NCBI GenBank assembly: GCA_003252535.1
Contig: QKDN01000048.1
Location: 62,001-126,000, forward strand
Length of the DNA stretch: 64,000 bases
Source: Campylobacterota bacterium
GTDB lineage: Bacteria > Campylobacterota > Campylobacteria > Campylobacterales > Sulfurovaceae
Direction of reading: 5' to 3'
Part shown: positions 1-64,000 of the stretch, piece after piece
Position numbering within the stretch: position 1 is the stretch's first letter
Layout: every line of letters starts with the position of its first letter
Notes under the pieces: model-generated
What the model was told of the DNA's origin: nothing
Database searches by the model: none
What the model saw: only the letters and a program-made list of their open reading frames with translations
Translations under genes and position numbers: made by a program

Positions 1-210
1 ATAGACGAGTCCGAGGAGGCTCACGAGCGCCGATATCCCCTCGATCCAGGCATCGAGGGTGTTGCCCGAGAGGATATCCTTGACCATCGATGCGGGGAAC
101 ATCGTCAGGTAGCCGATGAAGAAGCCGTAGATCAGGGTGTTGTCGATAGCGGCGAGTCGGTGCTCCTTCTCCTCTATCAGCGGCAGGTAGAATATCTTCT
201 TGAGCGGCAT
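1..210 (-). CDS. Membrane sensor protein, probably histidine kinase (N-terminal part only)
   Basis: Partial gene running off the left edge; the 70 visible residues start at an ATG one base after the TGA stop of the response regulator gene. The start reads MPLKKIFYLPLIEEKEHRLA, followed by two hydrophobic stretches (about residues 25-42 and 57-70) that look like membrane helices. Tight coupling behind a response regulator makes a membrane sensor kinase the natural reading, but no kinase motif lies inside the window, so the kinase call is inferred from context. Another membrane protein in the same operon remains possible. Confidence 0.6.
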   Translation of the reverse strand, partial: MPLKKIFYLPLIEEKEHRLAAIDNTLIYGFFIGYLTMFPASMVKDILSGNTLDAWIEGISALVSLLGLVY

Positions 211-211
211 A

Positions 212-919
212 TCAGTGGGTCTTGATCTTGTAGCCGAGCCCGCTGACGCTCTTGATGATGTTGTCCCCGATCCTGAGACGAATACGGTGGACGAGGGTGC
301 GGATGGTGATATCGCTTTTGGTCTCGTTCCAGATGTGCATACATATCTGCTCTTTGGAGACGGTGTGGTTGATATTGTTGCAGAGTATCTCCATGAGCTT
401 GAGCCCCTGGACGCTCAGCTCTACCTCGATGCCGTGGCGGTAGAGCTGCCGTTTGGACTTGTCGAAGACCAGCGAGCCGTCGGCCGAGCAGGTGACGAGG
501 TGGTGCGCCGAGGGGAGAGTGGTTTTGGGGAGGAGCTTGGTCTTCGCCAGGGCGATCCTGATCGAGGTGAGTATCTCCCCCTCTTTGTAGGGTTTCATCA
601 GGTAGCCGAAAATATTGGCCCTGAGCGCCTGCTCGACCATCTCCGGCTCGATATAGGCGGTGATGAAGATGATACAGATATCGGGGAGGTTCCTGGTGAT
701 CTGTACGGCCGCTTCGGTGCCGCTCATATTGTCGCTGAGCATCACATCCATGAGGATGAGGTCGGGGCGGTGCTCCATGGCAGCCCGCAGCGCGTCGTGC
801 CCGCCTGTGACGATACCGACGACGCGGTAGCCGTTGCGCTGCAATATATCGCGCAGGTAGTTTGCGGAGAACAGGTCGTCTTCGACGATGAGAATCGTAT
901 GTTTGTCAGTCTCTTCCAT
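212..919 (-). CDS. OmpR-type response regulator (receiver + winged helix)
   Basis: DNA-binding regulator of a two-component system. The receiver domain (about residues 1-115) has the acidic pair after ILIVED, the phospho-acceptor Asp in LILMDVML (residue 58) and the conserved Lys in LMKPY (residue 109). The C-terminal 100 residues form an OmpR/PhoB-type winged helix ending in the typical VSGLGYKI. The ATG at 919 is preferred over one nine codons upstream because a TATAAT box sits between the two. The gene directly downstream, one base away, encodes the presumed sensor. The transcript may be leaderless, because the -10 box ends only six bases before the ATG. Targets cannot be read from the sequence. 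Confidence 0.88.
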   Translation of the reverse strand: MEETDKHTILIVEDDLFSANYLRDILQRNGYRVVGIVTGGHDALRAAMEHRPDLILMDVMLSDNMSGTEAAVQITRNLPDICIIFITAYIEPEMVEQALRANIFGYLMKPYKEGEILTSIRIALAKTKLLPKTTLPSAHHLVTCSADGSLVFDKSKRQLYRHGIEVELSVQGLKLMEILCNNINHTVSKEQICMHIWNETKSDITIRTLVHRIRLRIGDNIIKSVSGLGYKIKTH

Positions 920-925
920 CGGGCA

Positions 926-931
926 ATTATA
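926..931 (-). promoter_or_regulatory. -10 box (TATAAT) of the response regulator gene
   Basis: A perfect TATAAT read on the minus strand ends six bases before the ATG at 919. No -35 consensus is evident, which is common for sigma-70 promoters in Campylobacterota. The expected transcription start falls at or next to the start codon. Confidence 0.5.
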
Positions 932-1030
932 GCACAGAAGCTGCAATCTTTTTGAAACATCTTTGAAACATTGCGGGAACGAATTTCCATTATGATTTTT
1001 GCGTGATACAGACCCATTAAGGAGCGAACA

Positions 1031-3847
1031 ATGATACAGGATATTCTCAAAGTAGTCGTCTCGGGCATCTTGGTTCTCGGGATGACAGGATGCGGCGGTG
1101 GGGGCGGCAGCAGCAGCGACACACCCGCGACGGTAACGGATGCGAACGATACTGGGGACACGAACGGCAGCACAGGTGATTTACAGACGACTGATACGCC
1201 TGATACGCAGGCCGCGCCGGGGACACCGGACACTACGGATAACACCGATACACCGCAGACCCCGGCTGTTCCGGGTACGACCGATACACCGGATACGAGC
1301 GATGCCAACGATACGACAAGTACGCCACAGACCCCTCAGACCCCGCCGGAGCCCTCTTTCGTCATGATACTGGAGAGCGTCCTCTACGGCAAGGAGCCGC
1401 TGAGCGTAGGGATGGAGAGCGATACGGCATTCCTCCTCAAGGATATCAATACCAATACCAAGGGTGCCGATATCAGTGAAAAGGTTGTGGCAGGAGGCAA
1501 AGTGTTCTTCTTCGCTGCTGATGCGGAGCATGGGCAGGAGCTGTGGGTGAGCGACGGTACGAGCGGCGGCACCCATATCGTGAAGGATATCTATCCCGGC
1601 AGCGGGTATTCGGAGCGGAGCGAGCTGACCGCAGTGGGGAGCACGGTCTACTTCCGCGCCGATGACGGGGTGAACGGGTATGAACTCTGGAAGAGCGACG
1701 GCACCGAGACCGGCACGGTGATGGTGAAGAACATCCACCCAACCGACGATGCCAACCCGCAGAACCTGGTCAATGTCGGCGGCACCCTGTTCTTCGGTGC
1801 ATCCGACGGGACGGATGGGCTGGAGCTCTGGAAGAGCGATGGTACCGAGACCGGCACGGTACTGGTCAAGGATATCAACCCTGCCGGGGACAGCTACCCG
1901 CAGCAGATGACCGATGCGGGCGGGGTGCTGGTATTCGCCGCCGATGACGGCGTGAACGGCAACGAGATCTGGAAGAGCGACGGCACGGAAGGGGGTACGG
2001 TGAAGATCAAGGATATCAATGCCGGAAGCTCCGGCAGCAATCCGTATGAGCTCTACTATACCGGTACGTTCCTCTATTTCAGGGCGACGGACAGTGCAGG
2101 CGGCACCGAACTCTGGAAGAGCGACGGTACCGAAGGCGGCACGGTGATGGTCAAGGATATCCGCGCCGGGGCGAACTCCAGCTACCCCAGCGGTTTTGTC
2201 CTCAACAACGGGGAGCTTTTCTTCATCGCCAATGACGGCACGAGCGGCAACGAGCTCTGGAAGAGCGACGGCACCGAGACCGGCACGGTGATGGTCAAGG
2301 ATATCCGCGCGGGAGGCCCGAGCAGCTACCCTGCCGAGCTTGTGAGCATGGGAGGGACGGTCTACTTCAGGGCCAATACCTACAACAATGCCGAGCTGTG
2401 GAAGAGCGACGGCACCGAGATCGGTACGGTGATGGTCAAGGATATCTTCGTCGGCGACAGCGGGAATCCCACCGGGCTCTTCGTAGCGGGGAACACCCTC
2501 TACTTCCATGCGGTCGATGATACGGCGAACGGGTATGAGCTGTGGAAGAGCGACGGCACCGAAACGGGTACCGTGATGGTCAGGGATATCGCTGCGGGCA
2601 GCGGCAACAGCAGCCCCTCGGAGTTCGTCTCGCTCGGCGGCAGCATCCTCTTCTCAGCCGAGACTACCTCATATGGCAGGGAGCTCTGGAGCACCGACGG
2701 CTCGCAGTCGGGTACGGTTCAGGTGAAGGATGTCAATACACGGACGGAGGACAGTGTCGAGGAGGTGGCAGATGCCTTCGAATTCGGCGGAAAAAGCTAC
2801 TTCTCGGCGCAGAGCTCCGATCTCGGGTATGCCCTTTGGGTGAGTGACGGCACAACGGCAGGATCGGCGAAGCTGATGACATTCGATGCGAGGGTCAGGG
2901 ACTTCGTCAGTGTCGGGGATAAGTTCTATTTTGTCAAGTATCCCAACCATGTTACGGGGAGCGGCAAGGAAGAGCTCTGGCAGAGCGACGGTACGGCGGC
3001 AGGGACGCAGAAGGTCGATATCGCTGACCTGAACTATATCTACTCGAAGCCTGTCGTGAGGGGAGCGAGCCTCTACTTCATCTGCTACGACGACGGTATC
3101 TCTGACTATGCGGTGTGGAAGAGTGACGGTACACCGGGCGGCACCCTGAGGATCAGCACCGATACCGACCTCAACGAGATCGGTGTGGTTGCCGATACGG
3201 TCTACTTCAGTACCGATTCGGGCGGCTTGTGGAAGATCGACAGCAGCGACCATGTCGCCTCGGTCGCTCTCTTCTCCTATGCACCGTATGCTTTCCACGC
3301 CCTCGGCGAGAAGCTCCTCTTTATCGCGGATGACGGACAGTACGGGGAAGAGCCGTGGGTGAGCGACGGCACAGGGGCAGGGACGACGCTCGTAGCCGAC
3401 ATCTACCCCGGCCCTGACGGATCGAGCATGGAGAGTGACCGTATCATGGTCAGTGGCAGCAAAGTATACTTCATGGCCGATGACGGCACCAACGGCAGCG
3501 AGCTATGGGTGAGCGACGGTACGAATGCCGCGACCCACATGGTCAAGGATATCCGGGTCGGACAGTACAGCAGCGAACCGAGACCGTTGGCGACGATCGG
3601 AGATACGCTCTACTTCAGTGCGGACGACGACACACACGGCATGGAACTCTGGAAGAGCGACGGTACGGCAGAAGGGACGGTGATGGTCAGCGATATCAAC
3701 CCCAACGGCGACGGTACCGGCGACTATCAATATGGCAGTGTCCATGACGGCAGGTTCTACTTCATCGGCAACGACGGCACGTATGGCAACCAGCTGTGGG
3801 TAAGCGACGGTACCGGGGCAGGTACCCGCAGCGTCACGGAGATGTAG
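1031..3847 (+). CDS. Large lipoprotein with ELWxxDGT repeats
   Basis: Predicted surface or periplasmic lipoprotein of 938 residues. A signal peptide ends in the lipobox MTGC (Cys21) and runs into a glycine tract. Residues about 30-110 are a Thr/Pro/Asp-rich linker of short imperfect repeats. The rest consists of about sixteen copies of a 45-50 residue unit built round ELWKSDGT-x-GTVMVKDI, known as the ELWxxDGT repeat and probably a beta-propeller-like fold. An AAGGAG ribosome site lies six bases before the ATG. The repeats are most alike in the first half and diverge towards the C-terminus. Function is unknown; similar proteins are usually secreted or surface attached. It converges on a periplasmic protein/metalloprotease pair, with two hairpins between them. 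Confidence 0.85.
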   Translation: MIQDILKVVVSGILVLGMTGCGGGGGSSSDTPATVTDANDTGDTNGSTGDLQTTDTPDTQAAPGTPDTTDNTDTPQTPAVPGTTDTPDTSDANDTTSTPQTPQTPPEPSFVMILESVLYGKEPLSVGMESDTAFLLKDINTNTKGADISEKVVAGGKVFFFAADAEHGQELWVSDGTSGGTHIVKDIYPGSGYSERSELTAVGSTVYFRADDGVNGYELWKSDGTETGTVMVKNIHPTDDANPQNLVNVGGTLFFGASDGTDGLELWKSDGTETGTVLVKDINPAGDSYPQQMTDAGGVLVFAADDGVNGNEIWKSDGTEGGTVKIKDINAGSSGSNPYELYYTGTFLYFRATDSAGGTELWKSDGTEGGTVMVKDIRAGANSSYPSGFVLNNGELFFIANDGTSGNELWKSDGTETGTVMVKDIRAGGPSSYPAELVSMGGTVYFRANTYNNAELWKSDGTEIGTVMVKDIFVGDSGNPTGLFVAGNTLYFHAVDDTANGYELWKSDGTETGTVMVRDIAAGSGNSSPSEFVSLGGSILFSAETTSYGRELWSTDGSQSGTVQVKDVNTRTEDSVEEVADAFEFGGKSYFSAQSSDLGYALWVSDGTTAGSAKLMTFDARVRDFVSVGDKFYFVKYPNHVTGSGKEELWQSDGTAAGTQKVDIADLNYIYSKPVVRGASLYFICYDDGISDYAVWKSDGTPGGTLRISTDTDLNEIGVVADTVYFSTDSGGLWKIDSSDHVASVALFSYAPYAFHALGEKLLFIADDGQYGEEPWVSDGTGAGTTLVADIYPGPDGSSMESDRIMVSGSKVYFMADDGTNGSELWVSDGTNAATHMVKDIRVGQYSSEPRPLATIGDTLYFSADDDTHGMELWKSDGTAEGTVMVSDINPNGDGTGDYQYGSVHDGRFYFIGNDGTYGNQLWVSDGTGAGTRSVTEM

Positions 3848-3854
3848 CGAAGAT

Positions 3855-3877
3855 GGGTAAAGGTCGACCCTTTACCC
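3855..3877. terminator. Perfect hairpin after the ELWxxDGT gene
   Basis: A 9-bp perfect stem, GGGTAAAGG paired with CCTTTACCC, around a five-base loop, starting seven bases after the stop codon. No U-tract follows, so intrinsic termination is uncertain, but its place between convergent genes suggests it. Confidence 0.45.
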
Positions 3878-3904
3878 TATACGATGGAACACGATGGGGA
3901 ACGG

Positions 3905-3929
3905 CGGATACGGTGATTTTCCGTATCCG
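3905..3929. terminator. Second perfect hairpin between convergent genes
   Basis: A 9-bp perfect stem, CGGATACGG paired with CCGTATCCG, around a seven-base loop. It lies ten bases beyond the end of the minus-strand gene that stops at 3939, so it probably serves that operon. Confidence 0.45.
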
Positions 3930-3938
3930 GGACAGGAA

Positions 3939-4436
3939 CTATCGGACTATCGTCTCGACTGCCTGCTGGATAGAGAGTCTGCCTTCACTGCTTTCGGTGG
4001 TTTTACCCCTTTTGAGTTTGGGGGTTGCTTTGCCTATGTAGACCGGGATCGCAAAGGCTCTTGTCCCCATCTTCCCCAGTGAGGCAACGATCTTGATATA
4101 GTAAAGACCGTCGGCGGACGATCGGACCTTGAGGCGGTAGGGGACAACACTCTTGCCGTCCTCTATCCTGGCCGTGCTTCTGCCGACGATACCATCGACC
4201 ACATCGAGTCCGCTGTCAACGGTGATGGTCAGCTCGGCCAGCGCCGATTTTTGCGAGCTTTGAAAGCCAAACTCGACCTCGACGGTCTCGTCGGCAGCGA
4301 CATGGGGCGCGTTGTAGACGATCTGCAGCGGCGCGCCGGGCTTGGTGCAGGTATGCTGGGTTTTTTGTACCGCGGGTTTGTCCGCGTACGACAGTGTCGC
4401 CAGTGCCATCAGTGACAGTAACAGTGTTTTTTTCAT
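3939..4436 (-). CDS. Periplasmic protein of unknown function
   Basis: A 165-residue protein with a clear signal peptide (MKKTLLLSLMALATLSYA, cleaved near residue 18). The mature part alternates hydrophobic and polar residues (VEVEFGFQSS, ELTITVDSG, LYYIKIVASLG), suggesting a beta-sandwich. One Cys follows the cleavage site, in HTCTKPG. The ATG at 4436 is chosen because GGAGAG sits just upstream and the signal peptide begins there. It lies 11 bases after the metalloprotease gene, so the two are almost certainly co-transcribed and the protein may be a secreted partner of that enzyme. I recognise no family. Confidence 0.7.
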   Translation of the reverse strand: MKKTLLLSLMALATLSYADKPAVQKTQHTCTKPGAPLQIVYNAPHVAADETVEVEFGFQSSQKSALAELTITVDSGLDVVDGIVGRSTARIEDGKSVVPYRLKVRSSADGLYYIKIVASLGKMGTRAFAIPVYIGKATPKLKRGKTTESSEGRLSIQQAVETIVR

Positions 4437-4447
4437 CTTCTCTCCTT

Positions 4448-6025
4448 TTAGATAACGCTCAGTGTGATATCGAAACATGCATCGACACCATTGTATTCGG
4501 AGATATCGAGCAGATATTCACCGCTTCCGATAGAGAACTGTGCCACCTCGGTATCGATATTCGAGCTTTCGAACCCGGTCTGCAGGACCGTTGGCGCCGA
4601 AGTGTAGAGATAGATATCGGGGTCGCTGGCAGGTCCGCTCGTTTTGGTGGCGACCGCTTTGTAGGTGCCGCTTCCGGGTGAGGTGAACCGGATATATTTG
4701 TGGTTGCCCAGTTTGTTGTAGGTGCCGTAGGTCGTGGTGACGCAGACATTGATACTCTCTCCCACATTCATCGAAAAGTACGGTTCTTCCGCTGAGAGAT
4801 TCGAGCGTCCAGTCCCGTAGATATCGTTGATAGGTGCGATATTCTCCGAAGAGAGGAGTTCGTCTATCTCTGTGGCGTATGCGGGATAGAGGTCCTTGAG
4901 ATAGGTGATGTATGGAAAGATGCTCACGAACGCCCCGGTGCTCTTCAGCGGCCCGGTGAAGACGGAATGGACTGCGTCAAAGCCCAGCGAGAGCTTGTCG
5001 AATGTCTCGCTGCTGCCGCTGTCGTAGATATCGTAGAATAGTCTCCCGACCGATCCTTCGGAGTACCACCCCGGGTGGTACGGTGTTTCATCTTCGAGCG
5101 AGAAGAAGAATCCGTTCGACTGTTGGTAGCCCATCGTATCGAAGTAGAGCGGATTCTCATGTACCATCGCAGAGAAGGCATTGCAGAACCCTTCGGAGAA
5201 CGCTACCCTGATATCGAGCAGGTCGCCGCTGTTATGGAGGCCGCCGATACTGTTGCTCTGTCCGAGCTTGTCTTCGTAGTAGTGGCCCCATTCGTGGGCG
5301 ATGACATAGCTGTCGTACTCATCGGTGTCCGAGTCGGCGTCACCGAGGACATAGATACTGTCCTGGCCGTTGTAGTGGGTGGTGACGATCTGCCCCTGCT
5401 CGAGATCGCCGCTGGCGGAGACATTGTTGACCGACCAGTTGACGGTAAGATCGGGAAAGACTGTCTGGGGATTGGCTCCGAGGACCTTGTCCATGGACTC
5501 ACGGACGGTATCGAGGATCGCAAAGGGGGCTGCGATACGGCTGCTGCTGTAGCTGCTGCCGTCCCATCCGGAAGGCGCATGAAGATCGCGCACGGAGTCT
5601 GACGCCCCGGTGCTTACGAGAGAACCCGTTATGGCATAGAGCGCACCTGAATCGGTATTGTCGACGACCCGTACAAGCCATGACGGCGTCCCCTGCTTTT
5701 GGGCAGACATGGCGAGTGCGCGGATCGTGACAGGGGTGTTCGTCGGAACTGCCATGGAGTATTTCCCGTTCTCGTCGGTCGTAGCGGTAGCGATGGTGGA
5801 GCCGCCGGAGTCGACAGCCTGAACGGTGATATTGCGTGCATTTTTGACTATGATATTGCTGTAGTCAAGCCCGATCCGGTCGCTTTGTGGCATGATCCGG
5901 TCATAGGTGATCGTACCGGAGATCGTCACTTCTGCACTGGTGTCCGCAGATCCGCCTCCACCGCCGCATCCGTTCAGGAGTGCTATCAGCAGTGTCGAGG
6001 TACCTGCCAGCGTTTTGTAGTTCAT
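4448..6025 (-). CDS. Lipoprotein with HExxH metalloprotease-like domain
   Basis: A 525-residue lipoprotein: signal peptide ending in LLNGC (lipidated Cys20), then a glycine tract. Residues about 35-105 resemble a carboxypeptidase regulatory-like beta domain (SGTITYD ... TTDENGKYSM). The central part carries VIAHEWGHYYED (HEWGH at 244-248), a zinc-protease motif. A Glu about 30 residues later, in AFSEGFCNAFS, could be the third ligand. A later segment (about 440-525) looks like a pre-peptidase C-terminal beta domain (GTYKAVATKT, DPDIYLYT). The start at 6025 has an AAAGGG site upstream. Probable exported protease or metal-dependent hydrolase of unknown substrate, paired with the periplasmic protein 11 bases downstream. 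Confidence 0.75.
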   Translation of the reverse strand: MNYKTLAGTSTLLIALLNGCGGGGGSADTSAEVTISGTITYDRIMPQSDRIGLDYSNIIVKNARNITVQAVDSGGSTIATATTDENGKYSMAVPTNTPVTIRALAMSAQKQGTPSWLVRVVDNTDSGALYAITGSLVSTGASDSVRDLHAPSGWDGSSYSSSRIAAPFAILDTVRESMDKVLGANPQTVFPDLTVNWSVNNVSASGDLEQGQIVTTHYNGQDSIYVLGDADSDTDEYDSYVIAHEWGHYYEDKLGQSNSIGGLHNSGDLLDIRVAFSEGFCNAFSAMVHENPLYFDTMGYQQSNGFFFSLEDETPYHPGWYSEGSVGRLFYDIYDSGSSETFDKLSLGFDAVHSVFTGPLKSTGAFVSIFPYITYLKDLYPAYATEIDELLSSENIAPINDIYGTGRSNLSAEEPYFSMNVGESINVCVTTTYGTYNKLGNHKYIRFTSPGSGTYKAVATKTSGPASDPDIYLYTSAPTVLQTGFESSNIDTEVAQFSIGSGEYLLDISEYNGVDACFDITLSVI

Positions 6026-6240
6026 TGTAACCCTTTGTGTATTTTTGCGTCCTTTGATGATAGCATAATTATCATGCAGGCCATTGAATAATGATATATT
6101 TTTATGAAATATATTAAAAATCATGGTGAACGCAACAATATATCCATGGTCTGTGACTGTATTTGTATCGTAAAGAGGGGAACAGGGGGGTGAAGTATGG
6201 CTGCATACATCACCCCTTACGGGGAGAAAGCGGCTAGAGA

Positions 6241-6459
6241 TCAGTAGTCGTCGTCCGTATCATCGAAGTCGTCATACTCATCATCCTCGTCCATATCATC
6301 ATACTCGTCGAGATCGTTGAAATCTTCGTAGTAGTCGTCATCATCGTCAAATTCCGCATCTTCATCATCGAGATACTCCTCTTCATATTCGTAATCGTCA
6401 TCAAAATCACTGAAGTGAAGCGGTGCTGTCGTCATGTAATCAGGGGTTGCGGTACTCAT
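6241..6459 (-). CDS. Small, extremely acidic protein
   Basis: A 72-residue protein whose last 55 residues are nearly all Asp, Glu and Tyr (for example DDEDAEFDDDDDYYEDFNDL). The ATG at 6459 is chosen because a GAGGA ribosome site lies upstream. No signal peptide or membrane segment is visible. The C-terminal tract is low-complexity and probably disordered; it could bind Ca2+ or other cations, or a basic partner protein. The reading frame is kept open through a GAT/GAC-rich region and a ribosome site is present, so I think it is expressed. No family recognised. Confidence 0.6.
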   Translation of the reverse strand: MSTATPDYMTTAPLHFSDFDDDYEYEEEYLDDEDAEFDDDDDYYEDFNDLDEYDDMDEDDEYDDFDDTDDDY

Positions 6460-6826
6460 CGTAAAGTATCCTCTTTGTATAGAATTATACGAGCCGGTCT
6501 TTCGATGCTCATATACAGGTATTATAACGCATAAATAGCCTAAAGAAAGTTCAAAAAATGTCAAAATTTCTCAATTTTTCCACATTTTGAGAGGCCACTG
6601 GAAAAAAATCTGCGGCCGCTGAAACCGTAGCAGGGCAGAAGTCGGACATTTGAACCGTTGTAAATCCTCCTTCTCCCCATCCATAGATTAGAATAATCTT
6701 ACTATGCTATAATCGCAGGGATTTAAACAGACTTTCTGCAAAACCATAGACTCAGCGGCAAAATCATCCCTTCGGTCTGTGCACTTCGTTAATAGTTTTG
6801 CAAAAAGTCAAATGAAAGGCTGCATA
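6460..6826. other. Intergenic region with divergent promoters
   Basis: About 365 bases without a gene, upstream of both the acidic-protein gene and the chaperone gene. It is A/T-rich near 6530-6600 and contains the TATAAT at 6708. Nothing else is recognised. Confidence 0.5.
6708..6713 (+). promoter_or_regulatory. -10 box upstream of the TorD-like gene
   Basis: TGCTATAAT forms an extended -10 element about 110 bases before the start codon. It is the best promoter candidate for the four-gene chaperone/ferredoxin operon. Confidence 0.5.
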
Positions 6827-7471
6827 ATGGAAGAAATGAAACAAGAGATCGACAACCGTATAGCGCTCTATGCGCTGATATCACGGCTCATGCTCATCGA
6901 GGTGGACGAGGCGTTCCTCTCGAATCTCGAGAGCGACGGAGCGATGCTCGATCTGTTCCCGAACTACAAAGAGTGGACCAAACGCAAAGAGCTCGGGGTC
7001 AAAGAACTGATCGAGAGCCACTACAATGTCGATTTTGCCAACCTCTTTTTGATGCACCTCGTTCCCTATGAGAGCTTCTATACCAGGGATGACCAGATGA
7101 TCGAAAGCGGCGGGGACAACCCTGTGCTTAATCTCTACAATGCACTGGATTTCCGTGTGGAGCTCGAGAAGGCGCGCGTGGTGAGCCCGGACCATATCGG
7201 TATCGAGCTGGAGTTCATGTATATGCTCTGCACTGCGACAAAAAAGGCCCTTGAAGCTGACGATACCGAAGGTGTCTGCGAACTTCTCAAAGTACAGCAG
7301 GGTTTCCTCAGAGAGCATCTGCTCGAGTGGGCGCCGATGTTCCTCATCAATGCCCAGAGAGAGTCACGCACGCCGCTCTACCACGACGGTGCGGAGCTGA
7401 CACTCGAGTTCCTCCTCAGCGACTATGAGTATATCAACGGGATGACCGCACAGGTGTGTGGAGCGCTATGA
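6827..7471 (+). CDS. TorD-family molecular chaperone
   Basis: A 214-residue, nearly all-helical protein of the TorD/DmsD type. These cytoplasmic chaperones hold molybdenum or tungsten oxidoreductases until cofactor insertion and Tat export. The segment LVPYESFYTRDDQM matches the family's typical P-Y-E-S-x-Y/F stretch, and the spacing (LEFMYMLC about 50 residues later) also fits. The start at 6827 is chosen over an in-frame codon 48 bases upstream because AAAGG lies seven bases before it. Its TGA overlaps the ATG of the polyferredoxin gene (ATGA). In Campylobacterota such pairs usually sit by formate dehydrogenase genes; none is present here, so the client is unknown. Confidence 0.8.
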   Translation: MEEMKQEIDNRIALYALISRLMLIEVDEAFLSNLESDGAMLDLFPNYKEWTKRKELGVKELIESHYNVDFANLFLMHLVPYESFYTRDDQMIESGGDNPVLNLYNALDFRVELEKARVVSPDHIGIELEFMYMLCTATKKALEADDTEGVCELLKVQQGFLREHLLEWAPMFLINAQRESRTPLYHDGAELTLEFLLSDYEYINGMTAQVCGAL

Positions 7472-8574
7472 GCCTGGTATTTGATCCCGCGCTGTGCGTG
7501 AGGGCAAGCAGCAAATCCTCGGAGTGCAGCAGATGTGTCGATATCTGCCCTGTCGATACGATCACTATCTCCGAGAACCTCCCTTCCTTCGTCCCGGCCG
7601 ACTGTGTCGGGTGCGGCGGGTGCGTGGGGGTATGTCCCACCGAGGCGTTCTCGCTGAGCGATTTTTCGACGATGGAGTTCTTCTTCGGCCTGCTCAAAGA
7701 GCCGGAGCCCTTCGTCTCGTGCAAGAGCAATCTCCCCTGTATCGCGACGCTCAGCGTCGAGCACCTGATCTCCCTGGCTCTCGCGAGTGCTGAGAGCGTG
7801 ACGCTCGACCTCGCCCACTGCGGCAGCTGCGGGTACGGCGAGTCGCTGGCATCGGCGATAGAGCGCAATATCGAGGAGACGAACTTCATCCTCTCGAGCT
7901 TCAGTGACAAAGAGCTGCTAGTGAGCCGTGAAGCGGCGATATCGGAGGCTGAGAGCAGCGCCGCAGAGGAGGAGGGGCTGTCACGCCGTTCGCTCTTCAC
8001 CATCAAAGGGGCGATGAAGCAGAAACGCACCTTCGAGGAGGCGGTGGCTGCCGATGAGCGATTCGTTTCGGTGATCGACGATGCCGCGATATCCAGGATC
8101 AGGGCAAAGCATATCCCTGCCAGGCGCAAGATACTCTACACCACCCTCAAGCGCACACCCAAGCCCGAACGCTACGAGGTGATCCCCGAGGGTGAGATCA
8201 GCTTCGCCTCGCAGAAATATATCGATGAGAGCTGCACCAACTGCCAGATTTGCTACCGTATCTGCCCCAGCGGCGCGCTCAGCAGCGATGCCAAATCCTC
8301 GTTCATCGGATTCGATGCGATGCTCTGTCTCAAGTGCCGCCTCTGCCACGATGTCTGCGAGCCGGGTGCGATCCGGATGCAGGAGGGGTTCGAGATCAAG
8401 GAGTTCTTCGAACCGTCCCAGCGCACCCTCGTGAAGTTCGATATCAAGCGGTGCAACGAGTGCGGCGGCTACTTCACCTACCGCGGCGGCGAGATGATCT
8501 GTCCGCGCTGTTCGGTCGAAGAGGAGGAGTCGTTCACCCTCCACATGAATGCCAGAGAAGGGAAGCTGATATGA
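7468..8574 (+). CDS. Polyferredoxin (4Fe-4S protein)
   Basis: A 368-residue cytoplasmic iron-sulfur protein. Four cluster motifs are visible: CSRCVDICP and CVGCGGCVGVCP near the N-terminus, and CTNCQICYRICP and CLKCRLCHDVC in the C-terminal half. A Zn-ribbon-like CNEC ... CPRC follows near the end. The middle segment (CKSNLPCIATLS ... HCGSC) resembles the Cys pattern of MvhD/FlpD-like electron-transfer subunits. Start and stop overlap the neighbouring genes as ATGA on both sides, so it is translationally coupled to the TorD-like chaperone and to the small protein after it. Probably an electron carrier or assembly factor for a molybdenum/tungsten enzyme; the enzyme itself is absent. Confidence 0.82.
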   Translation: MSLVFDPALCVRASSKSSECSRCVDICPVDTITISENLPSFVPADCVGCGGCVGVCPTEAFSLSDFSTMEFFFGLLKEPEPFVSCKSNLPCIATLSVEHLISLALASAESVTLDLAHCGSCGYGESLASAIERNIEETNFILSSFSDKELLVSREAAISEAESSAAEEEGLSRRSLFTIKGAMKQKRTFEEAVAADERFVSVIDDAAISRIRAKHIPARRKILYTTLKRTPKPERYEVIPEGEISFASQKYIDESCTNCQICYRICPSGALSSDAKSSFIGFDAMLCLKCRLCHDVCEPGAIRMQEGFEIKEFFEPSQRTLVKFDIKRCNECGGYFTYRGGEMICPRCSVEEEESFTLHMNAREGKLI

Positions 8575-9044
8575 GACCTGAAGAGATCAAGCCCGATACG
8601 CAGCTCTGCACCATCATGGGCTACAATGCCCAGACGGGATACCGCCGCAGGTATTTCAACAAATGGCTCAAACAGAACAGCTGCAACGCCACGGCGATCG
8701 CGCTCAATATCACCGATGACCATTTCGAGTTTACGATGCGCAATGTCGCGAAGTCGAAGGTCGACAGGATGATCCTCGAGAACGAGTTCGCCGCCAGGGC
8801 GCTGGAGTATTGCGACGAGGTGCATGGTGCAGATGGGCAATACCCCTCGATAGATTTCATCGAGATAGCGGGCGGCAGGATCGTCGGATACGATCTCGAT
8901 GCTGAGGTCAAAGGGCTTTTCGGCAACAGCGCCTACCTCGACGAGAGGATCGCCCTGATAGCCAGGATGATGCTGATAGCCCGCAGATGGTACGGTATAG
9001 AGGTCGATATCGACGCGATACCTTTGATGATAGAGAAAGACTAA
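8571..9044 (+). CDS. Small protein resembling a shikimate dehydrogenase N-terminal domain
   Basis: A 157-residue protein. Its N-terminus, DTQLCTIMGYNAQTGYRRRY followed by FN, lines up by eye with the substrate-binding lobe of shikimate dehydrogenases (T-x-L-C-x-I-G-N-P-x-x-H-S-x-S-P-x-x-H-N). The key Ser/His residues are not conserved and there is no NADP-binding domain. The ATG overlaps the polyferredoxin stop (ATGA), placing it in the same operon. A catalytic role is unlikely; a maturation or scaffold role for the oxidoreductase system is an inference. Family assignment is tentative. Confidence 0.6.
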   Translation: MRPEEIKPDTQLCTIMGYNAQTGYRRRYFNKWLKQNSCNATAIALNITDDHFEFTMRNVAKSKVDRMILENEFAARALEYCDEVHGADGQYPSIDFIEIAGGRIVGYDLDAEVKGLFGNSAYLDERIALIARMMLIARRWYGIEVDIDAIPLMIEKD

Positions 9045-9053
9045 GGAGAGAGA

Positions 9054-9506
9054 ATGAGAGATATAGACGAATTACAGCGAGAGTTTGAGAACTTCAAGAG
9101 CGAGGATTTCTGTCTGGACGGGAGCTGTCCGACGGATGAGGAGAACGATCTCAAGGATTACCCGAGCTATACCGATGCGCTCTATGCCAAGCTGATGGCC
9201 CCGAGCGTAAGCGGTATCTATATCTCGCGCTGGGATATCAAGGACATCGCCCTCGCAGCAGGTGAATCGATGGCGATCCACCCGCGCAAGAGGATGTTCG
9301 AGCTGGTGATGAAGTTCACGACCTCCAAAGAGAACATGCAGCTCTTCCTCGACGCGCTCGAGAACCACATGGAGGAGAAGATCGCGATCTACGAAGAGCT
9401 CGGAGAGAACTTCCCCGCCTCGGCAGAGATATTCGCCCCCAAGATAGAGAAAGCCCGCAAGACCATCGCACTCTTCCCGAAGATCATCGAAGAGTATTTC
9501 GAGTAG
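9054..9506 (+). CDS. Helical protein of unknown function, last gene of the chaperone operon
   Basis: A 150-residue soluble protein preceded by a strong AAGGAGAG site, nine bases after the previous stop. It is rich in Glu, Lys and Phe with several amphipathic helices (MFELVMKFTTSKENMQLFLD, KIAIYEELGENF). One Cys pair, CLDGSC, lies near residue 20. It shares an operon with the TorD-like chaperone and polyferredoxin, so a role in the same maturation pathway is likely. I do not recognise a family. Confidence 0.65.
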   Translation: MRDIDELQREFENFKSEDFCLDGSCPTDEENDLKDYPSYTDALYAKLMAPSVSGIYISRWDIKDIALAAGESMAIHPRKRMFELVMKFTTSKENMQLFLDALENHMEEKIAIYEELGENFPASAEIFAPKIEKARKTIALFPKIIEEYFE

Positions 9507-9512
9507 GAGTTT

Positions 9513-9538
9513 AGGAGCCGGAGGCTTCAGCCCCGAAG
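9513..9538. repeat. Short dispersed repeat (copy 1)
   Basis: The 24 bases from 9513 match those from 30878 at about 20 positions. Both copies lie directly after a stop codon in an intergenic space. Short, but the shared setting suggests a dispersed intergenic element. Confidence 0.35.
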
Positions 9539-9553
9539 ATCAAAGGACATAAG

Positions 9554-9940
9554 ATGGATTTGGCAAAGTTAAATCAATGTTTGTCCTATATGGATATCTT
9601 GACAAAAGTTGATTTGGATTACCAAAATACTACAGCCAAAATAGTATTCAATTGTTTTTCAGGCGGTCAGTATGAAGATGTAGAGCTTGTACTAAAATTG
9701 GATGTTCCTTACTATTTTCATTTGCCCTTTGCTTTGAGTGGTGAATTTCAAATTATCGAATGTACTCCGGCAGAGTTGGAACAATTGGTAGGTTCAGAGT
9801 ATTATGAAGGCTACTATAGTGCCATCAGGCTGATCGTCGACAATAAAATGACAAATTTTTATTGCTGCTGCTATGATGTAGAATGGTCTCTTTCCGGTGC
9901 TCAGACATTAAGTGAGCATGAATTAGCACCTGAGCTTTAA
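9554..9940 (+). CDS. Hypothetical protein, AT-rich orphan gene
   Basis: A 128-residue acidic protein with no signal peptide or membrane segment; it contains alternating beta-type segments and a run of cysteines (NFYCCCYDVEW). Base composition is clearly more AT-rich than the operon before it, and the gene sits between dispersed repeats, which suggests recent acquisition. The ATG at 9554 follows AAAGGACATAAG, a reasonable ribosome site. Size and acidity are like those of immunity proteins of toxin systems, but there is no toxin next to it, so that is only a thought. Confidence 0.55.
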   Translation: MDLAKLNQCLSYMDILTKVDLDYQNTTAKIVFNCFSGGQYEDVELVLKLDVPYYFHLPFALSGEFQIIECTPAELEQLVGSEYYEGYYSAIRLIVDNKMTNFYCCCYDVEWSLSGAQTLSEHELAPEL

Positions 9941-10012
9941 AAAATTCACAGCTTTTATATCGTAGCTGACTTACAAGGCACAAGATCATAAGTAATGATG
10001 CGCAATATGTGT

Positions 10013-10112
10013 AGGGTGCGCTTGCCAGCGCACCGAAAATTTTGCACGCAAGAGATTGTATGAGTTTAGTTGATTGGAGTTATTGGTGGGCTGGGAAGCC
10101 CACCCAATTTTT
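10013..10112. repeat. Two palindromic hairpins, the second terminator-like
   Basis: GGTGCGCT and AGCGCACC form one hairpin near 10016-10036. GGTGGGCT-GGGA-AGCCCACC forms another at about 10084-10106, followed by CAATTTTTT, which reads as an intrinsic terminator on the plus strand. Related GGTGGG palindromes occur near 28900 and 44374. Confidence 0.5.
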
Positions 10113-10116
10113 TCGT

Positions 10117-10288
10117 CATCCTCGGGCTTGACACGGGGATCTACAAGTGTTGCAGTTTTGGAGATTCCCGTTTTCACGGGAATGACACTCTCTGTCATCC
10201 TCGCGAACGCGGGGATCTTCAACCCCGCATCGTTTTAGATTCCCGTTTTCACGGGAATGACAAGCACAGGCACTAAGACGGAATCTAC
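10117..10288. repeat. Dispersed dRS3-like palindromic repeats (two copies)
   Basis: Two perfect copies of ATTCCC-N8-GGGAAT lie at 10164-10183 and 10239-10258. Each is preceded by a partner palindrome beginning GTCATCCTCG (10117 and 10194). Partner and core are inverted repeats of each other, so the unit is a large imperfect palindrome with GTCAT/ATGAC ends. A third copy, including the trailing AAGACGGAATCTA, is at 57727-57817. The ATTCCC-N8-GGGAAT form is that of neisserial dRS3 repeats. Confidence 0.75.
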
Positions 10289-10311
10289 TGAACAGTTATA
10301 AGCAGATTTCT

Positions 10312-10677
10312 TTACGAATCCCCGTCCGCATGGGAGCTGTAGTCGATGTAGACCCTGTCATCGGTGGATGTTTTCATATTGCTCAGGAAGTGCGCCATGG
10401 CTTTGGTCTGGTTTGCGTCGAGCGACTGGGCGAAGGAGATCATCACCGTGCCGTTGGATGTACGGTATTTGCCCTTCTGGAGGTTGAGGAGGCGTCGCAG
10501 GAGGATATCCTCTTTGACCCCCTGGAGTCTCGGCCCCGTGCTTGTCCCCTGGCCGTAGAAGCCGTGGCAGCTCGGGCAGCCGTAGGAGAGGAATATCTGT
10601 TCGCTGGGGTTTGGCGCTTCGTCGGCTGCGAGCTGTGTGGCGATGATGGCGGCAGCTATGATCCATCTGCTGATCAT
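10312..10677 (-). CDS. Small monohaem cytochrome c
   Basis: A 121-residue exported c-type cytochrome. A signal peptide (about residues 1-18, ending QLAA) is followed by a haem-binding CPSCH at 34-38 and a probable axial Met in VMISFA (Met79). This is a single-domain class I cytochrome of usual size, expected in the periplasm as an electron carrier. Its ATG overlaps the stop of ribF (ATGA), so it is the last gene of the aroG-tlyA-ribF operon. The haem-Met spacing is typical. Electron donor and acceptor cannot be deduced. Confidence 0.85.
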   Translation of the reverse strand: MISRWIIAAAIIATQLAADEAPNPSEQIFLSYGCPSCHGFYGQGTSTGPRLQGVKEDILLRRLLNLQKGKYRTSNGTVMISFAQSLDANQTKAMAHFLSNMKTSTDDRVYIDYSSHADGDS

Positions 10678-11477
10678 TCGAGTATCCTCCCTGCTTCCGT
10701 GATATCCGCTTCTATCTGCGCTTTGAGCCCTTCGAGCGATTCGAATTTCGCATTGGGTCGGATGAAGTCGACGAACTCTATCGATACATCCCCGTTGTGG
10801 AGCTCTATCGTCTTCCCGATGATATGGGTCTCGATGGCATAAGCGCCGTCTGTGGAGAGACGGTGTCCGAGAAAGCTTACGCTATTGTACCATGTGCCAT
10901 CGACCTTTGTCCTTGTCGCATAGACCCCTTCATGGGGGAAAAGGTATTTTTTGACCTTGAGGTTGATCGTGGGGACGAGCTCTTTGCCCCCTATACCCTG
11001 TCCGGGGATCACTGTCCCCGTGATCCGGTAGCGTCTGCCCAGCAGCCTGTTGGCCGTCCGGATATCCCCCGAGGTAAGGTAGGATTTGATCGTCCTTGAG
11101 TGGACCGCGATCCCGTCGACACTCACCTCCTTGACGATCTGCACCTCTCCGCCGAAAAGTTCGCGGAGCATCTCCCCGTCACCCTTCTTGGATTTGCCGA
11201 AGCCGAAATCGTAGCCTACAACGATCTTTTTGAGATTGCCGAAGTCTTTTTTGAGCATCTCTACAAATTCCTGCGGCTCCAGCGAACGGATCTTGTCGAG
11301 GTGATAGTAGAAGATGGGTTTGTTGACATAGAGGCTTCGGGTACAGGCAGGGGTGAGGTGACCGTGGTTGGTCTCTATGACCACGACACCGTCAGCCTGG
11401 TCGATGAGGGTCTTGTGGGCGACATGGAGGCCGTCGAAAGTACCGATCGCAATCGACTCTATAGAGTTATTGTACAT
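10674..11477 (-). CDS. ribF: Bifunctional riboflavin kinase/FAD synthetase
   Basis: Makes FMN from riboflavin and then FAD. The N-terminal adenylyltransferase lobe begins with IGTFDGLHVAH (nucleotide-binding, H-x-x-H-like) and contains VVGYDFGFGK; the C-terminal riboflavin-kinase lobe has the GxGIGxxxxPTINL stretch (GQGIGGKELVPTINL) and EFVDFIRP. At 267 residues it is near the lower end of the family. The ATG at 11477 is chosen because conservation starts there; it lies within the last codons of tlyA, a coupling overlap. Cytosolic and essential in most bacteria. Confidence 0.92.
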   Translation of the reverse strand: MYNNSIESIAIGTFDGLHVAHKTLIDQADGVVVIETNHGHLTPACTRSLYVNKPIFYYHLDKIRSLEPQEFVEMLKKDFGNLKKIVVGYDFGFGKSKKGDGEMLRELFGGEVQIVKEVSVDGIAVHSRTIKSYLTSGDIRTANRLLGRRYRITGTVIPGQGIGGKELVPTINLKVKKYLFPHEGVYATRTKVDGTWYNSVSFLGHRLSTDGAYAIETHIIGKTIELHNGDVSIEFVDFIRPNAKFESLEGLKAQIEADITEAGRILE

Positions 11478-12195
11478 CTGAAGCAGCCTTTCGGAAATGG
11501 TAAAGGTATTCGAGGTTGCCCGATTTGCCGCTGAGCTGTGACGGAGCCTCGCAGAGGAGCTCCCAGCCCAGTGCGGCAGTGCTCTGGAGGAATTCCCGCC
11601 GTTTCCTGTCCACGGCATCGAGATCGAGTACGACCCCTCTGGCGTCGCGCCGTACCTCTTTGCCCACCTCGAACTGCGGTTTGTAGAGGATCACGATATC
11701 GGTCTGATTAGATGCTAGAGTGTCGATGGCGTCAAGGATCATCAGGATGGAGATGAAGGAGACATCGCAGGTGATGACACCGTATTCTTGGGAGCTTTCG
11801 AAGGTGCGGATATCCTGGTTCTCGTGGATACGGACACGCGGGTCGCTGCGCAGGGAGATATGGAGCTGGTCGCTCCCCACATCGACGCAGTCGACGGAGA
11901 CGACGCCGTTCTCGAGGAGTATCTGGGTGAACCCGCCCGTGCTCGATCCGATATCGAGGGCACTCCGGCCGCCGAGGCTGACAGGGTGGCTTTCGAGGAA
12001 GGATTCAAGCTTGCGTGCAGCGCGGCTGACATAGAACTTCTCGTCTTTGATGGCGATCTGAGAGTTACTGTCGATCTTGGCAGAGGGTTTCGCGACCTTG
12101 CCGTCTATGGTGACACTCCCCTGTTTGATCGCTTCGAGGGCACGGTTGCGGCTCTCGTAGTATCCGTTCTCTACCAGGTATTTATCTATTCTCAT
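11467..12195 (-). CDS. tlyA: TlyA-family rRNA 2'-O-methyltransferase
   Basis: A 242-residue RNA methyltransferase. An N-terminal S4 RNA-binding domain (MRIDKYLVENGYYESRNRAL, residues 1-60) is followed by a Rossmann-like SAM domain with ALDIGSSTGGFTQILL and VITCDVSFIS. TlyA enzymes methylate ribose in 16S and/or 23S rRNA and affect capreomycin sensitivity; the shorter TlyA type in Campylobacter modifies 23S only, and this protein is of similar length. It lies 22 bases after the DAHP synthase gene and overlaps ribF by 11 bases, as in related genomes. Confidence 0.9.
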   Translation of the reverse strand: MRIDKYLVENGYYESRNRALEAIKQGSVTIDGKVAKPSAKIDSNSQIAIKDEKFYVSRAARKLESFLESHPVSLGGRSALDIGSSTGGFTQILLENGVVSVDCVDVGSDQLHISLRSDPRVRIHENQDIRTFESSQEYGVITCDVSFISILMILDAIDTLASNQTDIVILYKPQFEVGKEVRRDARGVVLDLDAVDRKRREFLQSTAALGWELLCEAPSQLSGKSGNLEYLYHFRKAASDVQ

Positions 12196-12217
12196 CCCTG
12201 TCCGCGGCCCGGGGAGA

Positions 12218-13558
12218 TCAGTTCTTGAGGAAGTCGCTTACCATGAAGGCAAGTTCGAGCGACTGGTTGGCGTTGAGCCTCGGGTCGCACTGCGTGTGGT
12301 ATCTGCTCGCGAGGTCTTCGGCTGTGATCGAGCACGACTGGCTCCCCGTACACTCGGTGACATCTTCGCCCGTCATCTCGAGGTGGAGACCGCCAGCGAC
12401 CGTACCTTCAGCCTTGTGGATGGCAAAGAACTGTTTGACCTCGGTGAGGATATTGTCGAAGTCTCTCGTCTTGTACCCTGTCGAGCTCTTCTCGACATTG
12501 CCGTGCATCGGGTCGCAGCTCCAGACGATATTGCGCCCCTCTGCCTTGACACGGCGGAGGAGGGCAGGGAAGTGGTCTTCTACTTTGTTGGCGCCCATTC
12601 TGACGATGAGGTTGAGTCTCCCCTCTTCGTTGTTCGGGTTGAGCGCGTCGATGAGGCGGATGAGCTCGTCTTCGCCCATGCTCGGCCCCACTTTGCACCC
12701 TACAGGGTTCTGGATACCCCTGAAGTACTCGATATGCGCATCGCCGAGGTCGCGAGTCCTGTCGCCGATCCAGAGCATGTGCGCCGAACAGTCGTACCAG
12801 TCGCCCGTGATGGAGTCTTTTTTGGTAAGCGCCTCTTCGTAGTTGAGGAGGAGCGCTTCGTGGGAAGTGTAGAGGGTCGTCTGGTGGAGCTGCGGAGTAT
12901 TGGCTGTGTTGATACCGCATGAGGCGATGAACTTCATCGCCTGTGTGATCTTGCAGCTGAGCTCCTCGTATTTGATACCGAGCGGGTTGTTCTTGATGAA
13001 GTCGAGATTCCATCTGTGGACTTCGTTGAGGTCTGCGAGACCGCCCCTGGCGAAAGCACGGAGGAGGTTGAGGGTCGCTGCCGACTGGTTGTACGCTTTG
13101 ATGAGCTTGTACGGATCGGGGATACGCGCTTCCTCTGTGAAGTCGATATCATTGACGATGTCTCCCCTGTAGCTCGGGAGCTCTACGCCGCCCATGCTTT
13201 CGAAGTCGCTTGAACGCGGCTTGGCGAACTGTCCGGCGATACGCCCGACCTTGACCACAGGCTTCTCGCCTGAGAATGTCATGACGACAGACATCTGGAG
13301 AATGAGCTTGAAGAGGTTCTGGATGTTCTTGCCGCTGAAAGCGTTGAAGCTCTCCGCACAGTCGCCCCCCTGGAGGAGGAACGCTTCGCCCCTGCATACT
13401 CTGCCAAGGTCTTTTTTGAGGTCGCGCGCTTCGCCCGCGAAGATCAGCGGCGGGTAGCTCGCGAGTTCTGCTTCTACCTTCTTGAGGAGTTCCTGATCCT
13501 GGTAGGTCGGTTGCTGCTTGATGGGGAAATCTCTCCAGCTATTTGGGCTCCAGCTCAT
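12218..13558 (-). CDS. aroG: 3-deoxy-7-phosphoheptulonate synthase, class II
   Basis: First step of the shikimate pathway: PEP plus erythrose 4-phosphate to DAHP. At 446 residues it is a typical class II (plant-like) enzyme: start [19 protein letters not shown], then [29 protein letters not shown], an RGDIVND loop, and the C-terminal MHGNVEKSS and [15 protein letters not shown]. The metal and substrate residues of the family (Cys in GGDCAE, His/Glu in HLEMTGE) are present. An AAGGAC site precedes the ATG. The 130-base leader upstream is structured. Other aromatic pathway genes are not adjacent. Confidence 0.93.
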
Positions 13559-13606
13559 CGTCTGTCCTTTTTTATTGTTTTGGGATAATTCTCAAACTAT
13601 CTGTAT

Positions 13607-13661
13607 CCTCCGTGAAAAGGGCGCTTGCGTTCGCATGGCGCAGGAGCGCACTCTCCGGAGG
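13607..13661 (-). promoter_or_regulatory. Structured leader of the DAHP synthase operon
   Basis: CCTCCG (minus-strand 5' side, at 13656-13661) pairs perfectly with CGGAGG (13607-13612), enclosing about 43 GC-rich bases that contain TGCGAACGCA and several GCGC blocks. It lies between the -10 box at 13698 and the start codon at 13558. Not recognised as a known riboswitch; attenuation or an RNA operator is possible. Confidence 0.35.
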
Positions 13662-13697
13662 GAGATAAAGAGATACTTTTTGTAAATAAATTTGTGG

Positions 13698-13703
13698 ATT
13701 ATA
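13698..13703 (-). promoter_or_regulatory. -10 box of the DAHP synthase operon
   Basis: TATAAT on the minus strand inside GGGTATAATCC, about 140 bases before the start codon, in an otherwise AT-rich stretch. Confidence 0.5.
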
Positions 13704-13743
13704 CCCAAACAATATTAGTATTTAACTATTTTTAAGGTGTTTT

Positions 13744-14457
13744 TCACTTTTTGGCGACGAATGTTACGAAGTTCGCCCACTGGAAGATCGTTGTGACGGT
13801 TTTGAACCCTGCATCGCGGCACATTTTGATATTTTCCTCTATCGTGAAGGGGACGAGGACATTCTCCAGAGCTTCTCTTTTCTGGGCGATCTCGTACTCG
13901 CTGTACCCCTGTTCCTTCTTGTAGGCGTAGTAGATATCGATCATCTGCTTATCAAGCCGCTTCTCCTCGAAGATCACCTTCTCCGAGAAGATGAAGAGCC
14001 CCTCTGCGCCCATCGCATCGGCGATCCTTTTGACCAGTCCGAGACGCTGCATGGGGCGGATGAACTGGAGGGTGTAGTTGGAGATGACGATATCCTCGTT
14101 GTCGTAGGGATACTCAAGCATATCGGCGAACTCCAGATCGATATCGGCACCGAAAGCGCGGCATTTCTGGCGGGCGCGCGTGAGCATCGCTTCGGAGTTG
14201 TCGATCCCCTTGAGGTGCATCTTCGTCTCCATCTTGGAGTGGAGGTCGAGGAGGAACTTCGCCGTCGAGGAGCCGAGGTCGAGCACCTTTTTCCCCTCCG
14301 CCTGCTCCTTGAGGATGACCGAGATGATGAGCTTCCTCACCTCGTCGTAGAACGGCACCGAGCGGCTGAGCATATCGTCAAAGACGCTTGCGACGCTCTC
14401 GTCGAACTCGAACTTCTTGGTAATGGGCTGTTCAAATACTTTGTCTTTCATCATCAT
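13744..14457 (-). CDS. cmoA: Carboxy-S-adenosyl-L-methionine synthase
   Basis: Converts SAM and prephenate to carboxy-SAM, used by CmoB to modify wobble uridine (cmo5U) in tRNA. The protein shows the CmoA pattern: [20 protein letters not shown] at the N-terminus, SAM-binding [24 protein letters not shown], and NYTLQFIRP. At 237 residues it is close to the usual 245. Three consecutive ATG codons (14457, 14454, 14451) overlap the aldo/keto reductase stop, so the exact start is uncertain by one or two residues. CmoB is not in the window. Confidence 0.92.
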
Positions 14458-15470
14458 CCCATCGGGTAGAGTATCTTCTGGTGTACCGCGTCGCAGGCTT
14501 TGAGGATATCATCGCTCAGTGTCAGGTTCATCGCCGCGAGCGATGCGTCGAGCTGCTCAGCCTTGGTCGCCCCGATGATCGTGGAGGCGACGAAGTCGAA
14601 CTGTTTCGACCATGCCGTAGCGAGCGTCACGGGGTGCATCCCCGCCTGAGCGGCGATACGGAGGTACTCCTGGGTCGAGGCGAGGGTACGGTCGTTCATG
14701 AACCGCTGTGCCATCAGCCTCTGGCGTTTGTTGGAGTCGTTGATGTAGCTGAGGAAACGCCCCTCTGTTGGGTGAGGCTGGTTGTACTTGCCGCTGAGCA
14801 CCCCGCCGGCGAGCGGTGAGTAGGGGAGGAGGGAGACCTGCTCTTTGCGGCAGAGGACGGTGAGCTCGTCGAGGCTGCGGCGGTTGAGGAGCGAGAAGTT
14901 GTTCTGGATCGACTCGAAGCGGGCGTAGCCCTTGAACTGGGCGGTCATATTGGCCTTGGTGACGCCGTAGGCAGTGTCGTTTGAGGTGCCGATATAGCGT
15001 ACTTTGCCGCTGCGTACGAGCTCGTCGAAGGCCGCCATCGACTCCTCGACGGGGACGAGGGTATCGGGCCAGTGCATCTGGTAGAGGTCGATATAGTCGG
15101 TCCCCAGACGCTTGAGCGACCCCTCGACGGCGCGCATGATATGGAACCTGTCGATGGCGGTATAGCCGTGCCTGATAGGGGGGACGAACCAGCCGTTGGA
15201 CGCGCCCGCGACCTTGGTAGCGAGGATGACGGAGTCGCGCGGTTTGGTAGCCAGCCACTCCCCGACCCACTCCTCGGTGATCCCCGCGAGCTTGCCGCTC
15301 GGCGGGACGGGGTAGAGCTCGGCGGTATCGTAGAAGTTGACTCCGGCATCGTACGCCTTGTCCATGATCGCGAAAGCTTCGGCCTTGTCACACTGCGTCC
15401 CGAAGGTCATCGTCCCCATACAGATGAGTGATACGCGTAACCCTGTTCGTCCGATATATCTGTACTCCAT
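14454..15470 (-). CDS. Aldo/keto reductase (Tas-like)
   Basis: NADPH-dependent oxidoreductase of the aldo/keto reductase superfamily, 338 residues, TIM barrel. The catalytic tetrad is visible: Asp and Tyr in [10 protein letters not shown], Lys in ILATKVAG and His in LYQMHWPD. The NADP-binding end has [12 protein letters not shown]. Start [14 protein letters not shown] follows an AAGGAG site. It resembles E. coli Tas; the substrate is unknown. It overlaps cmoA (ATGATG) and so is its operon leader. Its 5' end and upstream region are duplicated 1.7 kb away at 17128-17262. Confidence 0.88.
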
Positions 15471-15541
15471 GATAGCTCCTTATACAATAGTGAATGTAAT
15501 TATGCCAGAATTGGTTGAAAGGGGTGGTTTTTCGTTTTGGC
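15407..15541. repeat. 135-bp direct repeat, left copy
   Basis: Covers the first 21 codons of the aldo/keto reductase gene plus its upstream region. The same sequence, with only scattered mismatches and no gaps, occurs at 17128-17262. Weaker similarity continues to the TATAAT at 15574 and 17294. Confidence 0.85.
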
Positions 15542-15573
15542 TATTGGTATCGTTGAAAATGAAACTATCATGT

Positions 15574-15579
15574 TATAAT
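15574..15579 (+). promoter_or_regulatory. -10 box upstream of the AT-rich gene
   Basis: TGTTATAAT, an extended -10, about 100 bases before the gene starting at 15679. Confidence 0.45.
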
Positions 15580-15678
15580 CCAGCATAGAATGAGTTGTTC
15601 TCATTGATAAGAATCAATGAAGTATAGCAATGTTGATGAAGTGAGTAGTACCTAATCCAAGGAAAAATAACAATAAAT

Positions 15679-16848
15679 ATGAATTTGAACAAAGATATAA
15701 TAGAAAATATAAAAAAATTGGGATTTAAGCCATATAAGGATTTTCATAGCGGTTTATATATCTTAGATAGGGGTGGAGAGATTCTTCCTTCTATTCAAAT
15801 TTATGAAATAGATGCTGGTATAGCTCGAGGCACTATTTCGATAGATATATCCTTTAACATAAGAAGGACAGAAGGTTTTATACACTTTATTGATTGTGGT
15901 TTAAGCGCTTCGTGTCAATATGGATATGATACTTTAAAGAGTTATAAGTTAATCGGTAAAGGAGAAATTGTATACGCCCATAGTGAAGAGTCAAAGCAAT
16001 TTTTTGGATGGAGAGAAAGCGATAAAGAAGAACTTATATATTATCTTGACCATCAGCTTATGGAATTTGTAACTCAAATGATTGATAAGGAAAGATTTTT
16101 TTCTGTAAATTTAGAAAATTTAGGTGCTAATGGTCAAATTGTCTATTATGAAGACCAGGGTAATACAAACAAAATCATAAATATTTTAATCTCTGAAGTA
16201 GAATATTATAAGCATTGGACAGATATAAGTTCTTTGAGACGTAAAGCGTATTTAGAGTATCTGAAAAATGGTATACCTCTGCCAGATATTAAAGATCCAG
16301 ATGCACAAGCCTCATTTTTTCAATTAGCAGGTAATGATATCTATATCGCTGTCAATAAAAAAACTATCAAGGACAACACTATTTTAGAGCTTTTTGGAGG
16401 AACTGATATCTTTTCAAAAGCTCAAAAAAGCAACTATGATGAGAATTTATCTGATGATGGATTGACTATCGGCAAATTGGGTAAATGGACTGTAATTCGT
16501 TGTGGTTTAGAGATATTTGCCAATACAGATCAAGAGAAAATGAATGGCATCTTGACCAAGCTCTCATCGGAGTATAATAGAGCGATCTTGTTCATTAATC
16601 AGGATACAAGCGGAACTTTTGGATTTGAAATCCATCAAAAAGGTACAGCAATACGCAAGTGGATGAGTGGAGATGGTAAAGTTATTATAAATGAGGGGAA
16701 AGCGGTCAGTGGAGAAAAAAAGCGCTTTGGAGACAGTTTAAAAAAAGAGCAAGATGAACAGAGTGTACAAGAGTTTTTAGATGATACTCTCAAGATTACT
16801 TATAGTGATTTGGAGAAGTGTAAAAGTAGTTTTTATGGTTTGAAATGA
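15679..16848 (+). CDS. Hypothetical protein in an AT-rich insertion
   Basis: A 389-residue soluble protein with no signal peptide or membrane helix. The N-terminal part is rich in beta-type segments (IARGTISIDISFNIRRT, RTEGFIHFIDCGL); the C-terminal half is mixed alpha/beta with a charged tail. Codon use and composition are markedly AT-rich against both flanks. It is enclosed by a 135-bp direct repeat, a strong sign that it arrived as one piece. The architecture would fit an accessory immunity or defence-type protein, but I recognise no domain and assign no function. Confidence 0.65.
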   Translation: MNLNKDIIENIKKLGFKPYKDFHSGLYILDRGGEILPSIQIYEIDAGIARGTISIDISFNIRRTEGFIHFIDCGLSASCQYGYDTLKSYKLIGKGEIVYAHSEESKQFFGWRESDKEELIYYLDHQLMEFVTQMIDKERFFSVNLENLGANGQIVYYEDQGNTNKIINILISEVEYYKHWTDISSLRRKAYLEYLKNGIPLPDIKDPDAQASFFQLAGNDIYIAVNKKTIKDNTILELFGGTDIFSKAQKSNYDENLSDDGLTIGKLGKWTVIRCGLEIFANTDQEKMNGILTKLSSEYNRAILFINQDTSGTFGFEIHQKGTAIRKWMSGDGKVIINEGKAVSGEKKRFGDSLKKEQDEQSVQEFLDDTLKITYSDLEKCKSSFYGLK

Positions 16849-17127
16849 GTTACTCGTGCCCATCGTCCCGATGGGCATGCATACGGGATATGTGACTAGA
16901 GAAGATATCCCTGTCGGCTAACGCCGAATCAGAATTTTCCTTCTGTCCGAATATCGGGTATGGCTTGCGATACAAACCAGAGAAAGTCGGAGAACTGTTT
17001 GACTTCCAAACTTTTTTCTCGTCACGAAGCTCTTGCTTCGTGATGCATATTGGCTATTTGGAGTCCATAAAATGTCTGAAATTTCAATAGAGCGTTGCGA
17101 AGCTGGAGCTTCGCAACGAGGATAAGT
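16849..17127. repeat. Gene-free stretch with palindromic repeats
   Basis: Contains three near-perfect hairpins: GCCCATCG-TCC-CGATGGGC (16858-16876), CACGAAGC-TCTT-GCTTCGTG (about 17024-17043), and GTTGCGAAGCT-GG-AGCTTCGCAAC (about 17092-17115). The latter two share the GAAGC/GCTTC core. They are probably dispersed palindromes or element debris; no reading frame here looks real. Confidence 0.5.
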
Positions 17128-17191
17128 TCATCGTCCCCATACAGATGGGTGATACGCGTAACCCTGTCCGTCCGATATATCTGTACTCCAT
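17128..17191 (-). pseudogene. Duplicated 5' fragment of the aldo/keto reductase gene
   Basis: From the ATG at 17191 it reads [14 protein letters not shown], as in the intact gene at 15470, and keeps that frame for about 21 codons before similarity stops. It is the coding part of the right-hand direct repeat and cannot make a working enzyme. Confidence 0.75.
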
Positions 17192-17262
17192 GATAGCTCC
17201 TTGTGCAATATAGTGTGTAATTATGCCAGAATTGGTTGAAAAGGGTGGTTTTTCGTTTTGGC
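17128..17262. repeat. 135-bp direct repeat, right copy
   Basis: Same length and order as 15407-15541, offset 1721 bases. The two copies bracket the AT-rich gene at 15679-16848, giving the layout of an insertion by recombination or of a partial tandem duplication. Confidence 0.85.
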
Positions 17263-17293
17263 AACTGCATGACAGAAAATGATATTTTCACGA

Positions 17294-17299
17294 TATAAT
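17294..17299 (+). promoter_or_regulatory. -10 box of the zinc-ribbon membrane protein gene
   Basis: TATAAT 25 bases before the start codon at 17324, at the diverged end of the right-hand direct repeat. Confidence 0.5.
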
Positions 17300-17323
17300 C
17301 AACCCGTCAATGCAAAAGGACTA

Positions 17324-17815
17324 ATGATGAACATAAAAATTCTTCGAGAGCGAATATGCCCATGTTGTGGACATACTATAAATTATCAAAGTTATCTTCA
17401 ATATTTGGAGTCAAACTCTGGTGAGGGGAGTGAGCCCGTTCAACTTTCTTGTGCAAATTGTAACCATATTATTTTAAGTACAAGAGAGCATAACAAATGG
17501 TCAGAAGGGACACATCTTTTTATGTTGTATGTTGTTGTGGGATTACTCTATTTTGTCGATTATACCGAGCTAATAACCTACATCATTTACGGAATATTAT
17601 TAGTGTTATGGTTTGTATTGGAAGAAGTTATTCCTTTTTTATTTGTCAAATTACAATGTTATACCGATGATGAAGTACAGAAATTTAGGCAAAAGGAAAG
17701 TGAAACTCCAGGGTTGATTATTCTATTAGGCGTTATATTGTTTTTTAGCTTGATTTTTTTTATGTTTTATACTCTTATGATTGAATATGATCATATGAAA
17801 AAACACCCACATTAG
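17324..17815 (+). CDS. Zinc-ribbon membrane protein of unknown function
   Basis: About 163 residues. The N-terminus has a CPCC ... CANC pair (RICPCCGHTI and LSCANCNHII), a likely zinc ribbon. Hydrophobic segments follow (FMLYVVVGLLYFVDY, ITYIIYGILLVLWFVLEEV, LIILLGVILFFSLIFFMFYT), predicting three membrane helices with the ribbon in the cytoplasm. AAAGGA precedes the paired ATG codons at 17324/17327. The gene is AT-rich like its left neighbour and belongs to the same accessory patch. No family recognised. Confidence 0.65.
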   Translation: MMNIKILRERICPCCGHTINYQSYLQYLESNSGEGSEPVQLSCANCNHIILSTREHNKWSEGTHLFMLYVVVGLLYFVDYTELITYIIYGILLVLWFVLEEVIPFLFVKLQCYTDDEVQKFRQKESETPGLIILLGVILFFSLIFFMFYTLMIEYDHMKKHPH

Positions 17816-17898
17816 TATGTTGAATGATCAAGAAGTATATATTCAAGGACATTGAGTAGACATCCCGCAATTAAATGCAGAATGGCGTAAACTCTACC

Positions 17899-18147
17899 CT
17901 AACACTTCCCTTCATCCCCACTCTCATGTCTCTCGGCGATGACGGTCTCCTCTCTGGCTTTTTGCTCCATCTGCTCCTGCTTCTGGGCAGCGAGTCTATT
18001 CCTGAGCATATCAGCACTTGAGCCCTGTCCCACCTGGTGGACGACATACATTACAGATGCAGCCATATAGACGAGAAAGAGTGAGATGATCCCACCGACT
18101 AGATAGATGTTCTTGTATTCAGCATGTTTTTTTTGATCTTGTGTCAT
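17899..18147 (-). CDS. Small single-pass membrane protein
   Basis: An 82-residue protein: short charged N-terminus, one membrane helix (about residues 14-37, IYLVGGIISLFLVYMAASVM), then a charged coiled-coil-like tail (RLAAQKQEQMEQKAREE) ending in Cys. A GGAGACG ribosome site precedes the ATG. Convergent with the zinc-ribbon gene and divergent from the glutamate mutase operon. Function unknown. Confidence 0.6.
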   Translation of the reverse strand: MTQDQKKHAEYKNIYLVGGIISLFLVYMAASVMYVVHQVGQGSSADMLRNRLAAQKQEQMEQKAREETVIAERHESGDEGKC

Positions 18148-18316
18148 ATCGTCTCCTTTGTGAGATATTGAATATTTATAGAGATAATGATAGTAGATAT
18201 CAATTAAAAAATAAAATAATCTTCCGAACTAATCGCTGAGATTAAATATTTATGCTCTCAAACACCAATTTGACTTAAATAGAATTCAATAAATCAAATC
18301 CTTTACTAAAGTTGGC

Positions 18317-18322
18317 TAAAAT
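18317..18322 (+). promoter_or_regulatory. -10 box of the glutamate mutase operon
   Basis: TAAAAT about 30 bases before the ATG at 18352, inside an AT-rich upstream region. Confidence 0.4.
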
Positions 18323-18351
18323 ACGCGCAATATTAATATAGAGTGATTTTC

Positions 18352-18771
18352 ATGAAAGTTGTAACAGGTGTAGTGGGAAACGATATCCATGTCGTTGCCA
18401 ATCGTTTGATCAATATCTCACTAGAAGAGAGAGGCTTCAAGGTATTTAACCTCGGTGTCAATACCTACCTCGAAGAGTTCCTCGATGCGATGATCGAGAC
18501 AGATGCAGACGTGCTGCTGATCTCATCGCTCAACGGTGAAGCAGAGGGGTGGTGTCGCGACCTCAAGATCCTCAAGGATCAGTATGAGTTCAAAGATGTG
18601 GTCTTTATGATCGGGGGCAACCTCGTCGTGGGCGAGTCCAATGCCGACGTGATCATCCCGAGATTCAAGAACTACGGTTTCGATCTCGTCTTCCACCAGA
18701 CCGATCTCAATGAGGGGCTCGACACGCTCGAAGCGCTCCTCGCAGAAAAGGGCAAAAGGATGGCATCATGA
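18352..18771 (+). CDS. glmS: Glutamate (methylaspartate) mutase small subunit, B12-binding
   Basis: Cobalamin-binding subunit of adenosylcobalamin-dependent glutamate mutase, which interconverts L-glutamate and (2S,3S)-3-methylaspartate. The 139 residues fit the family size. The cofactor motif reads GNDIHVVANRL: the Asp and the cobalt-ligating His are kept, but the last Gly of D-x-H-x-x-G is Ala. The downstream signatures SSLNGEAEG and GGNLVVG match the family's S-x-L and GGN regions. The ATG at 18352 is preferred over a GTG three codons earlier. Its stop overlaps the ATG of the large subunit (ATGA), ensuring stoichiometric translation. Confidence 0.88.
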   Translation: MKVVTGVVGNDIHVVANRLINISLEERGFKVFNLGVNTYLEEFLDAMIETDADVLLISSLNGEAEGWCRDLKILKDQYEFKDVVFMIGGNLVVGESNADVIIPRFKNYGFDLVFHQTDLNEGLDTLEALLAEKGKRMAS

Positions 18772-20132
18772 GCAGCCTGCTACAGAGAGAGCGTGAGATC
18801 ATCGTCCGCAATGAGTATGTCGACAGATTCGACTTCGATGAGGTCAAAGAGTTCATCAAGGGTGCGAGCAAGAACCTCTTCATCTCCCACCACTTCCGCA
18901 ACTCCGAGCAGATGCTCGTCCAGCCGCGCGGCGGTTTCCCTACCTATGACAAGGTCTTCCAGCTCTACAAAGAGTTCAAGAAAGCCAATGTAGATGTCCT
19001 CCCGCTCACCATCGACTCCAATACCAGGCTCAACGACTACGCCACCTCCAAGAAAATGCTCGCCCTCTCCGAGGAGAACGACACCGACATGCTCAACGGC
19101 TATCCGCTGGTCAACCACGGCTACCGCACTACCCGCAAGATGATCACCCACTACGATACCCCCGTGAGCCTCCGTCACGGTACGCCTGATGCGAGACTGC
19201 TGGTCGAGATCGCACTGGCATCGGGGATATTCGAGATCGAGGGCGGGCCTATCACCTACCTCCTCCCGTACTCCAAGAACTTCCCGATGGACAAGGCGTT
19301 CCTCTACTGGAAGTATGTCGAGCGTGTCTGCGCAGCCTACAGCGATCTCAACGAACCGATCAACCGTGAGTCCTTCGGGCCGCTCTCGGCGACACTCCAG
19401 CCTCCTGCGATCGTACTGGTGATCCAGATACTCGAGATGCTCCTCTCGCTCGAAGAGGGGGTCAAATCCTTCTCAGTGAGCTTCTCCCAGACGGGCTCGA
19501 TGACACAGGATATCGTCTCCTCCAATGTCATCAAGAAGCTCTCGCGCTACTACGCCGACCAGTTCGGACACACCGATGCGACGATCAACCTCGTCTACCA
19601 CCAGTGGATGGGCGCCTTCCCGTACAACAAAGAGTACTCCGACTCGCTCATCAACACCTCTACTGTCATCGCAGCGATGGTGGGAGCGGATAAGATCATC
19701 ACCAAGACACGAAACGAAGCCTTCGGTATCCCGACCAAAGAGGCGAATGCTATGGCGGTGGCGAACGTCAAGTACACCCTCGGTATGCTCAAAGGCATCC
19801 CAAAGGTGAGCGACCCGGAAGAGGAGGAGAACCTCGAATGCGAAGTCCACGAGATACTCGAAGCGGTCTTCAACGACGGTGCGGACACCCTCTGGCGCAA
19901 GGTTTTCAACGCGATCAAGAAAGGGCACATCGAGATACCGTTCTCGCCGCATATCATCAACGCCAACAAGGTGATCACCATCCGCGACAAGGACAGCAAT
20001 ATCCGCATCCTCAAACGCGGCAACCTCCCGATCTCGGACAAAAGCTACGCCTTCGAGAAGTCCAAGATCGACCTCCCCGAGGGGAGCAGGGTGGTCGATA
20101 AGATCATTAGTGATATTGGGATAATGTTGTAG
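18768..20132 (+). CDS. glmE: Glutamate (methylaspartate) mutase large subunit
   Basis: Catalytic TIM-barrel subunit of glutamate mutase, 454 residues against about 483 in clostridial enzymes. The substrate arginine claw is preserved: VQPRGG (Arg54), SNTRLND (Arg87) and LRHGTPD (Arg136). The catalytic Glu in EGGPITY (Glu158) is also present. FHQWMG-like YHQWMGAFP and GIPTKEANA are family hallmarks. It should therefore be active with glutamate. Translationally coupled to the B12 subunit. No methylaspartate ammonia-lyase follows, so a fermentative role is unlikely; the partners GlmL and an AMP ligase lie 4.5 kb on, beyond an accessory insertion. Confidence 0.9.
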   Translation: MSSLLQREREIIVRNEYVDRFDFDEVKEFIKGASKNLFISHHFRNSEQMLVQPRGGFPTYDKVFQLYKEFKKANVDVLPLTIDSNTRLNDYATSKKMLALSEENDTDMLNGYPLVNHGYRTTRKMITHYDTPVSLRHGTPDARLLVEIALASGIFEIEGGPITYLLPYSKNFPMDKAFLYWKYVERVCAAYSDLNEPINRESFGPLSATLQPPAIVLVIQILEMLLSLEEGVKSFSVSFSQTGSMTQDIVSSNVIKKLSRYYADQFGHTDATINLVYHQWMGAFPYNKEYSDSLINTSTVIAAMVGADKIITKTRNEAFGIPTKEANAMAVANVKYTLGMLKGIPKVSDPEEEENLECEVHEILEAVFNDGADTLWRKVFNAIKKGHIEIPFSPHIINANKVITIRDKDSNIRILKRGNLPISDKSYAFEKSKIDLPEGSRVVDKIISDIGIML

Positions 20133-20177
20133 GGAGATCGTCTTTTACAATATGGCAGGTATTGTTAACGTATATAG

Positions 20178-22544
20178 TCATGGCACTTTCCCTAGAGTTG
20201 TATTCTGCTCTCGTGAATTTGTCAGCATCTCCATGATAATCTCATAGTTCTTATCTTGTTTACAGTACCTAAAGAGCCCAGTTACAGTATTGAATCCATA
20301 TTCATCCATAAGGTAAGGATCGGCTCCATGGTCAAGAAGGAGTTTGACCAATTTTGGATTTCTACACCCTTTAGTAGCGAGGGTAAGAGGAGTTTCTCGC
20401 ATCTGGTAGCGATAGTTGATATCTACACCGTATTTGATAAAGACCTCAGCAATCTCATAGCCCCAATCCCATTGTATAAGACCTTCTCCAAAGGGAGTAA
20501 CGCGTTTATTTTCATCAAGAGCATACATATCGGCACCATTTTGAATCAGTAGTTCAGCAGATAAATAATTGCCTCTCCATACAGCATAGAAGAGAAGTTC
20601 ATTCTTTTTCTTTTGGTCGATACCGGTTTGAAGTGTTTGATTAACATCGGCATATTCTTTTTTGAAAATCTCATATCTATCTCGTTTATTTCGTTTTTTC
20701 GATTCGATTTTTTTGAGTCTCTTCTCCTCTTCAAGTTTTTTCTTTTTGAGTACATATTGCTCATCTTTAATTCTTTTGAGTTCCATAAAATACGAAGGGT
20801 ACTTCTCTTGTATCTCTTTAAGCCAGAGACCTGAATAACCATGGGCAAAATATCGTTGCAAAAAGAGATCATACATTTTATCTATCGAGAGATGTTTTTG
20901 ACAAACTTCTTTGTCACTATCCTGAATGATCTCATCGGATGTTCTGTCGATGATATTGAAATTGAAGGTTTTTTCATACTCTTGAAGTTTGGCGATATTC
21001 ATTAGAAAATTTTTGTGAGAGTATTGCTCCGAAAAGATCGTTTGAAGCGCTGAACCTTTGTAATCATAAAGTGTACCGTTGAGCTCATTATCCATATAGC
21101 TTTGTGTCTCGATACACTTGAGTGCCAAACCGTATTTGACCCTCGCTTCGAAGAGTCCATATCTATCATTGGCTGAGATGAATTCTTTGAGTTTGTCGAT
21201 GAGCTCAGAATAATAGTATCGTATGATTGGTGTTGTATTGAGATGTTGTGAAGCATCTGGTTTTTCACCGATGGTACCCTCTATCTTTTCACTATGAGTA
21301 TCATAAATGATCTTATCTATCATCCAATTTTTATCTTTTTTCATAATGAAGACGATCACTTGTTTGTTCTGATCATAGGGGGTGAGGTTGGCAACTACTT
21401 TGGCTCTGTTGTGACCTAAGCGAATATGATAGTGGTATTGACCGTGAATCTTTGAAGAGAGGATTTTTTCAAGCTTTTTTGCCTCTTTCTTTGAGATCGT
21501 CAAAGTATCATAGTGGGGAGTTTTCCACCATGGATGCAAGAGGGCATCCATAGTATGTGTAATGATCTCTTGTATTGCATAATAATCCTTTGCCACTATA
21601 TTTTTAAGTACATAGATACCTTTGATCTCCTTGTAGACGACAAATACCGTATCGGATGCTCTGTCATACACGGCCATCTCGGGTGTATAGGGAACCTTGT
21701 ATGGATGGAATATCTCAGAACGATGGAGATTTGCAAGTCTGAGTTCTTTCTTATTTGGATCGATCCATACGGTAACATCCGATGGTTGTCGGATATTTTT
21801 TTGGATATCTTTGAGTTGGAGCCGATCAAATGTTTCATCAGCTCTATAAATAAAATCGCGAGGGGTCTTTTCGTATTTGGTGCGGTACTTCTGAGTGAGC
21901 TCTTCACTATATTGATAATTTGGCTGATTCGTTGGATTTTCATGTTTTATTTCTTTATAAACAACCAGTGTGGAAAGAGATTGATTTTGGTCGACGACAA
22001 GGATATCTTTATCCAAAGTTATAAATGTAGCAGCATTGTTTAGATGATCAATATAAACTTTAGGCATTTCACTATCTGTTTTGATATCGAGATCATACTT
22101 TAAGTGTATTGAGTCAAACTTTCTGTTTGATAGGTTGGATGCCATATAGACCGTATTGTTGTCATCAAGGAAATTTGGGTAGTTACCATTGAGTGAATTA
22201 TGTAAAAACATGACATTTATATTGTTTGTCTCAGGTATAGTGTCGTTGCCTTCATATCTACCATATCGATAAGGTTCTTCGAAATAGTGATTGATAGAAG
22301 GGGTATGTTTATCAACATAGTTTCTTTTGGCATTGGTCATATAAGTAGCTAACATAACAGCCAGAGTAAAATATATTAACTCAGTTGTATTGATAAACAA
22401 TCTTAATATTAGTAGTATAATCAGGATGGGGATTGAAAGAGCAAAAAGCCATTCACTTATAGTGATCTCGGCAGCCCATCCCGACTCGGCGAAAACAAAA
22501 ACAGAAAGAAATAACAACAGCCCGATGATTCTACGAATATTCAT
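20178..22544 (-). CDS. Membrane-anchored protein with C-terminal ankyrin repeats
   Basis: A 788-residue AT-rich gene. The N-terminus is a signal peptide or first helix (IIGLLLFLSVFVFAES) followed by two membrane segments (residues about 28-70). A long central region (about 80-600) has no recognised domain. A charged Lys/Glu stretch (KKKKLEEEKRLKK) precedes about three ankyrin repeats at the C-terminus (NELLFYAVWRGNYLSAELL, NGADMYALD, TPLTLATKG, LLLDHGADPYL). It runs opposite to the flanking glutamate mutase genes and ends 45 bases from glmE. Probably an acquired gene with protein-protein interaction function; its target is unknown. Confidence 0.7.
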   Translation of the reverse strand: MNIRRIIGLLLFLSVFVFAESGWAAEITISEWLFALSIPILIILLILRLFINTTELIYFTLAVMLATYMTNAKRNYVDKHTPSINHYFEEPYRYGRYEGNDTIPETNNINVMFLHNSLNGNYPNFLDDNNTVYMASNLSNRKFDSIHLKYDLDIKTDSEMPKVYIDHLNNAATFITLDKDILVVDQNQSLSTLVVYKEIKHENPTNQPNYQYSEELTQKYRTKYEKTPRDFIYRADETFDRLQLKDIQKNIRQPSDVTVWIDPNKKELRLANLHRSEIFHPYKVPYTPEMAVYDRASDTVFVVYKEIKGIYVLKNIVAKDYYAIQEIITHTMDALLHPWWKTPHYDTLTISKKEAKKLEKILSSKIHGQYHYHIRLGHNRAKVVANLTPYDQNKQVIVFIMKKDKNWMIDKIIYDTHSEKIEGTIGEKPDASQHLNTTPIIRYYYSELIDKLKEFISANDRYGLFEARVKYGLALKCIETQSYMDNELNGTLYDYKGSALQTIFSEQYSHKNFLMNIAKLQEYEKTFNFNIIDRTSDEIIQDSDKEVCQKHLSIDKMYDLFLQRYFAHGYSGLWLKEIQEKYPSYFMELKRIKDEQYVLKKKKLEEEKRLKKIESKKRNKRDRYEIFKKEYADVNQTLQTGIDQKKKNELLFYAVWRGNYLSAELLIQNGADMYALDENKRVTPFGEGLIQWDWGYEIAEVFIKYGVDINYRYQMRETPLTLATKGCRNPKLVKLLLDHGADPYLMDEYGFNTVTGLFRYCKQDKNYEIIMEMLTNSREQNTTLGKVP

Positions 22545-22669
22545 ATATGCTCCGAAAGTTGTGTCGGGATAAACTCCCCAAAACTTATCTCATACTAGCA
22601 TAAAAAAATCACAGTGCAAAGCCTTTTCAAATAATTCATCACTAAAGTTCCTTTTTAGGGAATATGTCC

Positions 22670-22675
22670 TATACT
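22670..22675 (+). promoter_or_regulatory. -10 box of the higBA operon
   Basis: TATACT ending seven bases before the ATG at 22683, which would give an almost leaderless toxin transcript. A TTCATGAA palindrome at 22679-22686 overlaps the start codon and could be part of the autorepression site. Confidence 0.35.
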
Positions 22676-22682
22676 CACTTTC

Positions 22683-22976
22683 ATGAATGTCATTAGTAAA
22701 AGAACGCTTGTAGAGTTTTATACCCAGTACCCGCAAGCCAAGACAGCTTTGGAAGTATGGCATGCCGATGCCAGGAAAGCGCAGTGGGAGACTCCCGAAG
22801 ATATCAAGAGAGTTTACTCTACGGCTTCTTTTCTCAAAGACAACAGAGTAGTTTTCAATATCAAAGGCAATGACTACCGCCTGATCGTCCATATAGATTA
22901 TAAACGAAAGATAGTCAGGGTCAAGTTCGTAGGCACGCACAGCCAGTATGACAGGATAGATGCAGAGGAGATATAA
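22683..22976 (+). CDS. higB: HigB-family mRNA interferase toxin
   Basis: A 97-residue RelE-superfamily toxin of the HigB type, expected to cleave mRNA at the ribosome. Family features are the N-terminal MNVISKRTLVEFY, the W in ALEVWHADARKAQWETPEDI, NRVVFNIKGNDYRLIVHIDY, and the C-terminal VKFVGTHSQYDRIDAEEI. Toxin-first gene order, as in other higBA loci. No strong ribosome site is visible, consistent with a short or absent leader. Two bases separate it from the antitoxin gene. Confidence 0.9.
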   Translation: MNVISKRTLVEFYTQYPQAKTALEVWHADARKAQWETPEDIKRVYSTASFLKDNRVVFNIKGNDYRLIVHIDYKRKIVRVKFVGTHSQYDRIDAEEI

Positions 22977-22977
22977 G

Positions 22978-23355
22978 ATGGATATTCGACCTATACACAC
23001 AGAAGCAGATTATGACAGAGCCCTTGAGAGGGTCGATGAGCTCATGGAGCTCGATCCTGAGCTTGGTACGGTGGAGAGCGATGAGCTAGAGATCTTGGCG
23101 CTGCTCGTCGAGAAGTACGAAGAACAGCATTGGGCTATCAGCGAACCCGATCCGATCGAGGCGATCAAGGTGCGTATGGAGCAGATGCACCTCAAACAAA
23201 AAGACCTCGTCCCCTATATCGGCAACAAGAGCAAGGTATCGGAAGTGCTCAACAGGAAAGTGGGGCTATCGCTCTCGATGATCTACAACCTCGCACAGGG
23301 ACTCCATATCCCGCTGGAAGTGTTGGTACAGCCTTCGCAAAAAACGGCTGTATAG
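22978..23355 (+). CDS. higA: HigA-family antitoxin (HTH)
   Basis: A 125-residue antitoxin and autorepressor for the HigB toxin. The N-terminal half (IRPIHTEADYDRALERVDEL) is the typical HigA preface. The C-terminal half is an XRE-type helix-turn-helix (MHLKQKDLVPYIGNKSKVSE followed by VLNRKVGLSLSMIYNLA). The ATG at 22978 follows the toxin stop by one base. Composition is closer to the core genome than that of the ankyrin gene beside it. With the second toxin-antitoxin pair at 23975-24524 it may stabilise this accessory segment. Confidence 0.9.
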   Translation: MDIRPIHTEADYDRALERVDELMELDPELGTVESDELEILALLVEKYEEQHWAISEPDPIEAIKVRMEQMHLKQKDLVPYIGNKSKVSEVLNRKVGLSLSMIYNLAQGLHIPLEVLVQPSQKTAV

Positions 23356-23357
23356 TC

Positions 23358-23978
23358 TCACTTCAACCCAAAAAGCCACATAAAGAAGTCGTCGATCTGG
23401 TTATCGATGAACGATCCGGAGCTGCCCCCGGTCGGGAATCGGGGTGAGAAGCTCTGGAACTTCTCGGCTTTGACTATGCCGCCAGCACCCTTCCACTCGA
23501 AGAGCTGCTGCAGCTCCCCGCCGTCGAGCCACACGCCGTGCTCGCGGCACCTGTCGATCACCACGCCGCTTACCGCGCGGTAGTTCATCTGCTGCATCAT
23601 GTTCTTGCAGACAGGGCAGTGGATATAGAACCTTTTGCGCGTCTGCCTCTCATGGCGCGGATTGTCGAGGACGAAGCGCAGGAGTTTGGGGTCAATATGG
23701 TTGATCTGCTTGTGTTTGGCATCGATGGCCGTATCGAGATCGTGCTGGGAGAGGAAGATCCCGTCGCACTTCCCGCAGTGGTGTATCACCACCCTTCCCC
23801 TCAGCCCCACATCCATGCGCTTGAGCTCTGTCTCCGTACATACGGGGCAGTTGACGGTGCTCTCCCCGGTGCCGACGACAGCATCGACATTCCGCATATT
23901 GATCGCATTTCTCTGGCCGCAGTAGCTGCACACCAGCCCGCTGACAGGGAGCGGCGCGCCGCAATAGGAGCAATTCAT
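23358..23978 (-). CDS. Multi-zinc-ribbon protein (TFIIB-type zinc finger)
   Basis: A 206-residue cytosolic protein packed with zinc-binding pairs: CSYC and CSYC at the N-terminus, then two zf-TFIIB-like modules, CPVC ... HHCGKCDGIFLSQHDL and CPVC ... DRCREHGVWLDGGEL. The C-x2-C ... C-x2-C/H-G-x-W/F-L/F pattern with the following D/E-x-L is typical of the zf-TFIIB family. Its ATG overlaps the stop of the upstream toxin gene (ATGA), making it the third gene of that toxin-antitoxin operon. Function unknown; nucleic-acid or metal handling is possible. Confidence 0.75.
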   Translation of the reverse strand: MNCSYCGAPLPVSGLVCSYCGQRNAINMRNVDAVVGTGESTVNCPVCTETELKRMDVGLRGRVVIHHCGKCDGIFLSQHDLDTAIDAKHKQINHIDPKLLRFVLDNPRHERQTRKRFYIHCPVCKNMMQQMNYRAVSGVVIDRCREHGVWLDGGELQQLFEWKGAGGIVKAEKFQSFSPRFPTGGSSGSFIDNQIDDFFMWLFGLK

Positions 23979-24319
23979 GGGGTACTTCCTTTTTCTTTGA
24001 TCTCTTCGGTTATGATCTTCCTGAGCTGTTCGGTGAGGATATTGTCCTGCTCGGTTTTGGAATAGATCGTCACAAGATAGAGCGTATCGTCGGTCTTGTA
24101 GTAGGTGATGACCCTGAAACCCCCTCGTTTGCCTGTTGGGATGGAGGAGTTGGGTATACGGATTTTGAAGATATTCTCACCCAGATGGGTACCGAGCAGA
24201 GGATCATCGGAGAGTCTGGCGATGAGGGTCACAAGATCGCTTTTGATCCTGGGAAAATGTTTGCGAAGTTTTTTGACATCTTTGTCAAATCTGGGGATGG
24301 TATCGATCCTATAGTTCAT
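23975..24319 (-). CDS. RelE/ParE-superfamily toxin
   Basis: A 114-residue toxin of the RelE/ParE fold: the N-terminal FDKDVKKLRKHFPRIKSDLV helix, DPLLGTHLGENIFKIRI, and the conserved core GKRGGFRVITYYKTDDTLYL followed by VTIYSK. The start ATG at 24319 sits inside the last codons of the antitoxin gene. It is a different type from the HigB next door. Whether it attacks mRNA (RelE) or gyrase (ParE) cannot be decided by eye. Confidence 0.85.
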   Translation of the reverse strand: MNYRIDTIPRFDKDVKKLRKHFPRIKSDLVTLIARLSDDPLLGTHLGENIFKIRIPNSSIPTGKRGGFRVITYYKTDDTLYLVTIYSKTEQDNILTEQLRKIITEEIKEKGSTP

Positions 24320-24524
24320 CAAGAAGCTCTTGGACATTTCTTGAAGCGAGCTTGCCTTCCCGGATGAGAGCGAGTTCATCAAGACCCTCTTTGAAGTTGG
24401 CTATGATCTCTGTGTCGCTGTCATCGAGGGGTATCACCTCCACCCCGTCATTTTTGAAATGTTCAAGCAGCCATAAAACCTTCTGGGCAATCGACTCATC
24501 ACGGAAATTCAGCGCTACCTGCAT
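24309..24524 (-). CDS. Antitoxin partner of the RelE/ParE-type toxin
   Basis: A 71-residue acidic protein starting MQVALNFRDESIAQKVLWLL, with an amphipathic helix and the C-terminal tail ELALIREGKLASRNVQELLDEL typical of RelE-binding antitoxins. The start at 24524 is chosen over one seven codons upstream because conserved-looking sequence begins here. It overlaps the toxin by 11 bases, the usual antitoxin-first arrangement. No clear DNA-binding domain is visible. Confidence 0.8.
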   Translation of the reverse strand: MQVALNFRDESIAQKVLWLLEHFKNDGVEVIPLDDSDTEIIANFKEGLDELALIREGKLASRNVQELLDEL

Positions 24525-24616
24525 ATCAAAACCTTTTTTGATCAATTATAGCATAATAATTCCCATATATTTCGACCTCTCCAAACGCAACCAAAACCAT
24601 AAATTGGGTACAATAT

Positions 24617-24622
24617 TATAAT
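24617..24622 (+). promoter_or_regulatory. -10 box upstream of glmL
   Basis: TATAAT 25 bases before the glmL ATG, between divergent genes. It could give glmL and the AMP ligase their own promoter after separation from glmE. Confidence 0.5.
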
Positions 24623-24647
24623 TTTGCAGAACACAGGAACAAATTGA

Positions 24648-25826
24648 ATGAGCAGATTGTTGATCGATATAGGGAGTACCTACTTCAAGCTTGCCTACGA
24701 TGAGAAGATAGAGCAGTATTTCAGGGATTTTGACAGGAGCATCCTGAGCGATCTCACCCATAAGTGCGGGGAGACCATCAGGAGGTTCGACAAGAAGGAT
24801 ATCTCCATATGCAGCTCTGCCAACGGCGGGCTCAGTACCCTCATCATCGGGCTCAGCAACTCGTTCAGTATCAAGTACGCGGTCAATATCGCCTTCAACT
24901 CCGGGATCAATATCATCGATACCGTCCACTACCCGAGGATCGCCGAGGCCGATATCCCATCGGAGGTGATCGATGTGGTGATCGTCGTCGGGGGGATCGA
25001 CAGCAACAGCGGGATATTCGACCGGCGCCTGATCGACTACCTCGCACAGGTCAACTACCAGAACATCGTCTATGTGGGCAATGCGAACGACCGGGAGTTC
25101 CTCAAAGGATCGATCGACCACCTCGTCGTACTCGACAACATCATCACCGATGCGCTCCATATCCACGAAGAGCCGCTCAAGAACTACCTCACCGACCTCT
25201 ACCAGGCCGACATCATGGGCAAGGAGGATATCAAGGAGCTCTACGCCCTCACTGAGAACCAGATATTCTCCACCCCCTATATCGTCAACCGCTCCCTGCC
25301 GTATATCAATCAGCGCCTCGATGTCGCCAACCCCTTCATCGTCGTCGATATCGGCGGGGCTACGACCGATATCCACTACAGCACCGACCTCGTGAACGAC
25401 AATATCGTCTCTGACAGCGGCTACGACAGGCTCGTCTTCAAGAAGCTCGGCGTCTACAAGTCCCGCCCCTCGCTCGTCCATATCGCCAGACAGAACGAGT
25501 TCGTTTTCGAGCTGCTGGAGCATCTCAATGTCACCGAGAACATCCTCGAGGAGGAGAGCGAGAGCGCGACGCAGACATTGATGCTCCTCTCGATCTTCCT
25601 CGTCCTCTACAAGGTCTCCAGACACCACGCCCACTATATCGAGCTCAACCTCGAGCAGCTCAACTCCATCGTCCTCACTGGAGGTATCACCAAGGTGCTG
25701 ACCCAGGAGCAGGTAGACGATATCGTCCTCTTCTTCTACAAGAAGATACTCCACTACCATACCGCTCCCACGATACTGCTCGACAGCAACTACGAGATAT
25801 GGACCTACGGAGTAGAGACCGAATAA
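24648..25826 (+). CDS. glmL: Glutamate mutase accessory ATPase (MutL/GlmL family)
   Basis: A 392-residue protein of the actin/Hsp70-like ATPase fold linked to glutamate mutase. The N-terminal phosphate loop reads LIDIGSTYFKLAY and the second phosphate loop VVDIGGATTDIHYS. VVGGIDSN and LTGGITKVL complete the ATPase pattern. GlmL proteins are thought to protect or reactivate the B12 mutase. It is shorter than typical clostridial homologues (about 460). It begins a two-gene unit with the AMP-forming ligase 15 bases downstream. Its mutase partners are at 18352-20132, on the same strand. Confidence 0.85.
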   Translation: MSRLLIDIGSTYFKLAYDEKIEQYFRDFDRSILSDLTHKCGETIRRFDKKDISICSSANGGLSTLIIGLSNSFSIKYAVNIAFNSGINIIDTVHYPRIAEADIPSEVIDVVIVVGGIDSNSGIFDRRLIDYLAQVNYQNIVYVGNANDREFLKGSIDHLVVLDNIITDALHIHEEPLKNYLTDLYQADIMGKEDIKELYALTENQIFSTPYIVNRSLPYINQRLDVANPFIVVDIGGATTDIHYSTDLVNDNIVSDSGYDRLVFKKLGVYKSRPSLVHIARQNEFVFELLEHLNVTENILEEESESATQTLMLLSIFLVLYKVSRHHAHYIELNLEQLNSIVLTGGITKVLTQEQVDDIVLFFYKKILHYHTAPTILLDSNYEIWTYGVETE

Positions 25827-25841
25827 ACCAAAGGAGAAACG

Positions 25842-27416
25842 ATGTCACTCAATACGGTAAGAAACCTGCTGGAACTAGCCTGCAAGAACGAACCCGAAAA
25901 GGTCGGACTCATCGACAGTGATGTCCGCTACACTTTCGCCGCGCTCAAACGGGATGTCGACAAGATAGCCCATTACCTCGTCTCCCTCGACCTCCCGCGG
26001 GGCAGCCGCATCGGCATCTACTCCAACAAAAGCTACAACCAGGTGATCGCCATCCTCGCCGTCCTCTCGACCGGGCACCTCTTCGTCCCCATCACGAGGC
26101 TCCTCAAGAGCGAGCAGGTCAACTACATCATCAGGGACAGCGGCGCGAGCGTCATTATCACCGACTGTGCCAAGATCGAGAGCATCAAGGCGACCGACTT
26201 TACGGGCAAGATCATCTCCTACGAGCCCAGCGACGCCAGCGATGTCTCCTTCGAGGAGATATACAAGTTCTACAGCGGCAAGTACGAATGCATCACCTAC
26301 GGCCACGACAACGCGGCGATCACCTACAGCTTCGGCTCGGAGGGGAATCCGCGCGGTATCGTGATAGACAACCGCGCGCTCGTCGACGGTGCGAGGATCG
26401 TCTCCAACTACCTCGATATCCGCAAGGATGATGTCCTCTCCGGCATCCTCTCGTTCAACCTCGACTACGGTCTCAACCAGATATTCGTCACCCTCTACCG
26501 CACGGCGACGCTGGTGATCCACCGTTTCCTCCTCCCCGGCGACTTCTTCACCCACCTGATCAACGACGCCGTCACCGTCCTCCCGCTGATGCCTATCCAT
26601 ATCACGCAGATGTTTGATGAAGACCTCCACCGCATCCCCAAGAGCGCCCACTTCAAGGCGCTCCGCACCATCACCTCCTCGGGGGGCAATATCACCTCGA
26701 TGATGCTTGCCAATGTCAAGAAGTACTTCCCCGACGCGAAGTTCTACGCGATGCATGGCCTCACCGAAGCACTCCGCTCGAGCTACCTCTCCCCCGAACA
26801 GCTCGAAACACGCCCCAAGTCGATCGGCAAAGCGATCCCCGATGTCGAGCTCTATATCGTCAACAAAGAGGGGAATGGGTGCAAACCCTACGAGACGGGC
26901 GAACTGATCCACAGGGGTGCGTGCATCTACAAGGGGTACTGGAACGCCCCCGAAGAGACCGCCAAAAGATTCAAGTCGATCGCCATCCTCGAGAAGATCA
27001 TCAAGCCCCAGGGGGAGCTCACCGATGAGATCGTCATCGCCAGCGGCGACTTCGTCTACAAGGACGAGGAGGGGTACCTCTACTTCGTTTCCCGCAAGGA
27101 CGATATGATCAAGACGCGCGGCTACCGCGTCAGCCCCTACGAGATAGAGAGCGTTATCCGCGAGAATATCCCCGCCATCACAGCCAGCGCGGTCTTCTCG
27201 ATCCCCAACGAAGAGATCGAAGAGGAGATCGTCCTCATCTACAGCGCCAGAAGCGAACTAGCGAAGAACGAAATACTCTTCGAGCTCAAAAAACACCTCC
27301 CCAACTACATGCTCCCCGAGCAGATAGAGTACAGACTCACGATGCCGCTCAAATCACTGCATGAAAAAGAGGTGGACAAAGAGGTACTGAGACGGGAGTT
27401 TATGGGGACTCTCTAG
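25842..27416 (+). CDS. AMP-forming acyl/amino-acyl ligase (adenylation enzyme)
   Basis: A 524-residue stand-alone adenylation enzyme of the ANL superfamily. Visible motifs: a divergent P-loop, TYSFGSEGNPRGIV, where most members have T-S-G-T-T-G-x-P-K-G; YAMHGLTEA; ASGDFVYKDEEGYLYFVSR; KDDMIKTRGYRVSPYEIE; and a C-terminal HEKEVDKEVL with the candidate catalytic Lys. AAAGGAG lies upstream. No carrier protein is fused or adjacent. By position after glmL it probably activates the mutase product, 3-methylaspartate, or a derivative; this parallels stand-alone adenylation enzymes of macrolactam pathways but is an inference. Substrate residues were not modelled. Confidence 0.75.
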   Translation: MSLNTVRNLLELACKNEPEKVGLIDSDVRYTFAALKRDVDKIAHYLVSLDLPRGSRIGIYSNKSYNQVIAILAVLSTGHLFVPITRLLKSEQVNYIIRDSGASVIITDCAKIESIKATDFTGKIISYEPSDASDVSFEEIYKFYSGKYECITYGHDNAAITYSFGSEGNPRGIVIDNRALVDGARIVSNYLDIRKDDVLSGILSFNLDYGLNQIFVTLYRTATLVIHRFLLPGDFFTHLINDAVTVLPLMPIHITQMFDEDLHRIPKSAHFKALRTITSSGGNITSMMLANVKKYFPDAKFYAMHGLTEALRSSYLSPEQLETRPKSIGKAIPDVELYIVNKEGNGCKPYETGELIHRGACIYKGYWNAPEETAKRFKSIAILEKIIKPQGELTDEIVIASGDFVYKDEEGYLYFVSRKDDMIKTRGYRVSPYEIESVIRENIPAITASAVFSIPNEEIEEEIVLIYSARSELAKNEILFELKKHLPNYMLPEQIEYRLTMPLKSLHEKEVDKEVLRREFMGTL

Positions 27417-27419
27417 TCC

Positions 27420-27731
27420 CTATTTGAGATAGTAGAAGAGGTTGCCGTTGGCATACTTATCGACGGATTCCTGAGATGCAAGCTCCATAAAAATATCTTT
27501 CATATTCCCTTTTGCGAATCCCAGCTCTTTGATGATATTTTTGATCTCAAAGAGCAGAGTACTGTTGCGCAGTCTCGCTTCATCTGCATCGGTCGGAACA
27601 CAGACGATGATGACATAGTTCTCGGGGCTTTCGGGCGTGTAGCCCATCTGGTTGAGCGAGGAGGGTGTGATACCGTACTTTTCCCGCATATGTGTTTCGA
27701 TAGCAGGGAAAAGGGTGTTGAAGATCGACAC
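27420..27731 (-). CDS. Hypothetical protein after the TRAP binding protein
   Basis: A 103-residue soluble protein with a GTG start two bases after the upstream stop and a GAGGG site before it. It has mixed alpha/beta character (ENYVIIVCVPTDADEARL, STLLFEIKNIIKELGF). Probably co-transcribed with the binding-protein gene. It converges on the AMP ligase gene with three bases between stops. No family recognised. Confidence 0.6.
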   Translation of the reverse strand: MSIFNTLFPAIETHMREKYGITPSSLNQMGYTPESPENYVIIVCVPTDADEARLRNSTLLFEIKNIIKELGFAKGNMKDIFMELASQESVDKYANGNLFYYLK

Positions 27732-27733
27732 CG

Positions 27734-28822
27734 CTACCCTCTGATCTCCAGGAAGTTCTTGGTGGAGATGGCATCCCACGGGGCGTTGATCCTGTTGAAC
27801 TTTTCGTAGCTCTCATAGACCCGCTTGAAGTCCGCGCTGTTGGCGGATTCGGTTGCGATCACCTCGGCGAGAGCCTTTTTGGCCGCGTCGAAAAATTCGG
27901 GCGGAAAGGTCTTGATCTCGACATTCTTCGGGAGGTCGCGCAGCGCCTCGGCATTCCTGATCCTGAACTCATAGAGCATATTGCTCGTCATTTCGTCGCT
28001 TGCGGCCGTGATGATCGCCTGGTGCTCTTTGGAGAGCTTCTCCCAGCGCTGTTTGTTGAGGGTGATCTCGAGGATGGAGCCGGGCTCGTGCCAGCCTGTG
28101 TAGTAGTAGTTGGCCGCTTTGTCAAAGCCCATCATCTTGTCGAGGTACGGCCCCACCCACTCGGTCGCGTCGATCGTGCCGCGGTCGAGCGCGGTGAATA
28201 TCTCCCCGGCGGGGAGCAGTACCGGGTTGACTCCCAGTCGCTGCATCACCTCGCCGCCGAGTCCGGGGATACGCATCTTGAGCCCTTTGAGGTCTTCGAG
28301 GCTTTTGATCTCCTTTTTGAACCACCCGCCCATCTGGGGACCCGTGGTGCCGCCGATGATGGGGTAGAGGTTGAATTTGGCGTAGAGCTCGCGCCAGAGC
28401 TCATAGCCGCCGCCGTACTTGATCCATGTGATCATCTCCTCGCTGGTGAATCCCAGCGGCATACCTCCGAAGATCGAGAAGGCGGAGTTCTTCCCCTTCC
28501 AGTAGTAGACCCCCGAGTGGAACATATCGATCTGTGCGGCGGAAGTGGCGTCGAAGACCTGGAGGGCGGGGACGAGGATATTCTTGGGGTAGACTTTGAT
28601 CTCGAGAGAGCCGCCGCTGAGCTCACCGCATCTGGCGGCGAAACTGTCGACACCTGTCCCCATGATGGGGAAGTGGGCAGGCCACGAGGTAGCGAGCTTG
28701 AGCTTGACCTTTTTGCCTTTGTTGACATTGACGCTTTTTCCCTCTTCGGCTCTCTGGCAGCCGCTTACGATCGCTGCGCCGGCTGTGAGGGTGGCAGCGG
28801 TAAGGAACTCTCTTCGTTTCAT
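27734..28822 (-). CDS. TRAP transporter solute-binding protein (DctP/TakP type)
   Basis: A 362-residue periplasmic binding protein. It begins with a twin-arginine signal (MKRREFLTAATL) and a Cys in VSGC that could be lipidated. Family features: KLKLATSWPAHFPIMGTGVD, the LKGLKMRIPGLGGEVMQRLG segment whose Arg contacts the carboxylate ligand, and the DATEWVGPYLD dimer-type loop of 2-oxo-acid-binding TakP-like proteins. GGAGA lies eight bases before the ATG. The membrane subunits (DctQ/DctM) are not adjacent, so either they lie elsewhere or the protein has another role. The ligand is probably a monocarboxylate or 2-oxo acid. Confidence 0.85.
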   Translation of the reverse strand: MKRREFLTAATLTAGAAIVSGCQRAEEGKSVNVNKGKKVKLKLATSWPAHFPIMGTGVDSFAARCGELSGGSLEIKVYPKNILVPALQVFDATSAAQIDMFHSGVYYWKGKNSAFSIFGGMPLGFTSEEMITWIKYGGGYELWRELYAKFNLYPIIGGTTGPQMGGWFKKEIKSLEDLKGLKMRIPGLGGEVMQRLGVNPVLLPAGEIFTALDRGTIDATEWVGPYLDKMMGFDKAANYYYTGWHEPGSILEITLNKQRWEKLSKEHQAIITAASDEMTSNMLYEFRIRNAEALRDLPKNVEIKTFPPEFFDAAKKALAEVIATESANSADFKRVYESYEKFNRINAPWDAISTKNFLEIRG

Positions 28823-28898
28823 ATAAAATCTCCTCATGGTTTTTATATTATTTGGTTAGGTCACATACATATTGGTATTTGCTCATACCTGGAACAAA

Positions 28899-28921
28899 TG
28901 GTGGGTTGGCAAACCCACCCA
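28899..28921. repeat. GGTGGG palindrome
   Basis: GGTGGGTT-GGCA-AACCCACC, a perfect 8-bp stem between the binding-protein gene and the antiporter gene. Same form as the hairpin near 10084. Confidence 0.5.
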
Positions 28922-28946
28922 TGCATTTATTTACTGCATATCCCTC

Positions 28947-30122
28947 TTACTGGTACATCATCGCGATAACGGCGTAGGCGGCGAAGAACATGAGGTGGGA
29001 GACCCCCTCGAAGTAGTTGGTCTCGCCGTCGTCGGTTGTCTTCCAGGCGAGGACGATGGTAAGGATCAGCGCGCCGATCTGGAAAGCGTTGAAGTCAAGG
29101 GTGAGCCTGATGCCGTTGAGGTACGAAAGCGCCATCAGGAGCGGTACGGTCATCAGGATAGAGACCGTCGAGGCGCCCATTGCGATATTGACGACGCGCT
29201 GCATCTGGTCGTTCTTGGCGGCTTTGATGGCGGTGAGTATCTCAGGTGAAACGGCGATGATAGCGATCACCAGACCTGCAAGTCCTGTCGAGAGGCCGAG
29301 CTCCTTGGCGATCTTGATCCCGTCGTTGGCGAATATCTCCGAGAGGACACCGATAAAGAAAATAAAGAGGAAGATCATCAGCAGGTTGCTGAAATTGCCC
29401 AGGCGGTCGAAGATATAGTCGTCCTCGTCCTCATCCTCATCATTCTCGCCTCTGTGCTTCTTGAGGAAGAATATCCTGCTTTTCGCCGAGGTCTTGAAGA
29501 AGTGCTGGTGGGTCTTGGTCTGGAAGATAAAGATCGCGATATAAAATATGAACAAGATCACTGCGATCATCACCGAAGCCTGGAAAAGATCCCCTTTGAT
29601 CCCGTCGCCGAAATTGATAACGCTGGGTACGAGGAGCGCGGAGGTGGAGACGAGGAGGATCGTGGTGTAGGTGCGGGAGGTGTCTTCGTTGTGCTCCTGC
29701 TCCGAGTAGCTGAGCCCCCCGATGAAGACGGCGATCCCGAGCAGGACGTTCATATCGACGATCACGGCGGAGATGATACCCCCTTTGACGGTCTCAAGAG
29801 CCTCAGGTGAGTGTGTCGATTCGAGGATGATCATGAAAAGGAGGATGATCTCCACGGCAACGGCAGAGAATGTGAGGACAAAGCTTGCATAGGGTTCTTC
29901 AAGACGCTGCGAAAGTATCTCAGCGATCTCGGCTACGGTGATGGAGAAAGCTCCAATGGCAAGTGCGGCCATACCTGCTGCGAAGTACGGCATGGATGCG
30001 CCGTGAAACAGAATAGCGGCAAGTCCGAAAAGCATACCGAAGAAAATGTCCAGATAGTTATTGAGAAGGTGGGTAAGATCAAAGTTGCGCTTTATACGCC
30101 TCGAGGGAGGATTCGAATCCAA
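28947..30122 (-). CDS. chaA: Calcium/proton (cation/H+) antiporter, ChaA-like
   Basis: A 391-residue inner-membrane exchanger of the CaCA superfamily with about eleven helices. The two alpha repeats are visible: AEIAEILSQRLEEPYASFVL followed by TFSAVAVEI, and IIAVSPEILTAIKAAKNDQM followed by QRVVNIAMGAS, with the key Glu in each. An acidic linker (GENDEDEDEDDY) separates the halves and may be the regulatory loop. The start is a TTG at 30122 with AGGAG eight bases upstream; the first ATG in frame would remove the first helix. Expected to expel Ca2+ or Na+ in exchange for protons. Monocistronic. Confidence 0.85.
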   Translation of the reverse strand: MDSNPPSRRIKRNFDLTHLLNNYLDIFFGMLFGLAAILFHGASMPYFAAGMAALAIGAFSITVAEIAEILSQRLEEPYASFVLTFSAVAVEIILLFMIILESTHSPEALETVKGGIISAVIVDMNVLLGIAVFIGGLSYSEQEHNEDTSRTYTTILLVSTSALLVPSVINFGDGIKGDLFQASVMIAVILFIFYIAIFIFQTKTHQHFFKTSAKSRIFFLKKHRGENDEDEDEDDYIFDRLGNFSNLLMIFLFIFFIGVLSEIFANDGIKIAKELGLSTGLAGLVIAIIAVSPEILTAIKAAKNDQMQRVVNIAMGASTVSILMTVPLLMALSYLNGIRLTLDFNAFQIGALILTIVLAWKTTDDGETNYFEGVSHLMFFAAYAVIAMMYQ

Positions 30123-30219
30123 TTACATACTCCTGATGAATTTTCAAATAGGGTTTGAATTTAATATTTAAATAGTAACATAAGAAGCTTAATAAGTGTT
30201 AATCGGGAGAGGAGATAGT

Positions 30220-30855
30220 TTGGAGTGTCTGGTATGTGGATACAAAGGTAAAAGATTTGAGGACTCCAAAGGGGGGATCGGGTATTTTTACTGTGAACAA
30301 TGTAATACTGTAATGAAAGAGAAAGAGGGGTTTCTGGATCTCGAGGCCCAGAAAATGCGATACGACCTCCATGAGAACAGTGACGACAACGAGGAGTATC
30401 GGGGATATTTCGAGCGAATCGTCGAGTTTGTCCTCCCCTATGTGGATGCGAAGAACGCGCTCGACTTCGGCTGCGGGGCGAGCAATCTGCTGGCAAAGGT
30501 ACTGGATTCAAAAGGGATGACATGCGACTCCTATGACCCCATCTACCATCCGGGTACGCCATACAGGGACAAACGGTATGACATGATCATCTCGATCGAA
30601 GTGTTCGAGCATCTCCATGATCCCCGGGCTGTATTGGACGAACTCTCATCTCTGCTGGGCAGCGGTGGCTACCTGGTCATCGGGACTGCGTTCATCCCCA
30701 AAAGCCTTGATTCATTTTTGAGATGGTATTACAGGCTCGATCCGACCCATATCGTATTTTTCTCACTGCGCTCGTTTGAAGTATTGGCAGAGGATTTCGG
30801 ATTTGAGCTTACTGCCCATAACGGCAAGAATCTTTTGGTGTTACAAAAGAGATGA
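30220..30855 (+). CDS. SAM-dependent methyltransferase with N-terminal zinc ribbon
   Basis: A 211-residue class I methyltransferase. The N-terminus has a zinc-ribbon pair, CLVCGYKG ... CEQCNTVM. The SAM site reads NALDFGCGASNLLAKVL; IISIEVFEHLHDP and LVIGTAFIP are typical methyltransferase-11 features. I choose the TTG at 30220 because GGAG lies six bases upstream and the protein then begins at the first zinc pair; an upstream GTG at 30196 is possible. The substrate is unknown; zinc-ribbon methyltransferases of this kind often act on small molecules or sugars. Confidence 0.75.
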   Translation: MECLVCGYKGKRFEDSKGGIGYFYCEQCNTVMKEKEGFLDLEAQKMRYDLHENSDDNEEYRGYFERIVEFVLPYVDAKNALDFGCGASNLLAKVLDSKGMTCDSYDPIYHPGTPYRDKRYDMIISIEVFEHLHDPRAVLDELSSLLGSGGYLVIGTAFIPKSLDSFLRWYYRLDPTHIVFFSLRSFEVLAEDFGFELTAHNGKNLLVLQKR

Positions 30856-30877
30856 AAAGTGTTTCCGGCAAGAATAC

Positions 30878-30902
30878 AGGAACCGTAGGCTTTAGCCACG
30901 CC
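30878..30902. repeat. Short dispersed repeat (copy 2)
   Basis: About 20 of 24 bases match the element at 9513. It is followed by GCCGGG ... GCCGGC-type sequence of palindromic character. Confidence 0.35.
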
Positions 30903-30990
30903 GGGAAGAAGCCGGCAATACAAGGAAATCTTCTTTTCGGGACTGAAGTTGTCAGTTCCTGATTAGAAATTGTATGGTGATTCTTGGGGT

Positions 30991-31041
30991 AAAAAAGGAG
31001 GATTTCCCGCTCCAGAGAGCAGGAAGAGAGGATAGCGGGAA
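30991..31041 (-). terminator. Terminator of the aclBA operon
   Basis: Directly after the aclA stop (minus strand), TTCCCGCT pairs with AGCGGGAA around a 22-base loop, and six T residues follow a few bases later. Confidence 0.6.
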
Positions 31042-31043
31042 GA

Positions 31044-32858
31044 TCAGATCTTCTCAGCCATCTTGACATCGTAAAGGATATCATCCATTGGATGTCTGTA
31101 CATTGGCATAGCAAGTCTCTTCTCATCGAGGATGTGACCGATGAAACCGATGCTTCTACCGACGATGAAGAATGCGTTGAGGGTACCGCTTGAGATGAAC
31201 TCGTTGATCTCCTCTTCGCTGTAGCCGAGAGCTCTCCACATATCGACCATAAGGATACCGATAGTACCGTCGACATTGAGGATGAGGTTCTCTTTCTTGC
31301 TTGTCGTAAGCGCCTCTACCGTTCTTGCATAGTCAAGAAGCGGCGTTGCGGGGAAACACTCGGCTGCATAGTCCATGAGACCCTTGACACGGAGGTCAGG
31401 GTTCTTGAGCGACTTGATCCTGTGACCGATACCAGGGATCGGGATACCGAGTTTTTTCATGTGGTTGAGGAACTCAGCCGGAGTGAGTCCGTTGTCATCC
31501 GCATATTTGAAGTGCTCAGCCGCACCGTCGATCGCACCGCCGAATCTTGGTCCGATAGTGAGGAGACCTGTTACGAGCGCTTCGACTACCGATTTACCGG
31601 CTCTTGCAGTGACCTTCGCGTTGTGTGCACCAGATACCGCAGGACCGTGGTCTGCAACAGTCTTGATAACAGTCTCGATGAAGTCTGTAGCCCATTTCGG
31701 ATACTGTTTCTTGAACCAGAGGAGCGATACGACATCGCCGATCCCTTTGCCGGTGCTTGGAAGAGCTACCGAGCTGATCGGGAAGCCTGCGTAAGTCGCC
31801 TCGTCGCCTCTGTCATCAGAGATCGTACAGATGAACTGCTTGCTTCTTCTTACCTTCGGTACAGTGTTCATCTCTGGCTCAGCGATCTCACCGATCACGC
31901 CCTCAGCCTTGAGCTTGCCGTATACTTCAGCGATCTTCGCAGGAAGGTCGTTGAACGTCTCAGGTACATAGATGCCTGCTTCTGCCATCGCTTTGTTCTT
32001 CGCTTCGGCAGTCTCTCTCTCAGCGTTCGCAGAAGCGCCTGCGTGACCGAACTGTACGCCGCTGCTGTAGTGCTTGGCGATCGTACCGATACACCATGCG
32101 ATGATCGGCTTGGTGATCTGACCTGATTTGACCGCTTCGATCACTTTGTACTCTTCAGTACCGCCGACCTCACCGAGGAGGATCATGTACTTCACATCAG
32201 GGTTGTCCTGCATTCGCAGCAGGTTGTCGATGAATACCGAACCGACGAATCTGTCACCGCCGATCGCAACACCCTCTGCGATACCGTCAGCGTTGATAGC
32301 GATGATGTTCGAAAGCTCGTTGAAGAGACCGCCCGATCTTGTGACGAGACCGCAGCTGCCTGATCTGTGGAGCTTCGAGTTGACGATATTCTCGATAGTA
32401 CCGCCGACATTCGCGATCTTGAACGCACCCGGGCTGATACCGCCGACCGTAGCCGGTCCGATGACGATGACGCCTGCGTCTCTCGCAGCCTGGTTCATCT
32501 TGCGCGCAAGTCTCTCAGGGATACCTTCAGCCGTGATCATGATCACTCTGAAACCGCCAATCTCAAGTGCTTCAGTCGTAACATCGTACGCTGTTCTGAG
32601 CGATGCGAAGTTGAGAAGGACATCCGCGTTCGGATGTGCTGCTTTCGCTTCAGCCGTATTCTTGTAGAGTGGTACCATGATCTCATCTGGACCCCAGAAG
32701 AACTTCTGGAATTTCGAATCGGCAGTCGGAGCTACGATAGCTGCAACTGATGGAGTCGCTCTTTTGATAGTGTAGTCGTAGTCAAGCATTCTTTGGATTG
32801 CGCTAGCGTTGTTGTTCCAGAAAATTGCCTGTGTATCTTTTGTAAATAGTTGTGCCAT
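31044..32858 (-). CDS. aclA: ATP-citrate lyase, alpha (AclA) subunit
   Basis: Catalytic subunit of ATP-citrate lyase, the enzyme that splits citrate to acetyl-CoA and oxaloacetate in the reductive TCA cycle. The 604 residues contain a succinyl-CoA synthetase alpha-like part with the phospho-His in GHAGASANAERE (His272). A citrate-synthase-like C-terminal part follows, with PGIGHRIKSLKNPD and the last helix region FFIVGRSIGFIGHILDEKRL. GGAGAGAAG precedes the ATG, nine bases after the aclB stop. Together with AclB it marks carbon fixation by the Arnon-Buchanan cycle. Codon use is strongly biased, as in highly expressed genes. Confidence 0.95.
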   Translation of the reverse strand: MAQLFTKDTQAIFWNNNASAIQRMLDYDYTIKRATPSVAAIVAPTADSKFQKFFWGPDEIMVPLYKNTAEAKAAHPNADVLLNFASLRTAYDVTTEALEIGGFRVIMITAEGIPERLARKMNQAARDAGVIVIGPATVGGISPGAFKIANVGGTIENIVNSKLHRSGSCGLVTRSGGLFNELSNIIAINADGIAEGVAIGGDRFVGSVFIDNLLRMQDNPDVKYMILLGEVGGTEEYKVIEAVKSGQITKPIIAWCIGTIAKHYSSGVQFGHAGASANAERETAEAKNKAMAEAGIYVPETFNDLPAKIAEVYGKLKAEGVIGEIAEPEMNTVPKVRRSKQFICTISDDRGDEATYAGFPISSVALPSTGKGIGDVVSLLWFKKQYPKWATDFIETVIKTVADHGPAVSGAHNAKVTARAGKSVVEALVTGLLTIGPRFGGAIDGAAEHFKYADDNGLTPAEFLNHMKKLGIPIPGIGHRIKSLKNPDLRVKGLMDYAAECFPATPLLDYARTVEALTTSKKENLILNVDGTIGILMVDMWRALGYSEEEINEFISSGTLNAFFIVGRSIGFIGHILDEKRLAMPMYRHPMDDILYDVKMAEKI

Positions 32859-32867
32859 CTTCTCTCC

Positions 32868-34202
32868 TTATGCCTCTACTGCCATTCTGACGATGTCAGT
32901 TACATGTGTCTCAGGTCCGTATACATCGATCCATAGACCGAGTCTGTCCGCAGCCTCTTTGATATCTTTAAGACCTTTTTCGTAGTTTGGTCCGCCTCTT
33001 CTTACATAGATCTTAACACCTACATTTTTCATCTTCTCAGCGTAGTTTTCGAACGCCTGGATGATACCTGTGAATGTTGCCGCAACATCGGTGAAGTTCG
33101 CGATAGCGCCGCCGATGATAAGGATCTTCTCTCTACCCTGTGCATCTTTCTCTCTTGTCATAAGGTCAAGGAGTGTCTCTGCGTAGAATTTCGTCTCACC
33201 GGTGGTCGGTCCACCAGAGTATTCACCGTAGTTCGCGAGGTCTTCGATACCCGCAAGGTCAGCGATCGTATCGGCGTATACAACTGAAGCACCACCACCG
33301 GCGACCATCGTCCAGATTCTCGCATCCGGTTTGAGGAGCGTGAGCTTGAGTGAAGCGCCTGTCTTGGAGTCAGCCTCTTCGATAGCGAGAACTTCCGGTG
33401 ACTTCTCTTCCATACCAAACGCTGTAGGATACTCTACATCGCCCCATGCTTCAGCCATGAGGAATCCGGCAGTATCGTCAAGCTTGGCAACCATGTCGAG
33501 AAGCTCGATCTTGCTCCCCTGCATGACGAACGGGTTGATCTCCAGGTATGCGAAGTTGAGCTCTCTGTACGCTTTGAAGAAACCGATAGCGAACTCTGCG
33601 AAAGCAGCCTTGTCTTTCTCAGCTACATCGGCAGGGACATTCGCTTTGATCTTCGCAGCGATCTCATCTTCGCTCTCGGTGATCTTGAAAGATACTTCGG
33701 TCACTTTGTCCCAGTTCTCTTCTACTTCCATACCACCCTCGGCAGACATATAGAGGACATCATCGTCACCGACGACGGTCGCAGAGATGTAGTACTCTTC
33801 AGCCTGCTCGTGCGGAGTGAACGGCTCGACGATGAAGTGTGTAAGGTAGTCTACAGAAGCGTTGCCTGTCGGTGTGTCGCCTTCGAATGCGAAGAAGACT
33901 TCCTGCTTGCTGCTTGATTTCTCATCGATCCAGCTGGCTGCTTTGTCGAGTTTGACATCGCCCGGCTTGGCATCTCTGAAAAGTACCAGACCGTTCTTTC
34001 CTCTTTTACCGAAAAGCATGTCCGGTTTTGCAACAAGTGTCTTCTCGTTCAGCCATGCCTTCTCTGTCGCAGCTTCCTTAAGCTCTGATCCGTTTTGGAC
34101 CAATACTGTTTCGTAAGCATAAGTAAAGTTCGGAAAGTACTTATCCCAATGCTTAGCCAAAATCGACTTCGCGTCGTATTCTCTAATCGCCTTTTGAGCC
34201 AT
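32868..34202 (-). CDS. aclB: ATP-citrate lyase, beta (AclB) subunit
   Basis: ATP-grasp subunit of ATP-citrate lyase, 444 residues, equivalent to the N-terminal part of the animal enzyme. Visible: AQKAIREYDAKSILAKHW at the start, LVAKPDMLFGKRGKNGLV (nucleotide grasp), LEINPFVMQ (metal-binding Asn/Glu) and VAGGGASVVYADTI (CoA/citrate binding). AAAGGAG lies six bases before the ATG. First gene of the two-gene aclBA operon. Heterologous Acl of this type is found in Campylobacterota and Chlorobi and supports autotrophic growth on reduced sulfur or hydrogen. Confidence 0.95.
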   Translation of the reverse strand: MAQKAIREYDAKSILAKHWDKYFPNFTYAYETVLVQNGSELKEAATEKAWLNEKTLVAKPDMLFGKRGKNGLVLFRDAKPGDVKLDKAASWIDEKSSSKQEVFFAFEGDTPTGNASVDYLTHFIVEPFTPHEQAEEYYISATVVGDDDVLYMSAEGGMEVEENWDKVTEVSFKITESEDEIAAKIKANVPADVAEKDKAAFAEFAIGFFKAYRELNFAYLEINPFVMQGSKIELLDMVAKLDDTAGFLMAEAWGDVEYPTAFGMEEKSPEVLAIEEADSKTGASLKLTLLKPDARIWTMVAGGGASVVYADTIADLAGIEDLANYGEYSGGPTTGETKFYAETLLDLMTREKDAQGREKILIIGGAIANFTDVAATFTGIIQAFENYAEKMKNVGVKIYVRRGGPNYEKGLKDIKEAADRLGLWIDVYGPETHVTDIVRMAVEA

Positions 34203-34233
34203 TGAGTTCTCCTTTAATTTAATGAGTTATCGC

Positions 34234-34239
34234 ATAGTA
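34234..34239 (-). promoter_or_regulatory. Possible -10 box of aclBA
   Basis: TACTAT on the minus strand, placing the transcript start about 25 bases before the aclB ATG. The surrounding region is AT-rich. Confidence 0.35.
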
Positions 34240-34337
34240 CCATTAGAAAGTTTGAACTTTTCTATAAGTAACAGATAATCATGCGAAGAAAAAGAAATTG
34301 TGTATTTTGGAAACAGAAATAGGCCATGAAGGGGTCG

Positions 34338-35444
34338 TCATGGCAATAACGTACATGATTTGATACCATAGAATCTTAACTGGTAGGACAATTTGGTGCT
34401 ATTTGTATCAAAACACTCCACATTCTGGTTTTTCAGCTCATTGGCGATCCAGTATGGCTGATAGAGTCTGTAGGCAAAGTGGTGGCTCGGTTTATCGAGG
34501 AAAGGGAAAAGAGATGCATGGAGTATGATGACCGAGGAGATCAGCATCATCGATCCGAGTACCGTGAGGAGTCCTGTCCTGTAGGATTTCCTGAACTGGG
34601 GCAGTCTGACCCTGTAGGAGCGGTTGAAGGTATCAAGCATCAGGACGATGGCTACGATGACATAGGGGGCAAAGTCGGTCAGCGATACCTTCTGACGTAT
34701 CGAGAGGATCAGCGAAGCGACGAGAGCGACGAACGAGATATACCAGAGGATGTTCTTGGGCTCGCGCAAAAATATACGGTAGAGGGTATAGAAAAAATAG
34801 AGAAAAAGCAGCGGCGAGAAGAGGATGCCGTAGAGTCCGAAGATATCGGCAAAGTGTCCGGCAGGCTTCCCGCCGATCTCGATGCCGGGTGAGAAGGCGA
34901 TACAGAGGAGCACGAACACCCCTGAGATGAGCGAGAGCTTCTGCTCACTGTTGATCAGAGCGTAGAGGAAGACGGAGATCATGAAGATGATCGCCGCATC
35001 ATGTATCACGAATAGTAGCACCATTACCGCTATCTGTACCAAAAATTCACCTCTTTCGTATGCAAGAAGGAAGAGAAGTACCAAAGGTATTACAATAGTG
35101 GACACATTGGCGAGTACCCAGCCCGTGATCATCCCCGGCAGCATCAGCAGAATGATCGTAGCAAGGTACCTGTCACGTTCACGGTGGAGATATATCTTCG
35201 AGACCAGGTAGTAGAGATAGATCGTCGCGAACATAAACGGGAGGAGAAAGAGCCGGATGGAGAAAAAATCGTTGATCCCAAGATAGGTACGGAGATCGTA
35301 ACCCTGGTGCATCAGCAGACCCATTACTCCATGATCTATATAGAAGAGCTTCGCCTCATGCGGGCTGATGGGGGTGGTGTAGGTGAGATAGATGATGATC
35401 GGCACATAGAGTGCCAGGAAGAGGAGGAAGTCCCTGCGGCTCAT
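34338..35444 (-). CDS. Multi-pass membrane protein, GT-C-like
   Basis: A 368-residue integral membrane protein with about ten helices. The first loop contains SPHEAKLFY after helix 1, a place where GT-C glycosyltransferases (ArnT/PMT-type) carry acidic residues, and the long C-terminal soluble tail ends in YQLRFYGIKSCTLLP. I suspect a lipid-linked sugar transferase, but the motif is weak. The ATG at 35444 lies four bases after the pabA/trpG stop, so the two are co-transcribed although functionally unrelated. Confidence 0.6.
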   Translation of the reverse strand: MSRRDFLLFLALYVPIIIYLTYTTPISPHEAKLFYIDHGVMGLLMHQGYDLRTYLGINDFFSIRLFLLPFMFATIYLYYLVSKIYLHRERDRYLATIILLMLPGMITGWVLANVSTIVIPLVLLFLLAYERGEFLVQIAVMVLLFVIHDAAIIFMISVFLYALINSEQKLSLISGVFVLLCIAFSPGIEIGGKPAGHFADIFGLYGILFSPLLFLYFFYTLYRIFLREPKNILWYISFVALVASLILSIRQKVSLTDFAPYVIVAIVLMLDTFNRSYRVRLPQFRKSYRTGLLTVLGSMMLISSVIILHASLFPFLDKPSHHFAYRLYQPYWIANELKNQNVECFDTNSTKLSYQLRFYGIKSCTLLP

Positions 35445-35448
35445 CAAA

Positions 35449-36018
35449 TCAGAGCTTGAGGAAGTTGTCAATCATCTCGTGACCGTACTCGCTCATGATC
35501 GATTCGGGGTGGAACTGGACGCCGTAGATAGGTCTGTCCTTGATCTGGAGCGCCATGATCTCGGCATCATCGACACTGTGGGCTGTCGGGATGATAGTAT
35601 CGGGGAGCTCATCCTTCTGGACGATCAGCGAGTGGTAGCGGGTCGCACGGAACTCTTCGGGGAGACCGTTGAAGATCGGGGAGGCGCCGTCGACATGCAC
35701 CTGCGAGGTCTTGCCGTGCATCATGTTCTTCGCACGCACTACTTTGCCGCCGTATGCCTGGGCGATGCTCTGGTGCCCCAGGCAGATACCGAATATCGGC
35801 GTGGTATCGCCGAACTCGCGGATCACATCGAGGGTCACTCCGGCGTCGTCCGGGGTGGCAGGGCCGGGGGAGAGGATGATCTTCTCGGGGTTGAGCGCCC
35901 TGATCTCGTCGATAGTGAGCTCGTCGTTGCGGATCACTTTGAGGTCGGCTCCGAGCTCTTTGCAGTACTGTACGATGTTGTAGGTGAAACTGTCATAGTT
36001 GTCTATCATCAGGATCAT
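35449..36018 (-). CDS. pabA: Anthranilate/aminodeoxychorismate synthase glutamine amidotransferase
   Basis: Glutaminase subunit that delivers ammonia for anthranilate or 4-amino-4-deoxychorismate formation. The 189 residues show the class I amidotransferase triad: Cys in FGICLGHQSI, His and Glu in VQFHPESI. MILMIDNYDSFTYNIVQY and LSPGPATPDDAG are typical TrpG/PabA segments. There is no trpE or pabB nearby, so it could serve either enzyme or both, and trpG is an equally valid name. It has its own TATAAT at 36064. Confidence 0.92.
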   Translation of the reverse strand: MILMIDNYDSFTYNIVQYCKELGADLKVIRNDELTIDEIRALNPEKIILSPGPATPDDAGVTLDVIREFGDTTPIFGICLGHQSIAQAYGGKVVRAKNMMHGKTSQVHVDGASPIFNGLPEEFRATRYHSLIVQKDELPDTIIPTAHSVDDAEIMALQIKDRPIYGVQFHPESIMSEYGHEMIDNFLKL

Positions 36019-36063
36019 GGCTTTTCCCTTGTGTGTTACTCGTTTCTATTTTTCAAAAATGCT

Positions 36064-36069
36064 ATTATA
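36064..36069 (-). promoter_or_regulatory. -10 box of pabA
   Basis: TATAAT in TTGATATAATAGC on the minus strand, about 45 bases before the start codon. Confidence 0.5.
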
Positions 36070-36285
36070 TCAAAAATCTCTTCGTTACAGCGGGAGAATT
36101 CATACATGGCACGGTATTTCAACTTGAATCTCAAGTTTAAAAAGGCTAAGAGCATAGAGCTTAGAGCATAAAGCAAATGATAGAATTCGTACATATTTAA
36201 AGCTCTTGGCTCTGAGCTCTGAGTTCTTTGCCAATACGAAGACTTAACTTGAATCACCGTGCATATAAGGCTTTGGGAGGATGGG

Positions 36286-36933
36286 ATGAGAAGGATATAC
36301 GCAGCACGCTACACCGATCGTCACGGCACCGTAGAGACCACGATCTCCAGTGACGGGTGTACGCTCACTATGCAGATAGAGGATACGGTTTTTGAAGGGG
36401 AGGACTTTGACTCGCTCATGCCTGTCGGCGGCACTTGCAGCGGGCGGTTCTCCCTCCACGGCGGGGCATTGTGCGGCTGCACCATCGAGACGGAGATACC
36501 GCTCACTGTATCGACCCCGGAGGGCGATACTAGAGGGAAGGTGTCGATGGTACTCGAGCTAGGTGAGGGAGCTGCGAACGGTGGTCTGTCGGTTGAAAAG
36601 CTCCGGCTTGTTTTGGAGTACGACCGTTTGCGAATCGGCAGCAGAGGGGAGCATGGGTGGTTTGAAGATGCCCTGATGGATATCGGGGCGCAGCTCCCGG
36701 AGGGGACATTCATCAGGTCGTGCTTCAACTGCCGGTATGCCGACTACAGTCCGTACGGTCACGGACTTTACGGCGATATGCTGTGTTTTGCGAACATCCG
36801 CGAGGAGTATCTCGCCGTCGTGACCAAGGATGATTTCTGGGGGATCGCCGACCGGTATGAGAGGCGCGTGCAGGAGACCTTTCTGTGCGAAGCGTTCGAA
36901 CGGCGCGAGGCCGGATGCGGCTACAGGGGATGA
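36286..36933 (+). CDS. Hypothetical protein
   Basis: A 215-residue soluble protein. The first half is beta-rich (TVETTISSDGCTLTMQIEDT, GRFSLHGGALCGCTIETEIP). A Cys/Tyr cluster, SCFNCRYADYSPYGHGLYGD, follows near residue 150 and could bind metal. The C-terminus is helical. The ATG at 36286 is chosen because GGGAGG lies five bases upstream. It stands alone between pabA (divergent) and the phosphoribosyltransferase gene. No family named with confidence. Confidence 0.65.
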   Translation: MRRIYAARYTDRHGTVETTISSDGCTLTMQIEDTVFEGEDFDSLMPVGGTCSGRFSLHGGALCGCTIETEIPLTVSTPEGDTRGKVSMVLELGEGAANGGLSVEKLRLVLEYDRLRIGSRGEHGWFEDALMDIGAQLPEGTFIRSCFNCRYADYSPYGHGLYGDMLCFANIREEYLAVVTKDDFWGIADRYERRVQETFLCEAFERREAGCGYRG

Positions 36934-37004
36934 AACGGGGTGGCCACAACGAAAAGAGTGTAAAATATACAACCGATCATACAATTTCATCCCAAAGGAA
37001 CCCT

Positions 37005-37448
37005 ATGCGATACTACTACGACTACAATGAATTCCTCAGCGACCTCAAAAAGCTAGTGGCGATGATCGACTGGGAGTTCGATACCATCGTCCCCATAGCC
37101 CGCGGCGGTCTCTCTATGGCGCACCTCATGGGCGAGCACTACGATATCCGCGATGTCTACGCGATCAATACCATCGGCTACGAGGACGACAAAAAGCTCG
37201 AACACACGAAGCTCTTCAATATCCCCGACCTCTCACACCGCAAGAGGGTGCTGATCGTCGACGATATCTCCGATACCGGCGATACCCTCGTGCTGGTGAC
37301 ACAGGAGCTGGGCGAACGATACCCCGGCGTAGAGTTCAGAACCGCTACGATCTACTACAAGGAGAGCTCGCTCTTCAAACCAGACTGGTATGTGCGCGAA
37401 GCCAAGGAGTGGATCGATTTCTTCTGGACGGTGGATCTCAAGGGGTGA
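37005..37448 (+). CDS. gpt: Purine phosphoribosyltransferase (Gpt-like)
   Basis: A 147-residue type I phosphoribosyltransferase that salvages purine bases with PRPP. The PRPP-binding motif is VLIVDDISDTGDTL; TIVPIARGGLSMAHLM forms the PPi loop; the C-terminal FKPDWYVREAKEWIDFFW resembles the xanthine-guanine enzyme's base-binding end (W-x-x-F-P/W). AAAGGAA precedes the ATG. Exact base preference (xanthine, guanine or hypoxanthine) is not decided here. Confidence 0.82.
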   Translation: MRYYYDYNEFLSDLKKLVAMIDWEFDTIVPIARGGLSMAHLMGEHYDIRDVYAINTIGYEDDKKLEHTKLFNIPDLSHRKRVLIVDDISDTGDTLVLVTQELGERYPGVEFRTATIYYKESSLFKPDWYVREAKEWIDFFWTVDLKG

Positions 37449-37528
37449 ATATCCTCTGTTGATCAGCGGACAAAGGAACACTCCTTGTATGCCGCGATCA
37501 TATCACAACAAAGAAAATGGAGCAAGGT

Positions 37529-38404
37529 ATGAACCAAAAAGAGGACTTACAGGCGATCCTGGCACAGCAGCAGAGTGAAGCGAACGACCATGCGGTCTAT
37601 CTCGCACTCTCCCTGGTATCCGGGGATGCCGCAAATCGGGGTGTACTCGAGAAGATAGCTGCCGAAGAGCAGTCGCACTACACCTTTCTGCACGGTGTCA
37701 CAGGGGTGGAGCTCTCCGCGAACCGCTGGATCGTATGGATCTATGTGTGGATGGCACGATTGATGGGGGTCTCCTTCGCCCTCCGGCTGATGGAGCGGCG
37801 CGAGGACGGTTCACGGGACTTTTATATGAAGTTGTCGGCACAATACCCTGAAGCGATCCGTATCTACAATGAAGAGGCGGAGCACGAGTCGCAGCTGATC
37901 GGTATGCTCAACGACAGGAAACTGGCCTATGCCGGGGCTATCGTCCTGGGGATGAATGATGCCCTCGTGGAGCTGACCGGTACTCTCAGCGGCATCGCCC
38001 TGGCATTTGACAAGAGTATCGCCGTGGGTATCACGGGGCTGATCATGGGGATCGCTGCCTCGCTCTCGATGGCAGGCTCTGCCTATCTCGAATCTCGTGA
38101 GAACACCACGGATGAGATATCCCCGGTCACCTATGCCCTCTACACGGGTATCTCGTATATAGTGACGACGATCCTGCTGGTCTTTCCGTTCTTTGTCTTT
38201 GACAATATCGTCGAGGCGACGGTACTGATGCTGGTCATGGCGCTGGTCAGTATCCTCTCGTACAGCTTTTACATCTCGGTGGCGAAGGAGCTGTCGTTCA
38301 GAAAGAGGGTAGCGGAGATGTCCTTCATCACTTTCGGCGTGGCGATCATCTCTTTCGGCATCGGCTATACGGTCAAGCATGTCTGGGGTATAGATATCGT
38401 CTGA
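37529..38404 (+). CDS. Ferritin-like/VIT1 fusion, iron or manganese transporter
   Basis: A 291-residue protein joining two modules. Residues 1-125 form a ferritin-like helix bundle with carboxylate/His pairs (Glu17, EEQSH at 46-50, EEAEHE at 115-120) suited to a di-iron site. Residues 130-291 form a VIT1/CCC1-type membrane domain of five helices, with the signature GMNDALVELTG and later ASLSMAGSAYLESRE. Such fusions resemble MbfA-type exporters, in which the ferritin-like part senses or delivers iron. A GGAG site precedes the ATG at 37529. No Fur-box-like sequence was noticed. Likely role: iron or manganese export and detoxification. Confidence 0.85.
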   Translation: MNQKEDLQAILAQQQSEANDHAVYLALSLVSGDAANRGVLEKIAAEEQSHYTFLHGVTGVELSANRWIVWIYVWMARLMGVSFALRLMERREDGSRDFYMKLSAQYPEAIRIYNEEAEHESQLIGMLNDRKLAYAGAIVLGMNDALVELTGTLSGIALAFDKSIAVGITGLIMGIAASLSMAGSAYLESRENTTDEISPVTYALYTGISYIVTTILLVFPFFVFDNIVEATVLMLVMALVSILSYSFYISVAKELSFRKRVAEMSFITFGVAIISFGIGYTVKHVWGIDIV

Positions 38405-38512
38405 GGATCATGCTGTTTGGTCATATTCCCGGTGACTGTATTTTCATTCGGGACTCTAAACTTATCAAGCTAAAATAAGTTTCCAGAATCAAACACAACA
38501 AGGGTCTGTGAT

Positions 38513-39787
38513 ATGAGATATTCTATAGTTTTTGTCTTCTTTTTGATACTGCATGGGTGCGGCAGTTCCTCTTCCGGAGAAACGGCGGCACAAACCATCC
38601 AACAGGGTGAGCTCCTTTTTGAGATCGACGGTACGACGCTCAAGAAGATGCTCGCAGCACAGGGGTATCCGGTCGACGAGTACGAAGTATATGGCTACCA
38701 GGCGTATAAGATACCGTATGTCACCACCGATGAGCGCGGGGATGAGGTCAATGTCTCGGGGCTTTTGGTACTGCCTACAGGGGTGAACAGCCAGATCGAG
38801 GAGGAGGGGCTTGCGATGGTCAGTTACGGTCATGGTACGATCACTTCCAATTGGAATGCACCGACTCTTCTCTCACAGGATCATGTGCCGATTGATTCGG
38901 CAGTGATCTTCACCTCTTTGGGGGGATTTGCTACTTTGGAAGCCGACTATATAGGGTATGGTGATTCTCTGGGCACCTATCATCCCTATGTCATGCAGAA
39001 ATCCCTTGCGAACTGTTCCGTGGACTTCATCACTGCGGTAAGATCGTTTGCCCAGGTCAACGGGATCAAGCTCAGCGGCAAACTATTCGTGACGGGGTAC
39101 AGTGAGGGAGGGTATACGGCGATGAGCACGCTGAAACGACTTGAAGAACAAAACATTGCCGTGACGGCAGCTGCCCCGATAGCAGGCCCGTATAATCTCA
39201 ATACCATGGCGGATATCCTGATGGGTATTGAGAGCTTTGAGGGGTTGAGTGACTATGCCAGGGTTTATGCACTTTTGACATCCAATGCCTATAGCAAAAG
39301 CTATGATCAGAATCTCGATGATTTCATCGATACAGATGCGATCAACTACACCGAGTACGACTCGAACGGAACACCTATTCTGATCAATGTCGAAGTAGAT
39401 GACCTGCTGGACGGTACAGCTAATATAGATGATGTTTTGTCGGCATTGCCCGCAAATATGACCGGAGAAAACGGTCTGATCAGATCAAGTTTCATAGAAG
39501 CGTATCGAAACGATCCTGAACACTGGTTCAGGATGGCACTGGGGGATAATAATGTCGATGACTGGAATCCCAAGACCCCCATGCGACTGGTGCATTGTCA
39601 GGGAGATGACCAGGTGCCCTATACGATCGCCCAACAGACCTATGCCAATCTCGCCGGTAATGGAGCAAATGATATCCTGTTGATCTCACCCGACAGTGAA
39701 GCAGGTCAAACATGGAGCCATATCGAATGTTACTATCCGTCGCTCCAGTTCGTTGCCCAATGGTTTGTCCAGGAACGAGATAAATAG
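38513..39787 (+). CDS. Lipoprotein alpha/beta hydrolase (lipase-like), copy 1
   Basis: A 424-residue exported lipoprotein: signal peptide ending in LHGC (lipidated Cys16). An alpha/beta-hydrolase domain follows, with nucleophile Ser197 in GYSEGG, a probable acid in HCQGDDQVPY and a possible His in WSHIECYYPS. GYQAYKIPY and ASGLLVLPTG-like segments are shared with the gene at 40252, so the two are paralogues. The fold resembles secretory lipases (LIP family). Substrate is likely an ester in the periplasm or outside; not determined. Monocistronic or followed by a small membrane protein 39 bases on. Confidence 0.8.
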   Translation: MRYSIVFVFFLILHGCGSSSSGETAAQTIQQGELLFEIDGTTLKKMLAAQGYPVDEYEVYGYQAYKIPYVTTDERGDEVNVSGLLVLPTGVNSQIEEEGLAMVSYGHGTITSNWNAPTLLSQDHVPIDSAVIFTSLGGFATLEADYIGYGDSLGTYHPYVMQKSLANCSVDFITAVRSFAQVNGIKLSGKLFVTGYSEGGYTAMSTLKRLEEQNIAVTAAAPIAGPYNLNTMADILMGIESFEGLSDYARVYALLTSNAYSKSYDQNLDDFIDTDAINYTEYDSNGTPILINVEVDDLLDGTANIDDVLSALPANMTGENGLIRSSFIEAYRNDPEHWFRMALGDNNVDDWNPKTPMRLVHCQGDDQVPYTIAQQTYANLAGNGANDILLISPDSEAGQTWSHIECYYPSLQFVAQWFVQERDK

Positions 39788-39826
39788 TCTCCGAAATAAC
39801 ATGCCAAAAAAAGGGAAAATCAGCAG

Positions 39827-40228
39827 ATGACTACAGTAGTAATGTTCTTTATTTTGCCGATAGGCATTATCGTCTATTTCTGGGATAGGAAGAACTATGC
39901 AGGGATCATCCGTCAGTTCAGCGAGCACATTGTCCAGATAACGAACCTGCCGTATGAGAACTCACAGAAGCTCGATACGATCGAAATGATGTTCCATAAG
40001 AATAATTATGCGACGGTCGATCGGAGCGAAACGACTCTCGTCGTAGAGAAAAAACATTTCAATCTGGGCGTACCCTTCATCTTTTTCGGACTGCTCGCGT
40101 ATCTCGGGCTGGTACTCTACCTGGTCTACTTCTACTATCTCCTGAAGCCCCGCAGACTTAAGATAGATATCGGGAAAGAACCCTTCCTGTCCGAAGGGAA
40201 GCGGGGGAGATTCTTCGATGATCTCTAG
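39827..40228 (+). CDS. Small two-helix membrane protein
   Basis: A 133-residue protein with an N-terminal helix (VVMFFILPIGIIVYFW), a soluble middle part (about 25-75) and a second hydrophobic segment (FIFFGLLAYLGLVLYLVYFY) before a basic tail. No recognised domain. It lies between the two lipoprotein hydrolase genes and could be co-transcribed with the first. Confidence 0.6.
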   Translation: MTTVVMFFILPIGIIVYFWDRKNYAGIIRQFSEHIVQITNLPYENSQKLDTIEMMFHKNNYATVDRSETTLVVEKKHFNLGVPFIFFGLLAYLGLVLYLVYFYYLLKPRRLKIDIGKEPFLSEGKRGRFFDDL

Positions 40229-40258
40229 CGAGTGAGAAGAGGGAGAGTCCCTTACTCG
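40229..40258. terminator. Bidirectional terminator-like hairpin
   Basis: CGAGT pairs with ACTCG on the outside and AGGGA with TCCCT inside, between two convergent genes and overlapping the end of the right-hand one. Confidence 0.35.
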
Positions 40259-41427
40259 TTCGCCTTTTTGATCTCGGTGAACCATTGGATCGCCAGCGGG
40301 TAGGCGAGCTCCGCACACTCCAGGCTGTGGTCGCTGCCATGCATCGTGACGAGCTCCACATCGGTCGCGCCGTTGGCTATGAAGTTGTCGTATGCCTCCT
40401 GGGCGAAGAGGAACGGGATGATCGGGTCTTCGTCGCAGTGGTAGATACGCATCTTGCTTTTGGGTGTCCAGTTGTGGATACTGTTCTCCACGAGCGTCGC
40501 TTTGAACGGATCGCCCGGGTCGGTGAAGTAGCCGCTGATCTGCGCTGCGGTAAAGAGCTCCTGGGTATTGTATGTCAGGTGGGTATCGATCTCTGCCCTC
40601 GTGAGCGAACCGTCAAAAAGTGTCGGCAGCGCGGCGAGATAATCAGCGCTGATGATCTGGTCGGCGCTGAGCTTACCGTCATAGTACAGCGAGTATGAGT
40701 AGGCGAGGAAAGCCGGGAAAGAGGGGACGGCCATCGTCTCGCTGCCGAGTATCCCCTGCGCCATCAGATCGATGTCGTAGGGGGCTTCCATCGGTGCGGC
40801 TGCCATCACTTTGAGCGTATCGCTGTAGTGCTCCTCGATCTCCTTGAGGGTCGCCATGGTCACATATCCCCCTTCGCTGTAGCCCGAGAGGAAGAGCTGT
40901 CCGTTGACAGGGATGGAATTGGCTTCGGCGAACTCCATGACAGCCTGGATCATATCGATGGATGCATCGGCCGAAGGGTCCTTGAGCATATAGGGGTGGA
41001 CGATATCGCCGCTCTCGCCAAAGCCGATGAGGTCAGGCTGGATCACGGCAAACCCGGCGATGGTACTGAACCCTGCGCCTATAGGATTGCTCTCGGGTGA
41101 AGAGTTGGCGGTCGGTATCTCCTTGTCGGCGAAGACCGTCCCGTGAGCATCGCAGACCATCGAGAGGGTGAACCCGTCGAACTTCTCATATCCGGTCGGC
41201 AGGACGAGCAGACCCGAGGCGTTGATATCCTCCCCCTTGTAGGTGGTCTTGTAGACGATCTTGTAGGCTTGGTACCCAAAGGTGGTCTGGAGAGTCGATC
41301 CATTGACATCGACGAGCAGCTTGGAGCTGACGAGGTATTTGGCGCTGCTCTCCTCACCACCCCCGCTGCCGCCGCAGCCGACAAAGAACAGTGAACCTAC
41401 CGCAATCAGGATATAACGCTTCAACAT
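40252..41427 (-). CDS. Lipoprotein alpha/beta hydrolase (lipase-like), copy 2
   Basis: A 391-residue paralogue of the hydrolase at 38513, on the opposite strand. The lipoprotein signal ends in FVGC (Cys18), followed by a Gly/Ser spacer. Nucleophile Ser184 in GYSEGG, acid candidate in YHCDEDPIIPF, His candidate in MHGSDHSLEC. FGYQAYKIVY and ASGLLVLPTGYE match its sister closely. The pair, convergent and flanking a small membrane protein, suggests inverted duplication followed by divergence. Confidence 0.8.
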   Translation of the reverse strand: MLKRYILIAVGSLFFVGCGGSGGGEESSAKYLVSSKLLVDVNGSTLQTTFGYQAYKIVYKTTYKGEDINASGLLVLPTGYEKFDGFTLSMVCDAHGTVFADKEIPTANSSPESNPIGAGFSTIAGFAVIQPDLIGFGESGDIVHPYMLKDPSADASIDMIQAVMEFAEANSIPVNGQLFLSGYSEGGYVTMATLKEIEEHYSDTLKVMAAAPMEAPYDIDLMAQGILGSETMAVPSFPAFLAYSYSLYYDGKLSADQIISADYLAALPTLFDGSLTRAEIDTHLTYNTQELFTAAQISGYFTDPGDPFKATLVENSIHNWTPKSKMRIYHCDEDPIIPFLFAQEAYDNFIANGATDVELVTMHGSDHSLECAELAYPLAIQWFTEIKKANE

Positions 41428-41609
41428 GACAAATCTCCCCCTGTTTCAAATATGACAAGCGCTATTGTATCATGTTTTGGGGATTTCGGCGGTTTATGGA
41501 GGAGTTTCTGTGTGAGGGGTGGGTTGAGGATTTGTCGTGATAGTATTAACGGGGACAGAACCTACACTCGCAGTCAACATTTCAGGTGAACTCATGCACG
41601 ATACTGGTG

Positions 41610-42233
41610 CTATTCTTCATCTTGGTGTGTTCTGAAAAACACTTCAAGCTCCGAGTTGAGCTGTCTGGAACTATCCAGGGTAATGATGGGATCGCCGATA
41701 GTGATACTGCAAGTGAAAGGAACCAGCAGTGCTTCCCCTCTGGGGAGGGCATTGCCAAGTCCTTCAAGATGGATCGGTGCCACAGGTGTATCGATCCGCT
41801 CTTTCAGTAGATAATAGAGTCCTTTTTTCAACCGCCCCAGCTCTTCGGGTTTGCCGCGGCTTCCCTCAGGAAAGAGGATAAGGATATCTCCCTTGTCGAG
41901 TGCATCGTGCAAGGGATTGAACAGCTCCCTCTGCCCAGCAGAGCCGCTTCGATCGAAAGGGATGATACCGATGCAGCTGGTCGCGAACCAGGCGATGAAC
42001 CTGCTCTTCATGAAGTAGTCTGATGCCGCAACAGGTCTGATCCTGTGGATGTGCGACAGGGAGTAAAGGCTCATGATGACCAGCGTATCGAGGTGGCTGT
42101 TGTGGTTTGCCGCGATCACGGCAGGCCCTTTTGTAGGAAGTTTTTCCCTGTGCCTGATATTGAGCCCCAGTATGACGAACACGACGGGCTTGACGATCAG
42201 TGCGAAGAAGAGTACTTTGACAAATCGCTGCAT
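41610..42233 (-). CDS. plsC: 1-acylglycerol-3-phosphate acyltransferase (PlsC family)
   Basis: Acylates lysophosphatidate at the inner membrane. The 207-residue protein has the catalytic NHNSHLD (H-x4-D form) near residue 43 and the glycerol-phosphate motif LFPEGSRGKPEE. A hydrophobic N-terminus (FFALIVKPVVFVILGL) anchors it. Its ATG follows the true cdsA stop by two bases, so it ends the phospholipid operon. Other acyl acceptors are possible, as the family is broad. Confidence 0.88.
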   Translation of the reverse strand: MQRFVKVLFFALIVKPVVFVILGLNIRHREKLPTKGPAVIAANHNSHLDTLVIMSLYSLSHIHRIRPVAASDYFMKSRFIAWFATSCIGIIPFDRSGSAGQRELFNPLHDALDKGDILILFPEGSRGKPEELGRLKKGLYYLLKERIDTPVAPIHLEGLGNALPRGEALLVPFTCSITIGDPIITLDSSRQLNSELEVFFRTHQDEE

Positions 42234-42235
42234 CG

Positions 42236-43169
42236 TCAGTACCTGAGATAGTATATGAAGTGGAAAAAGAGCGGTGCTGTGTAGAGAAGGCTGTCAAGTC
42301 TGTCGAGTATACCGCCGTGGCCAGGGATCAACGTGCCGGTATCTTTGATATGGATATCACGCTTGACGCTTGAGACCACGACATCACCAAAAAATCCACC
42401 AAGTGAGATGATCATCCCCCCCTACAAAGCCGTAGTAGAGATCAAGCGGGGTCAGCAGCGGTGCGACAAGGCCTGAGATGAGTGTGACCGTCAAAAAGCC
42501 GCCGAGGAACCCCTCCCATGTTTTGTTGGGGCTGACCTTCGGAAGGATCTTGTGCCTGCCGAACATCTTGCCGAAAACATACTGCGAGACATCGTTGAGC
42601 TCCGTCATGAAGAGGAGGAAAAGTACGGGGCCGATAGCCCCTCCCAGTTCGTTGTGTACCGGGAGAACCAGCAGATAGGCGATATGGCTGATACCGAACA
42701 CCGTCAGCATAGCTGCCCAGTGGAGGATACCTGATGAACGGATAAACCCTTCCGTCTCGCCGATAAGCATCAGCCGTACGGGGATCAACAAAAAAAGGAA
42801 CACCGGGATAAAGATAATGAACATCCCGTACCACCCGATATAGACCCAGTAATACTGGAACGGTATGGCCAGGTATGCCCAGAAGATCGCCCGCCTGTCG
42901 ACATGCCTGATGGGTACGATAGAGACGAACTCTTTCAATGCCAGGTAGGAGAGGAAGGCAAAGAGCACGATGGCACTCACCTGGCTAAAACCCAAAGCGA
43001 CAAAGACGATCGCTATCATCCACCACCACGACTCGATCCGCAGTTTGAGTTCGGTCAGCTCCTTTTGTCCTCCGACCCCGCTTTTGTAGAGATATATGAG
43101 TGTAGCGATGAGCAGCAGAGTCACGATCCCCGCCATGGCATAGAGCGAGTTCCGGGCTATATCAAACAT
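42236..43169 (-). CDS. cdsA: Phosphatidate cytidylyltransferase (CdsA), frameshifted in a G7 tract
   Basis: Makes CDP-diacylglycerol from CTP and phosphatidate in the inner membrane. The start frame (43169 down) encodes about seven helices and LPKVSPNKTWEGFLGG, a CdsA hallmark, but stops early at 42384. A run of seven G on this strand (42416-42422) has one base too many: in the next frame the protein continues with the full CdsA signature SSVKRDIHIKDTGTLIPGHG plus GILDRLDS and ends at 42236, just before plsC. With six G the protein would be 310 residues, a normal length. The gene is normally essential, so a sequencing or assembly error is likelier than a real loss; slippage-based phase variation is the alternative. 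Start overlaps the upstream gene by eight bases. Confidence 0.88.
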
Positions 43170-43818
43170 CGTTCTTTCCCTCCAGTATAGTGTAGATGCG
43201 GTAGGTCCTGTTGGCGACCGTCGCCAGCGAGCCGACGGCGATCAGAAGCAGCGTGATCGACAGCAGATGGAACGAGTGCCCTGCGAACAGGCGCTCTATC
43301 GGTGTCAGGAGCAGGCTGAACGTCAGCAGCGCCATCCTGTGCTGCTTCGCCATGGGACCGATGAAGAGCGACCCCACCCCCATACTCGCACCCAATACCC
43401 TGACATATGCCGTCATGACCGCAAAGAGCGCTGCGAAATAGCCCAGCTCTATATACGAAGTCGTATACCCCAAAGCGATGAACACTGCGGAGTCCGAGAC
43501 CCTGTCGGGGATATCGTTGTAGAGCTCTCCCGACTTCGTGCTCTTGCCACCCTCCAACGCTACCATCCCGTCAAAGAGGTTGCACAGCAGCCTCATCTGG
43601 ATAAACACTGCGGCGAAGATCGAGTATCCCCATACGGCTGGCGAGTCGTCCTTGGGGATGAGGAGGATACAGGCCGCTGCGAGGATGGAGAAGAGTATGC
43701 TCGCCAGTGATATCTGGTTGGGGGTGATATCCCGCTTGCTCAAAAAGGCTGCGATAGTGTGCGACCAGGCGGTGCTCCTGACCTTCAGCGGTCTTCTACT
43801 GGCTTCATGAGTAGACAT
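43162..43818 (-). CDS. CDP-alcohol phosphatidyltransferase family protein
   Basis: A 218-residue membrane enzyme that transfers an alcohol onto a CDP-activated lipid or the reverse. The family motif is present in a modified form: LFDGMVALEGGKSTKSGELY followed by NDIPDRVSD, keeping the Asp/Gly and downstream Asp residues that bind metal, while the usual A-R is A-L. About six helices. It lies between a small membrane protein (34-base overlap) and cdsA (8-base overlap), so it works in the same lipid pathway. The alcohol (glycerol phosphate, inositol phosphate or other) is not clear. Confidence 0.82.
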   Translation of the reverse strand: MSTHEASRRPLKVRSTAWSHTIAAFLSKRDITPNQISLASILFSILAAACILLIPKDDSPAVWGYSIFAAVFIQMRLLCNLFDGMVALEGGKSTKSGELYNDIPDRVSDSAVFIALGYTTSYIELGYFAALFAVMTAYVRVLGASMGVGSLFIGPMAKQHRMALLTFSLLLTPIERLFAGHSFHLLSITLLLIAVGSLATVANRTYRIYTILEGKNDV

Positions 43819-44186
43819 TGTGCTCTCCCTTGTTTGATGTTGTGTGTCGTATAGAGTGAAAATACAAATGCGACTACCACGGTCGGTAGCACTGTATAGA
43901 ATATATCATAGGTGTCGATAGAGAGGTGGATCACGACGATCAGGATCGTCGTAAGCGTGACCGATATCACCGAAGGGAGGAGAAAGAAGAGCCGACCCTT
44001 TGGCAGAAGCTGGTAGAAATAGTGAACGATACAGACTATAGCGAGTGTCATCACCGCACTGTAGCTCCCCTGAACCAGGGCAGAGAGGTGCACATTGTCC
44101 CCGGAGATATTCACCAGATAGGTCCATCCACCCCATAGAAGAAATGCCAACAGTGCCGAGATAGAGTTATAGGTATCTATTTTCAA
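43785..44186 (-). CDS. Four-helix membrane protein of the phospholipid operon
   Basis: A 133-residue protein with four hydrophobic helices (ISALLAFLLWGGWTYLV, VMTLAIVCIVHYFYQLL, LPSVISVTLTTILIVVIHLS, IFYTVLPTVVVAFVFSLY). First gene of the operon with the CDP-alcohol enzyme, cdsA and plsC; the 34-base overlap shows coupling. No catalytic motif is visible. Possibly a partner or flippase-like helper for the CDP-alcohol enzyme; this is speculative. Confidence 0.65.
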   Translation of the reverse strand: MKIDTYNSISALLAFLLWGGWTYLVNISGDNVHLSALVQGSYSAVMTLAIVCIVHYFYQLLPKGRLFFLLPSVISVTLTTILIVVIHLSIDTYDIFYTVLPTVVVAFVFSLYTTHNIKQGRAQCLLMKPVEDR

Positions 44187-44373
44187 ATTCGCTCTTTCAT
44201 CAATTTATCCATATTCCTCACATGCATGATCACAACAGGTAGTGATCTAACTACCATATTGCACAATAGAGTGCATTTTAGCATGATTTTGTCAATTTCG
44301 TATGTGGTGTAGTTTTTGATGATGAAGATGTAGTGATAAGGATTTTGTTATTAGTGATTAAGTGGAGTGGGAG

Positions 44374-44400
44374 TACAGGGCGGGAGAATCCCACCCTGTA
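44374..44400. terminator. Hairpin following mrp
   Basis: TACAGGGCGGGA-GAA-TCCCACCCTGTA, a 12-bp stem with one mismatch, four bases beyond the mrp stop. No clear U-tract; it also resembles the GGTGGG-type dispersed palindromes. Confidence 0.45.
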
Positions 44401-44404
44401 CTTA

Positions 44405-45565
44405 TTAGTTACACCCGCAGCTGCCGCCGGAGTGGCTGTGTCCGCCTGATGCACCTGTACTGCATGCACTGACGCCAGGAGGTGTCGTTGGCTGGATCGC
44501 CTGGTTGCTCGCGCCGCCTTCGGCGTTGACCTTGTCGATGAACGCGAGGAGTTTGTTGGCTGCTTCGTGGTATCGTTTGGCCGTTTCGCTGTCAGGCTGA
44601 TGGTAGGTGACAGGCATACCGGTGTCGCCGCCGATCCTGATCGCTGGCTCGATAGGGATACGGGCGATGAGCTCGGTGTTGTACTCGAGCGCCATCGGGA
44701 CGGTCGTACCCATGCCGAAGATATCGGACTCAGTCTCGCACGATGGGCAGATAAACCCGCTCATGTTCTCGATCACACCCGCTGTAGGGATGTGGAGCTT
44801 CTGGAACATATCGAGGCTTCTTCTGCTGTCGTCGAGCGATACCGCCTGCGGGGTCGTGACAGTGATACCTGCGGTGACAGGGACTGACTGGGCGAGGGTG
44901 AGCTGCGCATCACCTGTACCCGGCGGCATGTCGATGACGAGTACATCGAGCTCGCTCCAGAGAATATCCCTGAGGAACTGCTCGATAGCCTTCATGATCA
45001 TCGAACCTCTCCAGATGAGCGACTGACCCGGCTCCATCAATGAACCCATAGACATCACCTCTACGCCATAGGCTTTGAGCGGGAGTACCTTGTTGCCCTG
45101 GATTTGGGGCTTCTGGTCTGAGACACCCATCATTCGTGGGATGTTCGGCCCATAGATATCGGCATCCAGGAGACCCACTTTTTTGCCCTGCATCGCCATG
45201 GCTACGGCGAGGTTGACCGATGTGGTAGATTTACCCACGCCCCCCTTGCCCGAGCTCACCATTACAAAATTTTTGACATGGGGAGCGATGTTCTTGCCAC
45301 TGACGGAGTTGCTCATCTGTTTGGGAGCCTGGGGCTGCTTGATATTGGCAGTGATGTCGGTGAAGCCGATCTTTCTGAGCTCCACTTCAATCCCTTTGAT
45401 CAGTTCGATCCTGACCTCTTCGGCACTCGAAGTGATATCGACCGTGAGCGATACTTTGCTCCCGTCGATCGCGATATCCTTGACGAAACCGAAAGTGACG
45501 ATATCCTTGGTGAAGCCTGGGTAGGTTACATTTTTGAGGGCTTCCAATACTTGTTCGTTTGTCAT
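44405..45565 (-). CDS. mrp: Mrp/ApbC iron-sulfur cluster carrier ATPase
   Basis: A 386-residue P-loop ATPase that binds and hands over Fe-S clusters in the cytosol. The N-terminal MIP18-like domain (residues 1-75, EALKNVTYPGF) is followed by the deviant Walker A SGKGGVGKSTTSVNLA, DADIYGPNIPRMMG, VIDMPPGTGDAQLT and the cluster-binding FICPSC. The C-terminal tail (about residues 360-386) is unusual: Gly/Ser/His/Cys-rich with HSHSGGSCGCN, able to bind metal. The gene lies downstream of thiC, separated by a palindromic element; ThiC and Mrp are functionally linked in some bacteria. Confidence 0.92.
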   Translation of the reverse strand: MTNEQVLEALKNVTYPGFTKDIVTFGFVKDIAIDGSKVSLTVDITSSAEEVRIELIKGIEVELRKIGFTDITANIKQPQAPKQMSNSVSGKNIAPHVKNFVMVSSGKGGVGKSTTSVNLAVAMAMQGKKVGLLDADIYGPNIPRMMGVSDQKPQIQGNKVLPLKAYGVEVMSMGSLMEPGQSLIWRGSMIMKAIEQFLRDILWSELDVLVIDMPPGTGDAQLTLAQSVPVTAGITVTTPQAVSLDDSRRSLDMFQKLHIPTAGVIENMSGFICPSCETESDIFGMGTTVPMALEYNTELIARIPIEPAIRIGGDTGMPVTYHQPDSETAKRYHEAANKLLAFIDKVNAEGGASNQAIQPTTPPGVSACSTGASGGHSHSGGSCGCN

Positions 45566-45608
45566 ATTGTTTTCCTTTTTATTATAGTGGTAGTGTGTTG
45601 CTATCTTT

Positions 45609-45714
45609 CGTTCCCATGCTCTGCGTGGGAATGCATATGGGAATCTCCATGCTCAGGGATCTCTCCCCGGCTTCGGAATCCCCGTATGTATTCCCACTTG
45701 GGAGGGTGGGAACG
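45609..45714. repeat. MITE-like imperfect palindrome
   Basis: About 106 bases with matching ends, CGTTCCCA and TGGGAACG, and inner arms GTGGGAATGCATA/TATGTATTCCCAC. CGTTCCCA-TGCTCTGCG-TGGGAATG resembles a palindrome widely dispersed in proteobacterial intergenic DNA. It fills the gap between thiC and mrp. Confidence 0.65.
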
Positions 45715-45722
45715 GGTTCATA

Positions 45723-47078
45723 TTATTCGTGGTAGTTGGCCATCTCTTCGCCGTGCTCTTTGACGATGTTCTGCGTGATCTTGTAGCTGCAGAACTTCGG
45801 CCCGCACATCGAACAGAACTCTGCTTCCTTGAAGACATCCTGCGGGAGGGTCTCATCGTGGTACTCTCTCGCACGGTCCGGGTCAAGGGCGAGCTCGAAC
45901 TGTCTGTTCCAGTCGAACTTGTATCGCGCGTCGCTCATGAGGTTGTCGACGACCTGCGCGTCCTTGCGACCCCTGGCGATATCGGCTGCGTGGGCAGCGA
46001 TCTTGTAGGCGATGATCCCTTCGCGGACATCGTTTGCATTGGGCAATCCAAGGTGCTCTTTGGGGGTGACATAGCAGAGCATGCTCGCACCGTGCCATCC
46101 GCCCACGGCCGCACCGATGGCGCTGGAGATATGGTCGTATCCCGCCGCGATATCGGTGACGAGCGGCCCGAGGATATAGAACGGCGCTTCGTGGCAGTAT
46201 TCTCTCTCGAGCTTCATGTTCCTCTCGATCTGGTTGAGCGGTACATGGCCGGGGCCTTCGATCATCACCTGGACATCCTTCTCCCATGCTCTGAGGGTGA
46301 GCTCGCCGAGGACCTTGAGCTCTGAGAGCTGCGCGTCGTCGCTGGCGTCATAGAGACAGCCGGGTCTGAGCGAGTCGCCGAGCGAGAGCGCCACATCGTA
46401 TTTGCGGCAGATATCGAGTATCTGGTCGTACGCATCGTAGAACGGGTTCTCCTTGTGGTAGTGCATCATCCACGCGGCCATCAGCGATCCGCCGCGCGAT
46501 ACGATACCCATCTTCCTTTTGGCGACATGCGGCATGAATCGGAGGAGGAATCCCGCGTGGATCGTGAAGTAGCTCACGCCCTGCTGCGCCTGCTTCTCGA
46601 GGACGCTGAGCATCGCTTCGATCGTGAGGTCCTCGATCTTGTCCTTGCAGTCGTGGAGGATCTGGTACATCGGCACCGTCCCGATGGGCACAGTGGAGTG
46701 GGCGATGACCGCCTTGCGTATCTCGTCGAGGTCCCCGCCGGTGGAGAGGTCCATGATCGTGTCGGCGCCGTACTTCAGACAGGCGTCGACCTTCTCGATC
46801 TCACCGTCGATGTCGCTGGAGAGGGCAGAGGAGCCGATATTGGCATTGATCTTGCAGCTTGCGGCCATACCGATCGCCATCGGCACCTGGTGGGGGTGGT
46901 TGACATTGGCGGGGATGATGCATCTGCCCCGTGCGATCTCTTTGCGCAGCAGCTCGGGGTCAATCTTCTCGACCTTCGCTACATACTCCATCTCCTCAGT
47001 GACGATGCCCTGCTTGGCATAGTACATCTGGGTTCTTACTTTATCATTTTCTCGTTTCTTTAACCATTCAGTTCTCAT
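45723..47078 (-). CDS. thiC: Phosphomethylpyrimidine synthase (ThiC)
   Basis: Radical SAM enzyme that rearranges aminoimidazole ribotide into the HMP phosphate of thiamine. The protein has the C-terminal cluster motif CSMCGPKFC, the [18 protein letters not shown] segment and the [15 protein letters not shown] stretch that define the family; 451 residues match the shorter bacterial form. The ATG at 47078 is chosen because AAGGA lies eight bases upstream; an ATG three codons earlier would sit inside that site. The leader holds a 7-bp inverted repeat rather than a recognisable TPP riboswitch. Confidence 0.95.
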
Positions 47079-47093
47079 GTTTACCATCCTTAT

Positions 47094-47143
47094 TGGGCAC
47101 TTCAGGACCCCCTAGACACTCACAATGGGATTAGATGTGCCCA
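47094..47143 (-). promoter_or_regulatory. Structured leader upstream of thiC
   Basis: On the minus strand TGGGCAC (47137-47143) pairs perfectly with GTGCCCA (47094-47100), closing 36 bases that include CCCATTG and TAGGGGG. The structure ends directly at the ribosome site of thiC. The TPP-riboswitch core (CTGAGA ... ACCTGATCTGG) is not present. Translation control by this stem is plausible. Confidence 0.4.
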
Positions 47144-47347
47144 CTTATGGAGTTATACCAATCCAATCTTAAGATATTATGAAATTCCGTTCTAAATCAG
47201 ACAAAATCTATCTGAATTAGAATTGATAGCCAAATTTAATCACTATCAAGTTAATAAGAGTTTTTCTTTGCTTAAAAAGAGTCTATAAGCTTCAAAGTGT
47301 ATACTTTCGTGACACTTTTCGGTGTGATTTTAATATTAGGTGATTAC

Positions 47348-48469
47348 TTGTCTGATGTCACTTTGGTACTATTAGGCGCGGGCAAAGCAACGAGATTCGA
47401 GATGCAGCCCAAAAAGCAGTGGCTTTACAGCGGTGACAGGCCGCTCTGGCTGCAGGTTGCTGACGAATTCAGAGCGCTTTATGATTTTGATGAGATCATC
47501 ATCGTCTCTTCCGCCGAAGAGACAGCCTATATGAGATTTTTCGCCGACTATACTTATGTCACCGGCGGGGAGAGCAGACAGGAATCGCTGAGCAATGCCC
47601 TTGCCGGGGTCTCCACATCGTATGTCCTCGTCAGCGATATCGCCCGCTGCTGTCTCGATCATGCTATGATCGGGCGTATCCTCGGGCACAGAGGAGAGGC
47701 CGATTCCGTTACACCTGCGCTAAGCGTGGTCGATACCGTCTATATGGACGCCCAGCCTGTCGACAGGAGCAAGATCAGACGGATACAGACGCCGCAGCTC
47801 AGCCGTACCGATATCCTCAAAAACGCTCTTTCGCAGGGGATGGAGTATACCGATGAGAGCAGTGCGATAGCTGCCGTCGGGGGGAGTGTGGTGTTCGTCG
47901 AAGGTTCCAATACCGCACACAAGCTCACTACCGTCGCTGACCTGGCCACGCTTCCGTGTATCAAACAGCCATCTTCGAGGACACTCACCGGTTTCGGGAT
48001 CGATATCCACCCCTTCGAGGAGGGGAAGCAGATGGTACTTTGCGGCGTGAAAATCGATTCGCCTTTCGGTTTCAAGGCCCACAGTGACGGCGATGTGGCG
48101 ATCCATGCCCTTATCGATGCGCTGCTGGGGGCTGCGGGGATGGGGGATATCGGCGAGCTCTTCCCGGATACCGACAGTGCCTATGCCGGTGCGGACTCGA
48201 CCGTGCTGCTCGAACAGGTGGTATCAAAGATCAATGCTTTCGGGTATACTATCGTCAATGTCGACCTCTCGATCATCGCGCAGACCCCCAGACTGTTGCA
48301 CTACAAAGAGCCTATGAGGCTCGCAATCGCCAGACTGCTCGGCATCCGGGCAAATTTTGTCAATATCAAAGCTACGACCGCAGAGAAGCTCGGCTTCCTT
48401 GGTAGAAAAGAGGGTGTTGCGGTCGAAGCAGTGGCGAATCTAACATATTTTGACTGGACAAAAAAATGA
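47348..48469 (+). CDS. ispDF: IspDF bifunctional isoprenoid synthesis enzyme
   Basis: Fusion of MEP cytidylyltransferase (IspD, about residues 1-210) and MEcPP synthase (IspF, about 220-373) of the non-mevalonate isoprenoid route. IspD part: LVLLGAGKATRF, KKQWL, DEIIIVSS, VSDIARCC, RRIQTPQ. IspF part: GFGIDIHPFEEGKQMVLCGV (metal-binding Asp/His), KAHSDGDVAIHALIDALLGA, DIGELFPDTD and ATTAEKLGFLGRKEGVAV. The TTG at 47348 is preferred as start: conserved sequence begins there and AGGTGA precedes it. The fusion is typical of Campylobacterota. Its stop overlaps the next ATG. Confidence 0.92.
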   Translation: MSDVTLVLLGAGKATRFEMQPKKQWLYSGDRPLWLQVADEFRALYDFDEIIIVSSAEETAYMRFFADYTYVTGGESRQESLSNALAGVSTSYVLVSDIARCCLDHAMIGRILGHRGEADSVTPALSVVDTVYMDAQPVDRSKIRRIQTPQLSRTDILKNALSQGMEYTDESSAIAAVGGSVVFVEGSNTAHKLTTVADLATLPCIKQPSSRTLTGFGIDIHPFEEGKQMVLCGVKIDSPFGFKAHSDGDVAIHALIDALLGAAGMGDIGELFPDTDSAYAGADSTVLLEQVVSKINAFGYTIVNVDLSIIAQTPRLLHYKEPMRLAIARLLGIRANFVNIKATTAEKLGFLGRKEGVAVEAVANLTYFDWTKK

Positions 48470-49347
48470 AAATCATTATAATAGAAAATGAACTCTACCT
48501 GGCCCAGAGCATCGCCGCAAAACTCGGCGAAGCGGGCTATGAGACAGAGATATACAGTTCGATCAAGGAGGCGATGAAGAGCAGCGGTGATGTCTATCTC
48601 CTCTCGACCAACCTCCCGGGGCAGAACTCGGCTCCGCTGATCACGCAGTTCAAGGACAAGATCATCATCCTGATGGTGAGCTACATCAACAACGATACCG
48701 TCAGCGAACCGCTCAGACTTGGCGCCAAGGACTATATCGTCAAGCCGTTCATGATCGAGGAGCTCCTCAGAAAGATCGAGCACTACAGGGAGTACCAGGA
48801 GCTGCGTCATCAGAATCTTCTCTACCAGGAGTACACCAACAACCTCCTCAAAGATATCAAGCTTGAGATCAATATGGAGAAGATCAATCCCCCGAGTATC
48901 ATCCTCACCAATTACCCACGTCTCGTCGACAAGATCATCTTCACCTACATCAAGACACACAAAAGAAGACTCACCTTCGTGCCGCTGACCTGCAAGGAGT
49001 GGAAGGAGAAGATACTCGCAGCCACACCGGGCTCGCTCCTCTATATTACGGACCTGCAGATACTCAAGAAAGCAGAGAGGGATATCCTCTTCTCTATGAT
49101 CGAATCGCAGCTCTTTATCATATCGACAACATCGGATATTAAAACTCCTTATGATACCATAGAGCTCAAAACAGAAAGCAAGCTCTATGACCAGAACGAA
49201 ATACTGACCATAGACGATTATGTCAAGTTCATAGTCAACAGTTTCCAGAACAAGTTCCCCGATACGGAGCTTTCGAAGAAACTGGGAATATCAAGAAAGA
49301 GCCTTTGGGAAAAAAGGAAAAAGTATGGCATCTTCAAGAAAAAATAG
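48466..49347 (+). CDS. HP1021-type atypical response regulator
   Basis: A 293-residue orphan regulator. The receiver domain starts MKIIIIENELYLAQSIAAKL, but the position of the phospho-acceptor Asp reads LLSTNLPG, so phosphorylation in the usual way is not possible. A central region (about 130-220) is unassigned. The C-terminus is a Fis-like helix-turn-helix (TELSKKLGISRKSLWEKRKK). HP1021/Cj1608 homologues control replication initiation (oriC, dnaA) and redox-linked genes and lie after ispDF in C. jejuni, as here. It overlaps ispDF (ATGA) and the Sat-like gene (23 bases). Confidence 0.82.
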   Translation: MKIIIIENELYLAQSIAAKLGEAGYETEIYSSIKEAMKSSGDVYLLSTNLPGQNSAPLITQFKDKIIILMVSYINNDTVSEPLRLGAKDYIVKPFMIEELLRKIEHYREYQELRHQNLLYQEYTNNLLKDIKLEINMEKINPPSIILTNYPRLVDKIIFTYIKTHKRRLTFVPLTCKEWKEKILAATPGSLLYITDLQILKKAERDILFSMIESQLFIISTTSDIKTPYDTIELKTESKLYDQNEILTIDDYVKFIVNSFQNKFPDTELSKKLGISRKSLWEKRKKYGIFKKK

Positions 49348-50515
49348 ACCGATCTATATAGATACCGAGGCGCTCTCCACCCTCGCGCTCGTACAGGCCG
49401 GGCTTCTCTCTCCGATCACGAAACTGATGGACGGGAAGACCGCCACGGAGGTAGACGCGACCAAGATATACAAGGGCTTCCCGTATCCGTTCGCGTTCGT
49501 CCTGGCCCCCAAGGGGAAGAGGAACAGGGAGATACTCGTCACTGCCGAAAGAGGCGAAGTGCTCGATCTTGTCGTCAAAGGGAAGAAAGTAGGGGAGATC
49601 ACCGTCGAAGAGACCTTCGAGATCGATCCCAAAGAGAGGCTTGTCAATATCTACGGCACGAGCGACCCGAACCACCCCGGTGTCAAGAATACCATAGCGA
49701 GGCTCGGAGATATCGCGGTGAGCGGTCCGTACCATGTGGATTATCCTCTCATCGAGGACAATATCAAGAGGATACGCAATATCGTGGAACATACCGGTGC
49801 AAGGAAAGTATCGGCGATGATGCTTGCTGCCAACCCTTTCAACAGGGCGCATGAGCGGATGATCCGTCAGACGCTCAACGGCAGCGACCTGCTGGTGATC
49901 TTCCTGCGCAAACCTTTCACCGAGGACGGTCTGCGCTACGATATCAGGTACAACGCTCTCAGCACGTTCATCGACAACTTCCTGCCGAAGAACAAAGTGC
50001 TCGTGGTCCCTTTCGAGAACACCTATATCTTCGCAGGGTACAACGAGCTGATCCTCGATGCGCTCCTGGCCAAGAACTATGGCTGTAATGAACTGGTAGT
50101 GGGCAAGAACCATGCAGGGCTGGGGCTCTACTACGACAAGAACAGGTTGAGCACCATATTCGACAGCAGCAGGCAGCTCGATATCACCATCACCACGGTG
50201 GATGAGTACCTCTACTGCAATGTGTGCAAGACCCTCGTGAGCATCCAGACCTGCCCGCACGGAGAGCACCACCATACGCACTACCACTCCGACTCGATCC
50301 TCAAACTGATCGAGAGTGGCCTGATGCCGCCGGCGATCCTGGTGCGCAAGGAGGTTTCTGCCAATATCCTTGCAGCACTCTTCCCAGACAGGTTTGAGCA
50401 TCTCCAGGAGATGTACCAGCTGCTGATGAGCGGCAGCGGTCTGCTGGAAAGACAGAGCGAAGAGCAGTTCTATATCAAGCTGGCCGAGCTCTACCAGACC
50501 ACATCACTGACCTAA
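49325..50515 (+). CDS. Sulfate adenylyltransferase-like protein with altered active-site motifs
   Basis: A 396-residue protein of the ATP sulfurylase (Sat) family. The fold-defining segments are present: MMLAANPFNRAHERMIRQTL, where active enzymes have Q-x-R-N-P-x-H-R-x-H-E, and VVGKNHAGLGLYYD, where active enzymes have G-R-D-H-A-G-V-G. The first Arg, the second His and the Arg-Asp pair are all replaced. A CNVCKTL ... CPHGEHHHTHYH segment is a likely zinc site. It may not make or use APS. It overlaps the HP1021-like gene by 23 bases; the same neighbour occurs in C. jejuni (Cj1609). Confidence 0.75.
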   Translation: MASSRKNRPIYIDTEALSTLALVQAGLLSPITKLMDGKTATEVDATKIYKGFPYPFAFVLAPKGKRNREILVTAERGEVLDLVVKGKKVGEITVEETFEIDPKERLVNIYGTSDPNHPGVKNTIARLGDIAVSGPYHVDYPLIEDNIKRIRNIVEHTGARKVSAMMLAANPFNRAHERMIRQTLNGSDLLVIFLRKPFTEDGLRYDIRYNALSTFIDNFLPKNKVLVVPFENTYIFAGYNELILDALLAKNYGCNELVVGKNHAGLGLYYDKNRLSTIFDSSRQLDITITTVDEYLYCNVCKTLVSIQTCPHGEHHHTHYHSDSILKLIESGLMPPAILVRKEVSANILAALFPDRFEHLQEMYQLLMSGSGLLERQSEEQFYIKLAELYQTTSLT

Positions 50516-50524
50516 GGAGTGCGC

Positions 50525-51019
50525 GTGAGCTTGCAAAGGGCTTTTTTGACATTTTTCGGAGCAGGGCTCAGCCCCAAAGCTCCCGGTACCGCCGGTACCC
50601 TGGCGGCGATGCCGGTGGGTCTGGCAGTGCTCTACTATATGGGGATAGAAAGCCTCTTTATGCTGACCCTGGCCGTCTCGATCATCGGTATATTCGAGAT
50701 CAACAAATACGAGAGGGCTACGGGAGAGCACGACCAAAGCGAGATCGTCATCGACGAAGCGGCGGGAGTATGGATCACGATGATGGTAGCCTACCCCACG
50801 GTGAATCAATCGGGGATAGAGTATGCCCAGATCATCGGTATCGTGCTGAGCTTTGCTACATTCAGGCTTTTCGATATCTGGAAACCTTCGACGATCGGCT
50901 GGATCGACCGCAAGGCCAAAGGGGGACTCGGGGTCATGGGCGACGATATCGTCGCGGGTTTCGCCGGAGGGTTCCTGACCATTGTCATCCTCAAAGCTCT
51001 CGAGCGGTTCCCGGGATAA
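50525..51019 (+). CDS. pgpA: Phosphatidylglycerophosphatase A
   Basis: Dephosphorylates phosphatidylglycerol phosphate at the inner membrane. The 164-residue protein has the PgpA motifs FFGAGLSPKAPGTAGTLAAM, VIDEAAGVWITM and GWIDRKAKGGLGVMGDDIVA and about four helices. The GTG at 50525 is chosen because AAGGAG lies five bases upstream; a second GTG two codons earlier would overlap that site. It follows the Sat-like gene by nine bases and precedes a lipid-kinase-like gene by three, suggesting a small lipid operon. Confidence 0.9.
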   Translation: MSLQRAFLTFFGAGLSPKAPGTAGTLAAMPVGLAVLYYMGIESLFMLTLAVSIIGIFEINKYERATGEHDQSEIVIDEAAGVWITMMVAYPTVNQSGIEYAQIIGIVLSFATFRLFDIWKPSTIGWIDRKAKGGLGVMGDDIVAGFAGGFLTIVILKALERFPG

Positions 51020-51022
51020 ACG

Positions 51023-51706
51023 ATGGGGATAAAGAAACTAGCATCGATCGGCAGGGCTATAGAGTATCCCGGCCTGGATATAGTGAATCTCGGATTCTCT
51101 GAGATACAGCAGCTGGGTAAGTATGATGCGGTGATCATCTCCGGCGGCGACGGTCTGATACGCCGTGTCGTGCGCGCGCTCAATACGGTGGAGAAGAAGC
51201 CGCTTCTGATCCTCAATCCCACCGGATCGTTCAATGTCGTCGCCAAAGCCCACCGTACGCCGCGCATCGAACGAGTACTTGAGAAGATCGCAGCCGACAT
51301 GGAACTCAGAGAAAAAGAGATCCCCTACTACAGACTGGGGAACGATATCTTCGTCTTCTCAGCTGGCAATATGGGTGACCTGCACCATATATTCCTCTCA
51401 GAAAGCCTGCGTTTCGGATGGCTGCGGCAGGGTTCACTGAAGTATTTCCTCGCTGTTCTCTTCCTGCTGCCGATGCACCTCTTCCTGACCCCTTTCATGC
51501 TGCTCAGCGACAAACGTTTCTTCATCTTTACCCCTTTCGGTTTTCCGTCGAAGTTCGGTACGTTCTTCGGCAGGATCGACAGCAGGGTGGTGTTCGATCT
51601 TCAGAACAGTTACAATATCCTCGAGCTTGACGGCGATATCGTCGTGATAGAAGAGAGTGTGATAGAGATAGAGCCCAAAGGGAAGGTGACGATAGTCGTC
51701 GGATAA
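51023..51706 (+). CDS. Diacylglycerol kinase-like protein, short and divergent
   Basis: A 227-residue protein related to the lipid-kinase catalytic domain (DAGK/YegS/sphingosine kinase). AVIISGGDGLIRRVVRALN corresponds to the nucleotide loop G-G-D-G-T and LLILNPTGSFNVVAKAHR to the P-x-G-T-x-N-D-x-A loop; both lack the usual Thr and Asp. The protein is shorter than a normal kinase (about 300) and has a hydrophobic segment around residues 140-165. It follows pgpA directly. It may be a degenerate or specialised lipid kinase or a binding protein. Confidence 0.65.
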   Translation: MGIKKLASIGRAIEYPGLDIVNLGFSEIQQLGKYDAVIISGGDGLIRRVVRALNTVEKKPLLILNPTGSFNVVAKAHRTPRIERVLEKIAADMELREKEIPYYRLGNDIFVFSAGNMGDLHHIFLSESLRFGWLRQGSLKYFLAVLFLLPMHLFLTPFMLLSDKRFFIFTPFGFPSKFGTFFGRIDSRVVFDLQNSYNILELDGDIVVIEESVIEIEPKGKVTIVVG

Positions 51707-51777
51707 TCGGACAAGTTTTATTTTTCTTGAAGATTGATTAGTATATTATCTACTTAAATTAAAATCCGGAGAAAAAT

Positions 51778-52917
51778 ATGGACAAGTTTACCGAAACGAC
51801 GACCACGAGCTACGGTGCCAATATCGGCAACTCCATCAAGGGAATGGGGATAGGGGCCTTTCTGATCATCTCCTCGATCTCTTTGCTATGGTGGAACGAG
51901 GGTAATACAGTAGCCCAGGCAAGCGCCTTGAGCGAAATGGAGGCCAATACGATCACGCTCAGCGGTACGAACTACGATGCAGCAAGCGAAGGGAAGCCAG
52001 TCCTCATCCAAGGGGATATCAAGCCCAACAAACAGCTCAGTGATCCACTGTTCGGAGTTATTTCTGACGGACTGCTGCTCAAGAGAGATGCACAGATGTA
52101 CCAGTGGAATGAAGAGGAGCATACCCAAACCGACAATACAGGCGGTTCGACGACAACGACAACCACCTACAGCTATAACAAAAAGTGGGCTTCCACCCCG
52201 ATAGACTCATCAAGGTTCAAACACCCAGAAGGGCATCAGAACCCGCAGATGACTTACCAGTCACAGAAGTTCGGCACCGATGCAACTCTGGGAGATTATG
52301 CGGTGGGGCAGAATATGCTCAGTTCGCTCGATGCGAAATCACCGATCGATCTCAGCAAACTGCCGCAATATATGAACGGGTTCAAGAACTATAATACCTA
52401 CTATTATTCGGGCTACAATATCAGCTATCCGAAAATCGGGGATATGAAAATAAGCTATTCGTTCGAACCTGTAGGGAAGTTTACAGTAGCGGCGCTCTCG
52501 CAGAATAAAGAGCTCATAGCCTACAGTGCAAGCAACGGCAGAAGCCTCGCGTTCGTCAAAAACGGAACGATGACAGCGGCACAGCTCTTCAAGGCCGAGC
52601 AGGATGCCAATGCGATGATGGCGTGGTTCATTCGGGTGATCGGTCTTGTGATCATGTATATCGGTTTTACGCTGTTGATGGGAGTCCTGCCGACACTTGC
52701 GAGAATCATTCCGTTCCTCGGCTCGCTCATCGGCGGTGTCACGGGTCTGATCGCCGCGGTGCTCACACTGGTCGTCGGGTCGCTTGTGATCGCTATCGCA
52801 TGGTTCGCTTCCCGGCCGATGCTCTCTGTAGCGCTTATCGCAGGGGGGATCGTACTGGCTGTGATCCTTGGCAAAGCAGCCAAAAGAAAAGCTCCTTCAC
52901 TTACAGAAGAGCAGTAG
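51778..52917 (+). CDS. TMEM43 (LUMA) family membrane protein
   Basis: A 379-residue membrane protein. One N-terminal helix (IGAFLIISSISLLWWNEGNT, with the family's W-W-N-E-G-x-x-V), a large extracytoplasmic domain (about 50-280) and three C-terminal helices (WFIRVIGLVIMYIGFTLLMG, LIGGVTGLIAAVLTLVVGSL, SVALIAGGIVLAVILG) give the TMEM43 layout. GGAGAAAA precedes the ATG. Bacterial members are scattered and of unknown function; a membrane stress or lipid-domain role has been suggested for the family. It is not in an obvious operon. Confidence 0.82.
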   Translation: MDKFTETTTTSYGANIGNSIKGMGIGAFLIISSISLLWWNEGNTVAQASALSEMEANTITLSGTNYDAASEGKPVLIQGDIKPNKQLSDPLFGVISDGLLLKRDAQMYQWNEEEHTQTDNTGGSTTTTTTYSYNKKWASTPIDSSRFKHPEGHQNPQMTYQSQKFGTDATLGDYAVGQNMLSSLDAKSPIDLSKLPQYMNGFKNYNTYYYSGYNISYPKIGDMKISYSFEPVGKFTVAALSQNKELIAYSASNGRSLAFVKNGTMTAAQLFKAEQDANAMMAWFIRVIGLVIMYIGFTLLMGVLPTLARIIPFLGSLIGGVTGLIAAVLTLVVGSLVIAIAWFASRPMLSVALIAGGIVLAVILGKAAKRKAPSLTEEQ

Positions 52918-53063
52918 ATCGGGGTGCTTGACCCCGATGCGAACATAATTATCACAAAAACTCAAAAGTACCCAATAAATCGATACTCAAAGCCCATAAA
53001 GAAGGCTATTCTCAGCATATGATTGTTAAAGTTTTGGATATATCATAAAGAGGAACAGGCAAT

Positions 53064-53816
53064 GTGTCATCGTTATCAACCGACCCCTGTTTGTATAATT
53101 TGAACTGTATTTTATTACCCAAAAATGCCACAAGCATCAGTGATCCGACGCAGGTAGCTCATATCAAAGAGGTGCTGAAATCCAATGCAGGAGATAGTCT
53201 GACTATCGGTGAGATCGGCGGCAACATAGGCAAAGCTACTATTGCAAGGATCGATCACCATGAAGTGCTTCTGACTGATGTGACATTCGATCAGAAACCA
53301 CCGGCCAAACTTGATCTGACAGTTGTTCTTGCTCTGCCGAGACCCAAAGTGCTTCGTAGATTGATCATGGATATGACATCTCTGGGGGTGAATAAACTGA
53401 TCATTGTCAATAGCTACCGTACCCAAAAAAGCTATTGGCAAAGTCCGCTACTGGAGCGTATAGATGAATTCGTTTTCGAAGGGTTGCAACAGGCGATAGA
53501 TACAGTGCCGTTAGAGGTTGAGCTCAGAAAGTTTTTCAAGCCGTTTGTCGAAGATGAATTCCCTGCTTTGTTACGAGAACAAGACAGTGCTGTGATCGCC
53601 CATCCCTATGCTGCACGATCCTGGAAATCCTATCTCGATGCTACAAAAAAAGATCATATGCCAAAGGTACTCTGTATCGGAGCCGAAGGGGGTTGGATAG
53701 ACTATGAGGTCGATCTGCTTTGCCGGCAGGGTTGTACACCCGTTAGCCTGGGGCGAAGGATACTACGGACAGAAACCGTGGTAAATGTGCTGCTTGGTGA
53801 TTGGTTGAAGGGATGA
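53064..53816 (+). CDS. rsmE: 16S rRNA (uracil-1498-N3)-methyltransferase
   Basis: Methylates U1498 of 16S rRNA with SAM. SPOUT fold: N-terminal PUA-like beta domain (about 1-75), then VVLALPRPKVLRRLIMDMTS, LGVNKLIIVNSYRTQK, and the knot region VLCIGAEGGWIDYEVDLL followed by SLGRRILRTETVV, diagnostic of RsmE. The 250-residue length is normal. The start is a GTG at 53064, with AGAGGA upstream. Isolated gene; the region after it (53817-54052) shows nothing recognisable. Confidence 0.88.
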   Translation: MSSLSTDPCLYNLNCILLPKNATSISDPTQVAHIKEVLKSNAGDSLTIGEIGGNIGKATIARIDHHEVLLTDVTFDQKPPAKLDLTVVLALPRPKVLRRLIMDMTSLGVNKLIIVNSYRTQKSYWQSPLLERIDEFVFEGLQQAIDTVPLEVELRKFFKPFVEDEFPALLREQDSAVIAHPYAARSWKSYLDATKKDHMPKVLCIGAEGGWIDYEVDLLCRQGCTPVSLGRRILRTETVVNVLLGDWLKG

Positions 53817-54052
53817 CTGGAATCACCATTGCTATGCTCTGCTTTGTCCAACCATTGGATAGGGAGTCGTGGATCGAGAGAGTGATGTAAATATAAACAC
53901 CAATTGAAAGAGAGTATTTTGGATCACCACAGCGGATTGATGGTAGAGAGAGCCTACACCCACAGGCTGATTATACCGAGCAGGCAAGAGAGTTTTTCAA
54001 GTGGTGGTAGGATTTTTTGGAAAGGATAAATTAAATTTCATAATAATATACT
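53817..54052. other. Gap between rsmE and the defence locus
   Basis: About 235 bases with no convincing reading frame. A TATAAT on the minus strand near 53974 faces rsmE but serves no gene. Composition shifts from moderate GC to AT-rich towards the right, marking the edge of the accessory segment. Confidence 0.4.
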
Positions 54053-55822
54053 CTAAAAACATTGTTTAAATAATTTACTTTCACAAGACTCATCAGATAA
54101 TTTAAGACATATCTCTTCATCTGTCAAAGCAAAAGTTTCTTGTAATTGATTGATTTCAGATTCAATTGTTGTGATAATGTATTGAAGATTATACTCCTCA
54201 ACCATATTTCGGATAAACTTAATATAGTTTTCTTTTTTCCTAATATCCAGTGAGTCCAAAACACCATCGTGAAACGCAAATCTATAAAATGATTTATTAT
54301 TGTAATATTCCAAAAGCGAAACATCAAAAGCAGCACATAAGATTTTTTTATAAGTATTTCCACTGGCTAAATCAGATGCTCCCATATCTTCTTTTTTTTG
54401 ATATTCTGCTTCAAATTCAACATTATTTTCTTTATTTGTCCTAACAGATAGAACCGCCGGAGTATTTAAAATCTTAGTCGTAAATTGATTAAACAACTTT
54501 CGTATATGCTTATGGTTTTGCTTACTAATCGCCTGATTAAGCTCACTCACCTTTTGAATTATTTTTGAAGAATAATCATTCAAGTCATCTTGTAATCGAG
54601 CCATTTTGTTTATATTATGAAGTTTATTTTCAAAGATAATAATATCTGCTTCAACTTTGGAAAGTTCCTTCTGATACTTTTTAAACTTATCGTATGAGTC
54701 TTTTTCTGTCAGCTCCATTATCATACCTGACTTTTGTTCTTCAAGGCTTTTTAATATCCCGCTTATCTCTTCGCTTTCTGCTTTCAGAGCCTCTAAGTTT
54801 TCTTGTAAAAACTGGTTTCGTTCAAGAGTTATACTTTTATTGAACTGAATGACTTTTTCAAATTCTGCCAAAAGAACATCAGGGAAAAAGAGTTCAACCT
54901 CTTTGTATATTGCATTGATTTCATCCAAATTAATGCTATCAATTTCTACACTCAATGCCTGTTCAATTTTAGCTATTTCGTATTTTACGGAGTAGTGTTG
55001 GGTATTTGCTATCTTGATTTTATTTTCTATTTCATCAACAAGTATATTCTTCTGCTCATTATCTTGTTGATAGAAGTTAAAAACATCAATCTTGGAAGAT
55101 ATCTCTTCCTGTTCTTCTTTTTTTATATCAATGATACCTCGTATCTTATCTTCGTCATTTTGGGATACTTTGTTTTCACTCTCAAGTATTTGGATTTTAC
55201 TTGCCAAGTCATTATACTGTTCTTCATATTCAAGTTTTTGCCTAATCATCTCTCCATCAAACCCAAGCAAATCAAAGACCATCGGTTTCCAATCTTTATG
55301 TAGCCCTTGAAATTTATTCAATTTAAATACATCAACATAATCTTCCTGATGTCTCATAAAATAGTTAAGTGATTTACGATACTCCCAGTTTGGCAAAATG
55401 TCAAATGCCAAATATTCATTCAGTTTCTTCTTGGCCTTTTCAAGCGGTAGCTCTGAATCATCCCACTCCTGTATATCTGTGATAAAGCCTACCATTTTGG
55501 ATGTATTTACTTTGAACGATATTTTAGTATTGTTTTGAACAGCTCTTTTAATAACTAAAAATTTTCCGTCATTGAGCTCAATCTCCGCAAAAAAAACATA
55601 TTCTGAAAAAGTATCGTTCTTTGTTAAAAAATATCTTTTCTTATTATTAATTCCTTTCAATAATAAAAAATCAATGACCTTAAGTAAAAGAGATTTTCCT
55701 AAGTTGTGCGTGTCCATTTCTAAATCTTCACGATTAGAAATACTCCCGATGATGACATTAAGTCCGCTTGAAAACTCGACATTGTGAAATGGTGCATTTG
55801 AATATACCTTACACAGTTTCAT
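54053..55822 (-). CDS. SMC-like ATPase of an ABC-three-component system (DUF2326)
   Basis: A 589-residue ABC/SMC-type ATPase. The N-terminus has a nucleotide head, LNVIIGSISNREDLEMDTHN followed by LGKSLLLKVIDFLL, a Walker A of the form N-x-G-K-S. The middle (about 195-450) is a long Glu/Lys/Gln-rich coiled coil. The C-terminal head (AFHDGVLDSLDIRKKENYIK) has the aspartate-rich end seen in DUF2326 proteins. Last gene of a three-gene unit, overlapping the small middle gene by 14 bases. Proposed role: sensing DNA or nucleoprotein and licensing the nuclease partner. Strongly AT-rich against the flanks. Confidence 0.85.
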   Translation of the reverse strand: MKLCKVYSNAPFHNVEFSSGLNVIIGSISNREDLEMDTHNLGKSLLLKVIDFLLLKGINNKKRYFLTKNDTFSEYVFFAEIELNDGKFLVIKRAVQNNTKISFKVNTSKMVGFITDIQEWDDSELPLEKAKKKLNEYLAFDILPNWEYRKSLNYFMRHQEDYVDVFKLNKFQGLHKDWKPMVFDLLGFDGEMIRQKLEYEEQYNDLASKIQILESENKVSQNDEDKIRGIIDIKKEEQEEISSKIDVFNFYQQDNEQKNILVDEIENKIKIANTQHYSVKYEIAKIEQALSVEIDSINLDEINAIYKEVELFFPDVLLAEFEKVIQFNKSITLERNQFLQENLEALKAESEEISGILKSLEEQKSGMIMELTEKDSYDKFKKYQKELSKVEADIIIFENKLHNINKMARLQDDLNDYSSKIIQKVSELNQAISKQNHKHIRKLFNQFTTKILNTPAVLSVRTNKENNVEFEAEYQKKEDMGASDLASGNTYKKILCAAFDVSLLEYYNNKSFYRFAFHDGVLDSLDIRKKENYIKFIRNMVEEYNLQYIITTIESEINQLQETFALTDEEICLKLSDESCESKLFKQCF

Positions 55823-56060
55823 AATTAAGCCTTATAGAGTCCAGTTCTTCTATATATTCTATTTTTTGTAATATAAACAAGAAATTTAAACTTTTCAAGA
55901 ATACTTCATTAACATCTTTTCCAATGCTACTGGTTAAAGTATTAAGTAAATCATCGTATCCAATAATTCCATTTTCTTGTAGCACTTTGATAATAACTGC
56001 TGATATATTGACAATTGAATAATGCAAATTTGTATGTTTCGATGGTTTTAATATACTCAT
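55809..56060 (-). CDS. ABC-three-component system middle component
   Basis: An 83-residue protein with a short helix-turn-helix-like core (LHYSIVNISAVIIKVLQENG followed by IIGYDDLLNTL). It sits between the nuclease gene (ATGA overlap) and the ATPase gene (14-base overlap). Small variable proteins at this place are the middle components of ABC-3C systems and probably bridge the other two. The exact class (MC6 or other) was not determined. Confidence 0.75.
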   Translation of the reverse strand: MSILKPSKHTNLHYSIVNISAVIIKVLQENGIIGYDDLLNTLTSSIGKDVNEVFLKSLNFLFILQKIEYIEELDSIRLNYETV

Positions 56061-56980
56061 TCCATAACCCCTATATCACAATGATAATACATATAATGTA
56101 AAAATGTTCTAATCAGTCTTCTATCGTTCTTTAACTCAGAACGATTATTTGTAAATACAAAATCATATAAGTATTCAATAATTTCTTCAAATGTGCTAAA
56201 CTCATCTCTTTTTACAAGAATCTTTGATTGGATATCATCAACCGTATTGTCGTAAAATGTTTGTATATCTTTATTTTTAGGGTCTTTAATAAACATTTCT
56301 ATTTTGCTAAAATCGTTGATTGATTTTTTAAAACGATTATTAAAATATACTTTACTCAATGAGTTCAGTTCATTTTTTTCTTCAATCGGTATTCTATCGT
56401 TATTCCGTATGATTTCTTTTAGCTTTTTCCCATTAAAGTCAATTTCGGCAAACTTTGTAATTAAAACTTTTAAGTCTTCCTCATAAAACTCTAATGGCAA
56501 TAATAATTTACTGAGATTATGTTTTTTTGCAATATGTGGATAATCTTGGAGCCATTTTTGCATTCGCTCTTCTCCAATAACAACATTTTCTACTTCCAAT
56601 TCACCTGTAATGAAATCTTCAATTTTTGGGTCTTGAAGTCCTGTAAGTTTTCTGTTGGTAAAAATCAAATAATAATCAAGCTTATCATTATCCTTCAAAG
56701 CTTTGACCTTTGGCACTTCTTTTTTCAGAATAGCCGCAAATTCACTATCAGAACAACTTGCTTCTACTTTTACAGTATGCTTGGCTTGTATAATCATTTT
56801 CCCGTTCCAAGGTGAAGTTTCGCTGGGAAACCTGTTTGCCGTTCCTGAAAATTTAGCATCTCTTCCACCATCTTGCCCATCAGAAAATATAATTGTTCCA
56901 GTTCCTAATATTTCTTCACATATAGAAACTATTAACGATTCAAATTCTGCGGCACTTAGTTCATTAAGTGGATATCTCAT
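56057..56980 (-). CDS. Mrr-like nuclease effector of an ABC-three-component system
   Basis: A 307-residue protein. The N-terminal 110 residues look like an Mrr-type restriction endonuclease: an early helix with FESLIVSICEEILG, then SDGQDGGRDAKF (Asp41) and MIIQAKH (Gln65-x-Lys67), the D ... Q-x-K catalytic pattern. The C-terminal half (about 180-307) is helical and matches the place and size of the ABC-3C C-terminal domain that contacts the ATPase. First gene of the unit and thus the probable DNA-cutting effector. Its promoter region is AT-rich; no operator recognised. Confidence 0.85.
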   Translation of the reverse strand: MRYPLNELSAAEFESLIVSICEEILGTGTIIFSDGQDGGRDAKFSGTANRFPSETSPWNGKMIIQAKHTVKVEASCSDSEFAAILKKEVPKVKALKDNDKLDYYLIFTNRKLTGLQDPKIEDFITGELEVENVVIGEERMQKWLQDYPHIAKKHNLSKLLLPLEFYEEDLKVLITKFAEIDFNGKKLKEIIRNNDRIPIEEKNELNSLSKVYFNNRFKKSINDFSKIEMFIKDPKNKDIQTFYDNTVDDIQSKILVKRDEFSTFEEIIEYLYDFVFTNNRSELKNDRRLIRTFLHYMYYHCDIGVME

Positions 56981-57192
56981 CTTTTTTCCTCATCTTTTTT
57001 CATACACAAAATGCCAAATACCATTTTTCTTCAAACAGAATGATTTTCTCTCTCACATGAAATAATTTCATTGGTATGCTATTCTGATTTTTTACACTTT
57101 TACCTTAATCTTTTCAAATATCTTAATTTATGACTAATGAACGAATATATTATTGGATCAATTTGTTAATTATCTTGTGCCTAAATAACTCA
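56981..57192. other. Upstream region of the defence operon
   Basis: Very AT-rich, no reading frame of note. Probably holds the promoter of the three-gene defence unit. Confidence 0.4.
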
Positions 57193-57468
57193 CTATGAAG
57201 TAAAAAATGTAAGCGGGGCTCTATTACTCCACCCCTGCTCCTGCCCTTTCCCCCTCGTCAAAGAAACCTCCCTCTCTTTGACGATCTCCTGCTTCTTCTC
57301 TTTCGGCTCAATAAGCCCCTTGACCTTGTCGATGATCCTCTTATAGAAATTGACCACCTTGGTGAGCCTGTTGATCTTGCCGATCAATTCACGCTCTTTA
57401 TTGAGCATCTTTTCTTTGAAGCTCTCCCTCTCGGTGTGTTGGTAGAAATTGACTTTGTTCTTTTCCAT
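57193..57468 (-). CDS. Doubtful small coiled-coil protein in mobile-element debris
   Basis: From the ATG at 57468 the frame encodes a basic, Lys/Glu-rich helix (MLNKERELIGKINRLTKVVN and KVKGLIEPKEKKQEIVKERE) of about 91 residues. It lacks a good ribosome site, and the frame runs further upstream into sequence that looks like an insertion-sequence end. It could be the C-terminal remnant of a mobilisation or relaxase protein. I am not sure it is a working gene. Confidence 0.3.
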   Translation of the reverse strand: MEKNKVNFYQHTERESFKEKMLNKERELIGKINRLTKVVNFYKRIIDKVKGLIEPKEKKQEIVKEREVSLTRGKGQEQGWSNRAPLTFFTS

Positions 57469-57518
57469 GCCATTCTTGGCTTTTGCTTTAAGCTCCCACT
57501 TATGCAATGGAGCAGTAC

Positions 57519-57575
57519 TCACATACGCCGACCCCATTCGGACACCTGACCGATCTTGTTTCGGACATTTTTGTC
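57519..57575. mobile_element. Possible insertion-sequence end (IS21-like)
   Basis: On the minus strand GGTCAGGTGTCCGAATGGGG and the nearby GTCCGAAA resemble the terminal repeats of IS21-family elements. No transposase gene is present, so at most an end fragment remains. Confidence 0.3.
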
Positions 57576-57726
57576 TAAAATGGCTGGGTGTTCGGGTAAA
57601 GATCGGCTTCACAACACCCCCAACCGCCTCCACCATCTACTCATCCATTACCTTGGCGTATGTCCCCGTGACCTTGAGGTCGCTGTGTGGCGGAGGGATC
57701 GTATCGGCAGTAATTTAGCAATGTTC

Positions 57727-57817
57727 GTCATCCTCGCGAACGCGGGGATCTCATATTCTTACTTCGTTTGAGATTCCCGTTTTCACGGGAATGACGGAGC
57801 AGGCATGAAGACGGAAT
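57727..57817. repeat. dRS3-like dispersed repeat, third copy
   Basis: Partner palindrome from 57727, ATTCCC-N8-GGGAAT at 57773-57792, then AAGACGGAATCTA as in the copy ending near 10288. Sequence identity with 10194-10288 is high apart from the loop between the arms. Confidence 0.75.
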
Positions 57818-57842
57818 CTAGGGATGAAAGGAATGTCACTTT

Positions 57843-58106
57843 CTATAACGGAACCTCAGCAAACGGATCTTCTGCGTCATAGTCGCAGTGGGGCTCGATA
57901 TATTCGAATCGTTGTACCTTCTCCCCATCGCTTTCGATAGTCTCGAAGAACTCATCGAAATCTCTTACCCATAGTCCGTATTCGCCATAGAGAGCCCGGT
58001 AGACGACGACTTGTTTTTGGGTATTTGCATCACGGGCGAAATTGATCACTTCATAGAGATTCCCTTTGAAATGGCGATAGAAACCCTTTGGAGGCAGCTC
58101 TTCCAT
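57843..58106 (-). CDS. DUF1653 domain protein
   Basis: An 87-residue protein of the DUF1653 family: PPKGFYRHFKGNLYEVINFA, QVVVYRALYGEYGLWVRDFD and VQRFEYIEP follow the domain's pattern end to end. Function unknown. Its ATG overlaps the stop of the XpaC-like gene by one base (TGATG). Confidence 0.85.
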   Translation of the reverse strand: MEELPPKGFYRHFKGNLYEVINFARDANTQKQVVVYRALYGEYGLWVRDFDEFFETIESDGEKVQRFEYIEPHCDYDAEDPFAEVPL

Positions 58107-58933
58107 CAGTGTTTGATCTGTTCTTTGAGGAGCTCGATACTGACATCGAGATCGAACTGGTTGTTCGCCTTGAGCCGGCTGTACTCTTTGTCGAATCTCA
58201 CTTTGACATCTGCCATCAGACCCAGCAGCCGTTCACGGGTCTCGGGGGTGATCTCCTCTTCGCTGACGGCAAGGTAGGAGTCGGTGACATTGGCGATGGA
58301 GTCGATGTAGACCACGAGAAACTTCCGAGCGCTTCGGATATCCTTGGGGTCTTCGGTGATGGCATTGAGGATCACATCGGCTTTCTCAAGCGCTTCCGTG
58401 ATCCTGGTGTAGAGCTCCCTGTCCCTGATCTTTTTGACATTTTCGTTGATCACCTTGATCTTGGATTGTGCCTCCTGGAGCGTCTCGAGCACCACATCAG
58501 CAGAGATATCGCCGAAATCCTCGAGCTTGTCCTTGCTCGGATCGAAGCCGTAGTAGAGCCAGTAGCCGGTGAATGCGAGCACAGCCATCACCAGTGCGTC
58601 GAGGAGTCCCTTGCCGGCGCATATCCATGCAGTATAGAAGGTCGCCAGAGTCAAAAGATAGGCGGAGAACTGTTTGTATGGGATTTTGGGGGCTTTGGTG
58701 AGCTTGGCACGGTGGTAGTCATGCTCCTGTGCAAATCCTTTCTTGGAGAGTCCCACTGCGACGAAATAGAGCCCGAAAGCGACGAGATCGAGCACAAAGG
58801 CTTTGTAGTTGCCCTGGATCAGGGCGATCACTACCGCAAGAAAGAGCGGAAAGAGGAACAGGTAGAGGAGAAAGCCTTTCTTGAGGGAAACACCCTGTGT
58901 CGTTGCGGGGTTGTACGGTTTTGCGTTTGCCAT
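58106..58933 (-). CDS. XpaC-like membrane protein (5-bromo-4-chloroindolyl phosphate hydrolysis family)
   Basis: A 275-residue protein. Four hydrophobic segments in the N-terminal half (GFLLYLFLFPLFLAVVIALI, AFVLDLVAFGLYFVAVGL, AYLLTLATFYTAWICAG, LVMAVLAFTGYWLYYGF) are followed by a helical cytosolic domain (about 140-275; ISADVVLETLQEAQSKIKVI, DIRSARKFLVVYIDSIANVT) typical of XpaC. The biochemical role of the family is unclear. GGAGGAG precedes the ATG. Downstream of a tiny membrane peptide gene and upstream of the DUF1653 gene, with overlaps. Confidence 0.75.
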   Translation of the reverse strand: MANAKPYNPATTQGVSLKKGFLLYLFLFPLFLAVVIALIQGNYKAFVLDLVAFGLYFVAVGLSKKGFAQEHDYHRAKLTKAPKIPYKQFSAYLLTLATFYTAWICAGKGLLDALVMAVLAFTGYWLYYGFDPSKDKLEDFGDISADVVLETLQEAQSKIKVINENVKKIRDRELYTRITEALEKADVILNAITEDPKDIRSARKFLVVYIDSIANVTDSYLAVSEEEITPETRERLLGLMADVKVRFDKEYSRLKANNQFDLDVSIELLKEQIKH

Positions 58934-58942
58934 CGTCTCCTC

Positions 58943-59035
58943 CTAGAACAGTGAGATCAGTGTAGCAGCAGCGGCTGCCCCGGCGCTCAGAACCAGAAAT
59001 ATAAAACCGAATACCTTGGGGTATATCGAAGACAT
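58943..59035 (-). CDS. 30-residue membrane peptide
   Basis: Too short for usual gene callers. ATG at 59035 follows a near-perfect AAAGGAGAG ribosome site. The product, MSSIYPKVFGFIFLVLSAGA followed by AAAATLISLF, is a single hydrophobic helix. The stop TAG is part of the GGAGGAG site of the XpaC-like gene, so the two are translated from one mRNA. It may be a small membrane regulator or subunit. Confidence 0.6.
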   Translation of the reverse strand: MSSIYPKVFGFIFLVLSAGAAAAATLISLF

Positions 59036-59080
59036 GATCTCTCCTTTTGAATGAACTGTGTCCATTATAGCATAAAAAAG

Positions 59081-59803
59081 TTAGTAGAGTATACGGGCCA
59101 GGTAGAGTCCCTGCGGCGGGGCGAGCGTCGTCGTATGGCGGTTTTTGTGCTCCAGCTGGTCGCTGATCTGCTCCAGGGTAAGTTCTCCGTTTGCACATTT
59201 CATCGCTGTATCGACCATCATCCGCACCTGTGCCCTGAGAAAGCCATTGGCTTCGAAATAGATGCAGTGATACTCACCCCTCCGGAGATATCTGGCACGG
59301 TATATCTCCCTGATACTGGAGTGTATCTGCGAGCCGCTTTTGTGGAAGTAGCCGAAATCATGCCTCCCCTCGAAGAGCTTCAGCGCATTTTGGAGCATCG
59401 CAGTATCGAACGGCGGGTAGTGGGAGATATAGTTCGACTCGAAGACCGACGGGGGAGTGGTTCGGAATATATAGCGGTAGATGCGGCGTTTTGCCGAGAA
59501 CCTCGCATGGAACCCTTCCGGGGCGACGGAGATGTGCTTGAATGCGATATGTTCGAGCTTGCGGTTGAGGATATTTCTGAGTTTCTTCAGGTCGTTCCAG
59601 TGGTCAGGTGCTTCGAAGTGGATCACCTGTCCCGTGGCATGGACGCCGCTGTCGGTACGGCCGCTCCCGGTGATCTGTGAGTCTATATTGAGCGAGGCGA
59701 GGGCTTTTTCGATAGCTGTGGTGATCGTCCGATCTGTTCTTGTCTGTCTCTGGAACCCTTCGAAGTAGCTCCCGTCATAGGCTATAACCGCTTTGAGGAG
59801 CAT
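59081..59803 (-). CDS. truA: tRNA pseudouridine synthase A
   Basis: Isomerises U38-U40 in the anticodon arm of tRNAs. The 240-residue protein has the catalytic Asp51 in GSGRTDSGVHA, the N-terminal YDGSYFEGFQRQ and the RMMVDTAMKCANGEL region. The ATG at 59803 is chosen because it overlaps the lptF stop (ATGA) and the conserved N-terminus begins there; an upstream extension in the same frame is spurious. Last gene of the coaBC-uppS-pilD-lptF-truA run. Confidence 0.93.
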   Translation of the reverse strand: MLLKAVIAYDGSYFEGFQRQTRTDRTITTAIEKALASLNIDSQITGSGRTDSGVHATGQVIHFEAPDHWNDLKKLRNILNRKLEHIAFKHISVAPEGFHARFSAKRRIYRYIFRTTPPSVFESNYISHYPPFDTAMLQNALKLFEGRHDFGYFHKSGSQIHSSIREIYRARYLRRGEYHCIYFEANGFLRAQVRMMVDTAMKCANGELTLEQISDQLEHKNRHTTTLAPPQGLYLARILY

Positions 59804-60822
59804 CAGAAGAACCTTGCCACCCGTTTTCTGAAAAGGATGTAGCCTGTCAGAAGGAGAAGGATACTGACACCCAGCAGGAGAGCTTTCGTACCGCTCTTGT
59901 CGAGCATAGAAGCGATCGTGTAGAAGAGAATCGAAACACTCCCGGAGATCAGGAACGAACGGTTCTGCTGGTACCTTGGGTTGATGATGGCAAAAGCGGC
60001 GACGATATAGACACACAGCAGCGGGATCAAACTGACGAAGATAAAAAAGAGCATTTTCCGCTCACGTCTCTCATTGCTCATCGACTGGTGCCAGAATTCC
60101 GAGATGTTCTCGAAATTGACATCCCTCTGTCCCATCACTTCGAAGAGCGAGAGTTTGTCGTAGATCACCTCCTGAAGGCTCGCCGGTTTGAAGAGATAGC
60201 CCCTGCCGTCGATGAGAGTCATCGAAAATATACCGTTCTGTTTGGATGTGACCGCCTGGTTTGAGGCGAATATTTCATCCTCGCCGTTATCCCCTTTGCC
60301 GTAGATGACGACATCCTGGAAGACCCCGTCCTTTTCATCCCGGATGTAGATCGAGTGTTTGCCGTACTCCTGTCCCAGTTTCTGGGGGACGATATTGAAG
60401 GCCATTTCGCTCTGTTTGCTGTCTTTGAATGCGCTGTAGAGCTGCTTGCTCTGGGGCATCGCCCCGAAAGAGATGATGATCAGGAGGATCGAAAAGAGCG
60501 CGCCGATCAGCAGGAAAGGATAGATGATCTTCCGTGCCGGATACCCGAGGGCAAAGAGTGCGATGAGCTCATTGTCGCTGGAGAGCCTGAGGAAGAGGGT
60601 GACAAGAGAGACGATGAACGAGAGGGGGAGCGCATAGAAGATGATCATCGGGGTGTAGTAGCCGAAAAGCTTGAAGAGTTCGACGAACGTGATCTGGATC
60701 TGTGAGGTCAGGAGCGCGATCTTGACCAGGTAGACGAGCGAGACGATAAAGAAAAAGGGTATGAATACGGTCAGAAAGCTCTTGGTGAAATTGACCGAGA
60801 GATACCCTTTGATATTAACCAT
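59803..60822 (-). CDS. lptF: LPS export permease (LptF/LptG family)
   Basis: Inner-membrane permease of the lipopolysaccharide transport machine. The 339-residue protein has three N-terminal helices, a periplasmic beta-jellyroll region (about 130-260) and three C-terminal helices, the standard YjgP/YjgQ layout. PLSFIVSLVTLFLRLSSDNE and ELIALFALGYPARKI match the family's coupling-helix region. It could be LptF or LptG; the other subunit is not in the window. Start ATG at 60822 lies eight bases inside the prepilin peptidase gene. Confidence 0.85.
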   Translation of the reverse strand: MVNIKGYLSVNFTKSFLTVFIPFFFIVSLVYLVKIALLTSQIQITFVELFKLFGYYTPMIIFYALPLSFIVSLVTLFLRLSSDNELIALFALGYPARKIIYPFLLIGALFSILLIIISFGAMPQSKQLYSAFKDSKQSEMAFNIVPQKLGQEYGKHSIYIRDEKDGVFQDVVIYGKGDNGEDEIFASNQAVTSKQNGIFSMTLIDGRGYLFKPASLQEVIYDKLSLFEVMGQRDVNFENISEFWHQSMSNERRERKMLFFIFVSLIPLLCVYIVAAFAIINPRYQQNRSFLISGSVSILFYTIASMLDKSGTKALLLGVSILLLLTGYILFRKRVARFF

Positions 60823-61555
60823 GCAGTACACGCTCCAGCAAAGCAAGCGCCTGTGTATCAAAAAGATAGGTGATGAAGGTCGCCAGTGCCAGGAACGGTA
60901 CGAACGGTACCATCGTATCCTTCGCCATGATCGAGGGGATCAGTGCGAGGATGGCCGAGAGGAAGAGGGCGACGAAGAAGAGGGGGAATCCCAGCAGCGC
61001 CGCCATTGTCCCCGCTACGATCACATCGGCGCTCCCCATTGCCTCTTTTTTGGCGAGGTAGCTTGTTCCAAGCCCGAGCAGGAAGAGTCCCAGCGCCGCC
61101 ATCCCCGCATCGATGATAGCATCGTAGAACTTCGGCTGTACGAACGCAGCGATGAGGGCAAAGAAATTGACCGCATCGGGGACGGCATAGTACTTGAAAT
61201 CGATCATCGAGAGAGCCAGGAGCGCGATGAAAGAGGCGAAGACGAACGGCATATGCCAGACGAGCCCGAGCTTGAGGTAGAGGACGACGGCGACCAGACC
61301 GCTGAGGAGCTCGATGACGGGGTACTGCACTGATATCGGCTCGCCGCAGAAGGCGCATTTGCCGCGCAGGGCGAGCCATGAGAAGATCGGGATATTGTGA
61401 TACCATTTGAGCGGCGTATTGCAGCTCTGGCAGTGGGAGGAGGGGAAGACGATGCTCTCATCCTTGGGGATGCGGTAGATCACCACATTGAGGAACGATC
61501 CCACGACCGCACCGAAGAGAAAAACCGTCACTATCATAAAAACTTCAAACATCAA
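60815..61555 (-). CDS. pilD: Prepilin peptidase (type IV leader peptidase)
   Basis: Bifunctional aspartic protease and N-methylase that processes type IV pilins and related pseudopilins in the inner membrane. The 246-residue protein has the zinc-binding Cys pairs (Cys42/45 and Cys67/70: CQSC, CAFC) and catalytic Asp in MIDFKYYAVPD (Asp119) and GSADVIV (Asp177). The second motif is usually G-G-G-D; here it is G-S-A-D. About seven helices. No pilin genes lie in the window. It overlaps uppS and lptF. Confidence 0.9.
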   Translation of the reverse strand: MMFEVFMIVTVFLFGAVVGSFLNVVIYRIPKDESIVFPSSHCQSCNTPLKWYHNIPIFSWLALRGKCAFCGEPISVQYPVIELLSGLVAVVLYLKLGLVWHMPFVFASFIALLALSMIDFKYYAVPDAVNFFALIAAFVQPKFYDAIIDAGMAALGLFLLGLGTSYLAKKEAMGSADVIVAGTMAALLGFPLFFVALFLSAILALIPSIMAKDTMVPFVPFLALATFITYLFDTQALALLERVLHG

Positions 61556-62232
61556 ATACCTCCAAATCGTCTGTTGCGCGCCGAGAATTCCTCTATGATC
61601 CTCTCAAGCTCTTCCGGGGTGAAGTCGGGCCAGAGGGTATCGGTAAAAGCGAGCTCGCTGTAGCTGAGCTGCCAGAGGAGATAGTTGGAGAGGCGCTGCT
61701 CGCCGCTCGTGCGCACCAGTAGGTCGACATCGCTGTAGGGGGTGTCAAGGTGCCTGCCGAGGTTCTCTTCGTTCATCTCTTCGCCGCTCTGGATGAGCTT
61801 CCTGGCTGCGCGGACGATCTCGTCTCGGCCGCCGTAATTGAGGGCGAGGACATGGGTGAGGCGGTCATTCCCCGCCGTCTCCTCCTGGGTGAAGGCAATA
61901 CGCTCGCGGAGCGAATCGGAGAACCTGGAGAGGTCGCCGATCGCAAAGAAACGGATCGATTCTCTCCTGTAGGTGTCGAGCTCGTTTTTGAGATATTTCT
62001 CGAGGAGCTTCATCAGGAACTCCACCTCGTGCTTGGGGCGCTTCCAGTTCTCGGTGCTGAATGCATAGTAGGTGACGCTCTCGATCGTGGGGTGCGCTGC
62101 GCAGTATGTGGTGATGGCGCGCACCGTCTCGGCACCCGCTTCATGCCCCTTGGTGCGGCGCAGCCCCTTCTGTTCCGCCCAGCGGCCGTTGCCGTCCATG
62201 ATGATAGCGAGGTGTTTGAGCTCGTTACTCAC
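61552..62232 (-). CDS. uppS: Undecaprenyl diphosphate synthase
   Basis: Cis-prenyltransferase making the undecaprenyl carrier of peptidoglycan and LPS. The 226-residue protein has MDGNGRWAEQKGLRRTKGHE (catalytic Asp13), TYYAFSTENWKRP, NYGGRDEIVRA and DLLVRTSGEQRLSNYLLWQL followed by SYSELAF, all family signatures. Start overlaps coaBC, stop overlaps the prepilin peptidase gene. It links with ispDF, which supplies isoprenoid precursors, elsewhere in the window. Confidence 0.95.
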   Translation of the reverse strand: MSNELKHLAIIMDGNGRWAEQKGLRRTKGHEAGAETVRAITTYCAAHPTIESVTYYAFSTENWKRPKHEVEFLMKLLEKYLKNELDTYRRESIRFFAIGDLSRFSDSLRERIAFTQEETAGNDRLTHVLALNYGGRDEIVRAARKLIQSGEEMNEENLGRHLDTPYSDVDLLVRTSGEQRLSNYLLWQLSYSELAFTDTLWPDFTPEELERIIEEFSARNRRFGGI

Positions 62233-63506
62233 TGGTTCTCCCCGCCGTCAAGTTTTTTGGCCTCATCTACTATCCTGTAGGAGAGGGGGAGCTTGTCTGC
62301 GCGGCCGAGAGGAATTCTCCCTTCTTTGGTCAGGAACACTATCTCGTTATCTGCGGTGCCGAAGCTGCCGGAGTCTTTGAGGAGGTTGTAGCAGACCGCA
62401 TCGGCCCCCTTGCCTGAGATGAGCCCCATCGCGTTCTCTTCGCCCGCTGCTTCGTCCATCTCCGCTTTGAACCCTACCGTGATGAGGCCGTTCTTGTCCA
62501 GCGAGGCGAGGATATCGGGAGTCTTTTTGAGCTCCAGCGTCCAGCTGTCGCCGAGCATACTTTTCTTGAGCTTCCCTTTCTGCGGGAAGGCGGGGGTGTA
62601 GTCGGAGACCGCCGCAGCCATGAAGAGGTAGGGGGTCTTCTGGATGAGCTTGACAGGCTCCGCGCTGTCGAGGGAGGCTTTGGAGAGTTTCCCTTTTTTG
62701 GCTACCCTTACCGCGTCGACGGTGTACTCGAGCATCTCCTGCGTATCCTCCACCTCGATGGTGTAGATATCCTGCGGGAATACGGCAGGTTTTTTGGTCG
62801 TAATATAGCAGACATCGGCGCCCCTGCTGTAGAGGGCGAGGGCGAGCGATTCCGCCATCTTGCCGCTGGAGAAATTGGAAAGGTAGCGCACTTCGTCGAT
62901 CTTCTCCCTCGTCCCTCCGCCGGTGACGACGACGCGGCGGCTTTGCCAGAACTTCTCGCCGAGCAGCGCCTGCACGCACTGGGCGAATACCTCGGCAGGT
63001 TCGGCCAGCGCGCCCGAGCCGGTATCACCGCAGGCGAGGAGCTTCTCCTGGGGCTTGATGATCGTGATATTATTGATGGCGAGCATCTTGAGCGAGCCGT
63101 TGGTGTAGTGGTTGGCGAGCATCTGCGTATTGGCCGCGGGGGCTACGAGGAGCGGTTTGGGGCAGGCGAGGGCGCACTGGAGGAGGATATTGTCGGCGAT
63201 CCCTTTGGAGAGCTTGTTGATTGTGTTGGCAGTAGCGGGGGCGATGACGAAGATATCGCAGTCCTTGACCGCTTCGATATGGTTGAGGCGGGTGCTCCAG
63301 CTCTCGCTCTCTTCGCGGAGGACAGGGTTGCGGGTGAGGGCTTCGAAGGTCAGCGCAGAGACGAACCGTTCCGCGCTCGGGGTCATCACCACCTGCACGC
63401 CCGCACCCGCATGGATAAAGAGCCTGGCGATCTCGCATGCCTTGTACGCCGAGATGCTCCCCGTGACTCCCAAAAGTACCCGTTTGCCTGTCAGATCAAA
63501 GTTCAA
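62229..63506 (-). CDS. coaBC: Bifunctional phosphopantothenoylcysteine synthetase/decarboxylase
   Basis: Two consecutive steps of coenzyme A synthesis. The N-terminal flavoprotein (CoaC, about 1-180) has LLGVTGSISAYKACEIARLF and FVIAPATANTINKLSKGIAD; the CoaB part (about 190-425) has VVVTGGGTREKIDEVRYLSN followed by FSSGKMAESLA and the nucleotide-binding MAAAVSDYTP. Length 425 is normal. First gene of an operon with uppS, prepilin peptidase, lptF and truA, all overlapping by four to eight bases. Confidence 0.94.
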   Translation of the reverse strand: MNFDLTGKRVLLGVTGSISAYKACEIARLFIHAGAGVQVVMTPSAERFVSALTFEALTRNPVLREESESWSTRLNHIEAVKDCDIFVIAPATANTINKLSKGIADNILLQCALACPKPLLVAPAANTQMLANHYTNGSLKMLAINNITIIKPQEKLLACGDTGSGALAEPAEVFAQCVQALLGEKFWQSRRVVVTGGGTREKIDEVRYLSNFSSGKMAESLALALYSRGADVCYITTKKPAVFPQDIYTIEVEDTQEMLEYTVDAVRVAKKGKLSKASLDSAEPVKLIQKTPYLFMAAAVSDYTPAFPQKGKLKKSMLGDSWTLELKKTPDILASLDKNGLITVGFKAEMDEAAGEENAMGLISGKGADAVCYNLLKDSGSFGTADNEIVFLTKEGRIPLGRADKLPLSYRIVDEAKKLDGGENQ

Positions 63507-63614
63507 AATAGCGCTCCTCTTATTTTAGGCTTATTGTATCGAAGTGGCGATTAGTATGGAATTAAGAGGCTTTGCTGGAGATTTCGGCACATTGACATAA
63601 GGATATTTATGGGA

Positions 63615-63628
63615 TATAATTATGTACA
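63615..63628 (+). promoter_or_regulatory. -10 box and TGTACA operator core of the yefM-yoeB operon
   Basis: TATAAT at 63615-63620 is followed by TGTACA at 63623-63628 and a second partial half-site (ATGTA). TGTACA is the core of the YefM operator in E. coli, so autorepression by the antitoxin is likely. Confidence 0.5.
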
Positions 63629-63648
63629 GTATTATGTAAGGAATTGTC

Positions 63649-63918
63649 ATGCAAGTATATAGTCTGACTGAAGCAAGAAATAACCTCAAACATCTTTTTG
63701 AGAGTGTATACAACGACAACGAAGAGGTAGTGATCCATCGCAAAGGCCGTGAGAGCGTAGTCGTGGTTTCTCTCGATCAGTTCAATTCCATGAAAGAGAC
63801 GGAATACCTTCTAGGTACGCCGGCGAACAGAGAGCGACTTCTCCGTTCGCTCGAACACGCCAGAAGCGGACAGACAAAATCAAAAGAGCTTATAGAAGAT
63901 GAATCTGCTCTGGACTGA
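63649..63918 (+). CDS. yefM: YefM/Phd-family antitoxin
   Basis: An 89-residue antitoxin and autorepressor. The Phd/YefM DNA-binding fold is plain: MQVYSLTEARNNLKHLFESV, then EEVVIHRKGRESVVVVSLDQ followed by FNSMKETEYLL; the flexible acidic C-terminus neutralises the toxin. AAGGA lies seven bases before the ATG. It overlaps the toxin gene by 20 bases. Confidence 0.92.
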   Translation: MQVYSLTEARNNLKHLFESVYNDNEEVVIHRKGRESVVVVSLDQFNSMKETEYLLGTPANRERLLRSLEHARSGQTKSKELIEDESALD

Positions 63919-64000
63919 TGAGAGCTGGGAGGAGTATCTCTACTGGCAAAAACAGGATAAGAAGATACTGCAAAAGATAAACAGGCTTATCAAAGAGACG
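63899..64000 (+). CDS. yoeB: YoeB/Txe-family toxin (N-terminal part, cut by window end)
   Basis: The 34 visible residues, beginning MNLLWTDESWEEYLYWQKQD, match the N-terminus of YoeB/Txe mRNA interferases (W-x-x-x-A/S-W-E-x-Y-x-Y-W-x-x-x-D). It overlaps the antitoxin gene, the normal arrangement. The catalytic C-terminus lies outside the window. Confidence 0.88.
   Translation, partial: MNLLWTDESWEEYLYWQKQDKKILQKINRLIKET

Follow-up and report, generated by a model that had tools for sequence, protein, structure and literature searches.

The gene at positions 49325–50515 of the analysed window (64,000 nucleotides of contig QKDN01000048.1 from a Campylobacterota bacterium) encodes a conserved paralogue of ATP sulfurylase (Sat) that is commonly called 'sat' and is very probably not a sulfurylase. 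We hold it to be highly likely that this Sat-like protein does not work as an ATP sulfurylase. The initial annotation had proposed an inactive or repurposed ATP sulfurylase flanked by an HP1021-like regulator (48466–49347) and PgpA (50519–51019). The neighbours are as described, and the proposal fits our findings: the Q and R of the QxRNPxHRxHE motif occur in 0 of 100 relatives, and no second Sat, CysH/CysD, CysC or AprA was found in the genome. The features discussed below are as follows.

47297–48469, + strand: IspDF, first gene of the conserved cluster (NF006899, 471.2 bits, cut-off 417)
48466–49347, + strand: CemR/HP1021-type response regulator (family search and alignment), its 3' end overlapping the start of the Sat-like gene by 23 nt
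49325–50515, + strand: Sat-like protein of 396 aa, member of a Campylobacterota family (ORF, PF01747 and PUA_2 matches, clade support 100/100, model)
49823–49855, + strand: degenerate QxRNPxHRxHE motif, reading LAANPFNRAHE, residues 167–177 (column counts in 100 relatives)
50102–50125, + strand: degenerate GRDHAGVG motif, reading GKNHAGLG, residues 260–267 (R to K, D to N)
50216–50287, + strand: CxxC-x8-CPHGxHHHxxY plus one residue; the core is common to many canonical Sats, the G and the His run are family-specific
50381–50512, + strand: C-terminal tail, residues 353–396 (44 residues), past the stretch aligned to the Thermus Sat 1v47 (model range ends at 352)
50519–51019, + strand: PgpA, phosphatidylglycerophosphatase A (PF04608, 132.7 bits)

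Fold and motifs of the Sat-like protein

Homology of the Sat-like protein, whose ORF starts with ATG, to sulfurylases is well above chance. The Pfam domains ATP-sulfurylase (PF01747) and PUA_2, the PUA-like domain of sulfurylases, scored 184.6 bits (cut-off 24.3) and 55.8 bits (cut-off 27), respectively, and the closest solved Sat by sequence is 1v47 (2.7e-29). The best structural matches of an AlphaFold model made with 40 family members as input (mean pLDDT 89.4, pTM 0.86) were true sulfurylases, namely 1v47 (Z 32.2, 2.4 Å, 329 residues), 8a8g and 8a8d_B (both Z 31.5) and, with lower scores, the remaining Sats down to 3cr8 (Z 24.1); the Foldseek ranking agrees with Sats as the nearest structures. 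Beyond the Sats there is a gap in Z, and the structural relatives ranking next are PPAT, pantothenate synthetase (both at about 11) and NMNAT. The core domain of these three enzymes aligns at Z of about 11 with 10–15% identity, and the match is confined to the central part of the model, starting no earlier than about residue 142. The predicted model contains the nucleotidyltransferase core fold of the HxxH superfamily. Judged by this model, the sulfurylase fold of the protein is clear, and membership of the enzyme class is the question.

All three NCBIfam sulfurylase models scored the protein below their cut-offs (182.4 against 387, 119.9 against 322.95 and 75.8 against 669). With the NCBI Sat subfamily model (cut-off 387), the best of 40 Sat-like family members reached an E-value of 4.8e-59, and three canonical Campylobacterota Sats scored 422, 397 and 385.4, the last of which misses. 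The TIGR00339 cut-off was missed by two of the three canonical Campylobacterota Sats tested and also by the Thermus Sat. Because some canonical Sats narrowly miss too, the shortfall of the Sat-like protein is weak evidence when taken alone.

Both motifs and the Cys/His stretch are present as first read, at residues 167–177, 260–267 and 310–321. In LAANPFNRAHE, Q is replaced by L, R by A and the first His by N, and the second His (H176) and the Glu (E177) are retained. The description of the protein as lacking catalytic residues was therefore right for the Q, the R, the first His and the Arg of GRDHAG and went too far for H176 and E177. The Q and R of QxR hold sulfate, by the residue roles known from Sat structures, and the motif residues are Q195, R197, H201, H204 and R290 in yeast Sat numbering.

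Q and R were absent in all 100 full-length Sat-like members compared. The Asn of QxRN is variable (N 46, K 29, D 14), as is the first His of HxxH (H/N/T in 68/29/3), and the second His and the Arg preceding it are each kept in 97 members and the following Glu in 100. At the Arg position of GRDHAG, R was found in 7 members, Q in 51 and K in 32. Sixty-six of the 100 members have an intact HxxH; the window protein itself has NxxH, which is common to most rows of its family-level group and recurs in some rows of another group (f3). The five canonical Campylobacterota Sats carry Q, R, N, H, H, E and R at the motif positions throughout, and in this alignment the motif loop of the Sat-like rows is longer than theirs by one residue. 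From these columns, we read the family as having lost the sulfate side of the active site and as having partly retained the nucleotide side. Conservation is similar in the motif helix (residues 169–180, mean entropy 0.95) and in the zinc motif (residues 301–312, 0.88).

The Cys/His stretch consists of CNVC (residues 298–301, nt 50216–50227) and CPHGEHHHTHYH (residues 310–321, nt 50252–50287), and by sequence carries the signature of the zinc-type Sat domain III, i.e. CxxC with a downstream C and H. C298, C301, C310, P311, H312, G313 and H315 do not vary among the 100 members, and CxxC...CPHGxHHHxxY is whole in 95. The view that this stretch adds a metal site had to be given up: ten canonical or canonical-like Sats encoded on plasmids outside Campylobacterota were compared, and CxxC...CPH occurs in six of them (Bacillus, Priestia, Deinococcus, Allomeiothermus, Sulfobacillus and Phaeobacter), two of which have CPHxxxHH, so that only part of the His run is extra. 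Of the others, the Thermus Sat has CxxC...CPE, and CxxC was not matched in those of Acaryochloris, Sinorhizobium and Paracoccus. The excerpted text on the Methanothermococcus Sat describes a zinc-binding domain within domain III that occurs in many thermophiles, and a dimer interface formed mainly by domain III, as in Thermus (PMC10322725). The Cys/His core of the family is inherited, and the Gly, the fuller His run and the tail are family-specific. The C-terminal tail is kept in the family (F382, Y383, Q391), and its residues 372–391 are gaps in the five canonical Campylobacterota Sats.

In summary of these comparisons, the family shares with Sat (EC 2.7.7.4; Thermus 1v47, Methanothermococcus 8a8d) the three-domain fold, the HE of HxxHE and CxxC...C...H, and differs in the missing Q and R of QxR (100 of 100), the rare R of GRDHAG (7), the extra loop residue, the CPHGxHHH motif, the extra C-terminal tail and a clade of its own. 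Sulfurylase-like domains without activity are on record in the APS kinases of Thiobacillus denitrificans (3cr8) and Entamoeba, as far as the available part of that report goes (PMC13213808). Those domains are fused to APS kinase, whereas the Sat-like protein stands alone, has no APS kinase domain and is encoded in a genome without a PF01583 match. A non-catalytic sulfurylase fold is thus not new in kind; a stand-alone, phylum-wide one was not met in the literature searched.

Distribution, phylogeny and selection of the family

PF01747 was matched in 238 of 298 Campylobacterota genomes. A search with the family alignment in 397 Campylobacterota genomes gave a match at E ≤ 1e-20 in 306, and the Sat-like family was present in 305 of the 397, each with a best match of 1.4e-101 or better; the exception among the 306 (G122) has a canonical Sat only (5.9e-48). 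No match was obtained by this search in 91 of the 397 genomes. Twenty of these are listed, of which 13 belong to one genus (g19) of family f2 and the rest to other f2 genera, f5, f6 (two genomes) and, with one genome (G387), to the window's own family. From the examined loci, 106 distinct Sat-family frames were extracted, 101 Sat-like and five canonical.

The 100-row sample behind the motif counts is non-random and combines 19 Sulfurovum-centred loci, the PF01747 loci with the best scores and some with the lowest, and 40 genus-covering regions. Left out before counting were L020, whose frame is cut by a contig end, and L071, L075, L109 and L110, which are the frames of L006, L014, L021 and L022, respectively; the canonical L021–L025 were counted apart. 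The substitutions had been treated as special to one organism, a view that is not supported: they are the rule in the sampled Campylobacterota and not a peculiarity of the window's genome. The initial annotation had named as contrary evidence that such substitutions are normal in active epsilon-type enzymes; they are indeed normal in the epsilon family, but we found no evidence of a member that is active as a sulfurylase.

In a 55-row maximum-likelihood tree, all 40 Sat-like rows lie on one side of a branch with 100/100 support and a long stem. The five canonical Campylobacterota Sats form a separate 100/100 group among the canonical Sats, and with midpoint rooting the earliest branch on the canonical side of the tree is a C-terminal fragment from a Phaeobacter plasmid. 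This tree sets the family apart from the canonical Sats with full support; Cj1609 is assigned to the family by gene order only, ispDF being Cj1607 with Cj1608 and Cj1609 downstream of it in the portion of the C. jejuni study at hand (PMC4435418). From this order we infer that Cj1609 is the C. jejuni member of the family, degenerate motif included.

A plasmid scan returned 26 records, of which 15 are known by annotation alone and 11 were examined by sequence: one Sulfurovum Sat-like member, nine canonical or near-canonical Sats and one frame-broken Phaeobacter sequence. The Sulfurovum member is on a Sulfurovum mangrovi 'plasmid' (a 395-kb linear record; L113, 106–3945), where ispDF, regulator, sat and pgpA are present; its annotated sat stops short of the homologous stretch, and the reading carries on in another frame. 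The top-scoring plasmid match behind it is the Sat relative of Phaeobacter inhibens M650 (L114, 1492–2735), which has ITGANPLHR without QxR together with GRDHAGIG and is split over two frames. A scan of IMG/VR with the family alignment for phage-borne copies gave 15 pattern matches and 0 relatives. Two Sat-like frames of 613 and 624 aa (L064, 406–2247; L067, 1360–3234) are about 200 aa longer on the N side, and Pfam found no match other than PF01747 in them.

The Sat-like family is under strong purifying selection. Nei-Gojobori dN/dS of the gene had a median of 0.026 in 31 of the 40 closest pairs, where pairs share sequences, 27 of the 31 come from one genus-level group and the other four have values of 0.048–0.085. 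No inner stops were seen among the matches listed in the family-alignment search. In the accessible part of a TraDIS study, Cj1609 counts as core in four species but as essential in just two of them, C. jejuni and C. coli (PMC10077673); sat A290V appears among the variants in excerpts of a C. coli aerotolerance study (PMC5366326). A decaying gene without function would account for the loss of canonical residues and for nothing further. It is contradicted by the median dN/dS of 0.026, the invariant motifs, the reported essentiality and the intact frames among the matches listed, and we give it next to no credence.

Sulfate activation and the genomic context

PF01747 is matched once in the window's genome, which is 99.95% complete, so that the search for a second, canonical sat ended without one. 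PF01507 (CysH/CysD) and PF01583 (CysC) had no match in this genome, and were matched in 14 of 14 and 11 of 14 control genomes, respectively. The AprA hits in the genome scored only 24.4 and 22.8 bits, where the cut-off is 641.75. The genome does encode CysK (424 bits; cut-off 344), which makes sulfide assimilation the likelier route to cysteine. Checked through SoxB alone, neither the premise of a presumed sulfur oxidiser nor SoxB-dependent thiosulfate oxidation was confirmed for this genome; the check concerns a protein for which the best score was 118 bits against a cut-off of 550 (G000:C14:36873-38114, L132) and for which the control genomes were all below the cut-off as well.

In a panel of 62 genomes chosen by us, 61 with the Sat-like protein plus G122, PF01507 was found at E ≤ 0.001 in 44, over the family cut-off in 38 and with at least 80 bits in 25 genomes; the respective numbers for PF01583 were 33, 30 and 23. 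At the threshold of at least 80 bits, 33 panel genomes have PF01507, PF01583 or both and 29 have neither, with many weaker matches, and 11 have no match to either family at E ≤ 0.001. Counted by the family cut-offs instead of 80 bits, a smaller share of the panel lacks partner genes. Because the Sat-like protein is present in panel genomes with and without these families, it does not track sulfate assimilation. At two of the five canonical Campylobacterota Sat loci (L109, L110), which were read in context, an APS kinase gene lies immediately upstream, as expected of a true sulfurylase.

These data bear on the annotated function, by which the protein would be a genuine ATP sulfurylase whose active site is unusual; we consider this improbable. 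The retained fold and domain order speak for it, as do the names in use: the RefSeq-derived plasmid record names a sulfate adenylyltransferase, and papers, to the extent of the text available, treat the gene as Sat. The Phaeobacter combination of ITGANPLHR with GRDHAG shows that loops without QxR exist beyond the Sat-like family, but this counterexample has a broken frame. Several observations stand against a working sulfurylase: Q or R is kept in 0 of 100 members; no APS-using or APS-making partner was found in the window's genome or, with a threshold of 80 bits, in 29 of the 61 panel genomes with the Sat-like protein; and the two canonical Campylobacterota Sats read in context are separate genes beside APS kinase.

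In published reconstructions of these bacteria, a gene named sat stands for sulfate activation. According to the parts of the papers available to us, a 'Sat-type ATPS' without an AprBA partner was assigned to assimilation in Sulfurimonas (PMC4584964), the lone sat of the Zeitz epsilonproteobacterium was called conspicuous (PMC4674564), and sat was counted as sulfate activation in Frasassi Sulfurovum bins (PMC4288042) and in Nautilia (PMC10092268). The records of Zeitz Epsilonproteobacterium (L019) and of SulCav PC08-66, AS07-7 and FS06-10 (L006, L015, L017), whose names match two of these papers, have the degenerate motif, and the sat genes of Sulfurimonas and Nautilia probably belong to the Sat-like family too. 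In the open-licence literature, as far as its accessible text extends, no statement was found that the motif is degenerate, and Sat is the identity given wherever the gene is named. Two papers note the puzzle of a sat without partner genes, which disappears if the protein is no sulfurylase.

Gene neighbourhood and possible functions

The gene order in the window, a conserved housekeeping cluster, is ispDF, CemR/HP1021-type regulator, Sat-like gene and pgpA. In 97 of 100 loci the Sat-like gene is preceded by a CemR gene, and in 91 of these the CemR end and the estimated start of the Sat-like gene are at most 80 nt apart; ispDF is upstream in 47 of the 50 loci that extend far enough, and pgpA is downstream in 84 of 99. 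Neighbours were detected by phmmer with the window's proteins as queries, so some may have been missed. At two loci from different f6 genera (L082, L083) the Sat-like gene is away from CemR, with neighbours that are presumably a lipoprotein-like ORF and, divergently, a QueH-like ORF. The neighbours at the three loci without an adjacent CemR (L082, L083, L084) gave no functional hint.

CemR was present in 17 of 18 genomes that were mostly chosen for a lost or moved Sat-like gene and is therefore independent of the latter. Twelve of the 18 have CemR and no Sat, one has CemR and a canonical Sat only, three (G134, G044, G248) have CemR and the Sat-like gene apart, and G007 alone lacks both. CemR as an obligate partner of the Sat-like protein was weakened as a candidate by its presence in 13 of 14 tested genomes without the Sat-like gene.

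Our leading explanation, put forward tentatively and at a little less than an even chance, is that the Sat-like protein is a nucleotide-binding pseudoenzyme. An adenine nucleotide would be bound at the remaining HxxHE pocket without sulfate activation, the protein would dimerise through the zinc-type domain III with CPHGxHHH and the new tail, and the nucleotide-bound or dimeric state would scaffold or regulate a partner, with the co-translated CemR as the first candidate. The explanation builds on the observed fold, the loss of Q and R, the kept HE, the conserved zinc-type motif, the tail, the constraint on the gene and its cluster. It is opposed by the intact HxxH in 66 of 100 members and weakened by the motif helix being as conserved as the zinc motif, which fits catalysis on another substrate at least as well.

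A special case compatible with the pseudoenzyme explanation, namely that the protein serves chiefly as a partner or sensor subunit for the atypical regulator CemR, seems unlikely, if a shade less so than sulfurylase activity. The close linkage (CemR upstream at 97 of the 100 loci, at most 80 nt away at 91 of these 97, and overlapping by 23 nt in the window) agrees with it, as does the joint up-regulation of Cj1607 to Cj1609 by epinephrine in C. jejuni, reported in the portion of that study at hand (PMC4435418). However, 12 of the 18 genomes keep CemR without any Sat and one keeps it with a canonical Sat only, and three keep both genes apart. A C. jejuni CemR deletion strain exists (PMC11334517), and Cj1609 is reported as essential (PMC10077673), both according to excerpts of the respective papers. 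Because CemR is deletable in C. jejuni while Cj1609 is called essential, the Sat-like protein cannot serve CemR alone. The available text of the CemR paper (PMC11334517) was found to contain no mention of Cj1609 or sulfate adenylyltransferase.

Nearly as likely as the pseudoenzyme is a working nucleotidyltransferase, with AMP or another nucleotide as the group transferred and a non-sulfate acceptor for which the lost Q and R make room; to this possibility we assign about one chance in three. The second His (97 of 100), the Glu (100 of 100) and the preceding Arg (97 of 100) are kept in a conserved motif helix, and H, T or N may be tolerated at the first His position; PPAT has T at the position of the first His of HxxH. 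The nearest structures past the Sats are PPAT, pantothenate synthetase and NMNAT, and the neighbours IspDF and PgpA handle nucleotide- and phosphate-linked lipid chemistry, although linkage alone proves nothing. Such an enzyme is harder to reconcile with the replacement of the first His in 32 and the second His in 3 of 100 members and with the variable Asn of QxRN (N 46, K 29, D 14), and the context suggests no acceptor. Our computation did not separate it from the pseudoenzyme.

We tentatively propose that the family may act in the core metabolism of Campylobacterota as a nucleotidyltransferase or nucleotide-sensing regulator not described so far, co-translated with the energy regulator CemR and essential in both C. 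jejuni and C. coli; we place the likelihood of this between those of the pseudoenzyme and the nucleotidyltransferase. If true, the sulfurylase fold would carry a new activity, and the name 'sat' would conceal a target that is mostly restricted to the phylum. Should the essentiality in C. jejuni that TraDIS points to hold, the real function of the gene would be a directly testable question in a major pathogen group.

Directly behind pgpA, the window encodes a 227-aa ORF with a partial DAGK_cat match (51023–51706, + strand), which was detected in the window's genome only, although many of the compared loci end close behind pgpA. The next ORF noted is a 379-aa protein (51778–52917, + strand) that matches TMEM43 (PF07787, 229.6 bits), the name of a eukaryotic membrane protein. 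A 589-aa ORF on the – strand (54053–55822) resembles, from the impression of its sequence, an SMC/RecN-type ATPase.
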